From Actinomycetes bacterium (GTDB lineage Bacteria; Actinomycetota; Thermoleophilia; Solirubrobacterales; Solirubrobacteraceae), in NCBI GenBank assembly GCA_021784895.1, contig JAJYHG010000167.1, positions 1-55,993 of the forward strand: a DNA stretch of 55,993 bases, written 5' to 3'. The notes under the pieces were generated by a model. The model was not told the DNA's origin, made no database searches, and saw only the letters and a program-made list of their open reading frames with translations. The position numbers and the translations under genes were made by a program. Shown here in pieces: positions 1 to 55,993 of this stretch. The first letter of the stretch is position 1. Every line of letters begins with the position of its first letter.

Positions 1-693
1 GATCTCCGCACCACGGCGCAGGCGACCGCCAAGCTGCTCACCGCCGCCGGCATCGACTTCGCGATCCTCGGCCCGCGCGAATCCTGCACCGGCGACCCGG
101 CGCGGCGCATGGGCAACGAGTACGTCTTCCAGGCGCTGGCCGAGCAGAACGTGCAGACGCTCAACGGCGCGGGTGTGCGCAAGATCATCGCCAACTGCCC
201 GCACTGCTTCAACACGCTGGCCAACGAGTACCCCGACTTCGGCGGCAACTACGAGGTCGTGCACCACTCAGAGCTGCTCGCGCGCCTGGTCGCCGAGGGG
301 CGCCTGCAGCCCGCGCGCGACGAGCAGCTGATGGTCACCTACCACGACTCCTGCTACCTGGCGCGCCACAACGACGTGCTGGAGGCTCCGCGCGCCCTGG
401 TAGGCGCGGTCGGCAGACCACTGCCGATGGCGCGCGCCGGGCGCGAGACCTTCTGCTGCGGCGCCGGCGGCGCGCACATGTGGATGGAGGAGCGCGCGAG
501 CCCGATCAACGAGGAGCGCGTGCGCGAGGCGGCCGGCACCGGCGCCAGCACGCTGGCGGTCGCCTGCCCCTACTGCACCGTGATGCTCGACGACGGCGTG
601 CAGTCAACCGGCGCCGGCCTGCGGGTGGCGGACGTCGCGACGCTGCTGGCCGAGGCGGTCGGGCCGGCGGCCGGCGTCGTTGCGGGTAGCTGA
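1..693 (+). CDS. Fe-S binding CCG-domain oxidoreductase, 3' part
   Basis: The reading frame is open from base 1, so the gene begins before the window; about 230 C-terminal residues are visible. They hold two cysteine-rich CCG modules of the heterodisulfide-reductase HdrB/GlpC/GlcF type: an early CPHCFN stretch with HHSE, then YHDSCYLARHN and FCCGAGG near the end. In this family such modules bind a 4Fe-4S-type cluster and pass electrons between a dehydrogenase and a quinone or other acceptor. Many actinobacterial members carry a membrane domain N-terminally, but that part is outside the window. A 13-bp hairpin at 705-734 follows the stop. The exact electron donor cannot be told from the sequence. 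Confidence 0.85.
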   Translation, partial: DLRTTAQATAKLLTAAGIDFAILGPRESCTGDPARRMGNEYVFQALAEQNVQTLNGAGVRKIIANCPHCFNTLANEYPDFGGNYEVVHHSELLARLVAEGRLQPARDEQLMVTYHDSCYLARHNDVLEAPRALVGAVGRPLPMARAGRETFCCGAGGAHMWMEERASPINEERVREAAGTGASTLAVACPYCTVMLDDGVQSTGAGLRVADVATLLAEAVGPAAGVVAGS

Positions 694-704
694 GCGTCTG
701 CTCT

Positions 705-734
705 CCGCGACCGGTCCCGCTGGACCGGTCGCGG
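705..734. terminator. Hairpin terminator between convergent genes
   Basis: A perfect 13-bp stem (705-717 with 722-734, core GACCGGTCC) closes a CGCT loop. It sits between two genes that converge and end at 693 and 746, the expected place for a bidirectional terminator. There is no T-tract, as is common in actinobacteria. Confidence 0.7.
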
Positions 735-745
735 GCCCGGCCGTC

Positions 746-1651
746 TCAGCTCGGCACCACCTGCCTGGCGACGTCCAGCAGCTCCGGCCAGTCGAGCGCG
801 CCGACCACACAGCGAGCGAACAGCCACAGCCTCACCCGCTCCGCGTCGAGGCCGGTGAGCGCCGCCATCCGCTCGCACAGCGCCCGCGGCTCCCGGCCGA
901 AGCGGGCGGCGGCGTTCAGGATGTGCTGGAGCACGTCGTAGGCGGGGTCGCCCAGGTAGGGCTTGGGGTCGACCATCAGCCACGGCTCGCGACGTGCGGA
1001 GAGCACGTTCTCGGCGTGCAGGTCGGTGCACAGCAGCCGCTGTTCCGTGGGCTCACGCGGGAGGGCGCGGAAGAGTTCGATGCCGGCGCGGGTCAGGCCG
1101 GGATCGACGGGTCCGCGCTGCACGTGCCCGTCGCCCTGCCCCGGCCCCTGGTTCTGCGCCCAGCGCTCGCAGCGCTCTGCCCAGTAGTCGCACAGCGTCG
1201 TGAGCGGCCGGAACGACGGCTGCGCGGGTGGCTCGATCCAGAGGCGCGTGAGCAGCCCCGCGATCACCTCGTCCTGGTGCTCGGGCGGCTCGTGCAGCAG
1301 CCAGTGACCGGGGCGTAGGCGCTCGAGCAACAGCAGCGTGGTGCGATCGTCGATCTGCTCGGCGTGATACAGCCTGACGGCGCCGTCGCCCGACCAGGCC
1401 GCGAGTCCGGCGGCTTCGTCCTCGGCCTCCTCGTGGCGGCAGGCGAGCTTCAGCACCGCCTCACCGTGAGCGGCGGTTCGCACCGGGGCGACCCAGGCAG
1501 TCTGCCCACCGGGTCGGAATGGCTCGCCGACCCAGTCGAGGCCGAGCCGGCAACGCGCGCCCGCCACCAGCTCCGGCAGCGCCGCGAGCCACTCGGAGCG
1601 CCCGCGCAGGTCCGCCTGAGCGGCGAGGTTCGCTGGCAGCGTCAGCGGCAC
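746..1651 (-). CDS. Aminoglycoside/hydroxyurea-type phosphotransferase
   Basis: A 301-residue protein of the APH(6)/hydroxyurea-phosphotransferase family, which moves phosphate from ATP to small molecules such as streptomycin. Visible motifs are the Brenner catalytic segment CTDLHAENVL (around residue 215) and the metal-binding MVDPKPYLGDP (around 230), followed by the helix that usually holds substrate. The GTG start at 1651 lies 20 bases after the stop of the upstream carboxypeptidase, without a clear ribosome binding site, so translation is probably coupled. Resistance to a clinical drug should not be assumed, since many chromosomal members have unknown substrates. Confidence 0.85.
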   Translation of the reverse strand: MPLTLPANLAAQADLRGRSEWLAALPELVAGARCRLGLDWVGEPFRPGGQTAWVAPVRTAAHGEAVLKLACRHEEAEDEAAGLAAWSGDGAVRLYHAEQIDDRTTLLLLERLRPGHWLLHEPPEHQDEVIAGLLTRLWIEPPAQPSFRPLTTLCDYWAERCERWAQNQGPGQGDGHVQRGPVDPGLTRAGIELFRALPREPTEQRLLCTDLHAENVLSARREPWLMVDPKPYLGDPAYDVLQHILNAAARFGREPRALCERMAALTGLDAERVRLWLFARCVVGALDWPELLDVARQVVPS

Positions 1652-1671
1652 TGGCGCGACCAGAGGGCTGC

Positions 1672-2931
1672 TCAGAGCCGCTCAAGCTTGTAGGCGAGTG
1701 ACGGTGCCGCGATCGACGCCGAGGCGGTGGCCGGCAGGCTGGTCGTGTGGCCGTTGACGTCGAGTTCAACGGTCGCGAGCTGCTCGCCGGCCTGGATCTG
1801 GTGGAGCCTGCCCTGCGCGAGCGCCGGCAGGACGGCGACGTGTACGGAGACCCGCTCGCCGGGGATCGCGAGAATGCTGAGTGACCTGGTGGTCCGGGCG
1901 GTGATCTGGTGGGCCCAGGGCGCGGTGAGCTCGAGCACCACACGGCCGCTGGGCACAATCACGACCCGGCGGATCTGCCGGGCGGCCACAACCCCAAGCT
2001 TGGCGCCCATGTTGAGCGCGTTCTGCAGGGCGTCCACGCCGGTTGCGCCGAGGATCGCACCCAGCACCGTGACGGTCTTGCCATCCACCCGGTGCCTGGA
2101 TGCGAACACGAAGTTCCCTCCGGCAAGGCCGGTCGAGCCGGTCTTGATCCCTACGACCCCGTCGCGGCCGAGGACGTCGTCGAGGTTGTAGACGGTGCCT
2201 GAGGCGGGCAGTGTCACGGCCGGCATTGCCACGATCTGGCGCAGCACGGGGTTGGCCATCACAGCCTGGGCGACCTTCACCATATCGGGGGCGGTGCCGA
2301 CGCTCGCGGGGTTGAGCCCCGACGGACCCACGAGGTGGGTGTCGCGCAGGCCGAGCGCTGAGGCCTCGTTGTTCATCGCCTGGACGAAATTGGCCATGCT
2401 GCCGTCCGACCACACGGCGAGCAGCCGGGCGAGGTTGTCAGCCGACGGGATCAGCATGCCCTCGAGCGCCTGCAGCTCGGTCAGGCGCTCGCCGGCTGTC
2501 ACCTTCAGCACCGAGTCGTGGACGGCGACGTCGGCGCGGTAGGCGGCCGCGTCGGCGGGCGTGATCGTGATCAGCGGGCCGCTCTGGCCGACATGCAGCG
2601 GATGCTGCTTGAGGATCACCAGCGCCGTGAACAGCTTGGCAACGCTCGCCAGCGACCGCGCCTCGGCGGTGCGCACGCCGCCGAGGCTGCCGAGCCCGTC
2701 GACCGCGACGGCGGCGGCGGCGTGCTTTGGCCAGGGCAGAGCGGCCGCCGTGCCGGGGGCGGCGAGGCTGGCCGGCAGGACCGTGCGCTCACGGATGGCC
2801 GGCACGCCCCGGCTGAGCTGCACCACGACCACTACCACGAGCACCGCGATCACAACGAGGCTTGCGAGCAGCAGCGGGCCGCCGCTCCTGCGTGCGCTGT
2901 GGCTCGAATCGATCTTCAGGTACTCGGGCAC
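1672..2931 (-). CDS. D-alanyl-D-alanine carboxypeptidase (PBP5-like)
   Basis: A 419-residue serine-type D-Ala-D-Ala carboxypeptidase (peptidase S11), which trims the terminal D-Ala of peptidoglycan stem peptides outside the membrane. A single N-terminal transmembrane segment (about residues 16-40) anchors it. The active-site triad motifs are present: SxxK in SLASVAKLF, an SxN-type motif in IPSADNLARLL, and KTG in GIKTGSTG. A C-terminal beta-rich region follows, as in PBP5. The GTG start at 2931 has a clear GGAGG ribosome binding site just upstream. The phosphotransferase follows 20 bases downstream on the same strand. Confidence 0.92.
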   Translation of the reverse strand: MPEYLKIDSSHSARRSGGPLLLASLVVIAVLVVVVVVQLSRGVPAIRERTVLPASLAAPGTAAALPWPKHAAAAVAVDGLGSLGGVRTAEARSLASVAKLFTALVILKQHPLHVGQSGPLITITPADAAAYRADVAVHDSVLKVTAGERLTELQALEGMLIPSADNLARLLAVWSDGSMANFVQAMNNEASALGLRDTHLVGPSGLNPASVGTAPDMVKVAQAVMANPVLRQIVAMPAVTLPASGTVYNLDDVLGRDGVVGIKTGSTGLAGGNFVFASRHRVDGKTVTVLGAILGATGVDALQNALNMGAKLGVVAARQIRRVVIVPSGRVVLELTAPWAHQITARTTRSLSILAIPGERVSVHVAVLPALAQGRLHQIQAGEQLATVELDVNGHTTSLPATASASIAAPSLAYKLERL

Positions 2932-3093
2932 TGTCCTCCAGTATGCGTCAGCGAGTTGTGTTGACGATTAAAGCGGTCGCTCTCCCGATACCCGCCTGGC
3001 GCCCGCTCCCTAACAGCCCGCTGTCGCACCCGCTGTTGCCGGCCCGCGCAGCAGCGGACGCTCCACGGTGAAGCGAGTTGTGCGCTCCTTGGA

Positions 3094-3729
3094 TCAGGCC
3101 ACGAGGATGATCTCGAGATGCCTGGGGCCGTGCACGCCCTGCACGCGCGAGAGCTCTATGTCGGCAGTGGCGGACGGGCCGGAGACCAGCGTGATGGCAC
3201 GGCGGCCGGAGCGGATCGAGGGGGCGAGGAGCTCAAGCGCCTCTGCGAGCGTGGCCACGATCTGTGAGGCAGCCACGACGCAGAGGTGCAGGTCCGGGAT
3301 CAGCGTCAGCACTCGGCGCCCCTGGTCCTCGGAGCCGTCGAGCACGACCGTGCCGCTCTCGGCGATCGCAGCCGTCGCACCGGTGATCGACCCGTCCAGG
3401 GCATCGAGGGCAGATGGGCTGAGCGCAGTGTCAATCAGCAGCTCGCGTCCAGCGGGGCGCCACCCCTGCGGTAGTCCGTCGGGGATGACAAGGCGCTCGG
3501 CGTGGTGGCGGGCACACGCATCCCCCAGCGCTTCAGCGACGCCGCCGGTGGCACAGGTGGTGACGTTTGCGCCAGAGCCGGTGGCACGTTGGACGAAAAG
3601 CTCGGCCAACCGCTCAGCCGGCAGCGGCGGGGACCGGTCGAGCTCAGCGGGAGGTCGCGGCGGTGCCTCGGAGGGGACGGCCAGGCCTGCGCGGATCGCC
3701 GCGAGCACCGCATCGCGGGCGCTGCTCAT
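3094..3729 (-). CDS. lutC: Lactate utilisation protein LutC (LUD domain)
   Basis: A 211-residue LUD-domain protein, third member of the LutABC complex that oxidises L-lactate to pyruvate. The family signature is visible in ITGATAAIAESGTVVLDGSE and the C-terminal VQGVHGPRHLEIILV. The start is placed at the ATG at 3729 because it overlaps the lutB stop by four bases (ATGA); an in-frame extension upstream lies wholly inside lutB. It is the last gene of the lutA-lutB-lutC run. Confidence 0.9.
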   Translation of the reverse strand: MSSARDAVLAAIRAGLAVPSEAPPRPPAELDRSPPLPAERLAELFVQRATGSGANVTTCATGGVAEALGDACARHHAERLVIPDGLPQGWRPAGRELLIDTALSPSALDALDGSITGATAAIAESGTVVLDGSEDQGRRVLTLIPDLHLCVVAASQIVATLAEALELLAPSIRSGRRAITLVSGPSATADIELSRVQGVHGPRHLEIILVA

Positions 3730-5138
3730 TGCGTACCTCCGCTTGCGCGCGCCGCCCACCATTCGCGGAAGGTCTGCTGCGGGATCTCGGGCAGCTCCCG
3801 GACTGAGGACCATGCGGCGAGCGGGCCGGGCAGGGTTCTCGCCAGCTGCGACCGCAGCGGTCTGCGGGCGAGGCGCAGCGCACGCTGCCCGGCTTGGTAG
3901 CGCCGGCGGTCGGAGAGCGTGCGCAGCAGCATCCTCATCGCGACCCGCTCCGTCACAGACTCTGCATCGGTCTCGGTGACGACCCGCTCGCGGAGGTGCA
4001 CGAGCAGCTTGGGGATGTCGATCCGGACCGGGCAGACCTCAGCGCAGGCGCCGCACAGGCTTGATGCGAAGGGCAGTGTCGGATGCTCGTGCATGCCCGC
4101 CAGCTGGGGGGAGATGATCGAGCCAATCGGCCCCGGGTAGGGCGCCTGGTAGGCGTGCCCGCCGACGTGCTCGTAGACGGGGCACGCGTTCAGGCAGGCG
4201 CCGCAGCGGATGCAGCGCAGCGCCTCGCGGCCGACTGGGTCAGCCAGCGCCCGCGTGCGGCCGTTATCGAGCAGGATCAGGTGAAACTCGCTGGGACCAT
4301 CACCCTCGTGCACGCCCGTGAACAGGGTCACGTATGAGCTCATGCGCGCGCCCACCGCGGAGCGCGGCAGCAGCCGCAGCATGACCGTCAGGTCCACAAG
4401 TCGCGGCAGGACCTTCTCGATGCCCATGATCGAGATCAGCGTGGGCGGCAGCGTGTTGCACATGCGTCCGTTGCCTTCGGACTCGACGAGCACGATCGTC
4501 CCCGACTCCGCCACGGCAAAGTTCGCGCCCGTGATCCCGACCTTGGCGCGCAGGAACCGCTCGCGCATGACCTGCCGCGCAGCCGCAGTCAGCTCAACCG
4601 GGTCGTCAGTCAGTCCGGGCAAGCCGAAGCTGCGCGCGAACAGGTCGCGGATCTCTCCGCGAGACATGTGGATTGCCGGCACGACGATATGCGACGGGCG
4701 GTCGTGCGCGAGCTGGACGATCATCTCAGCCAGGTCGGTTTCCCATGCCGTGATGCCCCGGAGCTCGAGGGCGTGATCGAGCCCGATCTCGTCCGTGGTC
4801 AGCGACTTCATCTTGATCGCCTCACGCGCACCGCGAGAATGCATCAGGTCGCCCACTAGGGCACAGGCCTCATCGCCGTCGCGTGCCCAGTGCACGCGCC
4901 CGCCCGCCGCGGTGACGCTGGCCTCTAGCCGCTCGAGGTGGGTGTCGAGACTCGATAACAGCTCGTGCTTGATCCAGGCCGCCTGGTCGCGGAGCCCCTC
5001 CCAATCCGTGATCTCGGCGACCGCAGCCTCGCGGTTGCCGCGGATCGTGCGGGTGGCGCGGCGCAGGTTGCGACGCAGCTGCGGATCAGCCAGCGCCACG
5101 GCCGCCGCCCGCGGGAACCCGTCGGCGCCTGGTCTCAT
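3726..5138 (-). CDS. lutB: Lactate utilisation iron-sulfur protein LutB
   Basis: A 470-residue protein with an N-terminal LUD domain (AVAESGTIVLVESEGNGR around residue 210) and a C-terminal pair of 4Fe-4S ferredoxin motifs, CIRCGACLNACPVYE (about 313-327) and CGACAEVCPVRIDIP (about 364-378). The family transfers electrons from L-lactate oxidation. Both neighbours overlap it by four bases, so the three subunits are translationally coupled. Length and domain order match the usual LutB. Confidence 0.93.
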   Translation of the reverse strand: MRPGADGFPRAAAVALADPQLRRNLRRATRTIRGNREAAVAEITDWEGLRDQAAWIKHELLSSLDTHLERLEASVTAAGGRVHWARDGDEACALVGDLMHSRGAREAIKMKSLTTDEIGLDHALELRGITAWETDLAEMIVQLAHDRPSHIVVPAIHMSRGEIRDLFARSFGLPGLTDDPVELTAAARQVMRERFLRAKVGITGANFAVAESGTIVLVESEGNGRMCNTLPPTLISIMGIEKVLPRLVDLTVMLRLLPRSAVGARMSSYVTLFTGVHEGDGPSEFHLILLDNGRTRALADPVGREALRCIRCGACLNACPVYEHVGGHAYQAPYPGPIGSIISPQLAGMHEHPTLPFASSLCGACAEVCPVRIDIPKLLVHLRERVVTETDAESVTERVAMRMLLRTLSDRRRYQAGQRALRLARRPLRSQLARTLPGPLAAWSSVRELPEIPQQTFREWWAARASGGTQ

Positions 5139-5872
5139 GGCGCGTCACCGTCGGCCGCGAGGATCTCGGCCAGGTGCATGACCCTTACGCCCGCGTTCAG
5201 CCGGCGCAGGCCGCCGTCTATGTGCATCAGGCACGATCGGTCGGGTGCAGTCACCACCTCGGACTGCGTCGCGAGAATGTGAGAGATCTTGTCGGTGAGC
5301 ATCGCTGAGGACATGGCCGCGTTGTTGACCGAGAAGGTCCCTCCGAAGCCGCAGCAGGTGGCCGCGTCCGGCAGCTCAACGACCTCGATCCCGCGCACCG
5401 CCCGCAACAGCCTCAAGGGCGCCCCACCCACGTGGATCATCCTGGTCGCGTGACAGGACGCGTGATAGGTCACGCGATGCGGGAAGTGCGCCCCGACGTC
5501 CTCCACGCCGAGCGCATCAGTCAGGAATTGCGAGAGCTCATAGACCCGCGCGGCGATCGCCTCGACTTCTGCGGCGAGCCGCTCGTCGCCGAACCGCCTG
5601 GCCAGCCGCGGGTAGTGCGCGACAACCATCGCGGCACATGAGCCAGATGGCGTCACGATCGCTGGAGCGTCGGTGAACGCGGCCGCGAACCGGCGCACGA
5701 GTGGCAGCAGGTCACGCCCATAGCCACTGCTGAAGTGCATCTGCCCGCAGCACGTCTGCTCGAGCGGGAAATCGACCTCCACCCCGAGCCGTTCCAGGAT
5801 CCGGACGGTCGCGACCCCGACCTCGGGAAACAGCGTGTCGCCCAAGCAGGTTATGAAGAGCGCCGCGCGCAT
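5135..5872 (-). CDS. lutA: Lactate utilisation Fe-S oxidoreductase LutA
   Basis: A 245-residue protein with two CCG cysteine modules (CCGQMHFSSGYG near residue 50 and CCGFGGTFSVNN near residue 180). It is the HdrB/GlpC-like subunit of the lactate oxidising complex. The start is set at the ATG at 5872 (MRAALFITCLGD), where homology begins; the frame stays open upstream but the extra 78 residues are low-complexity and arginine-rich. The stop overlaps the lutB start by four bases. It is the first gene of the lut run, 288 bases after the transporter gene. Confidence 0.92.
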   Translation of the reverse strand: MRAALFITCLGDTLFPEVGVATVRILERLGVEVDFPLEQTCCGQMHFSSGYGRDLLPLVRRFAAAFTDAPAIVTPSGSCAAMVVAHYPRLARRFGDERLAAEVEAIAARVYELSQFLTDALGVEDVGAHFPHRVTYHASCHATRMIHVGGAPLRLLRAVRGIEVVELPDAATCCGFGGTFSVNNAAMSSAMLTDKISHILATQSEVVTAPDRSCLMHIDGGLRRLNAGVRVMHLAEILAADGDAP

Positions 5873-6160
5873 TGCCGTGAGTGTCTCGCCCTCAGCCGAC
5901 GCTTGCTGCAAGCGAGCCCGGCACGGGGAGGTTTGACACGCCCTGGCGTGTTGCACCTCGGTGCCAGACGCCGGCCCGGGCGCCAGCAGCCCAGCTGCGC
6001 CGGTTGCCGCTGGCCGCTGGCCCTCCACGGTGCGCTTCGGCCGGCCGCGGCGTGACGCCAGGCGAGGGCGTGGACGGTTGAGACGCGGCGGGCACTGAAT
6101 TTCCACGCCCGGCCCGGGGCTCCAGGGCCAGAGCCAGAGCCCGCCACGTCACCGCAACCA
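5873..6160. other. Intergenic region between transporter and lutA
   Basis: No convincing gene was seen. A 7-bp inverted repeat ACACGCC-CT-GGCGTGT lies at 5936-5951 and a smaller one (CGCTTG-CTG-CAAGCG) near 5900. They could form an attenuating or terminating hairpin between the transporter gene and lutABC. Confidence 0.4.
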
Positions 6161-6823
6161 TCATCGCCCGTTCAGCCTGCCGAGTGGAAGCATGCTGTGC
6201 CCGTACGCATATTCGCTGATCTCGGCCGCCGCCATGTACAACGCTTGGCCCGCCAGGATCATCCCGGTCACGCCGCCGATGTGCAGCAACGCCGTGTGGC
6301 CGCCGTAGTTGCCCGCGGCCAGCAGCAGCAGCGTGAGCACGAGGTTGCTCAGCGCCAGCATGCTGGCGATCGTGGTCCGCAGGGATAACAGCCAGAACAT
6401 CGCCGCGACGATCGCAAAGGTGTAGAGCAGCAGCCCGGTGGCATGACCGGCCTGCGCAGGCGGGACACCCTTCGAGAACCACTGCAGGTAGGCAGCCAGC
6501 ACAATCCAGAACCCGCCGAAGGTCGAGAACAGGGCTCCGTTGAGCGTGTTGCCGGTGCGGATCTGGATCAATCCGCCCAATAGCTGGGTGGTGCCACCGA
6601 AGATCAGCCCGGTGCTGATGATCACCGGCACCACCGCGCTCGAAACACCTCCCGCGTTTACCAGGCTGATCATGAAGGTGACGGCCGCGAAGGCGATCAG
6701 GCACAGGGGCCCCGAGTTGCCCCAGGCGGACTGTGCGGACTGTGCGGGCTCAACGGCGGGCTCGACGCCGTACGACTCGGTGCGATCAACCTGAGCCGAC
6801 CGAGACGGCTGGACAGCGGACAT
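6161..6823 (-). CDS. AceTr/SatP-type (GPR1/FUN34/YaaH) organic acid transporter
   Basis: A 220-residue membrane protein with six predicted transmembrane helices, belonging to the acetate uptake transporter family (SatP in E. coli carries acetate and succinate). Homology starts at residue 32 or so with WGNSGPLCLIAFAAVTF. The conserved NPAPLGL signature is altered here to NSGPLCL. The ATG at 6823 is preceded by GAGGAG and is preferred to the upstream in-frame extension. It precedes lutABC on the same strand and faces the GntR gene, so lactate or another monocarboxylate is a likely substrate (inference from context). Confidence 0.85.
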   Translation of the reverse strand: MSAVQPSRSAQVDRTESYGVEPAVEPAQSAQSAWGNSGPLCLIAFAAVTFMISLVNAGGVSSAVVPVIISTGLIFGGTTQLLGGLIQIRTGNTLNGALFSTFGGFWIVLAAYLQWFSKGVPPAQAGHATGLLLYTFAIVAAMFWLLSLRTTIASMLALSNLVLTLLLLAAGNYGGHTALLHIGGVTGMILAGQALYMAAAEISEYAYGHSMLPLGRLNGR

Positions 6824-6867
6824 ATAGAACTCTCCTCTACTCCGGGACTGGACTTCTGCAGAATGTA

Positions 6868-6889
6868 AGACACGTATACATGTATGTCT
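6868..6889. promoter_or_regulatory. Candidate GntR operator in the lut divergent promoter
   Basis: A palindrome ATACATGTAT (6876-6885) is framed by AGACA and TGTCT. It lies in the 112-base AT-richer gap between the transporter and the divergent GntR gene. FadR-subfamily regulators commonly bind short TGTATACA-like palindromes in such gaps. Autoregulation and control of the lut block are inferred. Confidence 0.5.
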
Positions 6890-6935
6890 ATCCGTAGTAA
6901 GTACGGGTTTACCACGGGGTAGACTCCGAGCCGTC

Positions 6936-7619
6936 GTGGAGCCGCTACAAACCGTGTCCGTCATAGACGCTCTGGCCGAGCGTTTGCGGGAGCATGTCCT
7001 GGACGGCGATATACCGGCAGGCGCAGCGGTCGCCGAGACAGATATCGCCGCCCGGTTCGGCGTTTCCCGCCCCACCGCAAAGAGCGCCATCCTCACGCTC
7101 GTTCATCGCGGCCTGCTGCGCCGCGACGCCCACCGTTCCGCCTGCGTGCCAGCGCTCACCCGTGACGAGGTCTTTGACATCTACCAGGCTCGCATCCCGC
7201 TGGAGCTCGCGGCGGTCAAGGCGCTCGCCGAGCGAGCGGCCGTCAACGACGCAGTCAGGGACGCGTTCGGTGAACTGGGCGGGCTCAGCGACGACGTGCC
7301 TGCGAGCCGCTTCATAGCCGCCGACCTGCGCGCGCACCAAGCCCTCATCGATCAATGCAGCTCCACGCGGTTGCGGCGGCTCTACGGATTGCTGCTGGAC
7401 GAGATCCACCTCTGCATGATCCAGTCACGCTACGCGCTCGGCCGCGACCGAATCGCGCGCGAGCACGCCGCCGTGCTCGAAAGGATCGCCGCCGGCGACA
7501 CGGCAGGAGCGACGGAGGCAATGTGCGAGCACCTCCAGAACGCCGCACGCGACCTCGCGGACGCGATCGAACTGCCCAGATCAGCCGCCAGCGGCGGCAG
7601 CAGCAGCAGCAGCCGGTAG
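6936..7619 (+). CDS. GntR family regulator (FCD/FadR subfamily)
   Basis: A 227-residue regulator. Residues 8-70 form the winged helix-turn-helix (ERLREHVLDGDIPAGAAV, then ARFGVSRPTAKSAI), and residues 80-210 the all-helical FCD ligand domain (DLRAHQALIDQ, EHAAVLERIAAGD). The FCD domain usually binds carboxylic acids through a metal. Divergence from the transporter-lutABC run suggests an LldR/LutR-like role sensing lactate or a related acid. The start is GTG at 6936. The C-terminus ends in a short Gly/Ser run that is not part of the fold. Confidence 0.88.
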   Translation: MEPLQTVSVIDALAERLREHVLDGDIPAGAAVAETDIAARFGVSRPTAKSAILTLVHRGLLRRDAHRSACVPALTRDEVFDIYQARIPLELAAVKALAERAAVNDAVRDAFGELGGLSDDVPASRFIAADLRAHQALIDQCSSTRLRRLYGLLLDEIHLCMIQSRYALGRDRIAREHAAVLERIAAGDTAGATEAMCEHLQNAARDLADAIELPRSAASGGSSSSSR

Positions 7620-7703
7620 TGCCACAGGACACAAACCAGCGCCGGGGCTGTCGCCGGCGCGGGCTATCGTGCAGCAGCAAACCGAGCCGACCGGAGGTGT
7701 GAA

Positions 7704-8303
7704 GTGAGCGAAGCCCCCAAGCGAGCGCGCCGGAGCGCGGGGGAGCCGGCGCTGCAGGTCAAGGTGGCCCTGCGCGGCATCTCCAAGCCCCCCGTCTGGC
7801 GCCGGCTGATCTTGCCGGCAGACATGACCCTCGAGCACCTGCACCACGCCATCCAGGCATCGTTCGGCTGGACCGACATGCATCTGCATGTGTTCTCGAC
7901 AGGCGCAGGTGAGTACGGGGTCCCCGACCCCGGGCTCGGCTTCGGCGACGAGCGCAGGGTCCGGCTCGGAGCGCTCCTCGAGGAGCCGGGCGACCGTATC
8001 CAGTACACGTACGACTTCGGCGACGACTGGGAGCACAACATCACCCTGGAGAAGCTGCTCATCGCCGGGCTGGACGCGCAACTGCCAGCCTGTACCGCGG
8101 GCAAGGGCGCCTGCCCGCCCGAGGACTGCGGCGGCGCCTGGGGCTACGCCGACCTCAAGGCCGCCCTCGCCGACCCAGGTAACGAGGAACACGCGGACAT
8201 GCTCGAATGGCTGGGCCTTGACGGCTCGGAGGAGTTTGACCCCGCCGCCTTTGACCTCGCCGAGGCCAACTACGAGCTGGCGCTATCGGCGGCTGGCCGT
8301 TGA
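7704..8303 (+). CDS. Plasmid pRiA4b ORF-3 family protein
   Basis: A 199-residue protein of the pRiA4b ORF-3 family. Diagnostic segments are LKVALRGISKPPVWRR-like at residues 14-32, the HAIQASFGWTDMHLHVF stretch, and YTYDFGDDWEHNITLEK near 105-121, followed by a Cys-containing GKGACPPEDCGG loop. The function of the family is not established. It often occurs on plasmids and accessory islands. The GTG start has GGAGG about seven bases upstream. It opens a small accessory patch containing two decayed toxin-antitoxin genes. Confidence 0.85.
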   Translation: MSEAPKRARRSAGEPALQVKVALRGISKPPVWRRLILPADMTLEHLHHAIQASFGWTDMHLHVFSTGAGEYGVPDPGLGFGDERRVRLGALLEEPGDRIQYTYDFGDDWEHNITLEKLLIAGLDAQLPACTAGKGACPPEDCGGAWGYADLKAALADPGNEEHADMLEWLGLDGSEEFDPAAFDLAEANYELALSAAGR

Positions 8304-8478
8304 CCCACCGGCGCTGATCGAGTTCGTGCGCGGGCATGGATGTGACGGCCTGCGCCACGCCGAGTACGTGGCGATCACTCAGCTGCAGGCCGACGCGCTC
8401 GTGGCCTGTGACCCTGCACTGAGCTGAGCCGCCTGCGGGCTGATCGAGCTCGCGCCGCTGTCGTCACTGTTCTCCTGA
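8304..8478 (+). pseudogene. vapC-like PIN toxin remnant (C-terminal fragment)
   Basis: Directly after the previous stop, one frame reads ALIEFVRGHGCDGLRHAEY, then VAITQLQADALVACDPALS, a TGA at 8425-8427, and on in the same frame AACGLIELAPLSSLFS to a second TGA at 8476-8478. This matches the end of VapC-type PIN nucleases: an acidic residue before YVAI, a CD or TLD strand, then a short APL...L tail. The N-terminal two thirds are missing and the frame is interrupted, so it is read as a degraded toxin gene. No antitoxin is seen beside it. Confidence 0.5.
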
Positions 8479-8538
8479 AGGCCGGCTCGCGAGCCAGATC
8501 CCGGGTGCCAGGTAGAGTCCTCGGGCGCTAACTCAGGG

Positions 8539-9147
8539 ATGTCAATGACGGCCACAGCAAAGAATCAACAGGTCACGCAGTACGTCGAGGGCATGCAAGC
8601 CTGGCGGGCGGAGTTTGAGGCGCTGCGGCCACTGCTGCTGGGCGCCGGGCTCGACGAGCGGCTCAGGTGGCACAAGCCCTGCTACGCATACCGGGGATCG
8701 AACGTCGTGATCTTCCAGCCGTTCACGGACATGTGCGCGCTGCTGTTCTTCAAGGGGGCGCTGCTTGAGGATCCCGGCGGGGCGCTCAGAGAGCAGGGCG
8801 AGCACAGCCGTGCCGCGCTGCGCCTCGAGTTCCGCTCCATGGCGGACGTCGAGAACGCCAGCGAGACGATCACGAGCCTGCTGCGCGACGCGATCCGGGT
8901 TGAGGCGGAGGGGCTGTCGGTCGCCAGCCCTGCGCCGGCGGACGACAGGCCATATCCAGGGGAGTTCGTCACGGCGCTCGAGGCCGACCCTGGACTGCGT
9001 GACGCCTGGGAGCGCCTCACACCAGGCCGCCGGCGCGGATGGCTGCTTCACTTCACTGCCGCCAAGCAGTCAAAGACCCGGCTCGCACGGATCGAACGCG
9101 CCACGCCACGCATCCTCGAGGGCTTCGGCATCCACGACCACCGCTGA
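8539..9147 (+). CDS. YdeI/OmpD-associated family protein (DUF1801 + OmdA-like)
   Basis: A 202-residue protein. The first half matches the DUF1801/YdhG-like fold (LRWHKPCYAYRGSNVVIFQPF, then DMCALLFFKGALLEDPGG). The second half carries the OmdA-type helical tail (AWERLTPGRRRGWLLHFTAA, KTRLARIERATPRILEG) shared by YdeI proteins. The molecular role is unknown; some relatives are linked to envelope stress. The start is ATG at 8539, with a second ATG two codons later as an alternative. It stands alone on its strand. Confidence 0.8.
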   Translation: MSMTATAKNQQVTQYVEGMQAWRAEFEALRPLLLGAGLDERLRWHKPCYAYRGSNVVIFQPFTDMCALLFFKGALLEDPGGALREQGEHSRAALRLEFRSMADVENASETITSLLRDAIRVEAEGLSVASPAPADDRPYPGEFVTALEADPGLRDAWERLTPGRRRGWLLHFTAAKQSKTRLARIERATPRILEGFGIHDHR

Positions 9148-9360
9148 GCGGCCGCGGCCGAGCAGGACCGGTCGCCGGCGACATGAACGATGATTTCGCG
9201 CTCACCCCGTAGGGCATCAAGCGGCAGATCCAAGCCCCCCACCCTCCGCGTTGCGGATCTGCTCGTCAGTCTCCGCTCTTTCGGCCCGAGCCATCTCCTC
9301 CCGGATGTCGCGGGGTTGCTCGACATACCCACACCGCATTACCACGCCCGGCAGTAATCA
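9148..9360. other. Intergenic region, no recognised gene
   Basis: This 213-base gap separates two convergent genes. Short open frames exist on both strands, but none shows a family signature, and no strong hairpin was found. Confidence 0.4.
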
Positions 9361-9822
9361 CTACTGCGCCAGCGCCGTCAGCACCAGCATGTCGTGCTCC
9401 GCTGGCTTCACCTTCCGGAACACGTGCGTGACCACACCGTCGGGCGAGATCACGAACGTCGTGCGCTCGTTGCCGTAGTAGGTCCTGCCATACATCGACT
9501 TCTCAACCCAGACGCCGTAGGCCTGGGCGACGGCGTGGTCCTCGTCGGAGAGCAGCGGGAAGTCCAGGTTGTACTTGTCGGCGAACTTGGCGATCGGTTT
9601 GACGGGATCGGGCGAGACGCCGAGCACGACCGCGCCGAGCCTCGCGTAATCGTCGCGGTGGTCGCGCACGCCACAGGCCTGGGTGGTGCAGCCGGGGGTG
9701 TTGGCCTTGGGGTAGAAGTAGAGCACGACGGGCTTGCCGCGCAGGGCAGAGAGGCTCACAGGCTCGCCTAGCTGATCGGGGAGCGTGAAATTGGGGGCGG
9801 TGGTTCCAGGTTCAATGGCCAT
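9361..9822 (-). CDS. bcp: Thioredoxin-dependent peroxiredoxin (BCP/PrxQ)
   Basis: A 153-residue peroxiredoxin that reduces hydrogen peroxide and organic hydroperoxides using thioredoxin. The active site TPGCTTQACGVRD (about residues 42-54) has the peroxidatic cysteine and, five residues later, the second cysteine typical of the atypical 2-Cys PrxQ/BCP group. GVSPDPVKPIAKFADKYNL and PLLSDEDHAVAQAYGVW are standard family segments, and the length is typical. The start codon lies next to the broken antitoxin remnant on the other strand. Confidence 0.95.
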   Translation of the reverse strand: MAIEPGTTAPNFTLPDQLGEPVSLSALRGKPVVLYFYPKANTPGCTTQACGVRDHRDDYARLGAVVLGVSPDPVKPIAKFADKYNLDFPLLSDEDHAVAQAYGVWVEKSMYGRTYYGNERTTFVISPDGVVTHVFRKVKPAEHDMLVLTALAQ

Positions 9823-10046
9823 CCCGGCATGCTACCCCGCTGATCGAAGAGGTCAATGCAGACCAAAAGGCCGTCGAGATCGTTTCCAAGCGCGGCACCG
9901 CCTAGCTCGTGCCAGCAGACGAATACCAGTCCTGGCAAGAGACGATGTACCTGCTCAGCTCGCCCAAGAACGCAGAACGACTGCGTCAGAGCATCGCCCA
10001 CGCAAGGGCCGGCGAAGTCACGGAGCACGAACTGATCGAGCCGTGA
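9822..10046 (+). pseudogene. YefM-type antitoxin, truncated and with an internal stop
   Basis: One continuous frame reads ATPLIEEVNADQKAVEIVSK, RGTA, a TAG at 9903-9905, then LVPADEYQSWQETMYLLSSP, KNAERLRQSIAHARAGEV and TEHELIEP, to a TGA at 10044-10046. This is a Phd/YefM antitoxin: the DxxxVxIxSKRG strand, ADEY, and the QETMYLLSSPKNAERL helix that binds YoeB. There is no start codon before the TAG in frame, because the N-terminus runs into the peroxiredoxin start. A GTG at 9909 could still yield the toxin-binding C-terminal part. The stop overlaps the toxin GTG by two bases, as in an intact operon. Confidence 0.75.
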
Positions 10047-10294
10047 TCAAGTTCACACCGGAAGGCTGGGGCGATTACCCGAGCTGGTCAGGCGACCGCA
10101 AAAGCCTCAGACGGATCAATCGACTCATCGGCGAAGCCACACGTGACCCCGCAGTCGGCGCCGGCAAGCCAGAACGCCTGAAGGGCAACCTCACAGGCCA
10201 CTGGTCACGGCGCATCAACCAAGAGCATCGCCTGGTCTACACCGTCGATGCCCACGGCCACCTGGTGGTGATCCAAGCCCGCCACCGCTACTGA
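10043..10294 (+). CDS. yoeB: Txe/YoeB family mRNA interferase toxin
   Basis: An 83-residue RelE/YoeB-fold toxin. Homologues cleave mRNA in the ribosomal A site. Recognisable segments are FTPEGWGDYPSWSGD, LKGNLTGHWSRRINQEHRLV, and GAGKPERLK with the catalytic Glu. The SRR and EHR arginines are present. The C-terminus reads QARHRY where YoeB has CRYHY, so the position of catalytic His83 appears to be Arg, with a His just before. The GTG start at 10043 overlaps the broken antitoxin stop. The 3' end overlaps the convergent MFS gene by seven bases. Reduced toxicity would explain survival without an antitoxin (inference). Confidence 0.8.
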   Translation: MIKFTPEGWGDYPSWSGDRKSLRRINRLIGEATRDPAVGAGKPERLKGNLTGHWSRRINQEHRLVYTVDAHGHLVVIQARHRY

Positions 10295-11550
10295 GCGGCC
10301 CGAGGCGCGGCGGCCGCCGGCTGCAGGTCGGTCATGCGGTCAACGCCGGCCAACTCCGGGAACAGGCCTGCCCAGCCGATCGCGATCGCGACCGTCAGCA
10401 GACCGCCGCCGACGACCGCGGTGATGGTGCCAAACAGGGTCGCGGCGAGCCCCGACTCGAACGCGCCCAGCTGGTTTGAGGCGGAGATGAACACGAGCTC
10501 CACCGCGTTGACGCGCCCGCGCAGCGCGTCGGGCGTGGCGAGCGCCGACGTGGTCGAGCGGATGTTCATCGAGAACATGTCGACGAAACCGCTCAGCGCC
10601 AGCGCCGCCAGCGAGAGCTCGAAGTTGCGCGACAGCCCGAACACGACGATGCAGACGCCGAAGCTGCCGACGACACCGAGCAGCACGCGCCCGGCCCGGC
10701 CCGAGACCGGCCGGCGGAGCATGAACAGCGCCCCGAGCAGCGCCCCCGCCGCGGGCGCTGCGCGCAGCGCGCCGAGACCGACCGAGCCGACGTGCAGGTA
10801 GCGGGCGGCAAAGATCGGCAACAGCGCGACGGCGCCGCCGAACAGCACCGCGAAGAGGTCGAGCAGGATGGCGCCGAGCACGACCGGCGTGCGGCGCAGG
10901 AAGCGCAGGCCGTCGAGCACGGAGCGCAGGGTGGCCGCCTCGCGGCGGGCAGCTGCGCCGGGCTCGGCGCCCACACCCGGCCCGATCATCAGCGCAAGGA
11001 GCGCCCCGGCCAGCAGCGCGCCGGCGGCGAGGAGGTAAACGGCGGTGGGCGAGAGCGCGTATACCAGGCCGCCGATCGCGGGCCCGATCACGCCCGCGCC
11101 CTGCCCGGCGAAGGAGCGCAGCACCATAGCATTGGGGATCAGCTCGCGCGCGACTAGAGTCGGCGGCATCGCGCGAGAGGCGGGCGAGCCGATCGCCATC
11201 GTCACCCCCGCCCCGAGCGCGAGCGCGAAGTAGGGCGCCGGCGCATGGACGCCCGCGGCGGTGATGGCCGCCAGGCCGAGCGCCACGCCGGCGCCGAGGA
11301 AGGTGGCGAGCGCCAGTACCAGCCGGCGCGGAAAACGGTCCGCGATGTGGCCCGCGGGCAGCGCGAGCACGAACAGCGGGACGAACTCGGCCAGCCCGAT
11401 CCACCCGAGATCGAGCGCGCTGTGCTGGTGGGAGTAGACCGACCAGCCGATGATCACCTCGAGCATCTGCAGCGCGACGCTCATGCCGAAGCTGGCGGCG
11501 AACCACATCCGGAAGTCGCGCACCGCAAGCGCTGGAGCCAGCCGTCTCAC
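10288..11550 (-). CDS. MFS transporter (EntS-like, DHA3 type)
   Basis: A 420-residue major facilitator with about 12 transmembrane helices. The N-terminal half has the loop motif PAGHIADRFPRRLVLA between helices 2 and 3, and the middle carries a charged loop (GAEPGAAARREAATLRSVLD) before the second six-helix bundle with LRGRVNAVELVFISASNQLG. It resembles enterobactin-exporter/DHA3 drug efflux proteins. The substrate is unknown. It is transcribed away from mutM's end, with 30 bases between. Confidence 0.88.
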   Translation of the reverse strand: MRRLAPALAVRDFRMWFAASFGMSVALQMLEVIIGWSVYSHQHSALDLGWIGLAEFVPLFVLALPAGHIADRFPRRLVLALATFLGAGVALGLAAITAAGVHAPAPYFALALGAGVTMAIGSPASRAMPPTLVARELIPNAMVLRSFAGQGAGVIGPAIGGLVYALSPTAVYLLAAGALLAGALLALMIGPGVGAEPGAAARREAATLRSVLDGLRFLRRTPVVLGAILLDLFAVLFGGAVALLPIFAARYLHVGSVGLGALRAAPAAGALLGALFMLRRPVSGRAGRVLLGVVGSFGVCIVVFGLSRNFELSLAALALSGFVDMFSMNIRSTTSALATPDALRGRVNAVELVFISASNQLGAFESGLAATLFGTITAVVGGGLLTVAIAIGWAGLFPELAGVDRMTDLQPAAAAPRAAQ

Positions 11551-11580
11551 GTGATGAGAAGCTAGCGGTCCGGCGCCCGG

Positions 11581-12462
11581 CTACTTCAACAGCCGGCTCA
11601 AGCGACGGTCCTTGAGGACCCTGCCGTCGGTCTGGCAGGCCGGGCAGTAGCACATCACGTAGTCCTCGTAGAAGACCGCCTCGATCGTCGTGGCGCAGCG
11701 CGGGCAGGGCTCGCCGTTGTGGCGGTGGACGGTCAAGGGCAACGGCAGCTTGTCTGGAAGCGGAAGCGAGAGCGTCTGCCGGTAGTGGGCGATCGCGCCA
11801 CCGAGGCGGGCGTGGATCGCCCCGCTCAGCGCTTCGGCTTCCACCTGCGTGAGCTCGGAGGCCCGCTTGAACGGCGACAGCCGCGCGGTGTGGAGGATCT
11901 CATCCACCCAGGAACGCCCGATCCCGGCGATCACGTGCTGGTCGCGCAGAGCGGTGTACAGCGGGCGCGGCTCCCGTAGCCGCGCCCGCAACGCGTCCGC
12001 GTCAGGGGTGTCGGGCCAGGCCTCCGGGCCGAGCGAAGCGAGCGTCTCCTCGGTGCCCAGTTCGGTGGCGCGCAGAAGCTTCACCCAGGCCCGCTGCCTG
12101 GTGCCGAACTCGCGCAGGCGCAGCTCACGCCCGCCGCCCGCCAGGCGCAGCAGCACGCGTGAGCTGCGGTCCCTGGGCGTGGCGCGGCGGTCAAAGAGCT
12201 GCAGGCGGCCCGCGGACATGAGGTGAACCACGAGCGTCAGGTCAGCCGGCGGTCCAGCGGGACCGCCGGCGTGCAGATCGATCAGGAAGAGCTTGCCGCG
12301 CCGGCGGATGCCGGAGAGCCGCGCACCGGCCAGCGCCTCGAGCGGCGGCTCGAAGCTCCGCACAGCGTTGATTCCGGGGGCGCGCACCGAGTCGACCTCG
12401 GCGCCGGCCACCGCGGCGCCGATCAGCGCGGCTGTAATTTCCACCTCTGGCAGTTCGGGCAC
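11581..12462 (-). CDS. mutM: Formamidopyrimidine-DNA glycosylase
   Basis: A 293-residue Fpg/Nei enzyme that excises oxidised purines such as 8-oxoguanine and nicks the strand. The N-terminus MPELPEVEI gives the catalytic Pro2 and Glu3, and RRGK places Lys57. The helix-two-turn-helix region lies around GIGRSWVDEILHTARLSP. A C-terminal zinc finger is present (CPRC...CPAC, last 40 residues). Residues 64-73 (HAGGPAGPPA) form a short insertion where family members have a tight turn, and the DNA there is an 11-bp hairpin (12245-12270). Confidence 0.95.
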   Translation of the reverse strand: MPELPEVEITAALIGAAVAGAEVDSVRAPGINAVRSFEPPLEALAGARLSGIRRRGKLFLIDLHAGGPAGPPADLTLVVHLMSAGRLQLFDRRATPRDRSSRVLLRLAGGGRELRLREFGTRQRAWVKLLRATELGTEETLASLGPEAWPDTPDADALRARLREPRPLYTALRDQHVIAGIGRSWVDEILHTARLSPFKRASELTQVEAEALSGAIHARLGGAIAHYRQTLSLPLPDKLPLPLTVHRHNGEPCPRCATTIEAVFYEDYVMCYCPACQTDGRVLKDRRLSRLLK

Positions 12463-12549
12463 GGACAGATCGGGGTATAGGTGTGACTGCGATGCTATTC
12501 GTAGGTAACCTTAAGCACCCTTTAACTTCGTCTGGCCAAGCTTCGAGTC

Positions 12550-12846
12550 ATGAGTGAGATCCTCGCCATCGTCGATGACGCAGACGCGGATGAGCAGCTG
12601 GTCGAAGAGATCGCCCGCCGCCACCCGCACCGCGTGACAGTGCTGGTCGAGGACGGCTCGCTCGAGCAGGCGCTCGATGACAGCCCGCGCGGGCGGGCGC
12701 TGAGCGACCGCTTGGCCAAGCTGCTGGCGGCGATCGAGCAGCGCACCGGCGCAGTCGTCGTCGGCCTGGCCGGCAGCCGCGAACAGCTGCGCGGCTGGCG
12801 CTTCGACCGGATTGTCGGCGCGCGCGGGCCGATCGCGGCGCTCTAA
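12550..12846 (+). CDS. Small conserved hypothetical protein
   Basis: A 98-residue acidic protein with a Rossmann-like rhythm: strand ILAIVDDADADEQ, helix, strand HRVTVLVEDG, and a C-terminal strand GAVVVGLAGS. It faintly resembles half of a universal-stress or flavodoxin-like fold, but no motif is decisive and I do not recognise the family. ATG at 12550. It faces the divergent mutM and is closed by the 10-bp hairpin at 12868-12893. Coding character is supported by codon bias like its neighbours. Confidence 0.6.
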   Translation: MSEILAIVDDADADEQLVEEIARRHPHRVTVLVEDGSLEQALDDSPRGRALSDRLAKLLAAIEQRTGAVVVGLAGSREQLRGWRFDRIVGARGPIAAL

Positions 12847-12867
12847 ACGCAGGCGCCGAAAGAGCCG

Positions 12868-12893
12868 TGGCCCGGTCGTCCATGACCGGGCCA
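12868..12893. terminator. Bidirectional hairpin terminator
   Basis: A perfect 10-bp stem (TGGCCCGGTC, loop GTCCAT, GACCGGGCCA) lies between the ends of two convergent genes (12846 and 12920). There is no strong T-tract. Confidence 0.75.
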
Positions 12894-12919
12894 GCCTGTG
12901 ATGACGCTCCGTTCGCGCG

Positions 12920-13969
12920 CTAGAGAGAGTTGATCAGCGCCTGATCGGCGTTGACGATGCTCTTCGGCAGCGGCACGAAATCGAGCGGCCCGCCCAGCCT
13001 CTGACCGCTGGTGATCGCCCAGCTCAGGAATGCCTGCAACTGCGAGAAGCTCAGGCCGCCGTGGGGCTGGGTGCCTTTGTTGACGATCGCGTAGGTGTAG
13101 GTCGCGATCGGGTAGGCGATCTTGTACCTCTTGGGCGCCCACTGGATCGGGACGCCGTTGGCGGCCGTGAACGCCGATCCCTGTGCCGGGATCCTCGAAT
13201 TGGACAGCGACGCGTCAGCGATGTTCTTGGGGTCCGGGAACTCGAAGTTGCCGGCGGCGTTCTGAACCGCGGCGGTAGTGATGTGCAGATCCAGCAGGTA
13301 GTAGGCCGAGATGTAGCCGATCGTGCCCTTGTTCTCGTGGACCTCGCCGGCCACACCTGCGTTGCCGTTCTCACCGATACCGACAGTCGTCGGGAACTGT
13401 GTCGTCGGGACTGTGGTCCAGATCTTGGGCGCGGCGTGATACATGAAGTTCTGGAAGGCGAAGGAGTCGCCTGAGCCGTCCGAGCGGAACACCGGCGTGA
13501 TCCTGCCTGCGCGCCGCAGCGCCCTGGCGTAGTGCTGGTTGAGCCGCACAATCGGTGCCGCACTCCAGCTCCTCAGTCTGCCCGTAAAGATTTCAGCTAT
13601 CACCGCGGGCGTCAGCCGCAGGCCGCTCCCCACACCAGGCACGTTGTAACCGACGCCGGTGGCGGTCAGCGCCCACGGAATCTCAACCGCGTTGTAGGGG
13701 TCGGCGGAGTAGTTGCTCGCCGACATGGGAGCGTCCGACCCACCGATGTCCACAGCGTTCTCAATGATGTCCTTCTGGCCGACGCCGGAGCCGCCGGGGG
13801 CGGTGGAGATGGTCACGGCGTGGTAGGCCTGTGACCAGCGCGCGACCAACGGGTACACGAGTGAGGAGCCGGCCTCGTTGAGCGTCGCCGCAGAGGCAGA
13901 GGCCACCGCCGTTGACGCCGTCAAGCCAAACATCGCGACGCCCACGCATACCATCCGCTTGATCTGCAA
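12920..13969 (-). CDS. pstS: Phosphate ABC transporter substrate-binding protein PstS
   Basis: A 349-residue periplasmic-type phosphate-binding protein. Residues 1-28 form a signal peptide ending ASASAA; no lipobox cysteine is obvious. Family segments are LNEAGSSLVYPLVARWSQAY, the phosphate-loop APGGSGVGQKDII, GGSDAPMSASNY, RSDGSGDSFAFQNF and GTIGYISAYYL. The TTG start at 13969 is chosen because AAAGGAAA lies eight bases upstream; the next ATG is five codons later. It is transcribed away from pstCAB, which is unusual because pstS generally leads the operon. Confidence 0.93.
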   Translation of the reverse strand: MQIKRMVCVGVAMFGLTASTAVASASAATLNEAGSSLVYPLVARWSQAYHAVTISTAPGGSGVGQKDIIENAVDIGGSDAPMSASNYSADPYNAVEIPWALTATGVGYNVPGVGSGLRLTPAVIAEIFTGRLRSWSAAPIVRLNQHYARALRRAGRITPVFRSDGSGDSFAFQNFMYHAAPKIWTTVPTTQFPTTVGIGENGNAGVAGEVHENKGTIGYISAYYLLDLHITTAAVQNAAGNFEFPDPKNIADASLSNSRIPAQGSAFTAANGVPIQWAPKRYKIAYPIATYTYAIVNKGTQPHGGLSFSQLQAFLSWAITSGQRLGGPLDFVPLPKSIVNADQALINSL

Positions 13970-14142
13970 GGTGAGTTTCCTTTCGGATTACGGTTGACGG
14001 CTCGTTTACGCCACCGCGGAACCCGCCAGTGGCCACGACGAGCGGAGCAGACAGAGCTGTCCACGCCTGGAAACAAGCATGTGGCACTGCCAGCGAGCGG
14101 TTGTTATCAGCCTGTTACAGGGATTTGGAAAGCTTGTGACGC
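13970..14142. promoter_or_regulatory. Divergent pstS / pstCAB control region
   Basis: The 173-base gap must hold promoters in both directions. Near the pstC side, TGTTATCAGCC is followed directly by TGTTACAGGGA (about 14102-14123), two TGTTA units 11 bases apart. Eleven-base spacing is what PhoP/PhoB response regulators use, so this is a candidate Pho box. No consensus was tested. Confidence 0.35.
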
Positions 14143-15165
14143 TTGACTTCGTGCCGCGAGCCGCTGGTGCCGGTGCGTTTACTCTCGGCGCGGGTGTCCT
14201 CGCTCGCCTCATTCCCGCAACTGTCAAACCGCAGACAGCTGGAGCGTCTCAATCGCCTCGACGCGCGCGCCGGCAGCGCGCTGCGGTGGCTCGCACTGTT
14301 CGGCGGAGCCGCGGTCTTCCTGGCGCTGATGGCGATCGTATACCAAGTGATCAGCGGCGCGTCACTCGCCCTCTCGCGTTACGGCATCAGCTTTGTCGGA
14401 CGGCGCCAGTGGTCGCCCGCGGTGGGGCGCTTCGGCGCGCTCGCCTTGCTGTACGGCACCCTGGTGACGAGCGTCTGCAGCGTGGCTGTGGCGACGGTGC
14501 TCGGCGTGGCCATCGGCCTCTTCCTCAGCTTGATGGCGCCGCGGCGGGTGGCGGCGGTCGTGGGACCGCTGGTCGAAATGCTCGCCGCGATCCCGAGCGT
14601 CGTGCTGGGACTGGTCGGCATCTACCTGATCGCGCCGTTTGTGCTCAACAACATCGAAGCGCCACTGCACAGCGTGCTCGGCTTCATCCCGCTGTTCGGG
14701 CCACCGGGCACGGTCGGCAACTCTGACTTCACCGCCAGCCTGGTGCTGGTGATCATGGTCGTCCCGATCATTGCGGCACTCAGCCGTGATGTTTTCCTGA
14801 CGGTGCCATCCGAGCTGCGGGAGGGCGCCGAGGCGCTCGGCGCCACGCGCCTCGAGGTGATCCGCGGAGCGGTCCTGTCGACGACCCATTCGGGGGTGAT
14901 CGCAGCCTGCATGCTGGGTTTCGGACGCGCCATCGGCGAGGCGATAGCGGTCACCCAGGTGATCGGCAACATCACCCAGATCTCCCACAACCTGTTTGCC
15001 CCTGGTGACACGCTCGGCTCGCTGATCGCCAACCAGTTTCTCACTCCGGTGAGCGCGCTGCACACCGCGTCCATGTTCTACCTGGCGCTCGTGCTCCTGG
15101 TGCTCGAGCTGGCGACCATGCTGCTGGCGCGCTATGTCTCACGGCACTTCGGCTCGCGCAGATGA
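14143..15165 (+). CDS. pstC: Phosphate ABC transporter permease PstC
   Basis: An up to 340-residue inner-membrane permease with six transmembrane helices. It has the BPD_transp_1 coupling loop EGAEALGATRLEVIRGAVL and GFGRAIGEAIAVTQVIGN. AIPSVVLGLVGIYLIAPF and ASMFYLALVLLVLELATMLL are typical helices. The start is uncertain: TTG at 14143 has a weak GGAAAG upstream, while in-frame GTGs at 14167, 14173 and 14194 would give a more usual N-terminus. The stop overlaps pstA by four bases (ATGA). Confidence 0.92.
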   Translation: MTSCREPLVPVRLLSARVSSLASFPQLSNRRQLERLNRLDARAGSALRWLALFGGAAVFLALMAIVYQVISGASLALSRYGISFVGRRQWSPAVGRFGALALLYGTLVTSVCSVAVATVLGVAIGLFLSLMAPRRVAAVVGPLVEMLAAIPSVVLGLVGIYLIAPFVLNNIEAPLHSVLGFIPLFGPPGTVGNSDFTASLVLVIMVVPIIAALSRDVFLTVPSELREGAEALGATRLEVIRGAVLSTTHSGVIAACMLGFGRAIGEAIAVTQVIGNITQISHNLFAPGDTLGSLIANQFLTPVSALHTASMFYLALVLLVLELATMLLARYVSRHFGSRR

Positions 15166-16061
15166 ACGTGCACGCGAGCCCGGACCCAGCACACGCGCTG
15201 ACACCAAGCGGCAACCTCCGCCGGCGGATGGTGACGAGCCGCGCGGTTGTGGCAGTCACCGTGCTCGCGGCCGCCCTGGCGGTGAGCGTGCTGTTCATCA
15301 TCGTCTACTTCGTGGCCCAGCGCGGCGCCAGCCAGATCAGCGTGGCGTTCTTCATCAGGCAGCTGCCGCTCGTTTCCTACGGCAAGGTGACGGGGGGTAT
15401 TGGCCCGGCGATCGCGGGCAGCGTCGAGATCGTGCTGCTCTCGACGCTGATCGCGCTGCCCGCTGGGGTGCTCACGGCCATCTATCTGACCGAGTTTGCA
15501 GGCGCGCGCGTGGCGGCGCCGATACAGACCGCACTCGAACTGCTGGCCGGTCTGCCGACGATCATCGCCGGAATCTTCGTAGCGGGGCTGCTGGTGGCGC
15601 ATTACGGCCAGTCGGCGTACGCGGCCGGACTGGCGCTGTCGATCGTGCAGGTGCCGCTCATCGCGCGCACCAGCATCGAGTCGATCCGGCGCGTGCCCGC
15701 CTCCCTGCGGGAGGCGGCCGACGCCCTGGGCATCGCGCGCTGGCGCACCATCACCGGTGTGGTACTGCCGACCGCAGCCGGGGGGATCGTGACCGCCACG
15801 ATTCTCGCCATCGCGCGCGCCGCCGGCGAGACGGCGCCGGTGCTGTTCACATCAAGCGCCTTTGGCACGCCATACCAGCTCAACCCGAACCAGCAGGTTC
15901 CCAACCTCCCGGTCGAGATTTACAACCTCGCCAACTCACTTAACCCGACAGCCGTCTCTGACGCCTGGGGAGCAGCGTTCTTGCTGATCTGTCTGATCCT
16001 GCTTGCCAACATCGGCGCCAGGCTGTGGCTGCGCCGCAGCGAAAGGAAACGTGGACTGTGA
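15162..16061 (+). CDS. pstA: Phosphate ABC transporter permease PstA
   Basis: A 299-residue permease that pairs with PstC. Six helices are predicted, with [20 protein letters not shown] and [15 protein letters not shown] early, the coupling loop [20 protein letters not shown], and [18 protein letters not shown] late; all are hallmarks of PstA. ATG at 15162 overlaps the pstC stop, and its own stop overlaps the pstB GTG, so the three genes are coupled. Confidence 0.94.
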
Positions 16062-16966
16062 CATCCAGCTGGACATCCTCCGGTAGCTCACCCAACGCAG
16101 CGGAGGGCCAGCGCGCCACCATCAGACCCCGCCTGCGCCTCTCGACCGGCGTGGGCGCGGATGCGCTCACGGAACCGACTTGCTCCCCCACGCCAACCGG
16201 CGCGCAAGTGGTCTTCCGGGCCGAGCAGCTGGCCGTGAGCTACGGTGCCAAACGAGCGGTCGAGGACATCAACATCGACATCCATCGCAATGAGGCCACG
16301 GCCTTCATCGGCCCGTCCGGATGCGGCAAGACCACGGTGCTGCGCTGCCTGAACCGGATGAACGACTCGATCCCGACCTTTGCCCTGGACGGAAAGCTGC
16401 TCTACCACGGCCACGACCTCTACGGCCCGCACGTGAACCGCGTAGAGGTGCGCCGCCGGATCGGGATGGTCTTCCAGAAACCCAACCCGTTTCCAAAGTC
16501 GATCTTCGACAACGTCGCCTGGGCACCGCGCAACCTGGGCATGAAGGACGACCTCGGTGGCCGCGTCGAACGGGCTCTGAGAGCCGCGGCGCTGTGGGAC
16601 GAGGTCAAGGACCGCCTGAGGGCGAGCGCGCTGGGACTCTCGGGTGGGCAGCAGCAGCGGCTCTGCATCGCCCGCGCGGTCGCGATCGAACCGGACGTCC
16701 TCCTGCTGGACGAACCGGCCTCGGCCCTGGACCCGATCGCCACCGCTTCAATCGAGGATCTGATTCACCGCTTGAAGGACCGCTACACGATCGTGATCGT
16801 CACCCACAACATGCAGCAGGCGATGCGCGTGGCCGACCGCACCGCGTTCTTCAGTCTCGACGAGCACCGCGTCGGAACACTGATCGAGTACGATCGCACC
16901 GAGACGATCTTCTCGCGGCCCGCAGACCCACGTACGCGGGATTACATCACCGGACGCTTCGGCTAA
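16058..16966 (+). CDS. pstB: Phosphate ABC transporter ATPase PstB
   Basis: A 302-residue ATPase. It has Walker [20 protein letters not shown], the Q-loop [18 protein letters not shown] that is diagnostic of PstB, signature [16 protein letters not shown], Walker [15 protein letters not shown] and switch THNMQQ. A polar N-terminal extension of about 50 residues precedes the usual start; E. coli PstB has 257 residues. The GTG at 16058 overlaps the pstA stop (GTGA) and has AAAGGAAAC upstream. No phoU follows in the window. Confidence 0.95.
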
Positions 16967-17022
16967 CCCCACCATCGCGGCGACACGCGAACCGCACGAG
17001 GTTGAGTGGTCTCTGGCGTTGA

Positions 17023-17409
17023 TCAGCCATCCGGCGTAGCGGCGTCGGCGAAGATCTGGCCGTGGTCAACCAGGCGCAGGATCGCTGCGCCGCACTGCCA
17101 GCAGAAGCTGGCGTTGGCCGAGTGCGGGGCGCCGCAGCTGCCGCAGGTACCCGCGGTCCCAGCCGCTTCGTGCTTGAGTATCCGGTCGATCTCCGCCAGT
17201 TGTGCCTCGACGTCCTGGAGCGCCGCCGCCTGCCGCGTGATCACGTTCACCCGGATGCTGTCGCGGATCGCCATCTCGTAGACGAGACCACCAAGATCCC
17301 ACTGCAGCTCGGCGACCTTCGCAAGCAGCTCAGCGTGGCGGCGGCGCAGGTCAACCAGCGGAGTGTCGACGGTCACCGCCGTGACTGAGGTCCCAGCAAC
17401 GTTTGTCAT
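17023..17409 (-). CDS. Zinc-ribbon protein with coiled-coil
   Basis: A 128-residue protein. Residues 20-82 are helical and charged, likely a coiled coil (LRRRHAELLAKVAELQWDLG, then DVEAQLAEIDRILKHE). The C-terminal part has a four-cysteine ribbon CGSCGAPHSANASFCWQCGA. Such proteins are widespread in Thermoleophilia-like genomes, often in pairs, with unknown role. ATG at 17409. It lies 29 bases after the next zinc-ribbon gene and is probably in the same transcript. Confidence 0.7.
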   Translation of the reverse strand: MTNVAGTSVTAVTVDTPLVDLRRRHAELLAKVAELQWDLGGLVYEMAIRDSIRVNVITRQAAALQDVEAQLAEIDRILKHEAAGTAGTCGSCGAPHSANASFCWQCGAAILRLVDHGQIFADAATPDG

Positions 17410-17438
17410 CTAGATCCTGTCCTGTCGGGCAATCTGCG

Positions 17439-17876
17439 TCAACCGCCGCCGTTACTAAAAAAACTGGTGCTGGTCGTGCGGCCGGCCCGGTGGCTCGAGG
17501 ACTTGGCGCTGGCACTGACCGTCGCGGCGTTGCCAGCCCCGATCAGCGCCCCGACAGCAACGGCAGCCAGTACCACCAGGAGCGCGAGCATCAGCTGCAC
17601 GCGGGTAACCACGCCACCTTGTCTGCCAGCAGCGGACGCGGCCCCGGGAGACACCGAACCCGACTGGTCGCCGTCGGCTTGAGCGAGTGTGAACCGCGGA
17701 CTGCCACGACGCTCACCACACTCTACGCAGTAGCGCTGATCGATCGCCAGCGCCGTTTGACAGGCGCGGCAGCGGCCCGTATCAGGGGCGAGCATGGTTG
17801 CGACCAGACCAGTGGCCAGCGCTGGCTGCGGACTGTACTGACCTTCAGGGGACTCAGGAGAGACGCTCACGGGCAC
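17439..17876 (-). CDS. Zinc-ribbon membrane protein
   Basis: A 145-residue protein. A four-cysteine ribbon (CRACQTALAIDQRYCVECGE, about residues 36-55) is followed by a polar stretch and one transmembrane helix (VQLMLALLVVLAAVAVGALI, about 93-112). A Ser/Thr-rich tail ends the protein, so the ribbon is likely cytoplasmic and the tail external. GTG at 17876. It forms a pair with the soluble zinc-ribbon gene downstream. The function is unknown. Confidence 0.7.
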   Translation of the reverse strand: MPVSVSPESPEGQYSPQPALATGLVATMLAPDTGRCRACQTALAIDQRYCVECGERRGSPRFTLAQADGDQSGSVSPGAASAAGRQGGVVTRVQLMLALLVVLAAVAVGALIGAGNAATVSASAKSSSHRAGRTTSTSFFSNGGG

Positions 17877-17953
17877 AGGTAGGCTAGAGCGCTTTGCGCA
17901 TGGTGGGTGTAAACATCACGTGAAAGTCATGGGCGGTCACGGCCGTCACGACG

Positions 17954-17990
17954 CTGGGTGTGACCGCTACCCCACAGCGGTCACACCCAG
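17954..17990. terminator. 15-bp perfect hairpin (first of a tandem pair)
   Basis: Left arm 17954-17968 (CTGGGTGTGACCGCT) pairs perfectly with 17976-17990 across a 7-base loop. It lies downstream of the secreted-protein gene ending at 18080 (minus strand) and so is placed to end that transcript. No T-tract follows. Confidence 0.6.
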
Positions 17991-18000
17991 GCCGCATCCA

Positions 18001-18036
18001 CGGTGTTGCTCGGCAGCAGACTGCCGAGCAACACCG
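18001..18036. terminator. 16-bp perfect hairpin (second of a tandem pair)
   Basis: Left arm 18001-18016 (CGGTGTTGCTCGGCAG) pairs perfectly with 18021-18036 across a CAGA loop. It stands only 10 bases from the previous hairpin and has an unrelated sequence. It is the first of the two to be reached by transcription from the secreted-protein gene. Confidence 0.6.
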
Positions 18037-18079
18037 ATGTTTGGGGTCATGGGTCGTGCGCGGCGGCCTGCGCCCGCGG

Positions 18080-19144
18080 CTACAGGCGAACCCGTTTGGT
18101 GGTAGCTGGCTGACCCCAGTCGGAGGTGACTATCAGCGTGGCCTCAGCGTGAGCGGCGGCGGCCTTGATCGCGCTGCCATCGACCGTCAGCGAGAGCATC
18201 CGCGACATGCCGGCGCCGAGGCCGAACTTGGCGCTGGCCACCGGGTGCCCGCCGATCTCGAGCTCGAGCTCACCGGATGCGCGGAAGCTGCTCTGATCAG
18301 TCACTCTGAGCATCGCCTTTGCTCCCGAGACCGTTGCGGCCCGGGAGATCATCAGCTTGCCGAGCGGAGGAGTCGTGAAGGTTCCGTTCGGGCTCTGGTA
18401 GAAGTCGACACCGCTGTTGTTGCCGTACTGGTATACGCAAGGCCCCTGAACCGTGGCACTGGCGTCGTACTCGGCGACATAGGCGTCAGGCAGGCACGAG
18501 TAGCTCGGACTGGCCGCGGTCCCCAGGTTGACGTTCTCGGCGGCGCCGGTCGTGCCAGCCTGATCGATGATCCAGTAGTAGTACTTCGTGCCCGGCTGTA
18601 GCGGGGTCAGGCTCGAGTTCGCCTGCGCACTTGGGCCAAAGGCCCCAAGGGTCGTGCTCACCGCCGTGAGCCCAGGCTGCGTTGGTACCTCGATCGAGTT
18701 GCCATAGACCGTCTCGGTCCCCGGATTGCCGCCGTTGGCCCGATAGTCAGACACCGGATCAGCCTCGAACTCCACGTTCGAGTAGTTATGCGCGCCAGCA
18801 TTGGAGAATGACCTGGCGCCGATGTAGACCGTGTTGTCCGAGCCGTTGGGCGGGAGACCATCGATGAAGATGCTCTCGGCCGCCGTGGTGATGATGTTGA
18901 CCCCACCGGTCCAGCCGAAGTCGACGCCAGCTGGCTCGCTGACCTGGATTCCGGGGTTCCCGCCCGTGTCGATCGCACCATGGAGCACGACCGACTCCGG
19001 CGTCAGGTTGGAGACTCCCGTCACCACGGGAGAGTTGACGTAGTACTGCGTGTCCGCCGCGCTTGCGGCCGGTACTGCGAGGAGCCCGCAGGCTCCCACG
19101 GACATCGCCGTGATGAGCCCAGAGCGGAAGCGCTTAGGCGTCAA
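18080..19144 (-). CDS. Secreted protein of unknown function
   Basis: A 354-residue exported protein. The N-terminus is a signal peptide (about 1-30, ending VPAASAAD). The mature part is rich in Gly, Ser and Thr with beta-strand character; SNLTPESVVLHGAIDTGGNP and SSLTPLQPGTKYYYWIIDQA resemble fibronectin type III strands. The last 90 residues (ISRAATVSGAKAMLRVTDQS...) form a second beta domain. The TTG at 19144 is chosen because AGGAGG lies seven bases upstream; longer in-frame starts exist. Two hairpins follow the stop. No enzyme motif is visible. Confidence 0.75.
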   Translation of the reverse strand: MTPKRFRSGLITAMSVGACGLLAVPAASAADTQYYVNSPVVTGVSNLTPESVVLHGAIDTGGNPGIQVSEPAGVDFGWTGGVNIITTAAESIFIDGLPPNGSDNTVYIGARSFSNAGAHNYSNVEFEADPVSDYRANGGNPGTETVYGNSIEVPTQPGLTAVSTTLGAFGPSAQANSSLTPLQPGTKYYYWIIDQAGTTGAAENVNLGTAASPSYSCLPDAYVAEYDASATVQGPCVYQYGNNSGVDFYQSPNGTFTTPPLGKLMISRAATVSGAKAMLRVTDQSSFRASGELELEIGGHPVASAKFGLGAGMSRMLSLTVDGSAIKAAAAHAEATLIVTSDWGQPATTKRVRL

Positions 19145-19347
19145 TTTCAATCCTCCTGTTGTGGTCACCATGGACAGGCGCGACCGAGCGTGCACCTATG
19201 CAGCCGCGTGCGCGACTGGATTTTGCGGTGTTCTCAGGAGGTTGTGGCGGTTTTCACACGGTGCGTTACAAACAAATAACAAATCGCCCGTGGTACTCAC
19301 AGCTTGGTAACAAGTAAAGGTGTCTCTGGCGCCTCCACTTGTTAGCC
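19145..19347. promoter_or_regulatory. AT-richer upstream region of the secreted-protein gene
   Basis: This gap is markedly less GC-rich than its surroundings. It contains GTTAC-type words (GCGTTACAAAC, TTGGTAACAAG) and AACAAAT repeats around 19263-19315. It probably holds the promoter of the minus-strand secreted-protein gene. The repeated TTGTTA/GTTAC words recall those in the pst control region, but no binding site can be assigned. Confidence 0.35.
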
Positions 19348-20883
19348 TCAGCGCAGGCGACGCGCTCTTGGCCGATACACGAGGCGCTGAATCAAGGCGA
19401 GCAACCGCGTCACGCGGGCGCTGTAGGGGAACATGAAGAGCTCCCGCCGCGGGCCGAAGCCGCTCACCAGGAGCGACTGGGTGCGGCAGTACTTGCGGAT
19501 CCCGGTGGCGCCGTGGCGCGCGCCAAGCCCCGAGAGCTTCCACCCCCCCATCGGGAGATTGAGCGCGAAGTAATTGATCTGGGCGGCGTTGACGCAGACG
19601 GCGCCCGCCGCGAGCCGACGGGCGATCTGCTCGCCGCGGGGCGTGTCACGCGTCCACACGCTCGCCTGCAGACCGTAGTCGGAGTCGTTGGCCAGGCGCA
19701 CAGCCTCCTCCACGTCTGCCACTTTCATGATCGGTAGTACCGGGCCGAAGGTCTCCTCGCGCATCGTGACCATGGTGTGGTCGACGTCGACCAGCACCGT
19801 CGGCTCGTAGAAGTGCCCGCCCGCGACGGCTGCGCCTGCCTGCCCGCCCGCGGCGACACCGGCAATCCGGCCGCCAACGAGCGCCCTGGCACCCTTGGCA
19901 ACCGCATCCTGGACGTGAGCGTCGATCGTCTGGAGCTGCTCCGGGAAGGTGATCGCGCCTATCTCCACGCTGCCGGGGCCGGCTGGCGGCCCCTGACGGA
20001 GAGCCGCCACCTTGGCGGCCACTCGGTTCACGAACTCGTCGTACACGGGAGCCTCGACGTACACCCGCTCGACCGAGATGCAGACCTGGCCCGAATTGTT
20101 CATCGAGTAGTAGGCAGCCGCGGTCGCGGCCTTCTCGATGTCGGCGTCGGCGCAGACGATCATCGGGTCGTTGCCGCCCAGCTCCAGGTGGCACGGGATC
20201 AGCGCCTCGGCCGCCGCCGCAGCCACCAGCTTGCCGGTACGGGTCGAGCCGGTGAACATGACACAGTCGACCAGTGCAATGAGTGCTGCCCCGGTGGCGC
20301 CGTCCCCGGTGGCCACCTGAAAGACGTCCGCCGGCAGGCCGCAGGCATCGAACATCTCGGCCATCAACAGCGAACTCAGCGGCGTCAGCTCACTGGGCTT
20401 GAGGATCACAGCGTTGCCGGCCATCAGCGCCGGGATGCAGTCACCGAAGCCATTGACCAGCGGAAAGTTCCAGGGACCGACGACCCCGACGACGCCGAGT
20501 GGCTCGTAGCGCACGAGCAGCTTCTTGCCGGCCACGGCAGGGTTACCCCAGTAGTGCGAGCGCTCATCCGCCAGATAGCCCTCGGCGTGCTTGGCCCAGA
20601 AGCCGAGCGACTGGGCGACGTAGCCGAGGTCCGTCAGCTGGGCGTCTTCATAGGTCTTGCCCGTTTCGGAGACGACCGCGGCGATCACGCGCTCTGCGTT
20701 GTCGATGATCCAGCGCTGAGCGCGCCGCATAACCGCCGCACGGCCTGAGAGCCCGAGTGCGCTCCAGGCCGGCTGCGCGGCTCGTGCCCTGGCCGCCATC
20801 TCACCGAGCTGGACCGGGCCAAGGACCGCAACGGTGCCCACGACCGCCCCGGTGGCCGGGTTCTCGACCGTGAGCGCATCCAT
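19348..20883 (-). CDS. Aldehyde dehydrogenase (succinate-semialdehyde type)
   Basis: A 511-residue NAD(P)-dependent aldehyde dehydrogenase. Visible are the Asn/Lys motif VGPWNFPLVNGFGDCIPALM, the glycine motif FTGSTRTGK, general base Glu in LELGGNDP and catalytic Cys in NSGQVCISVERVYV. EETFGPVLPIMKV and MGGWKLSGLGARHG are standard. It resembles the GabD2-type succinate-semialdehyde group. A hydrophobic, arginine-ending tail (SARVTRLLALIQRLVYRPRARRLR region) extends beyond the usual C-terminus and may touch the membrane. It starts just after the cyclophilin stop, so the two are co-transcribed. The real substrate is not evident. Confidence 0.9.
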   Translation of the reverse strand: MDALTVENPATGAVVGTVAVLGPVQLGEMAARARAAQPAWSALGLSGRAAVMRRAQRWIIDNAERVIAAVVSETGKTYEDAQLTDLGYVAQSLGFWAKHAEGYLADERSHYWGNPAVAGKKLLVRYEPLGVVGVVGPWNFPLVNGFGDCIPALMAGNAVILKPSELTPLSSLLMAEMFDACGLPADVFQVATGDGATGAALIALVDCVMFTGSTRTGKLVAAAAAEALIPCHLELGGNDPMIVCADADIEKAATAAAYYSMNNSGQVCISVERVYVEAPVYDEFVNRVAAKVAALRQGPPAGPGSVEIGAITFPEQLQTIDAHVQDAVAKGARALVGGRIAGVAAGGQAGAAVAGGHFYEPTVLVDVDHTMVTMREETFGPVLPIMKVADVEEAVRLANDSDYGLQASVWTRDTPRGEQIARRLAAGAVCVNAAQINYFALNLPMGGWKLSGLGARHGATGIRKYCRTQSLLVSGFGPRRELFMFPYSARVTRLLALIQRLVYRPRARRLR

Positions 20884-20885
20884 CC

Positions 20886-21344
20886 TCAGTCACCGAGCTC
20901 CACAGACTCGATCACCGCTGGCTCGTCGGGCTGGTCCCGTGCATCCGTGGGCAGGCTCTCGATCGTATCCACTGCGTCCATGCCCGCCGTGACCCGGCCG
21001 AACACGGTGTGCTTGCCATCGAGCCATGGCGCTGCTTCGGTCGTGACGATGAAGAACTGCGAGCCGTTGGTGTTGGGCCCGGCGTTGGCCATCGCGATCA
21101 CACCACGCACGACACGGTGATGGTTGAACTCGTCCTCGAACGTGTAGCCGGGACCGCCGGTGCCCGTGCCGAGCGGGCAGCCGCCCTGGATCATGAAGTC
21201 GGGGATCACGCGGTGGAAGCCAAGCCCGTCGTAGAAGCCGTCGGCCGACAGCTTGCGGAAGTTCGCGACCGTCTTGGGGGCGTCGTCATCGAAGAACTCG
21301 AGTGCGATGGTGCCGTGGTTGGTGTGGAGTTTCGCTGTGCTCAT
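20886..21344 (-). CDS. Cyclophilin-type peptidyl-prolyl isomerase
   Basis: A 152-residue cyclophilin that catalyses proline cis-trans isomerisation, with no signal peptide, so cytoplasmic. Active-site segments are [18 protein letters not shown] (with the catalytic Arg), [16 protein letters not shown], and [20 protein letters not shown]. The length is typical for a single-domain bacterial enzyme. ATG at 21344. The aldehyde dehydrogenase starts two bases after its stop. Confidence 0.94.
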
Positions 21345-21434
21345 GCCTTGACCCTACCCGCTCTGCACACAACTCGGCTCGCACGTACGCCCCTGCCGTC
21401 CGCGCACCCAGGCGCGGCGGGGGCGGGGGCGTGA

Positions 21435-21477
21435 GCCGCTGATGGCTCCCAGGCTTGGGCCGGGAGCCATCAGCGGC
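21435..21477. terminator. 16-bp perfect hairpin terminator
   Basis: GCCGCTGATGGCTCCC (21435-21450) pairs perfectly with 21462-21477 across an 11-base loop. It sits just after the stop of the secreted-protein gene that ends at 21484 on the minus strand. Confidence 0.75.
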
Positions 21478-21483
21478 GGCGCA

Positions 21484-22305
21484 TCAGGGCCGCAGCGCGG
21501 CGGCGGTGGTGGTGGTCGTGGTGGTCGTAGACGTGGACGTGGACGTCGGCGACGGGGCCAGCGTCAGCACATAGATGGTGCCCGCGCCGTCCAGGGTCGC
21601 ATGAACGATGCCGCCGGTGGTGGCATCCATGCAGCTGAGCGTCGCGGTCGTGCTGTTTGCGCTGACCGGTTGCACGACGGTCAGCGGGATCGAGGTCGAG
21701 GCGGTAGCCTGGCCGGCAGGGAGGTACAGGGTGGCAGTGCTCGTCTCGGTCGCGGTCGTGCTGGTACCCGACGCCAGCGTGCAGCTCACGGTCACGGTCT
21801 GGCCGGCCGTGTCAGTGTTGTCCGTCACGGTGATGTAGGGCGTCGCCTGCACCATGTACTGCGTGCCGCCCGGCAGCGCGAGACTGGCGAGCATCGTCGC
21901 CGTGGTCAGGAGCGGCTTGGCGGTCATCGCGCCGGTGTCGGACTCGCTCGGCGAGGTTGAGCCACAGGTGGTGCCGCCGTCGATGTTGATCGAGGTGATC
22001 GCCTGGTTGGCGGCCGTGCACGTGCCTACGACGCGCAGCTGCACCTGGTTTCTGTCGACGCGGACAACACCCACCGCCCCGGGCATGATCTTGCGGAAGC
22101 CGACCGAGCTGTTGGCGATCTTCGGGTTGGTCACGGCGAATGTCCGCAGCTGAGCTGAGCCGACGCTGCCTGGCGGCAGCGCCACCGCCGCGTAGCTGGC
22201 GCCACCGATCGACAGAAACAGCGCCACCAGCGCCACCGCCATCGCGGGCGATGGTCGGCGCAGCCGGCGGGCACTGCTGCGCAGCGCGAAGGTGGGTTTG
22301 CGCAT
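21484..22305 (-). CDS. Secreted protein with Thermoleophilia-type N-terminus
   Basis: A 273-residue exported protein. The N-terminus has the pattern PSPAMAVALVALFLSIGGAS, then YAAVALPPGSVGSAQLRTFA and VTNPKIANSSVGF, found repeatedly in Solirubrobacterales-like genomes. A signal/TM segment covers about residues 15-42. The rest is Thr/Ser-rich beta structure with paired cysteines (GTCTAANQA, GGTTCGST, VSCTLASG, LSCMDATT) and ends in a Thr-rich tail. ATG at 22305 has GGAGG upstream; the longer in-frame start is rejected because it spans repeats and a hairpin. The function is unknown. Confidence 0.78.
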   Translation of the reverse strand: MRKPTFALRSSARRLRRPSPAMAVALVALFLSIGGASYAAVALPPGSVGSAQLRTFAVTNPKIANSSVGFRKIMPGAVGVVRVDRNQVQLRVVGTCTAANQAITSINIDGGTTCGSTSPSESDTGAMTAKPLLTTATMLASLALPGGTQYMVQATPYITVTDNTDTAGQTVTVSCTLASGTSTTATETSTATLYLPAGQATASTSIPLTVVQPVSANSTTATLSCMDATTGGIVHATLDGAGTIYVLTLAPSPTSTSTSTTTTTTTTAAALRP

Positions 22306-22394
22306 CTGTTGCCTCCATGAGTCGTTGAATATGGTCCAGGGTCTTGAACACAGTCCGCGGCGCGGAGTCGCGGTCGGCGGCTCCTCATGCAAGC

Positions 22395-22437
22395 CGGCTG
22401 GCGGCGGTCCCGGCTGGCGGCGGTCCGGCTGGCGGCG
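22395..22437. repeat. Short direct repeat, about 2.7 copies of 16 bp
   Basis: The unit CGGCTGGCGGCGGTCC occurs at 22395-22410 and 22411-22426, with a partial third copy to 22437. It lies between the helicase terminator and the next gene's start. Confidence 0.8.
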
Positions 22438-22461
22438 CTTTGGCTCAGGCGGGGCGGCCGG

Positions 22462-22493
22462 TGCGGGCCGTGGCGCGGGCGCCACGGCCCGCA
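22462..22493. terminator. 14-bp perfect hairpin terminator of the helicase gene
   Basis: TGCGGGCCGTGGCG (22462-22475) pairs perfectly with 22480-22493 around a CGGG loop. It begins ten bases after the stop of the minus-strand helicase gene. Confidence 0.75.
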
Positions 22494-22503
22494 CAGCCAT
22501 CGC

Positions 22504-23931
<1,428 letters not shown>

Positions 23932-23965
23932 CGCGGCCTCACGATAGAGGTCGGTGGACGCTGGC

Positions 23966-24024
23966 GTCCCGCCGAGGGAGGGGTTTCCGCCCCTGGGGGG
24001 CGGAAACCCCTCCCTCGGCGGGAC
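23966..24024. repeat. 28-bp perfect hairpin, copy 1 of a dispersed palindrome
   Basis: Arms 23966-23993 and 23997-24024 are perfectly complementary around a TGG loop. The core GAGGGAGGGGTTTCCG recurs in the hairpin at 47508-47558. It lies between the SDR stop and the helicase start, both on the minus strand, so it could end transcription of the SDR gene. The stem is much longer than a normal terminator. Confidence 0.9.
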
Positions 24025-24048
24025 CGACACCGCTGTGCGCGCAGCGCG

Positions 24049-24939
24049 CTAACGGTCGCGAGTCGCGGTGCTGACCACGCTGCTCGCTGCGCCGCGGCGG
24101 ATCAGCGCCGGCGCCAGCAGCCGCAACAGCGGCGCGAGCCAGTAGTAGCGCGGCACGTAGCGCTCGGCCGCACCGCCCGGCCCCGCATCGATCACCGCTT
24201 CGGCCACGATCTGCGGCCCGGAGACCGCCCAGCGCGTCCAAGGCCGCTCGCGCAGCTCCTTCTGCGGGAAGCCCTCGGTCGCGATGAACCCAGGCAGCAC
24301 GTTGGCGACATGCACCCCGTACGGCGCCTGCTCGAGCGCCAGCGAGTCGCTCCACGCCGCCAGCGCCGCCTTGGCGGCGCTGTAGCCCCCGGTCCCGCGG
24401 CGCGAGATCCGCGCCGCCGTGCTCGTGACGTTGACGATCGCGACCGGGGCCTGGAGCGGCCGTCCGCCGAAGGTGGGCCGCTGGCCACCTTCGGCGCTGC
24501 CGGCGGTCAGCGGACCACCGGCGGCGGTGCGCCGCATGAGCGGCAAGAGCGCCTCCACCAGGCGCACCGGCGCGGAGAAGTTGACCTCCATGTGCTGGGC
24601 GACATTGGCGTAGCCGCCGTCGGCAAAGGGCGCCGCCCAGCGCGCGCCGGCGTTGTTGACGAGCAGATGCAGCACGCCATGTTCGCGCTCGGCGGCCGCC
24701 AGCACGCGCGCGGGCGCGTCCGCGTTGGTGAGGTCGGCAGCGACCCAGCTGACCGGGCAGCCGAGCTCTGCCGCGATCGCCGCCAGACGATCCTCGCGCC
24801 GGGCCACCAGGATCAGCGCCACACCGGGCTCGCGCGCCAGCCGGCGGGCGAGCGCCTCGCCGATCCCGCTCGAAGCGCCGGTGATCAGGGCCACGTAGGT
24901 CACGCGCGCGAGTCTATGCGCCCGCGGGGACTGCGCCAT
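24049..24939 (-). CDS. SDR family NAD(P)-dependent oxidoreductase
   Basis: A 296-residue short-chain dehydrogenase. It has the cofactor loop ITGASSGIGEAL, Asp in AADLTNAD, NNAG at residues 95-98, and the catalytic YxxxK in GGYSAAKAALAAW, with the Ser in VTSTAARIS. It is closest to classical SDRs of the DltE/YbbO-like type. Residues 139-165 (AAGGPLTAGSAEGGQRPTFG and on) form an insertion before the catalytic Ser strand; its DNA contains a 12-bp hairpin. The ATG at 24939 directly follows the stop of the upstream gene; a GTG at 24903 is the alternative and gives a more compact N-terminus. Confidence 0.85.
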   Translation of the reverse strand: MAQSPRAHRLARVTYVALITGASSGIGEALARRLAREPGVALILVARREDRLAAIAAELGCPVSWVAADLTNADAPARVLAAAEREHGVLHLLVNNAGARWAAPFADGGYANVAQHMEVNFSAPVRLVEALLPLMRRTAAGGPLTAGSAEGGQRPTFGGRPLQAPVAIVNVTSTAARISRRGTGGYSAAKAALAAWSDSLALEQAPYGVHVANVLPGFIATEGFPQKELRERPWTRWAVSGPQIVAEAVIDAGPGGAAERYVPRYYWLAPLLRLLAPALIRRGAASSVVSTATRDR

Positions 24940-24940
24940 A

Positions 24941-25525
24941 TCAGTAGCCGCCCTGGCCAAGCACCCAGTTGGGCTCCGAGCCGGCGTAGCGCACGCTCGC
25001 GCCAAAGGGCTTGCTGCGGTCTACGACCACACAGTAGTAGCGAGCGGCCGCGCTGCCGGTCGCACAGACGCGGTACAGCACCGGGATCTGCAGGGGGTAG
25101 GTGTCGAGCGTGCGCAGGTTGCGCTGGAAGGCGGCGGGTGCGTGGGCGCCGATGAACGCCTCGGCGCGCGCGGTCGCGTCCTGCAGCGCGGCACGGTCGG
25201 CCCTCACAGTCTGGTGGTGGCTGAGGCCGGCCGCCAGGAGCGCAGCGGTGATCGCGAGCGTCATCACGGCGCCGGCGTAGTCGCGCGCCACCACCACCGG
25301 CATGTCGCGGCGCAGCCGCCGCACGATGCGCCCGCCGAGGCGGCCAAGGAACGCGACCGCGATCAGGTTCGCCACGAACCCGGCCAGCCAGCCCGCGACC
25401 CAGGTGGCGCTGTCGCCGGCCGGGGGCAGCGCGTGGATGATTGCCGCGTCGATCAGGCTCAGGACCACAAACGAAGGCCACAGCCAGGCGCCGCGCAGGC
25501 GCCAGCGGATGCGGGTGAGACTCAT
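24941..25525 (-). CDS. Membrane protein of unknown function
   Basis: A 194-residue protein with about three hydrophobic segments: WLWPSFVVLSLIDAAIIHAL, WVAGWLAGFVANLIAVAFLG and YAGAVMTLAITAALLAAGL. A basic cytoplasmic loop (RLGGRIVRRLRRD) separates the second and third. The C-terminal 90 residues are soluble and probably external (LDTYPLQIPVLYRVCATGSA, CVVVDRSKPFGASV). ATG at 25525. No family is recognised beyond conservation I expect in actinobacteria. The SDR gene follows with no gap. Confidence 0.7.
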   Translation of the reverse strand: MSLTRIRWRLRGAWLWPSFVVLSLIDAAIIHALPPAGDSATWVAGWLAGFVANLIAVAFLGRLGGRIVRRLRRDMPVVVARDYAGAVMTLAITAALLAAGLSHHQTVRADRAALQDATARAEAFIGAHAPAAFQRNLRTLDTYPLQIPVLYRVCATGSAAARYYCVVVDRSKPFGASVRYAGSEPNWVLGQGGY

Positions 25526-25580
25526 CGACGCATCCTACGACCCGGCAGCGGGGTCAGGCACGCGCTTGCGCCGACCAGAG

Positions 25581-25614
25581 GGGCCAAAGGCACACCCGGG
25601 TGTGCCTTTGGCCC
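25581..25614. promoter_or_regulatory. 34-bp perfect palindrome between divergent genes
   Basis: GGGCCAAAGGCACACCC (25581-25597) is followed without spacer by its exact reverse complement (25598-25614). It sits 30 bases before lipB and 55 bases before the divergent membrane-protein gene, so it is not placed to be a terminator. It may be an operator, a 5' UTR hairpin, or a mobile palindrome. Confidence 0.6.
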
Positions 25615-25643
25615 ACGCAGTCCGGCGCTATACGATCAGCGGC

Positions 25644-26339
25644 ATGCCCGAGCTGTGGGTCTGTGAGCTTGGCCAGGCCGCCTACCGCGACGCGCTCGCG
25701 CTGCAGGAGCGCCTGCGCGAGGCCCGCCAGCACGGTCACATCCCCGACACGCTGCTGTTGCTGGAGCACAACCCGCCGGTGTACACCCGCGGGCGCCGCT
25801 CACAGCCCGGGGAGCTCACCATGGGCGAGGCGTTCTACGCGGCCCGCGGGATCGAGATCATCGAGACCCGCCGCGGTGGCAAGGTCACCTACCACGGCCC
25901 CGGTCAGCTCGTCGGCTACCCGATCGTGGCGGTCGATGACGTGGTCGCCTACGTGCGCCTGCTCGAGCGCACGCTGATCGCCACGCTCGCGCAGGCCGGC
26001 ATCAAAGCCCGCGCCCGCGACGCCGAGGGCCCCGACTACACCGGCGTCTGGGTACAGGACCGCAAGATCGCCTCGATCGGCGTCCACGTCGCGCGCGGGG
26101 TCACCACCCACGGCTTTGCGCTCAACGTCGAGCGCCGCGCCCTGGAGCCGTTTGGCTGGATCGTCGCCTGCGGCCTGCCGGATGTGCAGATGACCTCGGT
26201 CGAGTCGGAGGGCCACGCGATCTCGGTCCCCGCCTGCGGCGAGCTCGCCGCTGCTTCGCTCGCCGGCGCGCTCGGGCTCGAAGCCCGGCCGGTGAGCCGG
26301 GAGGCGCTCGGCGCGGCCACCACGTCGGTACCCTTGTAG
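25644..26339 (+). CDS. lipB: Octanoyl-(acyl-carrier protein) transferase LipB
   Basis: A 231-residue enzyme that moves octanoyl groups from ACP to lipoyl domains. Family segments are LLEHNPPVYTRGRR, TRRGGKVTYHGPGQLVGYPI and GPDYTGVWVQDRKIASIGVH, including the catalytic Lys, with Cys in WIVACGLPDVQMTS; THGFALNV is also conserved. ATG at 25644 is chosen; an upstream open frame crosses the palindrome and is rejected. lipA follows three bases later. Confidence 0.95.
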   Translation: MPELWVCELGQAAYRDALALQERLREARQHGHIPDTLLLLEHNPPVYTRGRRSQPGELTMGEAFYAARGIEIIETRRGGKVTYHGPGQLVGYPIVAVDDVVAYVRLLERTLIATLAQAGIKARARDAEGPDYTGVWVQDRKIASIGVHVARGVTTHGFALNVERRALEPFGWIVACGLPDVQMTSVESEGHAISVPACGELAAASLAGALGLEARPVSREALGAATTSVPL

Positions 26340-26342
26340 TCC

Positions 26343-27317
26343 ATGAGTGCCACGCGATCACGCTCAAACCCCGGCGGGATCGCGGACGTTCTGACCGTGC
26401 TCGGGCCTGAAGTCGAGCCGCACCGGGGCCGCAAACCGCCCTGGTTCAAGGTGCCCGCGCCCGGCGGGCCGCGCTACCGCCAGCTGCAGTCACTGATCAG
26501 CGCGGAGAACCTCAACACCGTCTGCCAGGAGGCGGCCTGCCCGAACATCGGCGAGTGCTGGCAACGCGGCACCGCCACCTTCATGATCCTCGGCGACACC
26601 TGCACGCGACGGTGCGGATTCTGCAACGTGCGCAGCGGCAGGCCGACCTGGAACGACCCGCTCGAGCCCGCGCGGGTGGGGCGGTCGGTGGCGCGCATGG
26701 GGCTGCGCCACGCGGTGATCACGAGCGTCGACCGCGACGACATGTACGACTACGGCGCCCACGCCTTCGTCGGCGTGATCCGCCAGATCCGCCGCCAGTC
26801 GCCCCAGACCAGGATCGAGGTCCTCACACCCGACTTCCGCGGCCAGGAAATGCCGCTGGCGAAGGTGATCGCCGAGCGGCCCGACGTCTTCAACCACAAC
26901 GTCGAGGTGGTGCCGCGGCTCTACACGGTCGCCCGGCGCGGCTCGACCTGGGAGCGCTCAAACCGCGTGCTGCGTAACGCCAAGGAGATGGGGGGCGAGG
27001 CGGTGGTTACCAAGTCGGGCCTGATGGTCGGGCTGGGGGAATCCTTCGAGGAGATGGTCGAGGCGATCGGCACGCTGCGGGAGAACCACGTTCAGGTGCT
27101 GACCGTCGGCCAGTACCTGAGACCGACCGAGCAGCACCTGCCGGTGGTCCGCTACTGGCACCCGGATGAGTTCCGGGCACTGGCGGCAGAGGCCTACCGG
27201 CTCGGGTTCGAGCACGTCGCGGCGGGACCACTCGTGCGCTCGAGCTACCACGCCGACCAGCACGTGCCACAGGCGCAAGCGGGCGTCGGCCCGCTGCTGG
27301 CGGCGGCCGCGAGCTGA
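26343..27317 (+). CDS. lipA: Lipoyl synthase LipA
   Basis: A 324-residue radical SAM enzyme that inserts two sulfurs into octanoylated proteins. The auxiliary cluster is bound by CQEAACPNIGEC, and the radical SAM cluster by CTRRCGFCNV. ERPDVFNHNVEVVPRLY and TKSGLMVGLGES are conserved, and the C-terminal RSSYHADQ carries the Ser that ligates the auxiliary cluster. ATG at 26343 is three bases after the lipB stop, so the two form an operon for lipoate assembly. Confidence 0.97.
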   Translation: MSATRSRSNPGGIADVLTVLGPEVEPHRGRKPPWFKVPAPGGPRYRQLQSLISAENLNTVCQEAACPNIGECWQRGTATFMILGDTCTRRCGFCNVRSGRPTWNDPLEPARVGRSVARMGLRHAVITSVDRDDMYDYGAHAFVGVIRQIRRQSPQTRIEVLTPDFRGQEMPLAKVIAERPDVFNHNVEVVPRLYTVARRGSTWERSNRVLRNAKEMGGEAVVTKSGLMVGLGESFEEMVEAIGTLRENHVQVLTVGQYLRPTEQHLPVVRYWHPDEFRALAAEAYRLGFEHVAAGPLVRSSYHADQHVPQAQAGVGPLLAAAAS

Positions 27318-27332
27318 GAGGGTGAACGAGCG

Positions 27333-28745
27333 ATGAAGTGGCGACCTCCGCGCAGGCTCCTGATCTCGCTCCTACTCGCGGCCGCGGTGCTGCTGGTGGC
27401 GGCGCCGAGCGCACTGGCCTCCGCCGGCGGCGGCTCAGCCGGCTTCAGCGGTGGCGGTGGCGGTGGCGGAGGCGGTGGCGCGAACGCCTTTGTCCTGTTC
27501 CTGGTCTTCCGCGTGATCATCGAGCTGACGATCGCCACCCACGGGCTGTTTTTGATCGTGCTGGCGGTGGCGGCCGCCTTCTGGTGGATCACAACCCGCG
27601 GCATGCCCGGCTTCATGGCCTACTGGGGCGCCCACCAGCGCCAGGGCCGCGCCCACCGGCGCGAGAGCCGACGGCGCGAGCGCCGGGTCGAGCTGGCGGC
27701 CGCGGAGGCCGAGGATGAGAACCCGATCTTCGGGCCGGCGGCGGTGCGCGAGGCGGCCGCACGGCTGTTCTTGGACATCCAGCAGGCCTGGTCGCGCGAT
27801 GACCGCATCGCCCTGCGCGGGCTGATCAAGCCCGAGCTGCTGGTCGAATGGGAGCGGCGCCTCGATGACTTCGAGCGTAAGGGCTGGCGTAACCAGGTGG
27901 AGCCGGTCGGCGAGCCCACGGTGCACTACGTCGGCCTGGTGCGGCGCGAGCGCGGCGAGCAGGACGTTGACCGCGTGGTGGTGCGGATCGAGGCGAAGCT
28001 GCGTGACTATGTGATCGACCGCAGCGGACGCCACATCAGGCGGGAGGGCGCGGTCACCGAGTCGGTGCGCATGCGCGAGTACTGGACGCTCGAGCGCCGC
28101 GGCGAGCACTGGGTGCTCGCGTCGATTGAGTCGGGCGCCGAGGGCGAGCACGCGCTTAAGGACCGGATCGTGCAGACGCACTGGGCAGATGAGCAGGAGC
28201 TGCGCGACCAGGCGCTGGTGGAGGGCGCGGTCGCGGAAGCCGCCCCGGCAGGGGTGAAGGTGGCCGAGCTGGCGGCGGTGCAGTTCTCGGGCGACGCGCA
28301 CGCCGCCGCGATGGACTTGAGCCTCGCCGACGGGCGCTTTGCCCCGGATGTCCTTGAGGTGGCCGCGCGGCGCGCGGTTGACGCCTGGGCGGAGGCGGTG
28401 GACGGCTCGGACGCGCAGCTGCGGACGCTGGCTACGCCGGGAGCGGTCAGCGAGCTGCTTCACCCCGGCGATCCGAGCGGCTCAAGCCGCCTGGTGGTCC
28501 GCGGCCCACAGGTGATGCGGATCCGCATCGTGGCGCTCGCCGCCGACGCCGATCCGCCGACGATGACCGTCGACGTGGACCTGCGCGGGCGGCGCTACAT
28601 CGAGGATCGCGACACCACGAAGGTGCTGGCGGGGAGCGCGGCGCGGCCGGTGGGCTTCACCGAGCGCTGGACGCTGGCACTGAGCGGCGATGACGCGCAG
28701 CCCTGGCGGATCGTCGCGGTCAAGACACCGACGGTCGCGGCCTGA
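27333..28745 (+). CDS. Tim44-like domain membrane protein
   Basis: A 470-residue protein. A signal-like helix (residues 8-28) and a Gly-rich run (about 31-49) are followed by a transmembrane stretch (FVLFLVFRVIIELTIATHGL, FLIVLAVAAAFWWITT) and a basic segment. Residues about 140-270 match the Tim44-like NTF2 fold (AAARLFLDIQQAWSRDDRIA, VRMREYWTLERRGEHWVLAS). A second, related unit (about 330-465) ends FTERWTLALSGDDAQPWRIV, so the domain looks duplicated. The bacterial function is unclear. It starts 15 bases after lipA and is probably co-transcribed. Confidence 0.82.
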   Translation: MKWRPPRRLLISLLLAAAVLLVAAPSALASAGGGSAGFSGGGGGGGGGGANAFVLFLVFRVIIELTIATHGLFLIVLAVAAAFWWITTRGMPGFMAYWGAHQRQGRAHRRESRRRERRVELAAAEAEDENPIFGPAAVREAAARLFLDIQQAWSRDDRIALRGLIKPELLVEWERRLDDFERKGWRNQVEPVGEPTVHYVGLVRRERGEQDVDRVVVRIEAKLRDYVIDRSGRHIRREGAVTESVRMREYWTLERRGEHWVLASIESGAEGEHALKDRIVQTHWADEQELRDQALVEGAVAEAAPAGVKVAELAAVQFSGDAHAAAMDLSLADGRFAPDVLEVAARRAVDAWAEAVDGSDAQLRTLATPGAVSELLHPGDPSGSSRLVVRGPQVMRIRIVALAADADPPTMTVDVDLRGRRYIEDRDTTKVLAGSAARPVGFTERWTLALSGDDAQPWRIVAVKTPTVAA

Positions 28746-28781
28746 GTCTCGTTTTGCCGGAGCCCGCGGAGCAGCTGGGCA

Positions 28782-30059
28782 CTACGCGGCGACTGTATCC
28801 TCGCTGCGCAGCAACGCCTCGCCAGTGAGTTCGGTGCGCGCCCGGTCGCGGATCCGGCGCACGGCGAGCGCACCCGCGAGCGCCGCCGCAAAGCACGCGG
28901 CCGCGCCCAGGCCGAGCCCCACGCGGGCGCCGTAGGCGCCCATCACCGCGCCCACGATCGGGCCGCCGACCGGGGTCGAGCCCTGGAAGGCGACGAACCA
29001 CAGCGACATCACGCGCCCCCGCATCTCCGGCGCCGCGCTGAGCTGGATGGTCGCGTTGGCCTGCGACATGAACGAGATGCTCGCGGCGCCGACCAACACC
29101 AGCGCGAGCAGCTCGAAGATCAGCGTGGGGGCGACCGTGGCCAGGACCATCGCCGCGCCAAAGGCGAGGCAGGACGCGACCAGCGCCCTGATCCCGGTCC
29201 GGCCGCGGCTGGCCACCACCAGGCCGGAGATGACCGCGCCGAGCCCCATCGAGGCGGTCATGAAGCCGTAGGCGGCCGAGCCCGCGTGCAGGCCGTGCTG
29301 GGCCATGTACGGCAGCGAGACCTGGAACTCATAGGTCAGGCAGCCGACGATCGCCATCATTGCGAGCGGGACCGCCAGCCGGGGCACGCTGCGCACGTAG
29401 CGCAGGCCATCGCGCAGCTGGCCCTTCGCTCGCGGGGTCGGAGTGACCGGCTCCAGCTGGCTTGGGTCCATCCGCAGCAGCGAGCTGATCACGGCGATGA
29501 AGCTGACCGCGTTGAGCAGAAAGCACCAGCCGCTGCCAAAGGCGGCGATCATCAGGCCGCCGATGCCGGGACCGACCACGCGCGCGACGTTGACCATCGT
29601 CGAGTTGAGGCTGACGGCGTTGCGCAGGTGCTCGCCGCCGACCAGCTCGAGCATGAAGGACTGGCGGGCGGGACCCTCAAAGGCGTTGTTGACCCCGAGC
29701 ACCACGGCCAGCGCCCCGACCTCCCAGACATGCACCGAGTGGGTGACGGTCAGCAGCCCCAGGGCCAGCGCCTGCAGGCCCATCAGGCTCTGGGCGACGA
29801 TCGTCGCCTTGCGCTTGTCGACGCGGTCGGCAACCAGCCCGCCGTAGGGGGCCAGCAACAGGACGGGCAGGGTCTGCAGGGCGACGATCAGGCCGAGCGT
29901 GGTAGCTGAGTGCGTGAGCGTCAGGACGAGCCACGCCTGCGCCGCCATCTGCATCCAGGTGCCGACCAGCGACACCGACTGGCCGTAGAGGTAGAGCCGG
30001 TAGTTGGGAACCGACAGCGCCGCGAAGGTGGTCGCGGAGTAACGCCTGATCGGGCTCAC
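28782..30059 (-). CDS. MFS transporter (DHA3-type efflux)
   Basis: A 425-residue major facilitator with about 12 helices. Key segments are VGTWMQMAAQAWLVLTLT, the loop LVADRVDKRKATIVAQ, NSTMVNVARVVGPGIGGLMI and PEMRGRVMSLWFVAFQG, like actinobacterial multidrug exporters. The GTG at 30059 overlaps the MarR stop (GTGA), so an in-frame upstream extension is rejected. Coupling to a MarR regulator suggests inducible efflux of a toxic compound. Confidence 0.9.
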   Translation of the reverse strand: MSPIRRYSATTFAALSVPNYRLYLYGQSVSLVGTWMQMAAQAWLVLTLTHSATTLGLIVALQTLPVLLLAPYGGLVADRVDKRKATIVAQSLMGLQALALGLLTVTHSVHVWEVGALAVVLGVNNAFEGPARQSFMLELVGGEHLRNAVSLNSTMVNVARVVGPGIGGLMIAAFGSGWCFLLNAVSFIAVISSLLRMDPSQLEPVTPTPRAKGQLRDGLRYVRSVPRLAVPLAMMAIVGCLTYEFQVSLPYMAQHGLHAGSAAYGFMTASMGLGAVISGLVVASRGRTGIRALVASCLAFGAAMVLATVAPTLIFELLALVLVGAASISFMSQANATIQLSAAPEMRGRVMSLWFVAFQGSTPVGGPIVGAVMGAYGARVGLGLGAAACFAAALAGALAVRRIRDRARTELTGEALLRSEDTVAA

Positions 30060-30577
30060 CGGTCCGCCTCGTCCCGATTGGCGGCCTGCGTGCGGCATGG
30101 GTTCATGCGCTCCGCGAGTTCCTCGAGCGCCGGTAGCGCCGCCTCCAGCTGCGCCTGCGCGGCCGGCGCCAGCTCGTCTAGCGCGCTCTGCACCGCCTGC
30201 GTGCGCTGGGCGCGGATATGCCGCGCCAGACGCTGGCCGGCGGGAGTTGCCTCGATCCAGCCCACGCGTCGGTCGCCGTCGTCATGGCTGCGCGTGAGCA
30301 GCCCATCCTGTGCGAGGTTGGCCACCGTCCGCGAAAGCAGCGTGGGGTTGAGGCCCTCCTGCTGGGCCACGTCGGCAAGGCGGACGCGGCCGTTGCGGAC
30401 CGCGTTGAGCAGCACCGCGGCGCGCGTCGGTGTGAGGTCTGCGGCGCTGCCCGCCGCGGTCGGCCGCAGCGCCAGTGAGAGGTGGCCGAGGGCGATGCGC
30501 AGCCGCTGCGCGGTGTCCGTGCCACTGGACGCGGCACCTGCCGCCGCTGCCCGTTTCACCGCCGCTGACTGTGTCAT
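30056..30577 (-). CDS. MarR family regulator
   Basis: A 173-residue winged-helix repressor. The recognition region is RLADVAQQEGLNPTLLSRTV, the wing LLTRSHDDGDRRVGWIEATP, and the dimer helices follow. ATG at 30577 has GGGTGG upstream; longer starts run into the operator-like palindrome. Its stop overlaps the MFS gene by four bases. Likely an autorepressor of the regulator-exporter pair that binds TGCTTGC-TG-GCAAGCA at 30604-30619 (inference). Confidence 0.88.
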   Translation of the reverse strand: MTQSAAVKRAAAAGAASSGTDTAQRLRIALGHLSLALRPTAAGSAADLTPTRAAVLLNAVRNGRVRLADVAQQEGLNPTLLSRTVANLAQDGLLTRSHDDGDRRVGWIEATPAGQRLARHIRAQRTQAVQSALDELAPAAQAQLEAALPALEELAERMNPCRTQAANRDEADR

Positions 30578-30603
30578 GTAACCACCCGAGCCCATCCGAT
30601 ACT

Positions 30604-30619
30604 TGCTTGCTGGCAAGCA
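30604..30619. promoter_or_regulatory. Candidate MarR operator
   Basis: TGCTTGC-TG-GCAAGCA is a 7-bp-arm palindrome 27 bases before the MarR start. MarR proteins typically bind 16-20 bp palindromes in this position. Confidence 0.5.
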
Positions 30620-30661
30620 TCATAGCAGCCCGGCTGCAGGCGCGCGCGGGCAGCGCTGCGC

Positions 30662-32209
30662 TCAGGCGCCTGCCGCCACCGCGACGAGATCGTCCGCAGC
30701 CTGGTCGCGGACGTGGTGGAAGTCCCGCTGGCGGATCGCCACGAGTGCGGCGACCATGCCAGCCAGAGTGACGCCCGCGGCCACGAGCAGGATCGTGTTC
30801 AGCGCGTCCACATAACTGGCCCTGGCGGCGGCGGCGATCAGGATCTGGGACCGGTGCGGGACTCCGTCCAGTGCCGCGCTGATGCCGCCATTGCTGATCG
30901 TGGTTGCGAGCGCGTGCGCGTGCGCTGCCAGCGGCGTATGTGCGAGCTGGGAGACGATCTGCGAGCGGACCATGCTCGTGAGGATCGCACCGAGGCTGGC
31001 GACGCCGGTCGCGATCCCAACCTGGCGCAGCGTCGAGTTGATGCCAGATGCCATACCGGCCCGCTGCGCCGACACGACGCCGACCGCGGTCGAGGCGAGC
31101 GGCACGTTGACCAGCCCCGTCCCGACCCCGGCCACGATGAAGCCGGGCAGAAAATGAGTCCAGCTGTCAGCGGCCGTCAGGCCGCGCATCAGCAGGAGGC
31201 CCGCGGTGACCAGGGCGAAGCCGCCACCGATCAGGTAGCGGATCTGAACCTTGGTCGTCAGCCTCCCCGCGATGCCGGCAACGAGGAATGTCGCGCCCGT
31301 CATCGGCAGGAAGCGCACACCCGCGGCCACGGCGGAGTAGCCGAGCAGATCCTGAAAATAGATCACCAGGTAGGTGATCAGCGAGAAGATCGATGCGGAC
31401 AGGGCCCAAGCGGCCATCAGACCCCCGTTGAAGGTCGGCACGCGCAACAGCCGCAAGTCGAACATCGGCTGGGACACGCGCAGCTCGGTGGCGATGAAGG
31501 CCGCCAGCAGCGCCGCCGCCGCCGCGAACGATCCGACCACCTCGAACGAGCCCCAGCCCGCGGCCTGGCTGCGGATCAAGCCGAATACCAGTCCCGTCAG
31601 CGCCAGGCTGAAGGTGATGAAGCCGGCCGCGTCCGGACGAGGCGCGCCGGGCAGCCGTGACTCCTCGACACGCAACCGCGTGATCGTGAGCGCCACGATG
31701 CCGATCGGGACGTTGACGAAGAAGATCCAGCGCCAGCTGAGGCCGCTGGTGATCGCCCCCCCGAGCACCGGGCCGATGGCGACCGCAATGCCGGTAACGG
31801 CGCCAAAGGCGGCAAAGGCCACCCCACGCTCGCGCGGCTCGAAGGCCTGCGCGAGCAGCGCCAGCGAGGTGGCGAACATGATCGCTCCACCGATGCCCTG
31901 GAGGGCGCGTGAGAGCGAGAGGAAGAGCGAGCTGGGCGCCAGCCCGCAGAGCGCTGAGCCCAGTGTGAAGATCACGATTCCAACCGCGAACACGAGCCGC
32001 CGGCCGGCGAGATCGGCGATCGAGCCGGCAGTGAGCAACAGCGCCGCCAGCGTGAGCGCGTAGGCGTCGATCACCCACTGCAGGTCGGCGAGGCTCGCCT
32101 TGAAGGCCCGCTCGATCTGCGGCAGCGCGACGTTGACGATCGTGATGTCCAAGAGCAGCATGAAGACGCCCGTGCAGACGGCGATCAGTGTCCACCACTT
32201 GCGGTCCAT
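30662..32209 (-). CDS. DHA2 (EmrB/QacA) family MFS drug transporter
   Basis: A 515-residue, 14-helix drug:proton antiporter. The DHA2 motif LLLDITIVNVALPQIERAF lies in helix 1, DLQWVIDAYALTLAALLLTA follows, and motif A-like SIADLAGRRLVFAVG ends the loop. ERGVAFAAFGAVTGIAVAIG and the proline-containing PVLGGAITSGLSWRWIFFVN are typical. ATG at 32209 begins the homology; the long upstream open frame overlaps the TetR operator region and is rejected. It is divergent from the TetR gene, the classic arrangement for a repressed efflux pump. Confidence 0.93.
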   Translation of the reverse strand: MDRKWWTLIAVCTGVFMLLLDITIVNVALPQIERAFKASLADLQWVIDAYALTLAALLLTAGSIADLAGRRLVFAVGIVIFTLGSALCGLAPSSLFLSLSRALQGIGGAIMFATSLALLAQAFEPRERGVAFAAFGAVTGIAVAIGPVLGGAITSGLSWRWIFFVNVPIGIVALTITRLRVEESRLPGAPRPDAAGFITFSLALTGLVFGLIRSQAAGWGSFEVVGSFAAAAALLAAFIATELRVSQPMFDLRLLRVPTFNGGLMAAWALSASIFSLITYLVIYFQDLLGYSAVAAGVRFLPMTGATFLVAGIAGRLTTKVQIRYLIGGGFALVTAGLLLMRGLTAADSWTHFLPGFIVAGVGTGLVNVPLASTAVGVVSAQRAGMASGINSTLRQVGIATGVASLGAILTSMVRSQIVSQLAHTPLAAHAHALATTISNGGISAALDGVPHRSQILIAAAARASYVDALNTILLVAAGVTLAGMVAALVAIRQRDFHHVRDQAADDLVAVAAGA

Positions 32210-32238
32210 GGTTGCGCTCCGGTTCTGGCTTCGTTTAA

Positions 32239-32254
32239 CTGAGTCGGCGCTCAG
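32239..32254. promoter_or_regulatory. Candidate TetR operator
   Basis: CTGAG-TCGGCG-CTCAG lies in the 117-base gap between the divergent DHA2 and TetR genes, 30 bases before the transporter start. CTGAG/CTCAG half-sites with a short spacer are frequent TetR operator designs. Confidence 0.5.
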
Positions 32255-32326
32255 ATTATCAGGACGGCCTCGCCGCGGCACGCGAGGGTCGCCGGCGTAA
32301 GCAGCTAGTCTGAACCCCCGGAGGCG

Positions 32327-32947
32327 ATGACCACCACCGAGCAGCATTCCAGACGCAGGGGGCGACCGCCCACCGGCGGGCGCGAGGCGATCCTCGAGGC
32401 CGCGCTGGTAGTCCTGCGCGAGCAGGGAATCGCGAACCTCACCAGCCGCGAGGTCGCGGCCCGGGCCGGCGTCTCCGACGCGAGCGTCTACTACCACTTC
32501 CACGACCGCGCCGGGCTGCTGGCGGCGATCTTCGAATCCGGCATGAAGCCGCTGCTGGTGATGGGCGAGCAGGCCGGGGGCCCAAATGGCCCGCTGGACG
32601 TGCTCGAGCGCGCGACGGCGTCATTGGAACAGTTCTTCGACGAGGTGCTGCCGATCATGCACGCCGCCCAGTCCGACCCCGAGCTCAAGGAGGCCGTCGC
32701 CCGGTATGTCGAACTCAAGGACCTCGGCCCCCACAAGGGGGTCGCAATCCTGGGCTCATACCTGCGCGCTCAGCAAGAGGCCGGCGTGCTCGCGCCCGGA
32801 TTCGACCCCGACGCGGTTGCACTGCTGGTGATCGATATGAGCTTCGCCCGGGCGGTGCGGCAGCAGATGCACCTCGCGGGCGAGGAGCGGCTGCCGTCGC
32901 GCGAGGCGTTGCTCGATCAGATCTGGCGGCTGATCCAGCCGGCCTGA
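32327..32947 (+). CDS. TetR family regulator
   Basis: A 206-residue repressor. N-terminal residues 9-65 hold the helix-turn-helix: RRRGRPPTGGREAILEAALV, then SREVAARAGVSDASVYYHFH and DRAGLLAAIFE. The C-terminal domain is helical and carries the ligand pocket. ATG at 32327 is preceded by GGAGGCG. It most likely represses the divergent DHA2 pump. A bulged hairpin separates it from the convergent isocitrate dehydrogenase. Confidence 0.92.
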   Translation: MTTTEQHSRRRGRPPTGGREAILEAALVVLREQGIANLTSREVAARAGVSDASVYYHFHDRAGLLAAIFESGMKPLLVMGEQAGGPNGPLDVLERATASLEQFFDEVLPIMHAAQSDPELKEAVARYVELKDLGPHKGVAILGSYLRAQQEAGVLAPGFDPDAVALLVIDMSFARAVRQQMHLAGEERLPSREALLDQIWRLIQPA

Positions 32948-32961
32948 GAGAGCGCCCGGTC

Positions 32962-32992
32962 GGGGCCGTTCGGCCAGCGGGCCGACGGCCCC
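32962..32992. terminator. Hairpin terminator between convergent genes
   Basis: GGGGCCGTTCGGCC pairs with GGCCGACGGCCCC, with a single bulge, around a short loop. It fills the 55-base gap between the ends of the TetR and isocitrate dehydrogenase genes. Confidence 0.65.
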
Positions 32993-33002
32993 GCAGTACG
33001 CA

Positions 33003-35150
33003 TCACAACGAAGCTATGGCCGCGTTGAAGGTCTGCGAGGGCCTCATCGCCGCAGCCACCAGCTCCAGGTCCGGGTGGTAGTAGCCGCCGATGTCGACCG
33101 GCTGGCCCTGCACCGCAGCCAGCTCGCTGAGGATCTTGGCCTCGTCGGCCTCGAGACGCCGGGCCAGCGGCGCGAAGCGCTCAGCCAGGGCACTGTCCTC
33201 GCGCTGGCCGGCCAGCTCCTGGGCCCAGTAGAGCGACAGGTAGAAGTGGCTGCCACGGTTGTCGAGCTCACCGACCCGTCGCTGCGGCGAGCGGCGCTCG
33301 AGCAGGACCCGGCCGGTGGCACGGTCGAGCGTGGTGGCCAGGATCCGGGCGCGGGGGTTCGCGTCCCTGTCGGCCACCAGCTCGAAGGAGACGGCGAGCG
33401 CGAGGAACTCGCCGAGCGAGTCCCAGCGCAGGTGGTTCTCGCGCAGAAACTGCTGGACGTGCTTGGGGGCGGAGCCGCCGGCGCCGGTCTCAAACATGCC
33501 ACCGCCGCCCATCAGCGGCACGACCGAGAGCATCTTCGCGCTGGTGCCCAGCTCGAGAATCGGGAAGAGGTCAGTGAGATAGTCGCGCAGGACGTTGCCG
33601 GTGACGGAGATCGTGTCCTGGCCAGCACGGGCCCGAGCCAGCGTGTAACGGGTCGCCTCTGCCACCGGCATGACCTCGATCTGGAGTCCCTCGGTGCCGA
33701 GCCTAGCGAGCTCCGGCCGGACCTTCTTGAGCAGTTCGGCGTCGTGCGCCCGGGTCTCGTCCAGCCAGAACACGGCCGGCGCACCGGTCGCGCGGGCCCG
33801 CGCGACCGCCAGGGCGACCCAGTCGCGGATCGGCGCGTCCTTGGCCTGGCAGGCACGCCAGATGTCGCCCGCGGCCACCTCGTGCTCGATCAGCGTCGTG
33901 GCGGCCGCGTCGACGATCCGGACCACGCCCGGCTGCTCGATCTCAAAGGTCTTATCGTGGGAGCCGTACTCCTCGGCGGCCTGGGCCATCAGGCCGACGT
34001 TGGGGGTGGTGCCCATCGTGGCCGGGTCAAAGGCACCGTGGCGCTTGCAGTCCTCGATCGTCTCCGCGTAGAGCGCCGCGTAGCTGTGGTCGGGGATCAC
34101 GAACTTAGTGTCCTGCTGGCGCCCCTGCGCGTTCCACATCTGCCCCGAGGCGCGGATCGCAGCGGGCATCGAGGCGTCGATGATCACGTCGCTGGGGACG
34201 TGCAGGTTGGTGATGCCGCGGTCGGAGTCCACCATCGCGAGTGCGGGCTTGCCGGCGTAGGGGATCTCGGTTCCCGCGGGGAGCGCCCCGAGTCCGTCGT
34301 TGGGGTCAAAGCCGGGCGTGTCGGCCAGCTCCGGGAAGAAGGTCGTCACCGCGTGCCCGAAGATGATCGGGTCTGAAACCTTCATCATCGTCGCCTTGAG
34401 GTGTACGGAATAGAGCAGCCCGGTTGCCAGTGCGTCGGAGACCTGCTCGGTGAGGAAGGCGCGCAGCGCGGCGACGCGCATGACCGCGCCATCCACGACC
34501 TCGCCGGCCAGCACGGGAAAGTCCGGCCGCAGAACCGTCACCGTCCCGTCGGTGGCGACGTGCTCGATGCGGATGCTCGTGTCGGCGGGGATCGTCACCG
34601 ACAGCTCGGTGTCGCGGAAGTCACCGCTGGTCATGCTCGCCACGTGTGAGCGGGAGCCTGAGGACCAGGCGCCCATGGTGTGCGGATGCTTGCGCGCGTA
34701 CTCCTTCACCGGCGCCGGTGCCCGGCGGTCAGAGTTACCCTGGCGCAGCACCGGGTTCACCGCGCTGCCCTTGACGCGGTCATAGCGCGCCCGTGTGTCG
34801 CGCTCGGCGTCCGAGGCGGGCGCGTCCGGGTAGTCGGGGATCGGGTAGCCATGTGCCTGCAGCTCGGCGATGGCCGCCTTGAGCTGCGGCAGTGAGGCGC
34901 TGACGTTTGGCAGCTTGATGATGTTTGCCTCAGGGGTCTGGGCCAGCGCGCCGAGCTCGCTGAGCGAGTCGGGGGCGAGCTGAGCGGCACTCAGCAGGTC
35001 TGGAAACTGAGCCAGTATGCGTCCGGCCAGGGAGATGTCACGGGTCTCGACCTCGACGCCGGCGGCGGCGGCGAACGCTTTCAGGATCGGTAGCAGCGAC
35101 CCGGTGGCGAGCGCCGGCGCCTCGTCGGTATAGGTGTAGATGATCTTCAT
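33003..35150 (-). CDS. icd: Monomeric NADP-dependent isocitrate dehydrogenase
   Basis: A 715-residue enzyme of the monomeric IDH class (about 740 residues is usual), converting isocitrate to 2-oxoglutarate in the TCA cycle. Family segments are [20 protein letters not shown], the [20 protein letters not shown] stretch, [50 protein letters not shown] and [23 protein letters not shown] at 35150. It has its own transcription unit, set apart by terminators and the tandem repeat at 35236-35310. Confidence 0.97.
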
Positions 35151-35235
35151 GCTGGCCCGGACGTTAGTGACTGCGGGCTCAGCGTGTGGTTGCGCCCGCA
35201 GCCGCCGGGGGTCGCTGAGCCATGTGGATGGGAGC

Positions 35236-35310
35236 GAGCCGGGCGTCTGAGCCGGGCGTCTGAGCCGGGCTTCAGAGCCGGGCTTCAGAGCCGGGCTTCA
35301 GAGCCGGGCC
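35236..35310. repeat. 13-bp tandem repeat, nearly six copies
   Basis: Units begin at 35236, 35249, 35262, 35275 and 35288, with a partial sixth at 35301. The first two read GAGCCGGGCGTCT, the next three GAGCCGGGCTTCA. The flavoprotein stop codon lies inside the last full copy. The two variants are grouped, which points to stepwise local expansion. Confidence 0.92.
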
Positions 35311-36962
35311 GCAATGCTGCGGGCCGCCTGTCGGCCGCCGAACAGGCAGCCGCCCAGGAACGTGCCCTCGAGCGCGCTGTAACCGTGCATCCCGCCGCCG
35401 CCGAAGCCTGCCACCTCACCGGCCGCCCAGAGACCGGCCAGCTGCTGCCCGTCGGGGCCGAGGACTCGCGCCTCCAGGTCGGTGGCCAGGCCGCCGAGCG
35501 TCTTGCGGGTGAGCACGCGCAGGCGCACCGCGATCAGCGGCCCAGCGGCGGGGTCGAGGATGCGGTGCGGCGCGGCCACACGGCTCAGGCGGTCGGGCAG
35601 ATAGCGGCGGGCCGCGCGGATCGCCATCAGCTGCAGGTCCTTGCCCAGGCCGCTTTCAACGTCACGGTCGCGCGCAAGTATCTGACGTTCGACCAGTTCG
35701 CGGTCGAGCAGCGGCTCGTCGGTCAGCCTGTTCATCGCTGCTACCAGCTCCCGCACACTCCCGGCCACGACAAAGTCCTCGCCGTAATCCAGAAACGCCT
35801 GCATCGGCGCAGGCACTTCCGGCAACAGCCGCGAGCGCAGCGTCGCCTCTAGGTCCTTGCCCGTGATGTCTGGGTTCTGCTCTGAGCCCGAGAGCGCGAG
35901 CTCACGCGCGGCGATCCTCCGGTTGAGCACGAACCATGTGTGCGGCTGACCGCTGGCGCCGATCGCGGCCAGCGTGCCCACGGTGTCAAAGCCGGGGAAG
36001 AGCGGCGCGGGCAGACGCCGGCCGGTGGCGTCGAGCCAGATCGCCGAGGGCCCGGGCAGGATGCGGATCCCGTGGTTCTCCCAGACCGGCTTCCAGTTGC
36101 GCACGCCCTCGGGGTAGTGCCACATGCGGTCGCGCCCAAGCCAGGCTGATCCCACGCGCTCGGCCGCTTGGAGCATGCGTCCGTCGGTGCTCGCCGGGAC
36201 GCCCGAGAGCATCTCCGCAGGCGCCGGACCAAGCCGGGCCGGCCAGTACCGGCGCACCAGCTCGAGGTTGCCGCCAATGCCGCCGCTTGCGAGCAACACG
36301 GCTCCGGCCCGGGCCTCAAAGTGCCTGATGGCCTCGCGCGAGCTCGGCTGGCCCCGGCCCACCAGTGAGCGCGCGAGGACCGTGCCGCTCACGCCCGTGA
36401 CCGTCCCGCGCTCGACCACGAGCTCATCGGCGCGGTGGCGGAAGGCGAGCGTCACGAGTCCGCGGGCCGCCGCCTCCCGCGCCCGGCGCTCAAATGGCTC
36501 GACGACCGCCGGACCGGTGCCCCAGCTCAAATGGAAGCGCGGCACCGAGTTGCCGGCCCCGAGTGCGGCGCCGCCGCCGCGCTCCGCCCAGCCAGGACTG
36601 GGCAGCAGGCGTATCCCCAACGAGCGCAGCCAGTCGCGCTGCTCAGTCGTCGCAAACTCGACGTAGGCGCGCGCGAAGCGGCGCGGGTGCTCGTCCTCGG
36701 GGCGGTCGAACTGGGCGCTACCCAGCCAGTCAGACCAGGCGAGGTCGAACGAGTCACGGATCCGGGCGCGGCGCTGCTCAGGTGAGTCGACCAGGAACAG
36801 CCCGCCAAGTGACCAGAACGCCTGGCCGCCGAGCGAGGCCTCGGGCTCCTGCTCGAGCAGCAGCACGCTCTTGCCCGCAGCGGCCAGCTCAGCGGTAGCA
36901 ACGAGTCCGGCCAGGCCGGCGCCGACGATGATCACGTCGGCGTGCAGCTGGGGAGTGTTCAC
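35298..36962 (-). CDS. FAD-binding dehydrogenase (fumarate reductase/KstD-like)
   Basis: A 554-residue flavoprotein. FAD-binding GxGxxG is in VIIVGAGLAGLVATAELAA, then LLLEQEPEASLGGQAFWSLG. LLASGGIGGNLELVRRYWP and the C-terminal GLWAAGEVAGFGGGGMHGYS close the FAD site. It belongs to the family annotated FAD-binding dehydrogenase near 3-ketosteroid dehydrogenases; the substrate is unknown. The GTG start at 36962 is where the Rossmann strand begins, and an upstream extension would enter the hydrolase gene. It lies 20 bases after the NlpC/P60 gene on the same strand. Confidence 0.87.
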   Translation of the reverse strand: MNTPQLHADVIIVGAGLAGLVATAELAAAGKSVLLLEQEPEASLGGQAFWSLGGLFLVDSPEQRRARIRDSFDLAWSDWLGSAQFDRPEDEHPRRFARAYVEFATTEQRDWLRSLGIRLLPSPGWAERGGGAALGAGNSVPRFHLSWGTGPAVVEPFERRAREAAARGLVTLAFRHRADELVVERGTVTGVSGTVLARSLVGRGQPSSREAIRHFEARAGAVLLASGGIGGNLELVRRYWPARLGPAPAEMLSGVPASTDGRMLQAAERVGSAWLGRDRMWHYPEGVRNWKPVWENHGIRILPGPSAIWLDATGRRLPAPLFPGFDTVGTLAAIGASGQPHTWFVLNRRIAARELALSGSEQNPDITGKDLEATLRSRLLPEVPAPMQAFLDYGEDFVVAGSVRELVAAMNRLTDEPLLDRELVERQILARDRDVESGLGKDLQLMAIRAARRYLPDRLSRVAAPHRILDPAAGPLIAVRLRVLTRKTLGGLATDLEARVLGPDGQQLAGLWAAGEVAGFGGGGMHGYSALEGTFLGGCLFGGRQAARSIAARL

Positions 36963-36982
36963 GCCGCCTGAGGCTAACGCGG

Positions 36983-38377
36983 CTACAGGCCCTGCGGGTG
37001 CAGGATGCGGTTGAAGCTCTTCAGGTAGGAGGGACTCGGGGCAGCCATCCGGTGGACCATGTTGGCGCCACCGTCGGCGCTCGAGCCGCCGCTCTCCCAC
37101 CACTGCCCGTGGATGTCGATGATCACGTGCTCATCGTTGTTGGTCGTGTCCTGGCTGGGTACGAGCCGGGTGAGCTTGAGCGTCTCCCACTGTCCGACCC
37201 AGCGTGGCAGCATGATCGAGATCGAGCCGGGCGCGGTCGCGTGCCTGCCGTTGGTCACGTGCACGCCGCGCGCGGCCGTGTTCACAGCCCGCCTGAGCCT
37301 GACGATCTTCTTCTTCTTCACCCAGACCTTGAGCGTCGCGATCGTGCGGTCGTAGATGGTCACGTACTTGCCGGGGCCGTTGGCGATACCGGCCGCACCG
37401 GGCAGGGTCTGGGTCGTCTCTGGCGAGGTCAGGTAGCCGCCCGCGTGCAGCACCTCTGAGACGAACCCCGAGCAGTCGTAGCCGGCACTGGCGACCCAGG
37501 GTGGATTGGTGTGCCCGCCACCCCAGATGTAAGGCAGGCCGTTGAGCAGGCGGGCCTCGCCGAGCATCGCCGCGATCCGTGCCTGGGGCGAGGAGGAGGA
37601 CGAGACCTTCATGTCGGTTGCGGCCGCGAGCGTCAGCACCGCCTGGCTGGAGACGCCGGTGCCGCTCATCACGGTCGCTGCCGCCGCACCGGGGCTGTTC
37701 GCGGCTCCGGCATGGGCCAGCGCCTGAGCCTCGTCCAGGAGCGCGGCGCTAGGGGCGGCGGCGGCGGAGGCGGCCTGGGCGAGCGTGCGCGCGTCGACGG
37801 CGACGCTGCCTGAGGTGCTCACCTGCGCGGCCAGGGCCTGCTCCGCCCCTGCCGAAGCGCCCGCGAGCGCCTGGCCAGAGCCGTTCTTGATGTACTCGAC
37901 GGCGGCGAGCAGGCGCCACGGGATCCGGTAGTCAGCCGCCGCCGCACGGTAGGCGCTCACCAGATATGGGGCTGGCTGATAGCTGCTGGCGCCGTCGGCC
38001 AAGCTGACCAGATCACCGAAGCTGAGGACGCGTACCGCCGGTGCGGGGCCAGCACCGGCCGGTGGCTGCGCCGTCGCGACGCGGGCTTCAGCGGTCGGCG
38101 GAGCGCTGGCAGCACCCCCCACCGTGGCGGCTGCCAGCGCCGGCCTGGTTACCGCCGTGCGGTGCGAGCGGCCGGCGAGCAGGAAGGCAGCAGCCGCGAC
38201 GATAGCCACGACCGCGCCGGCGAGCGCGTAGGCAACCGGCGCGCGCAACGGCCCCAGGCCGCGGTGTGCGAGGCCGCCACCGCGGTTCTCCAGGCCGCTG
38301 CGCCGGCGGCTCAATTCGAGCCGCGGCACGACCTGAAGGGGCGGCGCCCCGCGCTCAGTCTCCCGGACCGTGGCCAT
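36983..38377 (-). CDS. NlpC/P60-like cell-wall hydrolase
   Basis: A 464-residue membrane-anchored or exported protein. One transmembrane helix lies at about residues 50-70 (YALAGAVVAIVAAAAFLLAG). A lysozyme-like helical segment (DYRIPWRLLAAVEYIKNGSG) precedes an Ala-rich linker. The C40 peptidase-like region has LNGLPYIWGGGHTNPPW, the catalytic Cys in GYDCSGFVSEVLHAGGYL, and a His in NDEHVIIDI. It probably cleaves peptidoglycan peptides. ATG at 38377 overlaps the end of the DUF192 gene by 23 bases. Confidence 0.83.
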   Translation of the reverse strand: MATVRETERGAPPLQVVPRLELSRRRSGLENRGGGLAHRGLGPLRAPVAYALAGAVVAIVAAAAFLLAGRSHRTAVTRPALAAATVGGAASAPPTAEARVATAQPPAGAGPAPAVRVLSFGDLVSLADGASSYQPAPYLVSAYRAAAADYRIPWRLLAAVEYIKNGSGQALAGASAGAEQALAAQVSTSGSVAVDARTLAQAASAAAAPSAALLDEAQALAHAGAANSPGAAAATVMSGTGVSSQAVLTLAAATDMKVSSSSSPQARIAAMLGEARLLNGLPYIWGGGHTNPPWVASAGYDCSGFVSEVLHAGGYLTSPETTQTLPGAAGIANGPGKYVTIYDRTIATLKVWVKKKKIVRLRRAVNTAARGVHVTNGRHATAPGSISIMLPRWVGQWETLKLTRLVPSQDTTNNDEHVIIDIHGQWWESGGSSADGGANMVHRMAAPSPSYLKSFNRILHPQGL

Positions 38378-38741
38378 GCTCGCCCTCGCGCGTGTGAACC
38401 TCGGCCAGCTGATCGCCGACGCGGACGCCGGTGCGGGCGATCTCCCCCGCCGCCAGCTCGAGGATGTTCCGCGCCCCCTTGACGGCTCGCGCCCGCCACG
38501 GCGGGATGTCCTGCGCCAGACCTACCACGCGGAAGTCGCGGTCCATGAACACTGCATCGAACCGGAAGCGCATAAAGGCACTGTGAATCGACGACTCGCC
38601 GCGAAACAGCATCCCGTCGCCGGGCGCAAGCGATGCGCGGCCCCACAGGCCGCGCATCCGCGTGAAGACGTTTGACGCCACCTCTGTACGCGCGCAGACG
38701 ATGGTGTCGGCGCGGCTGCGGTTGACGATCTCAAGCGGCAT
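38355..38741 (-). CDS. DUF192 family protein
   Basis: A 128-residue protein of the DUF192 fold. Signature parts are ANVFTRMRGLWGR-like (SNVFTRMRGLWGRASLAPGD), GMLFRGESSIHSAFMRFRFD, and AVFMDRDFRVVGLAQDIPPW, followed by the ELAAGEIARTGVRVGDQL end. The role of the family is unknown. No signal peptide is seen. ATG at 38741 overlaps the acyl-CoA ligase end by 11 bases; longer starts lie inside that gene. Confidence 0.88.
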   Translation of the reverse strand: MPLEIVNRSRADTIVCARTEVASNVFTRMRGLWGRASLAPGDGMLFRGESSIHSAFMRFRFDAVFMDRDFRVVGLAQDIPPWRARAVKGARNILELAAGEIARTGVRVGDQLAEVHTREGEHGHGPGD

Positions 38742-40395
38742 CGCAGCACGCGGCCAGCTCGCGCTTGAGCACTTTACCGGTCGGGTTGCGCGGCAGCTCG
38801 TCGAGGAAAGTGACCTCACGGGGGACCTTGTAGCGGGCGAGATTGTCACGCACATACACCTTTACGTCGTCCGCGGACAGCTCCCTGCCTGCGCGCAGCA
38901 CGATGAACGCACGCAGGCACTGACCGAACTGCTCGTCGGCGACCCCCACGGCAGCGGCCTCCAGCACCGCGGGGTGCAGGTGCAGCAGATCCTCTACCTC
39001 CCGGGGAAAGACGTTCTCGCCACCGGAGATGATCATGTCATCGTCACGGCCGTCGATGAACAGCCGACCGGCAGAGTCGAAGTGCCCCACATCCCCGGAG
39101 GCGATGAGGCCGTGGATGCGCTCCTTGTCGCCACCGCCGGTGTAGCCCTCGAAGCGGATCATGTGCCCCACGAAGATGCGGCCGCTCTCGCCGGCTGGCA
39201 GGCGCCTGCCCTGCTCGTCGAGGATCTCGACACGAGCACCGCGGACGACTCGCCCGACGCACGCGGGTTCGGCCCGCAGGTCGACCGGGGTGGCGATCGT
39301 CGCGTAGGCGATCTCGGTCGAGCCGTAGAGGTTGTAGAGCACCGGGCCGAGGCGCGCGAGCGTCTCGCGGGCAAGCTGCGTGCCGAGCTGTGAGCCGCTC
39401 GCATAGACGATCCGCAACGCCGAGAGGTCACGCTGCTGCAAGTGCTCAGGGCCAAGCGCGAGCAGACGCTGGAGCATCACGGGGACCGTCACCCAGGTGG
39501 TGACGCGGTTGCGGGCGAGGCTGTCGAGCGTTTCGGCCGCCGCGAAGCGGCGCTGGAGCACGAGCGTGGCGGCGAGGCCGATCTGGATCAGGCCCTGCGT
39601 GAACCCGAGCGCATGAAAGAGCGGCGCCGATATCTGCGTGACGTCGCCAGAGCGAAACGGCACCTTGCTGAGCGGCCCGCCGACCGGCGCGAGCGACAGC
39701 GGCACATCGCGGCCGGCTCCCTTTGGTGTGCCCGTGGTGCCGCTGGTGAGGAGCACCAGCCGCGGTGCACACGCCGGCTTGGGGGGCGCAGCCGGCGAAG
39801 CTGAGGCGATCAGCGCCTGAAGCGTGTCGTGTTGCGCGTCGTCGTCGTGCTCGGTCCACGCCCGCAGGCGCCCCAGGCGCGGCTCGAGGCCGGCGGCGAG
39901 CGGCCCGAACTCCTCGTCGTGGACAAACAGGTCAACGCCCTCGCGCACCGCCACCTCTCTTAGCTGCGGCCCTGAGAAGCCGGTGTTCATGAGCACGATC
40001 CGGGCACCACACTTGGCGCCGGCAAAGAGCGCCTCGAGCAGGCCGCGGTGGTTGCGGGCCATGATTCCGACTCCGTCACCGGCCGCCAGCCCCGCCGCTC
40101 GCCAGGCGTTGGCGAGCGCATTGACGCGCGCATCCAGCTCGCGGTAGCTGACCCCTCCCCGCTCGTCGATCACCGCGAGGCGGTGCGGGTGACGGATGGC
40201 GGCAACACTAACGCCGCCGCCGAGCATGCCGTAGTCGGCCAGCGCCTTTACGACCGCCGCGATCCGTCCCGGCGGCTCGACACCGAACATGCCGCTGCGC
40301 ACGCAACAACGGAAGTAGTGGGCCTCGTTGCCGATCCGGCCGGCGAGCTCACTGGTTCGCTCCAGCCAGTCGCGGCCCTCCGTCATCACCCCCAT
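38731..40395 (-). CDS. Acyl-CoA synthetase (AMP-dependent ligase)
   Basis: A 554-residue ANL-superfamily enzyme that activates a carboxylic acid with ATP and CoA. It has the P-loop LLTSGTTGTPKGAGR, the A5 segment NLYGSTEIAYATIA, the A7/A8 hinge SGDVGHFDSAGRLFIDGRDD with MIISGGENVFPREVE, and the A10 lysine in PRNPTGKVLKREL. It resembles actinobacterial fatty-acyl-CoA synthetases. The start may be ATG at 40395 or the one three codons later. It heads a tight minus-strand run with the DUF192 and hydrolase genes. Confidence 0.92.
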   Translation of the reverse strand: MGVMTEGRDWLERTSELAGRIGNEAHYFRCCVRSGMFGVEPPGRIAAVVKALADYGMLGGGVSVAAIRHPHRLAVIDERGGVSYRELDARVNALANAWRAAGLAAGDGVGIMARNHRGLLEALFAGAKCGARIVLMNTGFSGPQLREVAVREGVDLFVHDEEFGPLAAGLEPRLGRLRAWTEHDDDAQHDTLQALIASASPAAPPKPACAPRLVLLTSGTTGTPKGAGRDVPLSLAPVGGPLSKVPFRSGDVTQISAPLFHALGFTQGLIQIGLAATLVLQRRFAAAETLDSLARNRVTTWVTVPVMLQRLLALGPEHLQQRDLSALRIVYASGSQLGTQLARETLARLGPVLYNLYGSTEIAYATIATPVDLRAEPACVGRVVRGARVEILDEQGRRLPAGESGRIFVGHMIRFEGYTGGGDKERIHGLIASGDVGHFDSAGRLFIDGRDDDMIISGGENVFPREVEDLLHLHPAVLEAAAVGVADEQFGQCLRAFIVLRAGRELSADDVKVYVRDNLARYKVPREVTFLDELPRNPTGKVLKRELAACCDAA

Positions 40396-40421
40396 GAAGC
40401 GTGATTATCGAGCGTGCGCCG

Positions 40422-41558
40422 TCAGCCGGTGGTCGTGGCCGTGGTCGTGACCGAGCCGGTCTTGACGATGCCGTAGGTGACGGTACCCCGGTTGTCGACC
40501 TCCACGCAGATGGTCGCGTTGCACGCGATCTGGCTCACGGTCGCCTGCGAGCGCGGCTTCAGCGGCCTGGCGACGCTCCAGAGTCCGCGCACCGGTGTGG
40601 TGCTCGTGTACACGTTGGAAGCCGAGTCGGCGGCCACGCAGAAGTTGCGCTCCGGGCAGGCGATGCTGTCGATGACGCCGGCGCCCGGGTCAGGCGGGTC
40701 GCTGCCGATCACAGAGTCAGTCCAGGTGGTCGTGCCGGGCGAGGATGAGCCGGTGGCCAGACCCGCGCCCGAGTTCCCGTAGCCGACGCCGACGCACAGC
40801 TTGACCGTGGTGCAGGCCAGCGACGCGATCACCGAGCCACCCGAGCTGAGCGAGGTCACCGGCTTCCAGGCACTGGCCCCGCCCGTCGGATCGGTGGTGT
40901 AGTAGCCGTCGGTGCCGCCGACCATGCAGAACGTAGCCGAAGCGCAGCTGACCGAGTCGAGCATGACGCCGCTGCCGAGGGGCGTGAGCGTCCAGGCGCT
41001 GGCTGGGCCGGTTGGGTCGGTGGTCACCAGGATCTGGCCGTTGGGAGCGTTGTCGACGGCCACGCAGAGCGTGGTTGTCGGGCAGGCGATCGCGGCGATG
41101 CCGGCGAAACCCCCACCCGCCTGCGTGGCCGTGTCGATGCGACGCGCGTGGCTCCACGAGCCGGCTCCGGCGAGCGGCGCCGTTGTGTGCATCACCTGGC
41201 CATGCGCGTCCACAGCCACGCAGAGCGTGATCGACGGGCACGAGACGCCGGTGATAGCAAGGGGGGAATCGATCACCTCACGGTGCCAGAACGCGGCCGA
41301 GCGGGCTGGATGTACGGACACGAACACCTCGCCACGCACGTCACCGGCGACACACAAGAGCGCTTTGCTAGTGGCCACCGTCGGTGCGCAGCCGATCGAG
41401 ACCAGGCCGCCGCCACGGTTGGCGTTGTCGATCAGCACCGAGCGGTTCCACCTGATCGTATGGGTCGCAGCGTGGGCTGCGGCGGCCAGCAGCATGAACG
41501 AGCTGAGCGCGCTGATCAGCGCGAGCAATCGCAGTGGCCGAATCGAACTTGAGCGCAT
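40422..41558 (-). CDS. Secreted repeat protein with paired cysteines
   Basis: A 378-residue exported protein. A signal peptide covers residues 1-31 (LLALISALSSFMLLAAAAHA). The mature part has about six repeats of some 45 residues, each with two cysteines six or so apart before a short strand: ISCP-like CPSITLCVAVDAHGQV, CPTTTLCVAVDNAPNGQI, CASATFCMVGGTDG, CTTVKLCVGVGYGN, CPERNFCVAADSASNV and CNATICVEVDNRGTV. The pattern suggests a disulfide-bonded beta-propeller. ATG at 41558 is selected at the signal peptide. The function is unknown. Confidence 0.8.
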   Translation of the reverse strand: MRSSSIRPLRLLALISALSSFMLLAAAAHAATHTIRWNRSVLIDNANRGGGLVSIGCAPTVATSKALLCVAGDVRGEVFVSVHPARSAAFWHREVIDSPLAITGVSCPSITLCVAVDAHGQVMHTTAPLAGAGSWSHARRIDTATQAGGGFAGIAAIACPTTTLCVAVDNAPNGQILVTTDPTGPASAWTLTPLGSGVMLDSVSCASATFCMVGGTDGYYTTDPTGGASAWKPVTSLSSGGSVIASLACTTVKLCVGVGYGNSGAGLATGSSSPGTTTWTDSVIGSDPPDPGAGVIDSIACPERNFCVAADSASNVYTSTTPVRGLWSVARPLKPRSQATVSQIACNATICVEVDNRGTVTYGIVKTGSVTTTATTTG

Positions 41559-41701
41559 GGACGGCAAGGGTGGGTAGTTTCTAGCAGCCGGATTGACGCG
41601 AGTCGGCAGCAAAGCGTGCAGACCGCCGAACACGAACCGCCGGCCGCGAACGGGAGCGCCCGGCTGCAAGCTCAAACCCCAGCGTGGCGCGAAGGTTGCG
41701 C

Positions 41702-42637
41702 TCAAGGGACGAGCACGATCTTGCCCGGCGGGTGGCCGCCATCGAGCAGCGCGTAGGCGTCGCGGACCTGCGCAAGCGGGAACACGGCCGCGATCGGCAG
41801 CTCCAGCCTCCCCGCCGCCAGCAGCGCCACGATCTCCCGGGCGTCATCAGGGCCGGCGCCGGACGGCTGCCCCTGCGCCCGGGCTCCGAGCCGCAGCGCG
41901 GCATCAGACTCGACGATCGTGTTGACCCGCCGCGGGTCGATGCCAAGCTCGACGCCGAGCTCGACGTAGCCGTGCCCGGCGGTGTCGATCAGCGCGCTCG
42001 GGTGGCCATCCGCGGCAGCCTGCGCCAGCGCCGCTGCCAGGCGCTGCCTGAGCCCGTCGCCGTGCGCAACGGGAGTGATGCCGTGCGAGCGCAGCCACGC
42101 GTGGCTGCGCTCGCTCGCCACGCCGACCACCGCCGCCCCGCGTTCGCGCGCGAGCTGGGCGGCGAGGCTGCCCACGCCCCCTGAGGCTCCGGCGACCACC
42201 ACCACATCGCCCGCCGCCACCGTGACCGCGCCCACCGCCGCGGCAGCCGTGGTGGCTACGGTCCACAGCCCGCCCGCCACCTCCCAGGGCAGCGCCGGCG
42301 GCCGGCGCAGCAATTTCGTCTCTGAGGCCAGCGCAAGCTCGGCCTGGCTGCCGCGTCGCACGCTCGTGCCAAGAACCTCATCACCGATGGCAAACGCGCT
42401 CACACCGGCCCCCACCCGCTCGACCACGCCGGCCAGATCGTTGCCCTGCGCGGCCGGGAAGTGCAGGCGGATCTGAGCGTCAAACAGCCCCCGGCGCAGC
42501 TTGCTCTCAAAGGGATTGATACCGGCCGCGCGCACGCGCACGAGCAGCTCTCCCGGGCCGGGCTCGGGGGTGTCGACCTCGACCACGTCCAGCACCTCGA
42601 CCCCTCCGTAACGCTCGAATCTGACCGCGCGCGGCAT
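41702..42637 (-). CDS. Zinc-independent MDR oxidoreductase (quinone reductase-like)
   Basis: A 311-residue medium-chain dehydrogenase/reductase. The GroES part has RVRAAGINPFESKLRRGLFD and QGNDLAGVVERVGAGVSAF; the Rossmann part has VVVAGASGGVGSLAAQLARE and GVASERSHAWLRSHGI. No catalytic or structural zinc ligands are seen, so it is NADPH:quinone/enone reductase-like. Residues SERSHAWLRSHG are encoded by a 30-bp perfect palindrome (42085-42114). ATG at 42637 is chosen because homology starts there. Confidence 0.9.
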   Translation of the reverse strand: MPRAVRFERYGGVEVLDVVEVDTPEPGPGELLVRVRAAGINPFESKLRRGLFDAQIRLHFPAAQGNDLAGVVERVGAGVSAFAIGDEVLGTSVRRGSQAELALASETKLLRRPPALPWEVAGGLWTVATTAAAAVGAVTVAAGDVVVVAGASGGVGSLAAQLARERGAAVVGVASERSHAWLRSHGITPVAHGDGLRQRLAAALAQAAADGHPSALIDTAGHGYVELGVELGIDPRRVNTIVESDAALRLGARAQGQPSGAGPDDAREIVALLAAGRLELPIAAVFPLAQVRDAYALLDGGHPPGKIVLVP

Positions 42638-42656
42638 CGTCGTCTCCCTCGCTCTG

Positions 42657-42716
42657 GCGTCCCGTCCGCCCAACCACACTCTGGCAGATCCAGGTTGGGC
42701 GGGACCGAGACGCCGG
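42657..42716. terminator. Long imperfect hairpin after the cation transporter gene
   Basis: CCGCCCAACC on the left pairs with GGTTGGGCGG on the right across 17 bases, with further outer pairing of GGCGTC and GACGCC. It directly follows the stop of the minus-strand transporter gene and precedes the reductase gene, fitting a terminator. Confidence 0.55.
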
Positions 42717-42717
42717 G

Positions 42718-43383
42718 TCAGTCCCCGGCGTGCTCTGCCGTCAGCAGCGTGCGCGCCTCAAGCGACGCCACCGCCGCGATCAGGAGCGCCACCACACGGT
42801 CGGCCCACCACCAGCCAAAGGCGTGAAACAGTGCCAGCCCGACCAGGGCCAGGCCCGCCGTGCCCGCCCCGATCGCGCTCAGCGTGCTGTCGCCCCGCAG
42901 CGCGTGGCTCGAGAGCCGCTCGGCAGTGTGGCGTTTGAGGTAGGCAAGCGGAGCCAGGACGACGATTGAGACGGCGGCAACCACGACCGTGAGCGCGCTC
43001 GACCCGGGGTGACTGCCCGCCAGCAATGCGCTGACCGATTCGTAGGCCAGCACCGCAGCGATGGTGACCAGGGCAGCAGCGACCGCCAGGCCCGCAAGCT
43101 CCTCGACCCGCTCGGCGCGATGGGGGTTCGCACGCTCGCTGCTGAAACGCCACACCAGCACGACCGAGCCGGTCACATCGGCGAGCACCGACATGCCCGC
43201 CGCGAGCACCCCGAGACTGTGGTCGGCCAGCCCCGACCCGACCGACACAGCACCCGCCGCGAGGCCGAAACCGATCGAGGCCCAGGAGAGCCTGAGCGCA
43301 CGCTCGAGCAGGGCCCCGCGGCTGTGTGCCGAGCTTCCCGCGGCGCTCGGACGGGCGCGACCGCCACGAGCGCCGTCGCTCAC
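42718..43383 (-). CDS. CDF-like cation transporter family protein
   Basis: A 221-residue membrane protein with five to six helices. SVLADVTGSVVLVWRFSSER (helix 2, with the Asp) and SHALRGDSTLSAIGAGTAGL (helix 5 region), followed by GWWWADRVVALLIAAVASLE, match a compact cation-diffusion-facilitator-like family common in actinobacteria. The usual cytoplasmic C-terminal domain is missing, as in that group. The metal is unknown. GTG at 43383 overlaps the aminotransferase stop (GTGA). Confidence 0.78.
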   Translation of the reverse strand: MSDGARGGRARPSAAGSSAHSRGALLERALRLSWASIGFGLAAGAVSVGSGLADHSLGVLAAGMSVLADVTGSVVLVWRFSSERANPHRAERVEELAGLAVAAALVTIAAVLAYESVSALLAGSHPGSSALTVVVAAVSIVVLAPLAYLKRHTAERLSSHALRGDSTLSAIGAGTAGLALVGLALFHAFGWWWADRVVALLIAAVASLEARTLLTAEHAGD

Positions 43384-44750
43384 GCCAATGCGAACTCCCG
43401 CTGCGCCCCAGCCAGCACCGTGTGCATGCGCTCAACGATATCGTCCAGCACCTGATCGTCTGAGATCAGCGGTGGCGCGATCTGCAGAACCGAGTCGCCG
43501 CGATCGTCGGCGCGCGCGATCAGCCCGGCTTTGAACAGCGCCGGGGGCATGTAGCCGCGCAGCAGCCGCTCGCGCTCATCGGCGTCAAAGCGCCCGCCGT
43601 GCTCGTCCCGGACAAGCTCGACCGCCCAGAAGAAACCGGCCCCGCGGACGTCGCCGACGATCGGGAGATCCTCCTTGAGCTGCTCGAGCCGGGCACGCAG
43701 GCCGTCCTCGCGCGCGTGGACGTTCTCGAGCACGCCCTCACGCTCAAAGATCTCGAGGTTCTTGAGCGCGATCGCCGCGCAGAGCGGGTGCCCGCCGAAG
43801 GTGATCCCGTGCATCAGCGTGCGCTTGTCCTCATAAAGCGGCGCCGCCACCTTGCCGGAGACGAGCACCGCACCCATCGGGGCGTAGGCCGAGGTCAGGC
43901 CCTTGGCGACCGTGATCAGGTCGGGGATGGTGTCGTAACGGGTCACGCCAAAGTACTCACCCAGACGGCCGAAGCCGGTGATCACCTCGTCGGCGTGCAG
44001 CAGGATCCCGTAGCGGTCGGCGATCCGCCGCAGCCCCTGCCAGTAGCCTGGCGGCGGCACCAGGCAGCCGCCCGCGTTCTGCACCGGCTCGGCGATGATC
44101 ACCGCGATCGTGTCGGGCCCCTCCTCGATGATCACGTCCTCGATCTCTGAGAGCAGCTTGGCGGTGAGCGCCTCACCCGCGAGCTCGGAGCGATAAGCGT
44201 TGGTGTTGAAGACGTGCCGCGTGTAGATCGCCGGCTCACCGAAGGGCTCCTTGTAGCCCGGCACGCCGGTGAACGAGAGCGCGCCGAGCGTCACGCCGTG
44301 GTAGGCGATGTTGCGCGCGATCGCCTTGAGCCGCTGCGGCTCGCCGTTGGCGAGGTGGTAGTGACGCGCGATCTTCCAGGCCGCCTCGACCGCCTCCGAG
44401 CCGCCGGAGGTGAAGAACACGCGATCGATGCCCTCGGGCGCGAGCCCGGCCAGGCGGTCGGCCAGCTCAAGCGCCGGCGGGTGCGCCGTGCCCCACATCG
44501 TGTTGAAGGCGAGCTGCTGGAGCTGACCCGCCGCCACCGTACCCATCTCCTCACCGTAGGAGTAGCCGATCTGCGCGCAGAAGAGGCTCGAGAGCCCATC
44601 CACATAGCGGTTGCCGTGGGTGTCGAAGACGTAGGCGCCCTCACCCCGCTCGACGACCATCAGCTCACTGCCGCCGGGGGCGAAGTTGCCGTTGCGCGTG
44701 AAGTGCAGAAGCGCTGAGCCCTGCGCGTAGGTACCTGCCTGTGGAGCCAT
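43380..44750 (-). CDS. Class III PLP-dependent aminotransferase
   Basis: A 456-residue fold-type I omega-aminotransferase. It has DTHGNRYVDGLSSLFCAQIG, FFTSGGSEAVEAAWKIARHY, YHGVTLGALSFTG, IIAEPVQNAGGCLVPPPGYW, HADEVITGFGRLGEYF, and the PLP-binding Lys in DLITVAKGLTSAYAPMGAVL. It converts amino groups of amines or omega-amino acids to aldehydes with pyruvate or 2-oxoglutarate as acceptor; the substrate is not evident. ATG at 44750 has GGAGG upstream. It is coupled to the cation transporter gene downstream. Confidence 0.93.
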   Translation of the reverse strand: MAPQAGTYAQGSALLHFTRNGNFAPGGSELMVVERGEGAYVFDTHGNRYVDGLSSLFCAQIGYSYGEEMGTVAAGQLQQLAFNTMWGTAHPPALELADRLAGLAPEGIDRVFFTSGGSEAVEAAWKIARHYHLANGEPQRLKAIARNIAYHGVTLGALSFTGVPGYKEPFGEPAIYTRHVFNTNAYRSELAGEALTAKLLSEIEDVIIEEGPDTIAVIIAEPVQNAGGCLVPPPGYWQGLRRIADRYGILLHADEVITGFGRLGEYFGVTRYDTIPDLITVAKGLTSAYAPMGAVLVSGKVAAPLYEDKRTLMHGITFGGHPLCAAIALKNLEIFEREGVLENVHAREDGLRARLEQLKEDLPIVGDVRGAGFFWAVELVRDEHGGRFDADERERLLRGYMPPALFKAGLIARADDRGDSVLQIAPPLISDDQVLDDIVERMHTVLAGAQREFALA

Positions 44751-44994
44751 TGGCTGCCTCCGAATCTGCTCGCCTCGAGATCTAACCGATAGCCGACTCT
44801 ATAGAGCATCAGCGCCCGGCGCAGCGGGCCGCGGGCCGCATTTCCTACGCGGCGGCCAAGTGCCGCGCCCGCTCAGGACGGTGCGGCACACAAAACGTCC
44901 AGCCCGCGGAGCGCCGCGGCGGCGAGCTGCGCGCAGCTGACTTCGGGGGACCGAACAAGCACGGCCCCAGCGGGGTCGCTACGTTTCGGCCGCC
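44751..44994. promoter_or_regulatory. Divergent promoter region, aminotransferase/nitroreductase
   Basis: A 244-base gap with no gene. A 10-base palindrome CTCTATAGAG lies at 44797-44806, about 47 bases before the aminotransferase start, in a locally AT-richer stretch, and may be a promoter element or operator. Nothing else was recognised. Confidence 0.35.
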
Positions 44995-45504
44995 ATGAAA
45001 TTAGAGGAGGCGATCCACACCCGCCGCACGCACAAGGTCTTTGGCAGCGAGCCGGTCGCGCGCGAACTGCTCGACGAGCTCTTCGAGCTCGCCCGGTGGG
45101 CGCCCAACCACCACGTCACCAACCCGTGGCGCTTCCGTGTCCTCGGCCCACGCTCGCTGGCGGCCCTGAAGGAGGCCGCCGGTCCGGACGCGGCGCGTAA
45201 GCTCGACCGTGCGCCGACGCTCGTGGCCGTCACGCAGGTCCGCGACGAGGACCCCGTGCAGGACGAGGACGACCTCTGTGCCGTCGCCTGCGCGGCCTAC
45301 ATCGTGCTGCTCGCCGCCCACGGACGCGGCCTGGTGGGCTACTGGCGCTCGCCCGGCGTGCTGCGCACGCAGGCCGGGCGGGATGCGTGCGACATCGGCG
45401 CCGGCGAGCGGTTCGTCGGACTGCTGCACCTGGGTTCTGCGCGCCAACCGGCGAAGGTCAAGGAGCGCGCGCCGGTGCAGAGCTTCACGACCTACCTCGA
45501 CTGA
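44995..45504 (+). CDS. Nitroreductase family protein
   Basis: A 169-residue FMN-dependent oxidoreductase. The N-terminus IHTRRTHKVFGSEPV supplies the usual Arg-Arg FMN contact, followed by ELARWAPNHHVTNPWRFRVL and a C-terminal GAGERFVGLLHLGSARQPAK. The fold is that of the small nitroreductase/BluB-like group. The physiological substrate is unknown. ATG at 44995. It ends two bases before the pfkB remnant on the opposite strand, which may mark a deletion junction. Confidence 0.87.
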   Translation: MKLEEAIHTRRTHKVFGSEPVARELLDELFELARWAPNHHVTNPWRFRVLGPRSLAALKEAAGPDAARKLDRAPTLVAVTQVRDEDPVQDEDDLCAVACAAYIVLLAAHGRGLVGYWRSPGVLRTQAGRDACDIGAGERFVGLLHLGSARQPAKVKERAPVQSFTTYLD

Positions 45505-45505
45505 G

Positions 45506-46200
45506 CTAATCGCCGTCCCTGCTGTCGCTAGCGGCGCACACGACCGGCTCGGCTCCGCTTGTGATCACGAGGGTCGCGCCCCGCTTGGGCGCGACCCTCG
45601 GCACGGCGTCCCGGTCGACCCGCCGGAGCGTCACACCGAACACCTCCGCGAGCTCCACAGCGTTCAGGGACACGCGGTCTGCGTGTTGGCGCGCGTCGTC
45701 GAGCCGGCGGCCACTCAGCTCGACCGACACGCTGAGCCCCTGGGCGGTGGCGGCCTGTACGCACTCGAGCGCCGCGCCGTCAACTGTCGAGCCGATGTGC
45801 AGGTGGCTGGCCCCCGCGACGGCCGCGAGCGCGGCGGCCGACGCCCGCTCGGGACGCAGGGCTGGCTCACGGTGCCTGACGATGCGCTTGTCGGCGCCCG
45901 CGATCCAGCAGCAGGCTCTTGAGGTGCCCGCCTCGCGACAACCTCCACGCCCGCGCAGCCAACGCCTGAGCGACCGAGCCGGCACAGGCAGGCGCGGCCC
46001 TCTGTGTCGGCGCCGACGGCGCCGATCAGCTCCACCCGGTCCACCAGCGGCGCGAGCCAGGTGGCGGTGTTGGCGGCCGACCCTCCAAGCCCCGCGTGCA
46101 CGGCCTCCGCGTCGAGCTTCTCGTGGGGCCCGGGCGAGCGCTCGAGCAGCCAGATCTCGTCCCAGTTGATGCTCCCGCAGACCGCGACCGTGGCCACCAC
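45506..46200 (-). pseudogene. PfkB-family sugar kinase, frameshifted and 3'-truncated
   Basis: The N-terminal half reads TVAVCGSINWDEIWLLERSP, then HAGLGGSAANTATWLAPLVD and IGAVGADTEGRACL in one frame. Around 45930-45940 the homology moves to another frame, continuing REAGTSRACCWIAGADKRIV and ASHLHIGSTVDGAALEC to GATLVITSGAEPVVC. The C-terminal GAGD anion-hole/base motif of PfkB kinases is missing because the frame ends at 45506, against the nitroreductase gene. Two lesions make an active ribokinase-like enzyme unlikely, though a sequencing error could explain the frameshift alone. Confidence 0.8.
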
Positions 46201-46268
46201 CCGCGCAGGCTTTCTGAAGCGCGGCGCCACACGGGAACCGCTCAGCTGGCCTAGGCTTGGTGGTGGCA

Positions 46269-47513
46269 ATGTCTGAGCGCAGCCGCGTAGCACCGTTCCG
46301 GCGCCTGGTCGGAGCGACGGGACTCTCGCGGATCGGCGACGCGATCCGGATCTTCGCGCTCACGCTGTGGGTCTACGCCCACACGGGCCACTCCGGGCCG
46401 GCGATCGCCGCGCTGACGCTCGCTCAGGCCCTTCCTGCGGTGGCGGTCGGCGTCGCCGCGGGCGCGCTGGTGGACCGGCACTCGCGCCGGCGGATCCTGA
46501 CACGGGCGGCGGGCGCCGAGTGCATGGTGACCTGCCTGCTGATCCTCGCCGTGGTGCTCGGCAACGTGGTGTTGGCCTTAGCGCTGGTGGCAGTAGGCAC
46601 GGCGCTGGACACGCTCGAGACGATCGTCGCCCGGACTTGGCTGCCGTCTCTGGTGGAGCCTGAGCGCCTGCAGTCAGCGAACGCGCAGTGGGAGGTCACA
46701 GAGCAGGTGGCATTCCTGTTCGGTCCGGCCGCAGCGGCGGTGCTCTACGCCACCGTGGGGGTGGCGCCCGCGCTGCTGATCGATGCCGCGAGCTTCATCG
46801 CGCTCGGGGCGATCGCCGCCACGATCCCGCTGCGCCTCGCGCGGGTCGCGGCGCGGCCGCCGGTCGCTGAGCCGGAGGCCGTTGACCGCGTCCCACGTAG
46901 TGGCGAGTCCGGTGGCACGTCCACAGCCGGCGTGATCGCCGGCCTGCGGTACATCGCCGCGCGACCTGCGCTGGGCCTGCTGATGGGCTCGGCGGGCCTT
47001 GCTGCGCTCGCGGCCGGGATCAACAACACGGTCATGATCTTCTTCGTCACCGAGGCGCTCAAACGCAGGCCTGAGCTGCTGGCAGCGCTGCCGACGGCCA
47101 ACGGGATCGCCCAGATCGCCGCCGGTGGTGCCGTCATCGCCCTGGCCAGGCGCCAGCCGCTGCACCTCACGCTGCGGGCCGGGGCCGCGCTGATGGCGAC
47201 CGGGGCGCTGATGATCGCCGTCGCCCCGTCGCTCACCATCCTGGTGCTCGGCGTGGTCATCACCTCGCTCGGCAACGCACCGCTGAACATCGGGCTGATG
47301 ACCTTCGAGCAGCAGACCGTCGAGGTCGGCATGCTCGGCCGGGTCAGAGGCGCACAGCAGTCGCTCGGCAACGGCAGCTTCGCTTTGGGCAGCATCCTCG
47401 TCGGCGCCCTGGTCGCCACCAGCGGCCCGCGCAGCCTGCTGTTCGTGTCCTTGGGCGCGAACTTGCTGATGTGGTTGTTGCTCGAGGCCGGCCCGGTGCG
47501 TTCGCTTCGGTGA
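46269..47513 (+). CDS. MFS transporter
   Basis: A 414-residue major facilitator with about 12 helices: FRRLVGATGLSRIGDAIRIF at the start, AAGALVDRHSRRRILTRAAG as motif A, and TWLPSLVEPERLQSANAQWE plus TVEVGMLGRVRGAQQSLGNG as DHA3-like segments. The substrate is unknown. ATG at 46269 is preferred to TTG at 46257. The stop codon lies inside the left arm of the dispersed palindrome at 47508-47558. The start lies 68 bases from the divergent pfkB remnant. Confidence 0.88.
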   Translation: MSERSRVAPFRRLVGATGLSRIGDAIRIFALTLWVYAHTGHSGPAIAALTLAQALPAVAVGVAAGALVDRHSRRRILTRAAGAECMVTCLLILAVVLGNVVLALALVAVGTALDTLETIVARTWLPSLVEPERLQSANAQWEVTEQVAFLFGPAAAAVLYATVGVAPALLIDAASFIALGAIAATIPLRLARVAARPPVAEPEAVDRVPRSGESGGTSTAGVIAGLRYIAARPALGLLMGSAGLAALAAGINNTVMIFFVTEALKRRPELLAALPTANGIAQIAAGGAVIALARRQPLHLTLRAGAALMATGALMIAVAPSLTILVLGVVITSLGNAPLNIGLMTFEQQTVEVGMLGRVRGAQQSLGNGSFALGSILVGALVATSGPRSLLFVSLGANLLMWLLLEAGPVRSLR

Positions 47514-47558
47514 GGGAGGGGTTTCCGTCCCCCAGGGACGGAAACCCCTCCCTCACCG
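47508..47558. repeat. 24-bp perfect hairpin, copy 2 of a dispersed palindrome
   Basis: Arms 47508-47531 and 47535-47558 pair perfectly around CCA, the complement of the TGG loop at 23966-24024. The shared core is GAGGGAGGGGTTTCCG. Next to it a stem pair differs (C-G in copy 1, T-A here) on both sides, so pairing is kept. It follows the MFS gene and covers its stop codon, so it may also act as a terminator. Confidence 0.9.
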
Positions 47559-47603
47559 GGCCCAGCCGCACAGCAGTAGCGCTTGATACAGCTTTTGACT
47601 AGG

Positions 47604-47617
47604 ATGTAGCAGTACAT
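47604..47617. promoter_or_regulatory. Candidate operator at the rpiR-hut operon start
   Basis: ATGTA-GCAG-TACAT is an inverted repeat that overlaps the regulator's ribosome binding site (AGGATG) and start codon. It is a plausible autoregulatory site for the hut regulator, but the arms are only five bases. Confidence 0.3.
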
Positions 47618-48473
47618 GCAGCAAGCCACCGCCACAACCGGGCAGCTCTCTGACCTCTTCGCCCAAGCGCGCCTCACGCCGGTGCAGCGGCGGATCGCCG
47701 CGCACATAGTGCAGCGCGGCCCGCAGGCGGCCTTCTGCTCGAGCATCGAGCTGGCCGAGCAGGTGGGCGTCAGCCAGCCGTCGGTCACACGCCTGGCAAC
47801 GGCGCTCGGATACGCCGGCTTCAGCGACCTGCAGCGGGCGATCCGGGCGCTCGTCCTGGAGGAGCGGGCGCCCAGCAGGGCGCCCGCTGATGCAGAGAAC
47901 AAGCTGCAGCACGCCGTGGGCCACGCGATCGACGCACTGGCGGTCCTGCGCCGCCAGCTGGCCGACCCAGACGCACTCGAGCACGCCGCGCAGGCGCTCG
48001 CCCAGACACCGGTGCTGCCCGTCCACGGCAGCCGCAGCGCCGCGCCGCTGGCGGCGCAGTTTGAGTTCTTCGCCGCCAAGATCCACCCGGATGTGCGCCT
48101 GCTGACGGGCTCGCGCACCGAGCTGCTGGACGGGCTCGAGCGCGCCGCCGCGGGCGGCGCGACAGCGCTCCTGGCGCTCGCGCTGCCGCGCTACCCGCGC
48201 GAACTGGCCGAGCTGCTCGAAGCGGCGCGCGAGCGTGACATCGAGGTGGTGCTGCTCACCGACTCGCCGCTCTCCCCGCTCGCCGCCCTGGCGACCAGCA
48301 CGCTGTGGGCGCCGGTCAGCTCGGACCTGGTTTTCGACGCGGCCGTGGCGCCGCTGCAGCTGGTGACGGTCCTGCTCGAGGTGCTCGCCGACGCGCGGCC
48401 GGCGCGCACGCGCGAGCGGCTCGAGCGCTTCGACGCCTGGGCCGACGCCCACGACTACTTCACTCCGGCATGA
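47616..48473 (+). CDS. MurR/RpiR family regulator of the hut operon
   Basis: A 285-residue regulator. The N-terminal HTH_6 domain (residues 8-85) includes LTPVQRRIAAHIVQRGPQAA and AEQVGVSQPSVTRLATALGY. The SIS-like ligand domain follows, with VLPVHGSRSAAPLAAQFEFF and ALALPRYPRELAELLEAARE. SIS domains usually bind phosphosugars, yet the gene heads the histidine-degradation operon and overlaps the next gene by four bases, so control of hut is likely. A linker between the domains is encoded by an 11-bp hairpin (47863-47888). Confidence 0.87.
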   Translation: MQQATATTGQLSDLFAQARLTPVQRRIAAHIVQRGPQAAFCSSIELAEQVGVSQPSVTRLATALGYAGFSDLQRAIRALVLEERAPSRAPADAENKLQHAVGHAIDALAVLRRQLADPDALEHAAQALAQTPVLPVHGSRSAAPLAAQFEFFAAKIHPDVRLLTGSRTELLDGLERAAAGGATALLALALPRYPRELAELLEAARERDIEVVLLTDSPLSPLAALATSTLWAPVSSDLVFDAAVAPLQLVTVLLEVLADARPARTRERLERFDAWADAHDYFTPA

Positions 48474-49729
48474 ACGCCGCCGAGCGGGCCTATGCGCAGG
48501 ACCGGTTCGAGCAGCTGTTCGGCGAGCTCAGTGCGATCGGGCTGGCCGCCGACGGGTCGACGACGCGGCTTGCCTGGACAACGGAGGCTGCCGCCGCGGC
48601 GCAGTGGTTTGAAAGTACCGCCCGGGCGCTCGGGCTCGCGCCGGAGCGCGACCGCAACGGCAACCAGTGGGCCTGGCTGGGCGAGCCCGGCCCGGGGGCG
48701 ATCGTGACCGGCAGCCACTCAGACAGCGTGCGCGAGGGCGGGCGCTTCGATGGCGCGCTGGGGGTGGTTGCCGGGTTCGTGGCGGTTGAGCTGCTCGCCC
48801 GCCGTGGCGGCACGCGCCGCCCGCTGGCGGTGGTCTCGTTCGCCGACGAGGAGGGCGGGCGCTTTGACACGCCGACCTTCGGCAGCCGCCTGCTGACCGG
48901 CGCGCTCGAGCTCGCGAGCGTGAGCGGGCGCCGCGACCGCGACGGCGTGACGCTGCGGGCGGCGCTCGAGCGGGCTGGTCTTGACGTAGACGGCATGGGC
49001 GCCGACCCGGAGCGGCTCGAGCAGATCGCCGCGCTGGTGGAGCTCCACATCGAGCAGGACACGCTGCTCGGGCGCCTTGACGCGCCGCTCGCGCTCGGTA
49101 CCCAGATCCTGCCGCACGGGCGCTGGCGCTTTGAGTTGCGCGGCGAGGCGGGCCACGCCGGCACCACCCCGATCCAGGAGCGCCGCGATCCGATGCAGGC
49201 GCTAGCCGCCGCGATAACCATGGCGCGCCAGGCGGCGGTCGAGCTGGGCGCACTGGCCACTGTCGGCAAGCTAGAGGTCTCGCCGGGCGCCACCAACGCG
49301 ATCCCCGAGCGGGTGACCCTGTGGCTCGACGTCCGCGCCGAGCAGGAGGCGGCGATCGAGGCGGTACTCGAGCGGACCACCGCGGCTGCGCAGGCTGCCG
49401 CAGCGGCAAACCGGGTCGAGCTCGAGATCCGCCGCGAGTCGTTCACCAACGCGGTGCGCTTCTCGCCGCGGCTGCGCGAGCGCGTGGCGGCGGTGCTCGC
49501 GGCCCACGGGATCGCGGATGTGCCGATGGCGACCGGCGCAGGTCACGACGCGGGCGCACTGGCTGACGCGATCCCGACGGCGATGCTGTTCGTGCGCAGC
49601 GCCAACGGCGCGAGCCATTCCCCGCGGGAGCTCGCGAGCGTAGAGGATTGCCTGACCGGCATCGGCGCGCTCACCGAGGTGCTCGCCGAGCTTGCAAACG
49701 AGGAGACGGGAGTGGACGGGGATGGCTGA
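48470..49729 (+). CDS. M20 amidohydrolase (allantoate/N-carbamoyl type) in hut operon
   Basis: A 419-residue Zn-peptidase-like amidohydrolase. Metal ligands are visible: His in VTGSHSDSV, Asp in GGRFDGALGV, Glu pair in VSFADEEGGRFD, His in LVELHIEQ and His in ANGASHSPRE. It is annotated by similarity as allantoate amidohydrolase or N-carbamoyl-L-amino-acid hydrolase. Streptomyces hut clusters carry a similar gene, as I recall. HutF releases N-formylglutamate and no hutG is present, so this enzyme may be the deformylase (inference). ATG at 48470 overlaps the regulator stop; its end overlaps hutH by eight bases. Confidence 0.88.
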   Translation: MNAAERAYAQDRFEQLFGELSAIGLAADGSTTRLAWTTEAAAAAQWFESTARALGLAPERDRNGNQWAWLGEPGPGAIVTGSHSDSVREGGRFDGALGVVAGFVAVELLARRGGTRRPLAVVSFADEEGGRFDTPTFGSRLLTGALELASVSGRRDRDGVTLRAALERAGLDVDGMGADPERLEQIAALVELHIEQDTLLGRLDAPLALGTQILPHGRWRFELRGEAGHAGTTPIQERRDPMQALAAAITMARQAAVELGALATVGKLEVSPGATNAIPERVTLWLDVRAEQEAAIEAVLERTTAAAQAAAAANRVELEIRRESFTNAVRFSPRLRERVAAVLAAHGIADVPMATGAGHDAGALADAIPTAMLFVRSANGASHSPRELASVEDCLTGIGALTEVLAELANEETGVDGDG

Positions 49730-51254
49730 TGAGACGGTCTTGATCGGGGGCGAGACGCTCACGCCCCAGGATGTCGCGCGCGTCGCGCGCGAGGATGCGC
49801 CGGTGGCGATCCACCCGCGGGCGCTCGAGCGGATCGATCGCGCCTTCACACAGATCCAGAGCCTGTCTGAGTCTGGCAACCCGGTCTACGGGGTCTCGAC
49901 CGGCTTCGGGGCGCTGTCGACGACCCGCATCCCGCGCGAGCAGTGGACGGCGCTTCAGCATTCGCTGGTGCGCTCGCACGCGGCCGGCATGGGCGCGCCG
50001 GTCGAGCGCGAGGTCGTGCGCGCGATGATGCTGCTGCGCGCCCGCACGCTCGCCCTCGGGCACTCGGGCGTGCACCGGCGCACGATCGAGCAGATCCTGG
50101 CGCTGCTCAACGCCGGCCTCACCCCGGTGGTCCCCGAGCACGGCTCGCTGGGCGCGAGCGGCGATCTGGCGCCGCTGGCTCACTTCTCCCTGGCCTTGCT
50201 TGGCCAGGGAGAAGTAACGGACGCTGGCGGTCGTACGCTGCCCGCGGCACAGGCGCTGGCGGCGGCCGGGCTCGAGCCGCTCGCACTCGGGCCGAAGGAG
50301 GGCCTATCCCTGATCAACGGCACCGACGGGATGCTCGGGATGCTGGCACTGGCGCTGCTCGATCTGGAGCTGTTGTGCCGGACCGCGGACGTGGCGGCAG
50401 CGATGAGCGTCGAGGCGCTGCTCGGCACCGACACAGCCTTTGACCCCGCCGTGCAGGCACTGCGCCCACACGCCGGGCAGGCGACGAGCGCCGCCAATCT
50501 CACGCGGCTGATGGCGGGCTCCGCGATCGTCGCCTCCCACCGCGAAAACGACGACCGTGTCCAGGACGCCTACTCGATGCGCTGCGCGCCCCAGGTGGTG
50601 GGGGCGGCGCGTGACGTGCTCGCCTACGCCCGCGGCGTTGCCGAGATAGAGCTCGCCTCGGCGGTGGATAACCCGAGCGTGCTCGACGACGGGCGGCTGG
50701 TATCGAACGGCAACTTCCACGGCATCCCGCTCGGCTTCGCGGCCGACTTCCTGGCGATCGCCGCGGCCGAGATCGGCGCGATCTCCGAGCGCCGCGTCGA
50801 CCGGCTGCTCGACGTGACCCGCTCGATGGGCCTGCCGGCCTTCCTCGCTCAGAGTCCGGGCCTGGACTCCGGGCTGATGATCGCCCAGTACACCGCGGCG
50901 GCGCTGGTGGCTGAGAACCGGCGGCTGGCGGCGCCCGCGAGCGTCGACTCGATCCCCACCTCCGGGATGCAGGAGGACCACGTCTCGATGGGCTGGAGCG
51001 CGGCGCGCAAGCTGCGCCGCAGCCTGCACAACCTGACCCGCATCCTGGCTGTAGAGCTGCTCTGCTCAGCGCGGGCGCTGGAGCTGCGGGCGCCGCTTGC
51101 GAGCGCCCCGGCGACCGCGGCGGTGACGGCGCTGATCGACCCGCGGCCGGGGCCGGACCGCAGCCCCGCGCCGGAGCTCGAGCGGGTCGCGGGACTGATT
51201 GAAAGCGGCGCGGCGCTGGCGGCGGCAGAGCAGGTGATCGGGGGGCTCGAGTGA
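49722..51254 (+). CDS. hutH: Histidine ammonia-lyase
   Basis: A 510-residue lyase that removes ammonia from L-histidine to give urocanate. The MIO cofactor forms from Ala-Ser-Gly in HGSLGASGDLAPLAHFSLAL. GNPVYGVSTGFGALSTTRI, NGTDGMLGMLALALLDLELL, QDAYSMRCAPQVVGAARDVL and DNPSVLDDGRLVSNGNFHG are conserved. A 14-bp perfect hairpin (50182-50215) lies in the coding sequence just after the MIO site without lengthening the protein. ATG at 49722; the stop overlaps the hutI GTG. Confidence 0.97.
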   Translation: MADETVLIGGETLTPQDVARVAREDAPVAIHPRALERIDRAFTQIQSLSESGNPVYGVSTGFGALSTTRIPREQWTALQHSLVRSHAAGMGAPVEREVVRAMMLLRARTLALGHSGVHRRTIEQILALLNAGLTPVVPEHGSLGASGDLAPLAHFSLALLGQGEVTDAGGRTLPAAQALAAAGLEPLALGPKEGLSLINGTDGMLGMLALALLDLELLCRTADVAAAMSVEALLGTDTAFDPAVQALRPHAGQATSAANLTRLMAGSAIVASHRENDDRVQDAYSMRCAPQVVGAARDVLAYARGVAEIELASAVDNPSVLDDGRLVSNGNFHGIPLGFAADFLAIAAAEIGAISERRVDRLLDVTRSMGLPAFLAQSPGLDSGLMIAQYTAAALVAENRRLAAPASVDSIPTSGMQEDHVSMGWSAARKLRRSLHNLTRILAVELLCSARALELRAPLASAPATAAVTALIDPRPGPDRSPAPELERVAGLIESGAALAAAEQVIGGLE

Positions 51255-52519
51255 GCGGCGCGAGCGGCACGGCGCTCGCGCTGGCCGGTGCCAGCGAGGT
51301 CCTGCGCCTGCCCGCCGGCGCCGAGACGCTCGAGCGGCTGGCACAGAGCCGCGCCGGCGAGCTGACGCTGGAGCCGGGCGATGTGGTGATCGACGGCGGG
51401 CTGATCGCCGGCTTTCAGGCCGACTCGGGGTGCGCGCGCGTCGACTGCCGCGGCCTGACGCTGCTGCCCGGCCTCGTCGACTGCCACACGCACCTGCCGT
51501 TCGCCGGCTGGCGGGCAGATGAGTACGCGCTCAAGGTGGCCGGCGCGCCGTATGAGGAGATCGCGCGCGCGGGTGGTGGGATTCGCGCGAGCGCCCGCGC
51601 GTTGGCCGCCGCGAGCGACCTGCGGGTGCTCGAGCAGGCACGGGCACTGGCGGGCGAGATGCTCCGTCACGGCACCACCACCTTTGAGTGCAAGAGCGGC
51701 TACGGGCTCTCGGCCGACGGAGAGCTTCGGGCGCTGCGACTCGCCGGGGAGCTGATCTCGAGCGTTCCGCAGGTGGGCACGGTCACGGCGCTGCTCGCAC
51801 ACGCGGTGCCCGACGGCTACAGCGCTTCGGACTGGATGGACGAGGTTGAAGGGATGCTCGGCACCCTCCGGGCGCAGACGGCCGCCGACACGCTCGACAT
51901 CTTCGTCGAGTCGGTCGCGTTCTCAAACGACGACCTGGTGCGCATGGGCCGGCTGGCCCGCGCGCACGGCCTGACGCTGCGCGCGCACGTAGAGCAGCTC
52001 GAGAGCCACGGCTCGGTGCCGGTCGCGGTCGCGGCCGGGGCGCGCTCGGTCGACCACCTCTCCTGCATGCCGGCCGACGACATTCCGGCGCTGGCCGGAG
52101 CTGACTGCGCCGCCGTGCTGCTCCCCGGCGCCGAGTTCATCGGCTCAGAGCACACGCCGCCCGCTCGTGAGCTGGCCGACGCCGGCGTGGTCTGCGCCCT
52201 GGCCACGGACCTCAACCCCGGCACCTCCCCGATCGTCTCGCTACCGCTGATCGCCGGCCTGGCGGTGCGCCGTTACGGCTGGACGGTGAAGGAGGCGCTG
52301 CTCGCGCTGACGCTGAACGCCGCCTGGGTGCTCGGGCGCTCGCACGAGCTGGGTGCGCTCACGGTCGGCCGGCGCGCCGACGTGCTGCTGCTCGATTGCC
52401 CGGCGAGCCACGTTCCCTACCGCTTCGGGCACAACCCGGTCGCAGCGGTGCTCATCGCCGGGCGGCCGATGTGGGTGCGCAACGACCACCGCTGGCGCTT
52501 TGCGGAGGCGGGGCTGTGA
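51251..52519 (+). CDS. hutI: Imidazolonepropionase
   Basis: A 422-residue amidohydrolase that opens imidazolonepropionate to formiminoglutamate, the third step of histidine breakdown. Metal ligands: LVDCHTHLPFAGWRADEYAL (HxH), LRAHVEQLE (His), SVDHLSCMPA (His) and ATDLNPGTSP (Asp). FECKSGYGLSADGELR is typical of HutI. GTG at 51251 overlaps the hutH stop by four bases, and its stop overlaps hutF in the same way. Confidence 0.96.
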   Translation: MSGASGTALALAGASEVLRLPAGAETLERLAQSRAGELTLEPGDVVIDGGLIAGFQADSGCARVDCRGLTLLPGLVDCHTHLPFAGWRADEYALKVAGAPYEEIARAGGGIRASARALAAASDLRVLEQARALAGEMLRHGTTTFECKSGYGLSADGELRALRLAGELISSVPQVGTVTALLAHAVPDGYSASDWMDEVEGMLGTLRAQTAADTLDIFVESVAFSNDDLVRMGRLARAHGLTLRAHVEQLESHGSVPVAVAAGARSVDHLSCMPADDIPALAGADCAAVLLPGAEFIGSEHTPPARELADAGVVCALATDLNPGTSPIVSLPLIAGLAVRRYGWTVKEALLALTLNAAWVLGRSHELGALTVGRRADVLLLDCPASHVPYRFGHNPVAAVLIAGRPMWVRNDHRWRFAEAGL

Positions 52520-53664
52520 GCGACAACAGGCCGCTGATCCCGGCGATGGCCAACGTCCACTCACACGCCTTCCAGCGCGACATGCGCGGCGCCGCCGAGC
52601 GGCTCAGCGCGAGCGCAGCGGGCGATGACTTCTGGAGCTGGCGCCAGGCGATGTTCCAGACGGTGGCCGCGCTTGACCCTGACTCGATGCATGAGGTTGC
52701 GCTGGCCTCCTACCGCGAGATGGCGGCCGCTGGCTACGGCACCGTCGGCGAGTTTCACTATGTCCACCACCAGGCCGACGGGACCCCCTACGACGACCCG
52801 AACGCGATGGCGATCGCCGTGGCGCAGGCGGCGAGCGAGGTGGGGATCGAGCTTGTGCTGCTGCCCGCCGCCTACCACCGCAACGGCTTCGCTGGCGGCG
52901 CGGACGTCGCGCCCGACCCGGGCCAGCGGCGCTTCTGCGACCCCGACGTGGAGACGTTCCTAGCGCGGGTCGATGCCCTGCGCGCGTGGGCGAGCGGCCG
53001 TGAATCGGTTCACGTCGGGATCGCAGCGCACTCGGTGCGAGCGGTGCCCGCGTCCTGGCTTCAGGCGATCGCCGCCTACGCCGAGCAGCACGCCCTGGTG
53101 CGCCACGTGCATGCCCAGGAGCAGCCGCGCGAGATCGAGCAGTGCCTGGCCGAGCACGGCTGCTCGCCGATCGAGCTGCTCGAGCGCAGCGGCTTCCTCG
53201 GGCCGCGCACGACGGTCGTGCATGCGATCCACGTCAGCGACGCTGACGTGGATCGCCTCGCCCGCTCCCAGACGATCGTCGCCGCCTGCCCCACCACCGA
53301 GGCCAACCTCGGCGACGGCTTCTTCCCCGCCATCCGCTACCGCGACGCCGGGGTACGCATAGCGATCGGCTCGGACTCAAACGTCCGCATCGACCCCTTC
53401 GAGGAGACCCGCGAGCTGGAGGGCATTGCCCGCCGCCTCAGCGTCTCGCGCCACGGCCTGCTGGCCACGACCGGTGACCTGTGGGGCGAGCTTGCCCGCA
53501 ACGGTGCCGCGAGCCTCGGCGTCAAGGCTGGTAAGCGGTTGTTCGAGGTCGATATGTCACACCCCTCGATCCGCGGCATCGCGGAGTCCGACCTGCACTA
53601 CGCGCTGGCGACCTGCGCCGAGTCCGGGGTCATCGCGCTCAGGGCAGCTCACCGGCCTCGGTGA
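52516..53664 (+). CDS. hutF: Formimidoylglutamate deiminase, short form
   Basis: A 382-residue TIM-barrel amidohydrolase that converts N-formimino-glutamate to N-formylglutamate plus ammonia. Metal and substrate residues are in ANVHSHAFQRDM, GEFHYVHHQADG, VRHVHAQEQPREI, VHAIHVSDADV, CPTTEANLGDGFFPA and IGSDSNVRID. About 50 N-terminal and 40 C-terminal residues of the usual 450 are missing, which removes most of the small beta-sandwich domain. GTG at 52516 overlaps the hutI stop. A 33-base palindrome lies at 53224-53256. The end overlaps the convergent gene by 26 bases. Confidence 0.92.
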   Translation: MSDNRPLIPAMANVHSHAFQRDMRGAAERLSASAAGDDFWSWRQAMFQTVAALDPDSMHEVALASYREMAAAGYGTVGEFHYVHHQADGTPYDDPNAMAIAVAQAASEVGIELVLLPAAYHRNGFAGGADVAPDPGQRRFCDPDVETFLARVDALRAWASGRESVHVGIAAHSVRAVPASWLQAIAAYAEQHALVRHVHAQEQPREIEQCLAEHGCSPIELLERSGFLGPRTTVVHAIHVSDADVDRLARSQTIVAACPTTEANLGDGFFPAIRYRDAGVRIAIGSDSNVRIDPFEETRELEGIARRLSVSRHGLLATTGDLWGELARNGAASLGVKAGKRLFEVDMSHPSIRGIAESDLHYALATCAESGVIALRAAHRPR

Positions 53665-54877
53665 CGCGGGTGACCTGAGCCAGGCGGCCGGCGGGCGCGC
53701 GGCGCTGGGGAGCGCTCGCCGCCAGCCCGGCCCGCTCCAGGCGCCGGCGGGCCTCCTCGATCCGGGCGGCGGGGACGTTGCGGCCAAAGAGCGCCGCCTG
53801 CTCGGTCAGCGTCAGGCCGGCCGGCCCGGCCGCCTGCAGGCCGGCCAGCAGCCGGCGGCTGACACCGTCTCCGGGCTGATCACCGAAGATCCTGACGGCC
53901 GACGCGCGCGTGTAGCGCCACATCGCGAGCGCGGCGTCGATGTGTGCGGGCCCGACCTGCGAGGCGCGCTCAGCGAGCGCGTAGATCAGTGACATGCGCA
54001 GCACGTGGCGGGCGCTGCGGGCGACTGCGATGCCCAGCAGCCCGTCCGGGTCGTCCTCGGCGAGCCGCTCGTAGACGTCGCGCCAGAGCCGCTCGGCGGC
54101 CGGGGTGCGCTGCATCTGCCCGGGGCTGCGGGCGGCGGCCGCCGCCTGCGCCAGCGCCCGGCCGTGGCGGAGGTTCAGCTCGGGTGGGACGTTGCCCTCA
54201 TCCGGCAGGATCCGCTGGCGCTGGATCACCGCGTAGACGAAGCGGTTCACGAAGCTCGCGGACGCGTCGGCACCGCTCAGCCGTGGCCGCAGCTGGTCGA
54301 TCGTCGCGTGGCCGATCAAGCCCACGTGATGCTGAGCTGCCACGAGCCGCCGCCCCTGGCCGGGGAGCTCGATCGGCGCCCCGTCCCAGGCGTTGCGCAA
54401 CACCCAGGCCAGCGGCGAGCTTGGTCGCGACGCGATCGCCAGAGCGCGCGTGATACCGGGCTCGAACACCAACAGCCGCGGGTCTGAGAGCACCGAACGG
54501 CGCGGCGTCAGCGCGTCGAGCAGCGGCCGGCCGGTGCCAAGGCCGGTGAGCACGCGCTGGCGCGCCAGGTGCGGGTCGATCACCTCCAGCAGGTCACGCG
54601 TGAGCGCCCAGGAGAGGCCGCGGTTTGACTTGGGACTCTCGGCCACAAGCAGCGTGAACAGGCGGGCGTTCTGCGGCCGGTTGGCGGCCATCATGTAGCG
54701 ACCGGGGCCGGCGGCCACGCCGAACGCGACCAGGGCGCTCAGCATCAGGGCCGCCGGATCGGCCTCGGTGTGGGCACCGGCCTCGCTGACCCAGGCGCCC
54801 AGCGGGCCGCTGAGTGCGGCGGGCTCGAGCGGCAGCTCCCGGTCGGGTGCTGTGCCGAAAGCCGCCGCGGCGCTCAC
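53639..54877 (-). CDS. DUF3987-like protein
   Basis: A 412-residue protein resembling the DUF3987/YfjI-like family often met on plasmids, prophages and islands. Alignable parts are LMLSALVAFGVAAGPGRYMM, RLFTLLVAESPKSNRGLSWA, RVLTGLGTGRPLLDAL, LLVFEPGITRALAIASR, VLRNAWDGAPIELPGQGRRL, HVGLIGHATIDQLRPRLSG and FVNRFVYAVIQRQRILP. The nucleotide-loop position reads KSNRGLSW, where relatives as I recall have KGRKGTSW, so the key Lys seems lost. The C-terminus has a winged-helix-like segment. GTG at 54877 overlaps the HAD gene stop. Confidence 0.68.
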   Translation of the reverse strand: MSAAAAFGTAPDRELPLEPAALSGPLGAWVSEAGAHTEADPAALMLSALVAFGVAAGPGRYMMAANRPQNARLFTLLVAESPKSNRGLSWALTRDLLEVIDPHLARQRVLTGLGTGRPLLDALTPRRSVLSDPRLLVFEPGITRALAIASRPSSPLAWVLRNAWDGAPIELPGQGRRLVAAQHHVGLIGHATIDQLRPRLSGADASASFVNRFVYAVIQRQRILPDEGNVPPELNLRHGRALAQAAAAARSPGQMQRTPAAERLWRDVYERLAEDDPDGLLGIAVARSARHVLRMSLIYALAERASQVGPAHIDAALAMWRYTRASAVRIFGDQPGDGVSRRLLAGLQAAGPAGLTLTEQAALFGRNVPAARIEEARRRLERAGLAASAPQRRAPAGRLAQVTRVTEAGELP

Positions 54878-55674
54878 GTGAGTATCCGTTGCTTGGGCGC
54901 GGCGCCGGCAACACGCGCGAGACGCGATGTATCCGGGTCACCGTCATGTTCGCGAAGGAAGGCGACGCCGACCAGGTCGGCGACCGCATCGAGACCGCGG
55001 CACTCACCCGGCGCGACGCGCGGGAGGATCAGCGTGGTGGCGCCCACCGCGGCCGCGCCGCCATCGGCCTCCGCGTCGTTGCCCACCATCAGCACGCGCT
55101 GTGGCGGCACGCCGAGGCGATCACAGGCGCGCAGGAAGAGCTCGGGGTCGGGCTTCGCGCTGCCGTGCTGCCAGGAGAGCACCCAAGCGTCCACCAGGTG
55201 CGCGAGCCCCGCCTGCGCGTAGCCCTCGCTGATATCCCAGCCGGTGTTGGAGACGATCCCGATCCGGATCCCGCTGCGCTTGAGCGCGAGCAGCACCGGG
55301 CGGGTGTCGGGGTAGGGGAGCATCGTGTGCACGCTGGTCTTATGGTGCGCGTAGAACAGCTCGGGCATTCCGGGCGCGATCTCGGCGAGTGGCCCGTACT
55401 GGCTCACGTAGTAGCTGCGGTGCGCCTCGCGCGAGGCGTTGCGCCGCAGCCGGTTCGCGAACCCGCCCGCGTTCTCCTGCCGAACCTTGGCCCACGTGCG
55501 CCGGGCATGCTCCTCGGTGAGCTCAAGCCCGCGGGAACGCGCCAGCTCGATCAGCGAGGCGACCGGGTCGGAGCGGTAAAACAGCGTCTCGCCGTTGTCA
55601 AACAGCACGGCGTCAAAGCGGCGGGCACCACCTTCCGGCCACTGGCGGGCCACGGGTGCCAGCAGCACTCTCAA
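54874..55674 (-). CDS. HAD superfamily hydrolase
   Basis: A 266-residue HAD-fold phosphatase. Motif I is in RFDAVLFDNGETLFYR with the nucleophilic Asp, motif II IGIVSNTGWDIS, motif III Lys in GSAKPDPELFLRAC, and motif IV MVGNDAEADGGAAAVGA. A cap domain lies between motifs I and II (about residues 45-105). The second Asp of the usual DxD is replaced by Gly in DNGET, as in several uncharacterised relatives. The TTG start at 55674 couples to the stop of the upstream transport gene; GTG at 55668 is an alternative. Confidence 0.85.
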   Translation of the reverse strand: MRVLLAPVARQWPEGGARRFDAVLFDNGETLFYRSDPVASLIELARSRGLELTEEHARRTWAKVRQENAGGFANRLRRNASREAHRSYYVSQYGPLAEIAPGMPELFYAHHKTSVHTMLPYPDTRPVLLALKRSGIRIGIVSNTGWDISEGYAQAGLAHLVDAWVLSWQHGSAKPDPELFLRACDRLGVPPQRVLMVGNDAEADGGAAAVGATTLILPRVAPGECRGLDAVADLVGVAFLREHDGDPDTSRLARVAGAAPKQRILT

Positions 55675-55993
55675 AACCGCCCACCGCCGTGGCTGATCAC
55701 CAGCGCGGTGCCGACCACCAGCAACACCCCGCAGACCAGCGCAACCCGGTCAGCGCGGCTCAGCGCCACGACTCGGTAGGTGGTGCGCCGGCTGGTCACG
55801 CCCAGCGCCCGCGAGTCGGCCACAAGCGCCATCTGCCGGCAGCCGCGCAGCGATCCAACCAGGATCGGAACGGTCAGCAGCGGGAGCGCCTGCAGCAGCC
55901 GCCGCGCGTAATCCACGAGCTCGCGCGGACGCCACCAGCGGTCCGGGTGGGTGAAGTCGTAGCCGCGGACCTCAGCGGCACGCATCACCATGC
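55671..55993 (-). CDS. ECF transporter transmembrane (T) component, 3' part
   Basis: At least 106 residues of a membrane protein that runs off the window. The two coupling regions of EcfT/CbiQ proteins are visible: RAAEVRGYDF, then a hydrophobic helix ALPLLTVPILVGSLRGCRQM and the second short motif ALVADSRALGVTSRRT. A last transmembrane helix (RVALVCGVLLVVGTALVISH) follows. It would partner an S component and two ATPases for vitamin or metal uptake, which are presumably beyond the window. The HAD gene is translationally coupled downstream. Confidence 0.78.
   Translation of the reverse strand, partial: MVMRAAEVRGYDFTHPDRWWRPRELVDYARRLLQALPLLTVPILVGSLRGCRQMALVADSRALGVTSRRTTYRVVALSRADRVALVCGVLLVVGTALVISHGGGRF

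What the first reader, a model, noticed from the sequence alone, without database searches (positions are those of the whole stretch)
24445..24525. In-frame hairpin-bearing insertion in a short-chain dehydrogenase
About 27 extra residues (AAGGPLTAGSAEGGQRPTFG onward) stand between the helix after NNAG and the catalytic-Ser strand. Their DNA folds into a 12-bp perfect stem (24465-24496). This recalls protein-coding palindromic elements known from Rickettsia.
Basis: partly seen in the sequence, partly recalled or inferred. Interest (0 to 1): 0.6.

Follow-up and report, generated by a model that had tools for sequence, protein, structure and literature searches.

The report
Clade-specific hairpins inside bacterial protein genes
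The odd extra piece in this enzyme is made of two small DNA hairpins that belong to a previously unlisted family of roughly 200 short, nearly always perfectly paired hairpins with one fixed loop, scattered in-frame through genes and just after genes in one small group of actinobacteria and nowhere else we looked.

Summary
A 12-bp perfect stem lies at 24465-24496, inside a ~25-residue in-frame insert between helix 94-129 and the catalytic-Ser strand of a short-chain dehydrogenase (Solirubrobacterales MAG). The insert is absent from most relatives. A sister species carries the second hairpin as a perfect 13-bp stem.

Both belong to a large family: a C(CGCT)G loop (either strand), 9-15-bp arms, conserved inner GGCC, otherwise variable but perfectly paired arms. 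About 70 per Mb; 71% lie inside genes, mostly in the frame encoding Gly-Pro-Leu-Ala, and the rest mostly just after stop codons. This one loop is ~150-fold over-represented. Perfect stems outnumber one-mismatch stems 124:20. Stems covary between orthologs, and loops sometimes flip.

The family fills one supported clade of 8 species within one genus and is at chance level in the class, phylum and viral contigs.

It resembles Rickettsia palindromic elements in being in-frame, but differs in size, free arm sequence and maintained pairing. Nematomorph coding palindromes are closer. Best explanation: hairpins made and repaired by replication template switching, kept by something that recognises the loop. 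That loop-specific factor is unknown.

The parts
24049..24906 (-). short-chain dehydrogenase gene that hosts the insert (start codon not fixed)
   Evidence: ORF; Pfam adh_short E 1.7e-40; catalytic S162/Y175/K179 conserved; AlphaFold2 Rossmann fold, mean pLDDT 85.9
24442..24516 (-). in-frame insert of about 25 residues (131-155) in the loop between helix 94-129 and strand 155-160; pLDDT about 55 in residues 131-140
   Evidence: alignment to solved SDRs, orthologs, model
24465..24496 (-). hairpin B: CGCCGAAGGTGG-CC(AGCG)GC-CCACCTTCGGCG on the coding strand, 12-bp perfect arms; family core GGTGGCC(AGCG)GGCCACC with one C.C mismatch; encodes EGGQRPTF
   Evidence: one mismatch to an 18-mer found exactly 11 times in the genome, 0 in the reversed control; family model hit E 6.3e-4
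24499..24522 (-). hairpin A: GCCGGTGGTC(CGCT)GACCGCCGGC, 10 bp with one G.U; encodes AGGPLTAG; perfect 13-bp form in sister species G013 (L033:1892-1919)
   Evidence: E 2.8e-4; L033 copy 40.3 bits, E 1.6e-7
12245..12270 (-). same family inside the MutM/Fpg gene: GCCGGCGGTCC(CGCT)GGACCGCCGGC; orthologs in G008 and G016 lack about 9 residues here
   Evidence: 38.2 bits
705..734 (+). same family, 13-bp arms, between convergent genes, 11 nt from both stop codons
32963..32991 (-). probable member with a one-base bulge: GGGCCGUCGGCC(CGCU)GGCCGAaCGGCCC
   Evidence: 31.4 bits
47863..47888 (-). member with loop changed to TGCT; the G024 ortholog has the standard CGCT/AGCG loop and a 10-bp stem

Best explanation
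SHOWN: the SDR insert holds two adjacent members of a clade-specific family of short hairpins: C(CGCT)G loop on one strand or C(AGCG)G on the other, inner GGCC, outer arms free in sequence but perfectly paired, 9-15 bp. Copies sit in-frame in protein loops, or in place of existing residues, and just after stop codons. INFERRED: each hairpin is made or extended by template switching during DNA replication. The polymerase briefly copies the opposite arm of a short inverted repeat, which creates or repairs a perfect second arm, sometimes adds residues in-frame, and sometimes flips the loop (CGCT to AGCG). A loop-specific force then keeps these hairpins and not those with other loops: either selection for a structure recognised through its loop, or an enzyme that acts on it. 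Copies survive only where the protein tolerates them, as in the surface loop of this SDR, where hairpin B is the older of the two (shared with G006 and G013) and hairpin A was added later (shared with G013 only).
For: Family and loop: 128 perfect 9-bp stems on loop CAGCGG/CCGCTG in 3,805 occurrences, against 107 in 492,177 for all other closing-pair + tetraloop hexamers. Perfect or nothing: 124 perfect against 20 one-mismatch in the first 9 pairs; other loops show the chance ratio, 107 against 758. Kept over time: 11 of 19 G000 coding hairpins with a G012 ortholog still have a perfect stem of 9 bp or more at the same site, in proteins averaging 80% identity; at the flank rate of 19% change per site about 2% would. 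Paired changes between orthologs: TruA T-A to G-C, MutM GCCGGC.. against GCCTCC.., L085, L092, SNF2, LeuRS. Loop flips with arms retained: MutM in G013, and intergenic site L085 against L186/L245. In-frame gain: MutM, SNF2, L085, L103, GMC oxidoreductase. In-place origin: TruA hairpin in all 8 clade members (loop AGCT in G008), absent at equal length in outgroups. Clade: 60-125 model hits in 8 genomes that form a clade at 100/99 support, 0-20 in the other 20. Template switching is known to homogenise arms, invert spacers and create or maintain hairpins (PMC8604942, PMC8794818).
Against: Template switching alone should act on any loop, so the single-loop specificity needs a second, unidentified factor. 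Hairpin B has one mismatch and a degenerate outer stem in G013, so its membership is less certain than that of hairpin A. Paired-change counts among 'shared' sites are conditioned on both stems being perfect; where one species has lost the hairpin, one-sided changes are common (33 one-sided against 9 double).
Confidence: 0.5

Rival explanations
1. A small non-autonomous mobile palindrome (RPE- or MITE-like) is copied by an unknown transposase and inserts in either orientation; arm differences are age, kept paired by arm conversion.
For: Clean in-frame presence/absence; intergenic and coding copies share the same weak pattern GnnGnnGGCC; loop orientation is random after stop codons, 13 against 14, and along the chromosome; spacing is random, CV 1.06.
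Against: Arms differ from site to site, with no master sequence. About half of the compared coding cases show no length change. No target duplication at the SDR site. Y1 transposases (IS200-type) occur in only 4 of the 8 rich genomes, and the four loci examined lack this hairpin nearby.
Confidence: 0.25
2. Functional nucleic-acid hairpins under selection in host mRNA or DNA, for example bound by a loop-specific RNA-binding protein or nuclease that sets mRNA stability or processing, with ordinary compensatory mutation.
For: Single-loop specificity; intergenic copies cluster 5-30 nt after stop codons, nearest a 3' end in 27 of 36; among one-mismatch coding stems, G.U on the sense strand outnumbers A.C about 8 to 1 or 2; location conserved while intergenic flanks diverge.
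Against: The two strands would give two different RNA loops (CGCU, AGCG), used equally after stop codons. Positions within genes are uniform. The G.U excess may simply reflect C-to-T bias on the non-template strand. One-mismatch intermediates are too rare for slow compensation.
Confidence: 0.3
3. The SDR hairpin is a chance palindrome in a GC-rich, freely evolving loop.
For: The loop between helix 94-129 and strand 155-160 is length-variable throughout the genus, including members without hairpins; hairpin B scores only 26 bits.
Against: Two family-type hairpins side by side, one perfect with 13 bp in the sister species; z = -3.6; 150-fold family enrichment.
Confidence: 0.05
4. Intrinsic transcription terminators, of which some lie by accident inside genes.
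For: The 3'-end clustering of the intergenic copies.
Against: 71% lie inside genes at uniform relative positions; no conserved T-rich flank follows the stems.
Confidence: 0.04

Closest known systems
Rickettsia palindromic elements (RPE; cited in PMC3733652 and PMC6649704)
   Same: Palindromic DNA sitting in-frame in many protein genes whose products probably stay functional; also found outside genes
   Different: RPEs are described as specific insertion elements that lose repeat identity with time (PMC6649704). Here the unit is 24-34 nt, arm sequence is free, only loop and inner GGCC are fixed, and pairing is kept.
Coding palindromes of Nematomorpha mitochondria (PMC6649704)
   Same: Perfect inverted repeats inside functional protein genes, binary perfect-or-absent pattern, gains and losses between species, inferred arm conversion
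   Different: Those reach 142 bp per arm; no conserved loop or spacer is described in the sections read. Ours are 9-15 bp with one loop, in a bacterial chromosome, also after genes.
REP / GTAG- and CGTC-tagged repeats (PMC3733652, PMC12306157)
   Same: 20-40-nt hairpins in 100 or more copies per genome, many just after genes
   Different: REPs seldom overlap coding regions and share a consensus sequence with a terminal tag; here most are coding, arms are free and no terminal tag or RAYT gene was found beside them.
Template-switch mutations at inverted repeats (PMC8604942, PMC8794818)
   Same: Arm homogenisation, spacer inversion, multi-base paired changes, in coding DNA
   Different: A mutation process, not a sequence family; not known to favour one loop.

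Membership tests
Rickettsia palindromic elements | in-frame palindromic insert in protein genes | tested here: met
   residues present or absent between orthologs, frame kept
Rickettsia palindromic elements | copies share one recognisable element sequence | tested here: not met
   only loop and inner GGCC shared; outer arms free
Rickettsia palindromic elements | repeat identity decays with age | tested here: not met
   124 perfect against 20 one-mismatch; paired changes
Rickettsia palindromic elements | occurs in Rickettsia or close kin | tested here: not met
   Solirubrobacterales; hits at chance level outside one clade
REP sequences | seldom overlaps coding regions | tested here: not met
   88 of 124 in genes
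REP sequences | common consensus with terminal GTAG/CGTC tag | tested here: not met
   no fixed flank 5' or 3' of the stem
REP sequences | associated RAYT-type Y1 transposase | tested here: inconclusive
   Y1 domains in 4 of 8 rich genomes, IS200-type by inspection; none of the four loci examined is flanked by these hairpins; drafts incomplete
Nematomorph-type coding palindromes | perfect arms, excess of perfect over imperfect repeats, both arms coding | tested here: met
Nematomorph-type coding palindromes | long arms, no fixed spacer | tested here: not met
   arms 9-15 bp, fixed CGCT/AGCG loop
Template-switch products | arm homogenisation and spacer inversion | tested here: inconclusive
   paired changes and two loop flips seen between species; single events not resolved
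Rfam families | match above gathering score | tested here: not met
   no hit in the window

The most novel reading that the evidence does not exclude
A loop-coded hairpin system: a clade-specific factor recognises C(CGCT)G hairpins in DNA or RNA at about 200 sites per genome and drives their creation or upkeep, writing short in-frame Gly-Pro-Leu-Ala-type peptides into proteins and marking gene ends. It would be a class of maintained coding palindromes defined by a loop rather than by a sequence.
Probability: 0.35. Interest if true: 0.88.

Novelty: new variant of a known kind. Interest (0 to 1): 0.72.

Why it matters
Perfect hairpins are costly inside protein genes, and reported cases are few. 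A bacterial family with about 70 copies per Mb, one fixed loop and freely varying perfect arms makes an open question testable in a compact system: are coding palindromes kept by selection on structure or by arm conversion? The sharp boundary inside one genus (8 species rich, other lineages nearly empty) allows comparative search for the responsible gene. It also shows a route by which short in-frame peptides are repeatedly written into proteins.

Tried and rejected
Fixed mobile sequence: searching the insert in its own genome gave only short core matches, which led to the loop family. Rfam: none. RAYT/REP: Y1 domains in only part of the clade and no flanking hairpins at the four loci examined. 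Phage origin: 18 exact core matches in viral contigs against 19 for the reversed control. Polar chromosome motif (Chi- or KOPS-like): strand orientation along G012 shows no skew in the listed hits and spacing is random; resemblance of AGCGG to the Bacillus Chi site is recalled from memory and untested. Codon bias alone: intergenic copies carry the same pattern. RNA-level selection from G.U against A.C: suggestive but confounded. Literature searches for a described Thermoleophilia or loop-defined coding palindrome found none.

Full report
OBSERVATION. The stem is real and exact: CGCCGAAGGTGG at 24465-24476 and its complement at 24485-24496. It lies in an open short-chain dehydrogenase frame on the minus strand. 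Solved SDRs align on either side of query residues 131-155 with nothing between. AlphaFold2 gives a confident Rossmann fold with a low-confidence loop there (pLDDT about 55 in 131-140; helix 94-129, strand 155-160). Catalytic Ser162, Tyr175 and Lys179 are conserved. The 81-nt stretch folds better than every shuffle, z about -3.6.

ORTHOLOGS. Across 61 genomes the segment is short (..APSAIVNV) in the other genera aligned and length-variable within the window's own genus. Only G013 (71% identical) shares both hairpins. Its CGCT hairpin is a perfect 13-bp stem, GTCGCCGGCGGTC(CGCT)GACCGCCGGCGAC, scoring 40.3 bits with the family model. G006 keeps a decayed trace of the AGCG hairpin only. So hairpin B is probably older and hairpin A was added next to it (inference).

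A GENOME-WIDE FAMILY. The insert's best matches elsewhere in the genome are not copies of it. They are other perfect hairpins sharing the core GGTGGCC-AGCG-GGCCACC: 11 exact copies, none in the reversed control. Stretches of three genomes (1.775 Mb) gave 124 distinct hairpins with loop C(CGCT)G or C(AGCG)G and at least 9 perfect pairs, against 20 with one mismatch in the first nine pairs. For all other closing-pair + tetraloop hexamers together the ratio is 107 to 758 in 492,177 occurrences, while this loop gives 128 to 20 in 3,805: about 150-fold enrichment. Intergenic and coding copies share G at positions -4, -7 and -10 from the loop and GGCC next to it.

WHERE THEY SIT. 88 of 124 are inside genes (the genome is 86% coding), at uniform relative positions. 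In 49 of 60 CGCT-sense cases the frame is GGC CCG CTG GCC, Gly-Pro-Leu-Ala; the other strand in the matching frame gives Gly-Gln-Arg-Ala. The SDR insert carries both kinds (GGPLT, GGQRP). Of 36 intergenic copies, 27 are nearest a gene's 3' end, mostly 5-30 nt after the stop codon, with both orientations equal, 13 to 14.

HOW THEY EVOLVE. Orthologs show in-frame presence or absence (MutM in this very window, SNF2 helicase, L085, L103, GMC oxidoreductase) and also formation without length change (TruA, NadE, phosphoketolase, RecQ). Between G000 and G012 (mean 80% protein identity) 11 of 19 G000 coding hairpins are still perfect at the same site. Stems change in pairs: TruA TGATGCTGCCC/GGGCAGCATCA against TGAGGCTGCCC/GGGCAGCCTCA; MutM GCCGGCGGTCC against GCCTCCGGTCC; and others. 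At two sites the loop is inverted while the arms keep their orientation: MutM in G013, and an intergenic site in L085 against L186/L245. Shared stems differ at 4.7% of sites against 18.9% in flanks (third codon positions 6.1% against 29.1%). This figure is conditioned on both stems being perfect and so overstates constraint. Adding sites where one species lost the hairpin gives about 12% (my arithmetic).

DISTRIBUTION. A covariance model (R1) finds 60-125 hits in eight genomes, 0-20 in the other twenty of the genus (at most 150 candidates scored per genome, so the high counts are lower bounds), and only single or double low-scoring hits across the class (149 genomes) and phylum (296 genomes). 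In a LeuRS tree those eight form one clade with 100/99 support. The TruA hairpin is present in all eight (G008 with loop AGCT) and in none of the outgroups with an alignable site. Named relatives in GTDB are Solirubrobacterales MAGs. No enrichment in viral contigs: 18 against 19 control.

MECHANISM. Perfect-or-absent pairing, paired multi-base changes and loop inversion are the reported marks of replication template switching between inverted-repeat arms, which homogenises arms, inverts spacers and can create hairpins in one step (PMC8604942, PMC8794818). The same argument was made for nematomorph mitochondrial coding palindromes (PMC6649704). What that mechanism does not explain is the single loop. 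I therefore infer a loop-specific factor, through selection or enzymology, whose identity is unknown. An RNA-level role is hinted at by 3'-end clustering and by G.U outnumbering A.C on the sense strand about 8 to 1 or 2, but strand-biased C-to-T mutation could produce the latter.

COMPARISON. It works like Rickettsia palindromic elements in being in-frame, but fails their defining features of a shared element sequence and decay of identity. It is nearest to nematomorph coding palindromes but has a fixed loop, short arms and a bacterial host. It is not a REP: mostly coding, no terminal tag, no RAYT found beside it.

LIMITS. The covariance statistics are circular, because members were chosen for perfect stems; the unbiased evidence is the perfect-to-one-mismatch ratio, the single-loop enrichment and the retention in orthologs. 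The gene calls are from a simple codon-score caller written here. Genome samples are partial.

Noticed in passing
23966-24024 and 47508-47558: A second hairpin family: 28-bp and 24-bp perfect arms sharing GAGGGAGGGGTTTCCG, right after gene ends, one of them just downstream of the SDR gene.
   Followed up: no
45568-45600 and 50182-50215: Hairpins with 14-bp arms and loops CGCTT and TTGCTT, close to but not the standard loop; the second lies inside a gene.
   Followed up: no
17954-17990 and 18001-18036: Two strong perfect hairpins (15 and 16 bp) 10 nt apart between genes.
   Followed up: no
G000, G012, G024, G020: IS200-type Y1 transposases occur in the innermost four of the eight hairpin-rich genomes.
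   Followed up: partly
G016, G010, G005, G027: 11-20 model hits outside the main clade: low-level occurrence, an older origin, or transfer.
   Followed up: no
L192:15675-16190 against L089:7609-8163: Orthologous coding hairpin where G000 has a loop variant (TGCCGGTGGCC AAGCGG GGCCACCGGCA, pairing intact) while G012 has the standard loop.
   Followed up: partly
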